Assembly: GCA_946480705.1 (NCBI GenBank) | Contig: CAMLLF010000252.1 | Location: 1 to 6,298 of the forward strand | Length of the DNA: 6,298 nucleotides | Reading direction: 5' to 3' | Source of the DNA: an uncultured Lysobacteraceae bacterium | GTDB lineage: Bacteria; Pseudomonadota; Gammaproteobacteria; Xanthomonadales; Rhodanobacteraceae | Part shown: positions 1-6,298 of the stretch, piece after piece | Layout: every line of letters starts with the position of its first letter | Numbering within the stretch: the stretch's first letter is position 1 | Notes under the pieces: model-generated | Seen by the model: only the letters and a program-made list of their open reading frames with translations | What the model was told of the DNA's origin: nothing | Database searches by the model: none | Position numbers and translations under genes: made by a program

Positions 1-2
1 GC

Positions 3-167
3 AACGGCGGCCACGCGCGCTATCTCAAATGTCCGGCGCGCACGCTGGTCGAGCGCTTCCCGCAGACCTGCGAGGCCCAGCCCGAGGTGGCCGCGCGTCA
101 CTACACCGAGGCCGGCGACAGCGCCGAGGCCATCATCCGCAAAGCGCTGCGCGCCGCACTGCGCTGA
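3..167 (+). CDS. 3' end of a truncated gene: RuvA-like tail, possibly chimeric
   Basis: Reading in the frame that ends at TGA 165-167 gives 54 codons, open to the window start, so the 5' end is missing. The last residues, about [18 protein letters not shown], resemble the end of RuvA domain III (E. coli RuvA ends in a similar LIREALRAAL), and ruvA would be the expected neighbour of kup-ruvB. The preceding part, [22 protein letters not shown], does not look like RuvA. It strongly recalls the conserved ERFPET..QPELLA.HYTEAG segment found before the TPR repeats in adenylate/guanylate-cyclase-type ATPase proteins, which normally continue for hundreds of residues. Here the frame stops 16 codons after that motif. 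Neither other forward frame gives a RuvA-like sequence. It may be a ruvA tail, a truncated cyclase-family gene, or a junction between the two. That a coding sequence ends here is fairly likely; its identity is open. Confidence 0.5.
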
Positions 168-203
168 GCGCGGATCCTCCCTCACTTTCCGACGCGCGCC
201 GAC

Positions 204-2081
204 ATGAGCAGCAACGATCAGGGCAACAAAAACCTCTATGCGCTCGCGCTCGGCGCGATCGGCGTCGTCTACGGCGACATCGGCACGAGCCCGCTGTACA
301 CGCTGAAAGAGGCGTTCGGTCCGCACGGCGTCGCGGTCAGCCACGACAACGTGCTCGGCGTGCTGTCGCTGATCTTCTGGTCGCTGATCGTCGTGGTGTC
401 GCTGAAGTACGCGACCTTCATCATGTCGGCCGACAACAAGGGCGAGGGCGGCATCATGGCGCTGACCACGCTCGCCCACCGCGGCGTCCGTTCGAGCGCG
501 CGCGCGCGCTGGGTCATCATGGTGCTCGGCCTGTTCGGCGCGGCGCTGTTCTTCGGCGACAGCGTCATCACGCCTGCGATGTCGGTGCTCAGCGCGGTGG
601 AGGGGCTCAAGGTCGCGACGCCGGCGTTGGGCCGCTACGTGGTGCCGATCGCGGTGCTCGTACTGTTCGCGCTGTTCGCATTGCAGCGCAGCGGCACCGC
701 ACGTGTCGCGCGCGTGTTCGCGCCGATCATGGTGATCTGGTTTCTCGCGCTGGCCGTGCTCGGCATCATCAAGATCGCGCAGGCGCCGCAGGTGCTCGAA
801 GCGCTGAATCCGTATTACGCGGTCGAGTTTTTTCTCGAGAACGGCCGCCTCGGCTTCTTCGCGCTGGCGTCGGTCATCCTCGCGCTGACGGGTGCCGAGG
901 CGCTGTACGCGGACATGGGGCATTTCGGCAAGCGTCCGATCCGCCGCGCCTGGTTCGCGTTCGTGCTGCCGGCGCTGATGCTGAACTACCTGGGGCAGGG
1001 CGCACTGCTGCTCGAAGATCCGCAGGCCGCGGCGAATCCGTTCTATCTGCTCGCGCCGCCGGTGCTGCTGTATCCGATGATCGCGCTCGCGACGCTGGCC
1101 GCGGTGATCGCCTCGCAGGCCGTCATTTCCGGCGCGTTCTCGGTCACGCGCCAGGCGATACAGCTGGGCTACCTGCCGCGCATGGAAGTCGTGCACACCT
1201 CGCGCGAAACGATGGGCCAGATCTACCTGCCCTGGCTCAACCGCGCGTTGCTCGTGCTGACCGTGGCCGTCGTCATCGGCTTCCACAGCTCGACCAATCT
1301 CGCCGCGGCCTACGGCATCGCGGTCATCGGCACGATGACGATCGACTCGGTGCTCGTCATGATCGTCGCGCGGCGCATCTGGGGCTGGAAGCGCTGGCAG
1401 GTCGGCGCGCTCGGCGGACTGTTCCTCGTCGTCGATCTCGCCTTCCTCGGCGCGAATCTGGAGAAAGTCGAACACGGCGGCTGGTTCCCGCTCGTGCTCG
1501 GTCTCGTCGTGTTCACCGTGATGACGACCTGGCGCCGCGGCCGCGAGCTCGTGATCCGCGAACTCAAGCAGGCCGGCCTCGCGCTGAAGCCGTTCATCGA
1601 ATCGATCGCCGAGCATCCGCCGCTGCGCGTGCCCGGGCAGGCCGTTTTCCTGACCGCGCAGCCCGACGCCGTGCCGCACGCGCTGCTGCACAATCTCAAG
1701 CACAACAAGGTGCTGCACGAGCAGAACATCGTGCTGACGGTCGAATGGCTGGAAACGCCGACCGCGGAACCCGAAGAACGCATCGAACTCGTCGCGCTCG
1801 GGCACGAGTTCCACCAGCTCACGCTGCGATATGGTTTTGCCGAAGATCCCGACGTGCCCGACATGCTGGCCAAGTGCGAGAAGGTCGGTCTCACGTTCGA
1901 CATGATGGACACGACGTTCTTCCTGAGCCGCGAGAGCATCGTCGCGACGGACAATCGCGGCATGGCGAAATGGCGCGACAAGCTGTTCGCCTTCATGCAG
2001 CGCAACGCGCTGCCGGCGACGGCGTTCTTCCAGATTCCGGGCAACCGCCTCATCGAGCTCGGTACACAGGTGGAAATATGA
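204..2081 (+). CDS. kup: Kup-family low-affinity potassium uptake transporter
   Basis: Inner-membrane K+ importer of the KUP/HAK/KT family, thought to act as a K+/H+ symporter. The 625-residue product is close to E. coli Kup (622). The family signature [16 protein letters not shown] lies at residues 17-32 with Asp25, GEGG follows near residue 80, [10 protein letters not shown] at 116-125 carries Asp119, and [12 protein letters not shown] at 230-241 carries Glu232; these acidic positions match those considered important for transport. About twelve hydrophobic segments occupy residues 15-450. A cytoplasmic C-terminal domain follows, with [11 protein letters not shown] near residue 500 and the typical end [12 protein letters not shown]. 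The ATG at 204 aligns with the usual N-terminus. It has no clear Shine-Dalgarno site in the 36-base leader after the preceding stop, so coupling to the upstream gene is possible. The 3' end overlaps ruvB by four bases (ATGA). Codon use matches the neighbours. Confidence 0.97.
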
Positions 2082-3112
2082 GCGATCGCGTCACCTCGGG
2101 CGCGGCCACGCGCGAGGACGAACTGCTCGAAGCCTCGATCCGTCCGCAGCGGCTCGCCGAGTACCTCGGCCAGCAGGCCGCGCGCGAACAGCTCGGCATC
2201 TACATCGAGGCGGCCAAGCGTCGCAACGAGGCGCTCGATCACGTGCTGATCTTCGGCCCGCCCGGACTCGGCAAGACGACGCTGTCGCACGTGATCGCCA
2301 ACGAGCTCGGCGTGAACCTGCGCACGACCTCCGGACCGGTCATCGAACGCGCCGGCGACCTCGCCGCGCTGCTGACCAACCTGCAGCCGCGCGACGTCCT
2401 GTTCGTCGACGAGATCCACCGCCTGTCGCCGGTCGTCGAGGAGGTGCTGTATCCGGCGATGGAAGACTTCCAGATCGACATCATGATCGGCGAGGGCCCG
2501 GCCGCGCGTTCGATCAAGCTCGACCTGCCGCCGTTCACGCTGATCGGCGCGACGACGCGCGCCGGGCTTCTGACCAGCCCCCTGCGCGACCGCTTCGGCA
2601 TCGTGCAGCGCCTGGAGTTCTACACAGCCGACGAACTCGCCGCGATCGTGCGGCGCTCGGCGCGCATTCTCGGCATCGCCTGCGATCCGGTCGGCGCGGC
2701 GGAAATCGCGCGCCGTTCGCGCGGCACGCCGCGCATCGCAAACCGCCTGCTGCGGCGCGCGCGCGACTATGCCGAGGTCCGCGCCGGCGGCACGATCACG
2801 CTCGAGGTGGCGAAGGCGGCCATGGAGATGCTCAAGGTCGATCCGGAAGGCTTCGACGCGCTCGACCGCCGGCTGCTCTCGACCATCATGGAAAGCTTCG
2901 ACGGCGGGCCGGTCGGCGTCGAGTCGCTGGCGGCGGCATTGTCGGAGGAGCGCGGCACGATCGAGGACGTGCTGGAGCCCTATCTGATCCAGCAGGGCTT
3001 CCTCGTGCGCACGGCGCGCGGTCGCATGGTGACCACGCGGGCCTACCATCATCTCGGACTGAAGCCGCCGCGACGTTCCGAGCCGCCGCCGGACCTGTTC
3101 GATCCCGGTTGA
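2078..3112 (+). CDS. ruvB: RuvB Holliday junction branch-migration helicase
   Basis: AAA+ ATPase motor of the RuvABC complex. Two hexamers driven by ATP pull DNA through the RuvA-bound Holliday junction in recombinational repair. The 344-residue protein has the normal family length. Visible elements are Walker A GPPGLGKT at residues 60-67, Walker B VLFVDE at 107-112 followed by IHRL, the RuvA-contacting hairpin region around 120-145 ([12 protein letters not shown]...GEGPAARS), sensor 1 GATTRAG at 157-163, the arginine-finger region LRDRFG at 169-174, sensor 2 [13 protein letters not shown] at 215-227, and a C-terminal winged-helix DNA-binding domain from about 258 ending with TRAYHHLGL. The ATG at 2078 was chosen because MSDRV...EASIRPQ..AEYLGQ is the standard N-terminus. 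The same frame stays open far upstream inside kup, but that extension has no RuvB homology. The ATGA overlap with kup implies translational coupling. Confidence 0.98.
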
Positions 3113-3269
3113 GGCACTCTCTGAAAATCGCCGGTTCCGGCGCTGTTCGCGTCGCCGAGCCCGGCGCAGGTCCGGACCCGTCGGGTGCAAGCGCGTTCAG
3201 CCCTGCGCCGCTATGCTCGCCGCGTCGCTGCGTGCGCCGCAAATGTCCGTCCCCGACAAGGAAGATCCG
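3113..3269 (+). other. Intergenic region between ruvB and ybgC with small hairpin and possible -10 box
   Basis: This 157-base gap is the largest non-coding stretch in an otherwise tightly packed window. Just after the ruvB stop lies the perfect inverted repeat CGCCGG-TT-CCGGCG (3129-3142). It has no downstream T-run, so it is not a convincing intrinsic terminator. Further on are the 10-base palindrome GGTCCGGACC (3169-3178) and ACCCG-T-CGGGT (3176-3186). TATGCT at 3212-3217 resembles a sigma-70 -10 element, but no good -35 box is visible at 16-18 bases. A start of transcription shortly after it would suit ybgC starting at 3270 and place the operon promoter here. Two other ATGs (3213, 3243) are in frame with ybgC, but they lie outside the conserved protein. 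The promoter reading is an inference. Confidence 0.3.
3258..3264 (+). promoter_or_regulatory. Ribosome binding site that fixes the ybgC start
   Basis: AAGGAAG lies five bases before the ATG at 3270. It is the best Shine-Dalgarno match near any of the three in-frame ATGs (3213, 3243, 3270). It supports the start that also gives the E. coli-like YbgC N-terminus (xFRWxxRVYxEDTDAGG). Confidence 0.7.
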
Positions 3270-3683
3270 ATGGTCGATGCTCCGTTCCGCTGGTCGATCC
3301 GGGTTTACTGGGAAGACACCGATGCGGGCGGCGTCGTCTATCACGCGAGCTATCTGCGTTTCCTCGAGCGCGCGCGCAGCGAATACCTGCGCCATCTCGG
3401 TATTGAGCAGGAGCGGCTGCGCAACGACAATAACGTCGTCTTCGTCGTGCGCGACATCGCGATCGGCTTCGTGAAGCCGGCGCGGCTCGACGACGTGCTG
3501 GACGTTACCGTGGTATTGACGGAGCGGCGCCCGGCGAGTCTGGTGTTCCAGCAGCAGATCCTGCGCACCGCCGACGGTCGGTTGTTGTCCGAGGCGCGGG
3601 TGCGGGCGGCCTGTGTCGACGCCGCCGGTTTCCGTCCACGTCCCATTCCCGACGACCTGTTTGTGGAGATTGCCAAGGCATGA
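3270..3683 (+). CDS. ybgC: YbgC, Tol-Pal-associated hotdog-fold acyl-CoA thioesterase
   Basis: Cytoplasmic 4-hydroxybenzoyl-CoA thioesterase-type hotdog enzyme. It hydrolyses acyl-CoA thioesters and is linked in E. coli to the phospholipid-synthesis machinery. The 137-residue product matches E. coli YbgC (134). FRWSIRVYWEDTDAGGVVYHASYLRFLERAR at the N-terminus contains the family motif with catalytic Asp18, in the same numbering as E. coli, and His25 in YHASY. VVRDIAIGFVKPARLDD, ASLVFQQQI and the end PRPIPDDL follow the family pattern. The start at 3270 is chosen over 3213 and 3243 because of the Shine-Dalgarno site and the alignment; longer starts only add unconserved residues. It is the first gene of the tol cluster and its stop overlaps the tolQ start (ATGA), as expected for ybgC-tolQ. 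Its exact role in Tol-Pal function is not settled for the family. Confidence 0.95.
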   Translation: MVDAPFRWSIRVYWEDTDAGGVVYHASYLRFLERARSEYLRHLGIEQERLRNDNNVVFVVRDIAIGFVKPARLDDVLDVTVVLTERRPASLVFQQQILRTADGRLLSEARVRAACVDAAGFRPRPIPDDLFVEIAKA

Positions 3684-4363
3684 ACGCTGGTGACCTGAAT
3701 CTGTGGCAGCTCGTGCTGCACGCGAGCCTGTTCGTCAAGTTCGTGATGCTCGTGCTGCTGGCGTTCTCGTTCGTGTCGTGGATGATCATCTTCCGCAAGC
3801 ACACCATGCTGAAGACGGCGCTCGGCAGCGCGAACGAGTTCGAGGAGCGCTTCTGGTCCGGCGCCGATCTCGCCGCGCTGTTCCGCGAAGTCACCGGCCG
3901 CGGCGACCAGATCAGCGGCATCGAGAGCATCTTCGAGGCCGGTTTCCGCGAGTTCGCGCGGTTGCGCCAGCGCCGCGGTGTCGATCCGCGCACCCTGCTC
4001 GAAGGCGCCCAGCGCGCGATGCGTGTCGCGCAGACGCGCGAGATCGACCGGCTCGAAGGCAACCTCGAATTTCTCGCCAACGTCGGTTCGATCAGCCCCT
4101 ACGTCGGCCTGCTCGGCACCGTCTACGGCATCATGATTTCGTTCCAGGGCCTGGCCAACGTCAAGGAAGCCACCATCGCGAGCGTCGCCCCGGGCATCTC
4201 CGAAGCGCTGGTCGCGACGGCCATGGGCCTGATTGCGGCGATTCCCGCGTCCTGGGCCTACAACCGCTACTCGAACAAGGTCGAGCGCGTCGCGACGCGC
4301 TTCGACACGTTCACCGAAGAGTTCTCGTCGATCCTGCAACGTCAGGCGCACGTCGAGGATTGA
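3680..4363 (+). CDS. tolQ: TolQ, Tol-Pal motor subunit (MotA/TolQ/ExbB family)
   Basis: Inner-membrane subunit that, with TolR, forms the proton channel powering TolA. The 227-residue length matches E. coli TolQ (230). Predicted membrane segments are residues about 16-37, 133-156 and 169-192. The large cytoplasmic loop between the first and second contains the amphipathic ERFWSGADL and FEAGFREF regions typical of TolQ. The conserved core NLEFLANVGSISPYVGLLGTVYGIMISFQ (from 128) and APGISEALVATAMGLIAAIPASWAYN (from 170) carries the family signature, including the Thr and Ser/Thr positions lining the channel in TM2 and TM3. The ATG lies within the ybgC stop (ATGA), with GGAG 11 bases upstream, so translation is probably coupled. 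ExbB is a relative, but the context with tolR-tolA-tolB identifies it as TolQ. Confidence 0.97.
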   Translation: MNAGDLNLWQLVLHASLFVKFVMLVLLAFSFVSWMIIFRKHTMLKTALGSANEFEERFWSGADLAALFREVTGRGDQISGIESIFEAGFREFARLRQRRGVDPRTLLEGAQRAMRVAQTREIDRLEGNLEFLANVGSISPYVGLLGTVYGIMISFQGLANVKEATIASVAPGISEALVATAMGLIAAIPASWAYNRYSNKVERVATRFDTFTEEFSSILQRQAHVED

Positions 4364-4394
4364 GCCGCGCGACCCCGCGTTCTCTCCCCGACCG

Positions 4395-4400
4395 TTGGAG
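4395..4400 (+). promoter_or_regulatory. Ribosome binding site of tolR
   Basis: TTGGAG sits six bases before the ATG at 4407. It decides the tolR start: the reading frame is open upstream to an ATG at 4233, inside tolQ. That extension has no TolR similarity, whereas 4407 yields the expected short basic N-terminus before the membrane segment. Confidence 0.65.
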
Positions 4401-4406
4401 CCGCCG

Positions 4407-4847
4407 ATGCAAACTCATCACCGCCGCAAACGCAAAAAACTCAAGGCCGACATCAACGTCGTGCCGTATATCGACGTCATGCTCGTGCTGCTCATCATCT
4501 TCATGGTGACGGCACCGCTGCTCAATCTCGGCGTGGACATCGATCTGCCGGAATCGGAGATCGCGAAGAGCCTCAACGTCGACAAGGATCCTGTCGTCGT
4601 GACCGTCGACAAGGCCGGCAAGCTGTTCCTGACGCTGCCCGAAGCCAAGAGCGAGGAAGTCACGGCCGACGTGCTGAAGACGAAGATCGCGGCATTCGTG
4701 CGCAACAACCCGAAGCAGCCCGTCTACGTCGCCGGCGACGGCAAGGCCGAATACAGCAAGATCTACGACGCGATGGCGCTGCTGCAGTCCGCCGGCGTGC
4801 CCAAGGTCGGCCTCATGGGCCAGCCGCCGCAGGACAAGGCCAACTGA
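4407..4847 (+). CDS. tolR: TolR, Tol-Pal proton channel subunit (ExbD/TolR family)
   Basis: Single-pass inner-membrane protein that pairs with TolQ. Its membrane aspartate takes part in proton translocation, and its periplasmic domain binds peptidoglycan when the motor is activated. The 146-residue protein compares with 142 in E. coli. A basic N-terminus (HHRRKRKKLK) precedes the motif ADINVVPYIDVMLVLLIIFMV, with the essential Asp at residue 23, the same number as in E. coli TolR, and a membrane helix at about 20-40. TAPLLNLGVDIDLPES follows directly as in the family. The periplasmic domain shows VVVTVDKAGKLFL, VYVAGDGKAEYSKIYDAMALLQSAGVPKVGLM, the typical ExbD/TolR fold. It lies 43 bases after tolQ and 9 before tolA. 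Confidence 0.97.
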   Translation: MQTHHRRKRKKLKADINVVPYIDVMLVLLIIFMVTAPLLNLGVDIDLPESEIAKSLNVDKDPVVVTVDKAGKLFLTLPEAKSEEVTADVLKTKIAAFVRNNPKQPVYVAGDGKAEYSKIYDAMALLQSAGVPKVGLMGQPPQDKAN

Positions 4848-4856
4848 TCCGCAGTC

Positions 4857-5684
4857 ATGGCCGGCGACGACAACTCCCTGCGACCCTGGCTCTATTCGAT
4901 CGCGGTGCACCTGCTGGTGCTCGCGCTCGTCAGCGTGAGCCTCTGGTGGACGCGCAGCACCGTCGCGGTCGCGATTCCGGGGCCGATCATCGAGGCGACG
5001 CTCGTCGGTCCGGCGCAGGCGCCGGCCCCGAAGAACGTCAAGAAACCGGTCAAGCCGGTCAAGCAGCCCGAGCCCAAGCCTGAAGAAGTCAAGCCGAAGG
5101 CCGACGAGCCCGCGCCCGAGAAGCCCAAGGAAGACAGGAAGGACCAGGAAAAGATCACCGACAAGATCACCCAGCAGAAGGCCGAGGAAGACGCCAGGCT
5201 GCAGGAGGAGCTGCGGAAGAAAGAACAGATCGAGCTTGCCGAAAGACAGGCGGCCGAGGCCGAGAAGAAAAAAAAGCTAGAGGAAGAAAAAGCCAAGCAG
5301 TTGCGCGACCAGAAGCAGCGCGAACTCGACAAGAAGGCCGAGGCCGAGCGTCTCGCGGCGATGATCGCGGATGAGGCCAAGAGCGGGCAGGAAGGCACCG
5401 ACACGAGCCTCGAAGCCGAGTACTACGCCGCGATCCAGAGCGCCGTGACGAATGCCTGGTTGCGTCCTGAGTCGACGCCGCCCGGCGTGCGCTGCACGCT
5501 CGAAATCACGCAGATCATCGGCGGCGACGTGATCCAGGCTGTCGTGGTCGAACCGTGCAACGCCGACGCGCCGACGCGCACCACGCTCGAGCAGGCGCCG
5601 CAGCGCGCATCGCCGCTGCCATACAAGGGGTACGAGTCGGTGTTCAAGCGCAAGATCCGCTTCGAGTTCACCTATGACGGCTAG
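4857..5684 (+). CDS. tolA: TolA, trans-periplasmic energy transducer of the Tol-Pal system
   Basis: Inner-membrane-anchored protein whose C-terminal domain crosses the periplasm to contact TolB and Pal under TolQR drive. It is 275 residues, shorter than E. coli TolA (421), mainly in the rod. Domain I is a single helix at about 13-31 with the S-x3-H motif (Ser14, His18) that TolA/TonB proteins use to interact with TolQR. A Pro/Lys-rich stretch spans about 52-95, and a highly charged Lys/Glu/Ala helix spans about 95-175 (domain II). Domain III, about 185-275, contains YYAAIQSAVTNAWLRP, Cys213 and Cys234 (positions matching the E. coli domain III disulfide) and the end ASPLPYKGYESVFKRKIRFEF. No good Shine-Dalgarno site precedes the ATG, 9 bases after tolR, so translation is probably coupled. 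A slippery A AAA AAG lies in the rod. The last 11 bases overlap the next gene. Confidence 0.95.
   Translation: MAGDDNSLRPWLYSIAVHLLVLALVSVSLWWTRSTVAVAIPGPIIEATLVGPAQAPAPKNVKKPVKPVKQPEPKPEEVKPKADEPAPEKPKEDRKDQEKITDKITQQKAEEDARLQEELRKKEQIELAERQAAEAEKKKKLEEEKAKQLRDQKQRELDKKAEAERLAAMIADEAKSGQEGTDTSLEAEYYAAIQSAVTNAWLRPESTPPGVRCTLEITQIIGGDVIQAVVVEPCNADAPTRTTLEQAPQRASPLPYKGYESVFKRKIRFEFTYDG
5270..5276 (+). other. Possible -1 frameshift heptamer (A AAA AAG) within tolA
   Basis: An A8 run (5268-5275) followed by G places A AAA AAG exactly in phase with the tolA frame (codons AAA 5271, AAG 5274). This is the same heptamer used in E. coli dnaX. A GAGG at 5256-5259, ten bases upstream, could act as a stimulating Shine-Dalgarno-like element. 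The -1 frame continues for 32 codons to TGA 5372-5374, giving a TolA without domain III. No clear stimulatory hairpin is visible downstream, and the tract may only reflect a lysine-rich rod. Function is speculative. Confidence 0.2.
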
Positions 5685-6024
5685 CGCCGCGTTCGCCGGG
5701 CTCCTGCTCGCGACGGCGGCGGGCGGTCAGAGCGCGGCGCCCGCGCCGATCGAGGCCTATATCGAGGCCGTGCACGCGGCGATCATGCGCGCCTGGGTAC
5801 AACCGCGGTCGGCGGCCGTCGATCTGCATTGCCCGATGGACATCGTGCAGCGCGATGGCGGCCACGTCGTTCAGGCTAGCTTCGGGAGCGATTGCAATGC
5901 TGATGCGGCCACGCGCGAGTCGTTAGAACGCGCCGTCGGCAAAGCCTCCCCGTTACCGTATGCCGGTTTTGAAAGAGTCTTTCAGCGCCGCATACATCTC
6001 GTTTTCAAACATAGCGGCCACTAG
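5674..6024 (+). CDS. Small exported protein: stand-alone TolA domain III paralogue
   Basis: The 116-residue product aligns without gaps to domain III of the adjacent TolA (its residues 29-111 against TolA 189-271). I count about 38 identities in 83 positions. These include AW-x2-P, QxxGG, CNADA.TR..LE, ASPLPY.G.E.VF and both cysteines (Cys53, Cys74) at exactly the TolA spacing of 21. The first 25 residues (core FAGLLLATAAG, then GGQSAAPAP) look like a signal peptide, though without a basic n-region. There is no membrane anchor with S-x3-H and no helical rod, so it should be a free periplasmic domain. The ATG overlaps the tolA end by 11 bases in another frame, has no visible Shine-Dalgarno site, and probably depends on tolA translation. 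Its second half uses codons rare among the neighbours (TTA twice, AGA, ATA, TTT). It likely arose by duplication of the domain. Its role is unknown; it might bind TolB or Pal. Confidence 0.8.
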   Translation: MTASAAFAGLLLATAAGGQSAAPAPIEAYIEAVHAAIMRAWVQPRSAAVDLHCPMDIVQRDGGHVVQASFGSDCNADAATRESLERAVGKASPLPYAGFERVFQRRIHLVFKHSGH

Positions 6025-6027
6025 AGC

Positions 6028-6032
6028 AGGAA
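6028..6032 (+). promoter_or_regulatory. Ribosome binding site of tolB
   Basis: AGGAA lies four bases before the ATG at 6037, just after the stop of the small TolA-domain gene at 6022-6024. It gives tolB its own initiation signal instead of relying only on coupling. Confidence 0.6.
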
Positions 6033-6036
6033 CGAT

Positions 6037-6298
6037 ATGCCAGCCAACTTCGTATTCCGCATCGCCAGCCTGCTGCTCTGCCTGCTCGGCTCGGCAGCGC
6101 AGGCGCAGACTTCCGCCCCGACGCCCGGCCAGGGCCTCAGCAGTGACGTGCCGACCATCGTCATCCGTGACGGCACGGCGTCGGCGTGGCCGATCACCGT
6201 CGTGCCGTTCGCATTCGAGGCGGCCGGCGCGCCGAGCGAGACCGACGTCGGCGACGTCGTCCGCATGGACCTCGCGCGTTCGGGCAAATTCAAGGCGC
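6037..6298 (+). CDS. tolB: TolB, periplasmic Tol-Pal protein (5' part, cut by window end)
   Basis: Periplasmic protein with an N-terminal domain and a C-terminal beta-propeller. It binds Pal through the propeller and TolA through its N-terminal strand. Only 87 codons are present; the gene continues beyond the window. Residues 1-23 form a signal peptide: one Arg, a hydrophobic core SLLLCLLGSA, and an AQA cleavage site before Gln24. The Cys at 15 is not in a lipobox. PTIVIRDGTASAWPITVVPFAF corresponds to the E. coli start EVRIVIDSGVDSGRPIGVVPF, and DVGDVVRMDLARSGKF is the conserved TolB_N motif. The mature N-terminus has about 14 extra Ser/Pro/Gly-rich residues before that strand. Position after tolA and a 12-base gap from the preceding gene support the assignment. 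Confidence 0.95.
   Translation, partial: MPANFVFRIASLLLCLLGSAAQAQTSAPTPGQGLSSDVPTIVIRDGTASAWPITVVPFAFEAAGAPSETDVGDVVRMDLARSGKFKA

Follow-up and report, generated by a model that had tools for sequence, protein, structure and literature searches.

Does a small open reading frame between tolA and tolB of a gammaproteobacterium code for a protein with a function in the Tol-Pal system, and what might this function be? TolA contributes to the cohesion of the outer membrane in these bacteria. How the activity of Tol-Pal is tuned is an open question, and a TolA domain III (TolAIII) which is encoded in the operon but free of the motor is a candidate tuner. The DNA analysed here, referred to as the window, is a stretch of 6,298 nucleotides from an uncultured bacterium which is placed in the Rhodanobacteraceae by GTDB. 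In the original prediction, which was based on the letters of the window, the reading frame was described as an exported second copy of TolAIII that could compete for TolB and Pal or serve as a decoy for phages or bacteriocins.

Organization of the tolA-tolB Junction

The window contains a tol-pal operon with the genes tolQ, tolR and tolA, the free domain III gene and the start of tolB (Table 1). The predicted 116-residue reading frame between tolA and tolB is present. Its start codon is located within the last codons of tolA, in the sequence ATGACGGCTAG, resulting in an overlap of 11 nt, and its stop codon is separated from the ATG of tolB (6037) by 12 nt. By reading of the sequence, the ribosome-binding site AGCAGGA was identified in front of tolB, and no strong ribosome-binding site was seen by eye upstream of position 5674, so that the free gene is probably translated by coupling to tolA, at the 3' end of the latter. 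A scan of positions 4800-6298 identified no sigma-70-like promoter site, and the terminator scan of the same region gave one site, on the opposite strand inside tolA, which equals the chance expectation. Upstream of tolQ, a thioesterase gene (ybgC-like) was identified by Pfam 4HBT_2, and the reading frames at 204-2081 and up to 3112 resemble what we take to be a Kup-type potassium transporter and RuvB.

Table 1: Positions of the tol genes, the free domain III gene and its parts in the window.
Feature	Position	Strand	Remarks
tolQ	3680..4363	+	227 aa; Pfam MotA_ExbB, E 2e-36
tolR	4407..4847	+	Start ATG at 4407 assigned by reading, search sequence beginning at 4416; Pfam ExbD, E 3.8e-26
tolA	4857..5684	+	275 aa with anchor, charged rod and domain III; NCBIfam TIGR02794, 81.9 bits (cutoff 59.45)
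TolA domain III, globular part	5421..5681	+	Alignment with the free domain
Free domain III gene	5674..6024	+	116 aa; ATG start, TAG stop
Overlap of 11 nt, free-gene ATG and tolA stop codon	5674..5684	+	ATGACGGCTRA-type overlap in 7/7 loci
Signal-like N-terminus, residues ~1-24 (cleavage site approximate)	5674..5745	+	Kyte-Doolittle; pLDDT < 50 at residues 1-20
Predicted domain III fold, helix-strand-strand-helix-strand	5746..6021	+	H25-40, E51-60, E64-70, H78-91, E106-113; AlphaFold and Foldseek
Residues 65-116, with conserved codons ending in A or T	5866..6021	+	Columns of invariant amino acids compared with tolQ/R/A/B
Candidate RNA hairpin in the free gene (weak evidence)	5958..5995	+	Folding comparisons
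tolB, 5' portion, truncated at the end of the window	6037..6298	+	Pfam TolB_N, E 4.1e-9

The Free Protein as a Homologue of TolA Domain III

A hand count of 38/83 identical residues had suggested homology to the domain III encoded directly upstream. This was borne out by BLASTP, which in a single comparison of the free protein with the TolA of the window identified 45/110 identical residues (41%) with one gap and an E value of 4e-29. The two cysteines, which the prediction had placed at the same spacing in both domains, and a Trp are common to the free protein and TolA and are invariant in an alignment of 14 TolA and free-domain rows. In addition to the conserved Trp and the Cys pair, the free protein contains the [S/A]-PLPY-x-G motif of TolA domain III. 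The anchor and the rod of TolA are absent from the 116 amino acids, the domain fold starting at residue 25.

The profile searches stayed below the cutoffs: NCBIfam TIGR02794 matched the free protein in the C-terminal part only with 26.9 bits (cutoff 59.45), and Pfam TonB_2 gave 16 bits for the free protein and 15.9 bits for the TolA of the window, both below the cutoff of 22. The free protein is not a full TolA, since it stays below the equivalog cutoff of TIGR02794 and has neither the anchor nor domain II. An AlphaFold model, which was built from 40 homologues, has a mean pLDDT of 78, with values below 50 for residues 1-20 and of 76-93 for the blocks of the domain. In Foldseek, the first rank for this model was TolAIII (6s3w, E 8.2e-4), which was the sole match at E <= 0.001, followed on ranks 2-5 by TolA 2x9a, TolA 1lr0, a TonB domain and TolA 3qdp, with TM-scores of 0.51-0.57. 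BLASTP and Foldseek both support a second copy of TolA domain III which lacks the anchor and the rod, and by sequence and modelled fold the free gene is assigned to a TolA domain III homologue.

Distribution and Origins

In a search of 5.8 billion proteins, 40 matches were identified including the query, the others being 53-88% identical (in the alignment or the best local match) and all at E <= 1.4e-27. A length of 116-125 amino acids was found for 39 of the 40, the exception being P0040 with 162 amino acids and a different start. A chance reading frame is ruled out by the 39 further homologues, 38 of which are 116-125 amino acids long. The proteins originate from Tahibacter, Rhodanobacteraceae MAGs and metagenomes, and 34/40 start with the residues MTA, as is expected from a start that overlaps the stop codon of tolA.

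In the family of G001, the genome at the centre of the search, 223/233 genomes contain a domain match and 17 contain at least two. The second copy is located directly 3' of tolA in six of the 17 (G001, G229, G230, G231, G233 and G234); the other 11 were searched again, and here the second copies are found elsewhere. One of the genomes, G076, contains two domain III matches in one frame of 270 amino acids (C15:111484-112116), which is unlinked to tolA. The six loci and the window are the seven loci that were read. The arrangement tolA-free-tolB, which was to be looked for in relatives according to the original prediction, is kept in 7/7 loci: the gene order is tolQ-tolR-tolA-free-tolB, the free reading frame is open, and the ATGACGGCT overlap is shared by all of them. 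In a tree calculated from TolQ, TolR and a portion of TolB for 21 loci, the seven carriers form one clade (100/98), consisting of Tahibacter and its kin, with G228 (fork 93/89) and then G232 as the nearest outgroups, both without the free gene. One gain and zero losses suffice for this tree.

The tandem architecture is also present in a second family, the Lysobacteraceae, in at least 26 of 395 genomes, which were sampled from a larger group and searched with a Luteimonas free domain as query. At least two matches were identified in 61 of the 395, which were searched again, and in 26 the second match follows directly after tolA. In all 26 loci read, a second domain III frame is located between tolA and tolB, and 24 of these are intact. 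The counts are lower bounds, because reading was confined to genomes with at least two matches. The carriers include Lysobacter (for example, Lysobacter sp. K5869, G486) and Xanthomonas sp. XNM01 (G406), two more tandem cases are the Luteimonas loci L002 and L004, and L. enzymogenes carries close relatives of the G517 protein. The two broken copies are L135 (G607), which is frameshifted, and L116 (G571), which is degenerate. In tandem loci of Lysobacter with large genomes (L098, L099, L106-L110 and others), the free protein has a basic, Trp-rich C-terminal tail, for example VKRWWRQVRER, and one more pair of Cys residues in front of the domain, which is an elaboration specific to this lineage. 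Short frames with a TolA domain III and a signal-like start also occur unlinked in the Lysobacterales, at 13 loci (L117-L129) and in G235 (L054).

Of 185 genomes sampled across the class, 156 gave a match and four (G001, G629, G785 and G786) gave at least two; among the matches listed for this sample, no tandem copy was found outside G001. A collection of phages (50,697 records) and a plasmid collection contained no match to the free domain at E <= 0.01, and the best E value for the free protein in PHROGs was 0.13.

The origin of the free domains was addressed with a tree of 92 domains and 87 columns, which has little resolution, an unsettled bootstrap and long branches that were flagged. The seven free domains of the window clade form one group (99/94) within the TolA domains of their own family, the Rhodanobacteraceae (100/99), and a second group consists of 15 Lysobacter rows (99/96). 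In G505, the free domain is grouped with the TolA of its own genome (96/82) and therefore results from recent duplication or gene conversion. The tree supports at least three origins of the free domain III, unless gene conversion is misleading. The free gene of the window probably arose when the 3' end of tolA was duplicated, with a putative signal peptide replacing the anchor and the rod. The recurrence of the architecture implies that such a gene is readily formed and advantageous to retain.

Probable Export of the Free Protein

The highest mean Kyte-Doolittle value over 10 residues in the free protein of the window is 2.03, with an n-region charge of 0 and no Lys or Arg before the stretch. 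Close to the start, all 40 homologues contain a 10-residue stretch with a mean of 1.7-3.3, which in P0040 is found only at residue 33, and an AxA site in the expected range was identified in 25/40. In the Lysobacteraceae, 20 of the 24 intact copies combine a hydrophobic stretch with AxA, with starts that were chosen by script and one of which, that of G277, falls inside the domain. As controls, YbgC gave 0.45, RuvB 0.32, TolB 2.66 and the TolA anchor 2.85; since the value of the anchor is as high as that of TolB, the measure detects hydrophobic starts and cannot separate a signal from an anchor. Of the predicted signal-like N-terminus, the hydrophobic stretch was found in the window protein and its homologues, while the positive residues that should precede it are missing from the window protein. 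For the family as a whole, these N-termini make export likely. The free copy of L050 (G229) has no visible signal sequence and PQPF in place of PLPY, and is perhaps decaying or cytoplasmic.

Selection on the Protein and Probable Constraint on the Codons

Pairwise dN/dS was determined for the 10 pairs of five close loci. Values of 0.36-0.94 were obtained for residues 26-64 of the free gene and of 0.06-0.39 for residues 65-116, in comparison to 0.12-0.21 for TolA domain III and 0.07-0.29 for the part of TolB. The dN/dS analysis that had been proposed with the original prediction thus gave values below 1 for the free gene in 10/10 pairs, which shows purifying selection, weaker than that on TolA in the first half of the domain. 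By these substitution patterns and the open frame in 7/7 loci, the free domain III is a maintained gene in the window clade. Were it a decaying tandem copy without function, the frameshifted and the degenerate copy among the 26 Lysobacteraceae loci and the loss of the signal-like start in G229 would find an explanation; however, the open frame in 7/7 loci of the window clade, the 39 further homologues, the dN/dS values and the fixed overlap with tolA argue against decay and make it highly improbable.

The 3' half of the free gene is likely to be constrained also on the codon level. For residues 65-116 of the five loci, an identical AT-ending codon was identified in 12 of the 42 columns with an invariant degenerate residue, compared to 8/425 in tolQ, tolR, tolA domain III and tolB (Fisher 4e-9); when G229 and G231 were added, the seven loci gave 5/25 compared to 6/367 (p 2.5e-4). 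Identical codons of any kind were found in 30/42 compared to 194/425 columns for five loci (p 0.001) and in 12/25 compared to 124/367 for seven loci, the latter not being significant (p 0.11). Third positions in this stretch are A or T in 40%, in comparison to 11-15% in tolQ/R/A/B. All seven loci share the identical blocks GTCGTTCAGG and TGCAATGCTGATG, which are not seen in the codons for domain III of tolA in these genomes. Given the invariant AT-ending codons, the 3' half of the free gene probably also contains a nucleic-acid signal.

The candidate hairpin at 5958-5995 folds at the equal position in the seven loci, with conserved arms. In comparison to synonymous variants, p values of 0.010 (window), 0.034 (G001), 0.002 (G234), 0.130 (G233), 0.058 (G230), 0.278 (G229) and 0.004 (G231) were obtained, four of the seven being <= 0.034, while the TolA control stretches gave 0.406, 0.036, 0.682, 0.412, 0.660, 0.012 and 0.372, with 2/7 at <= 0.036. 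In a consensus fold, base pairs connect the conserved block near 5866 to the leader of tolB, the stretch of 201 nt folds no better than shuffles (z -0.43), and an Rfam search over the window gave no match. Since the pair counts for covariation of the hairpin in the seven loci are not above those of shuffles, a constrained stretch is claimed and not an RNA structure. If the stretch were retained chiefly because it serves tolB as a nucleic-acid element, for example as an internal promoter, an RNA structure or for translational coupling, with a minor role of the protein, then the AT-ending codons, the A/T content of the third positions and the four loci in which the hairpin exceeds synonymous variants would be accounted for. 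However, the protein is conserved too, with dN/dS below 1 even at residues 26-64, neither a sigma-70-like site nor an Rfam match was identified, the covariation and the 201-nt fold do not exceed shuffles, two of the TolA controls reach the level of the hairpin, and the excess of identical codons of any kind is lost over seven loci. We consider such a primary role quite unlikely.

A Possible Competitor in the Tol-Pal System

In our main reading, which is given a probability of about 0.5, the free protein is a probably exported, soluble TolAIII that competes for the N-terminus of TolB and thereby tunes Tol-Pal. The free gene would be translated into a soluble single-domain protein, probably exported by Sec. 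In the periplasm, the free domain may bind the TolB N-terminus by strand addition, like TolA, but untethered from the TolQR motor, so that it would compete with the force-bearing TolA or hold TolB that was pulled off Pal. As an outcome, Tol-Pal activity would be lowered or buffered, with effects on outer-membrane tethering, vesicle shedding or leakage. This reading is supported by fold and homology, by the fixed position and overlap in 7/7 loci, by the single clade of the carriers, by dN/dS, by the occurrence in a second family, by the minimum of three origins on the tree and by the hydrophobic starts in 40/40 homologues. According to the portions available of a review (PMC7391070), TolB contacts the last-strand side of TolAIII in the solved P. 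aeruginosa complex, and changes in the interactions of TolB might be a means of regulating vesicle output. The better conserved half of the free domain contains this last strand. However, conservation of the protein in the 3' half cannot be cleanly separated from the codon-level signal located there, positive residues are absent from the n-region of the window protein, AxA is limited to 25/40, G229 has no visible signal, and many Lysobacterales live without the free gene. From the available parts of PMC7391070 and PMC4339652, binding between TolAIII and the N-terminus of TolB proceeds by strand addition, with a Kd of about 40-200 uM; with this low affinity, a competitor present at or below the level of TolA may do little unless its own affinity is higher. 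The original prediction had TolAIII bind both TolB and Pal; the first holds, while binding to Pal was not seen with purified proteins, as far as the accessible part of the review goes (PMC7391070).

The main rival is a decoy, in which the free domain would bind adsorption proteins of filamentous phages or TolA-dependent bacteriocins in the periplasm and so spare TolA. TolAIII is the site for phage g3p and for colicins A and N, as given in the available portions of PMC7391070 and PMC4339652, and repeated gain together with the fast change of residues 26-64 would fit a conflict. However, relaxed constraint explains these residues equally well, the rate of change is low at residues 65-116, no phage or bacteriocin that would match is known for the host of the window, and the 50,697 phage records give no sign of an arms race; the decoy is considered unlikely. 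Slightly less probable still is a protein that no longer acts on TolB and has a different partner in the periplasm or outer membrane, for example as a TonB-like adaptor. Its last strand, RIHLVF in comparison to KIRFEF of TolA, differs and yet is conserved among the homologues, and the unlinked copies and the extra Cys pair and basic Trp-rich tail of the large Lysobacter lineage point in the same direction, against which stands the position adjoining tolB that is kept in 7/7 loci of the window clade.

For the competitor at the TolB N-terminus, a wider version may be formulated, in which the Lysobacterales repeatedly built a soluble Tol-Pal antagonist from a detached domain III, which received a signal peptide and a place between tolA and tolB, as a clutch that sets the grip on TolB, with an RNA or DNA signal coupling translation to tolB in the window clade; this version is speculative and rather doubtful. 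In the open-licence literature, to the extent accessible and with subscription papers outside the scope, no account of a free domain III gene between tolA and tolB was found; a 2025 survey of TolA evolution (PMC12204202) discusses TonB paralogues and, in its accessible part, not a free TolAIII. Not part of the original prediction were the conserved AT-ending codons in the 3' half of the free gene and the recurrence of the architecture in a second family.

Comparison to Known Systems

With the solved TolA domain III proteins (6s3w and 1lr0 from P. aeruginosa, 2x9a and 3qdp from E. coli), the free protein shares the predicted fold, the Trp, the two cysteines, the last strand and the operon, at about 20% identity (19-24% in the Foldseek rows). 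Unlike these, it has no transmembrane helix or rod and has a signal-like start. In databases, the homologues from Tahibacter caeni and MAGs are named "TonB C-terminal domain-containing protein" or "colicin import membrane protein", and the one from Lysobacter enzymogenes "hypothetical protein", names which say nothing on position, export or role.

A soluble accessory protein of the tol-pal operon is already described with CpoB/YbgF, which is periplasmic and binds TolA, according to the accessible literature. This protein has the soluble accessory nature and the operon in common with the free domain; however, it is a TPR protein of unrelated fold, and its gene is located after pal.

The closest counterpart is an engineered one. 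TolAIII provided with a signal sequence was reportedly produced in E. coli by Levengood-Freyermuth in 1993 and by Wan and Baneyx in 1998. Here, an anchor-free domain III is exported and the outer membrane leaks, and the window protein has a similar anchor-free design and is putatively exported. The effect in E. coli on which the original prediction had drawn is real in the literature: in the available part of PMC6195910, cells exporting the signal-sequence TolAIII leak periplasmic protein, which is described as a pore. A natural exported TolAIII, made beside TolA, might give a graded version of this leakage, and if this is true, a laboratory trick would become biology. In contrast to the engineered TolAIII, the gene in the window is natural, is part of the tol-pal operon, overlaps tolA and is conserved.
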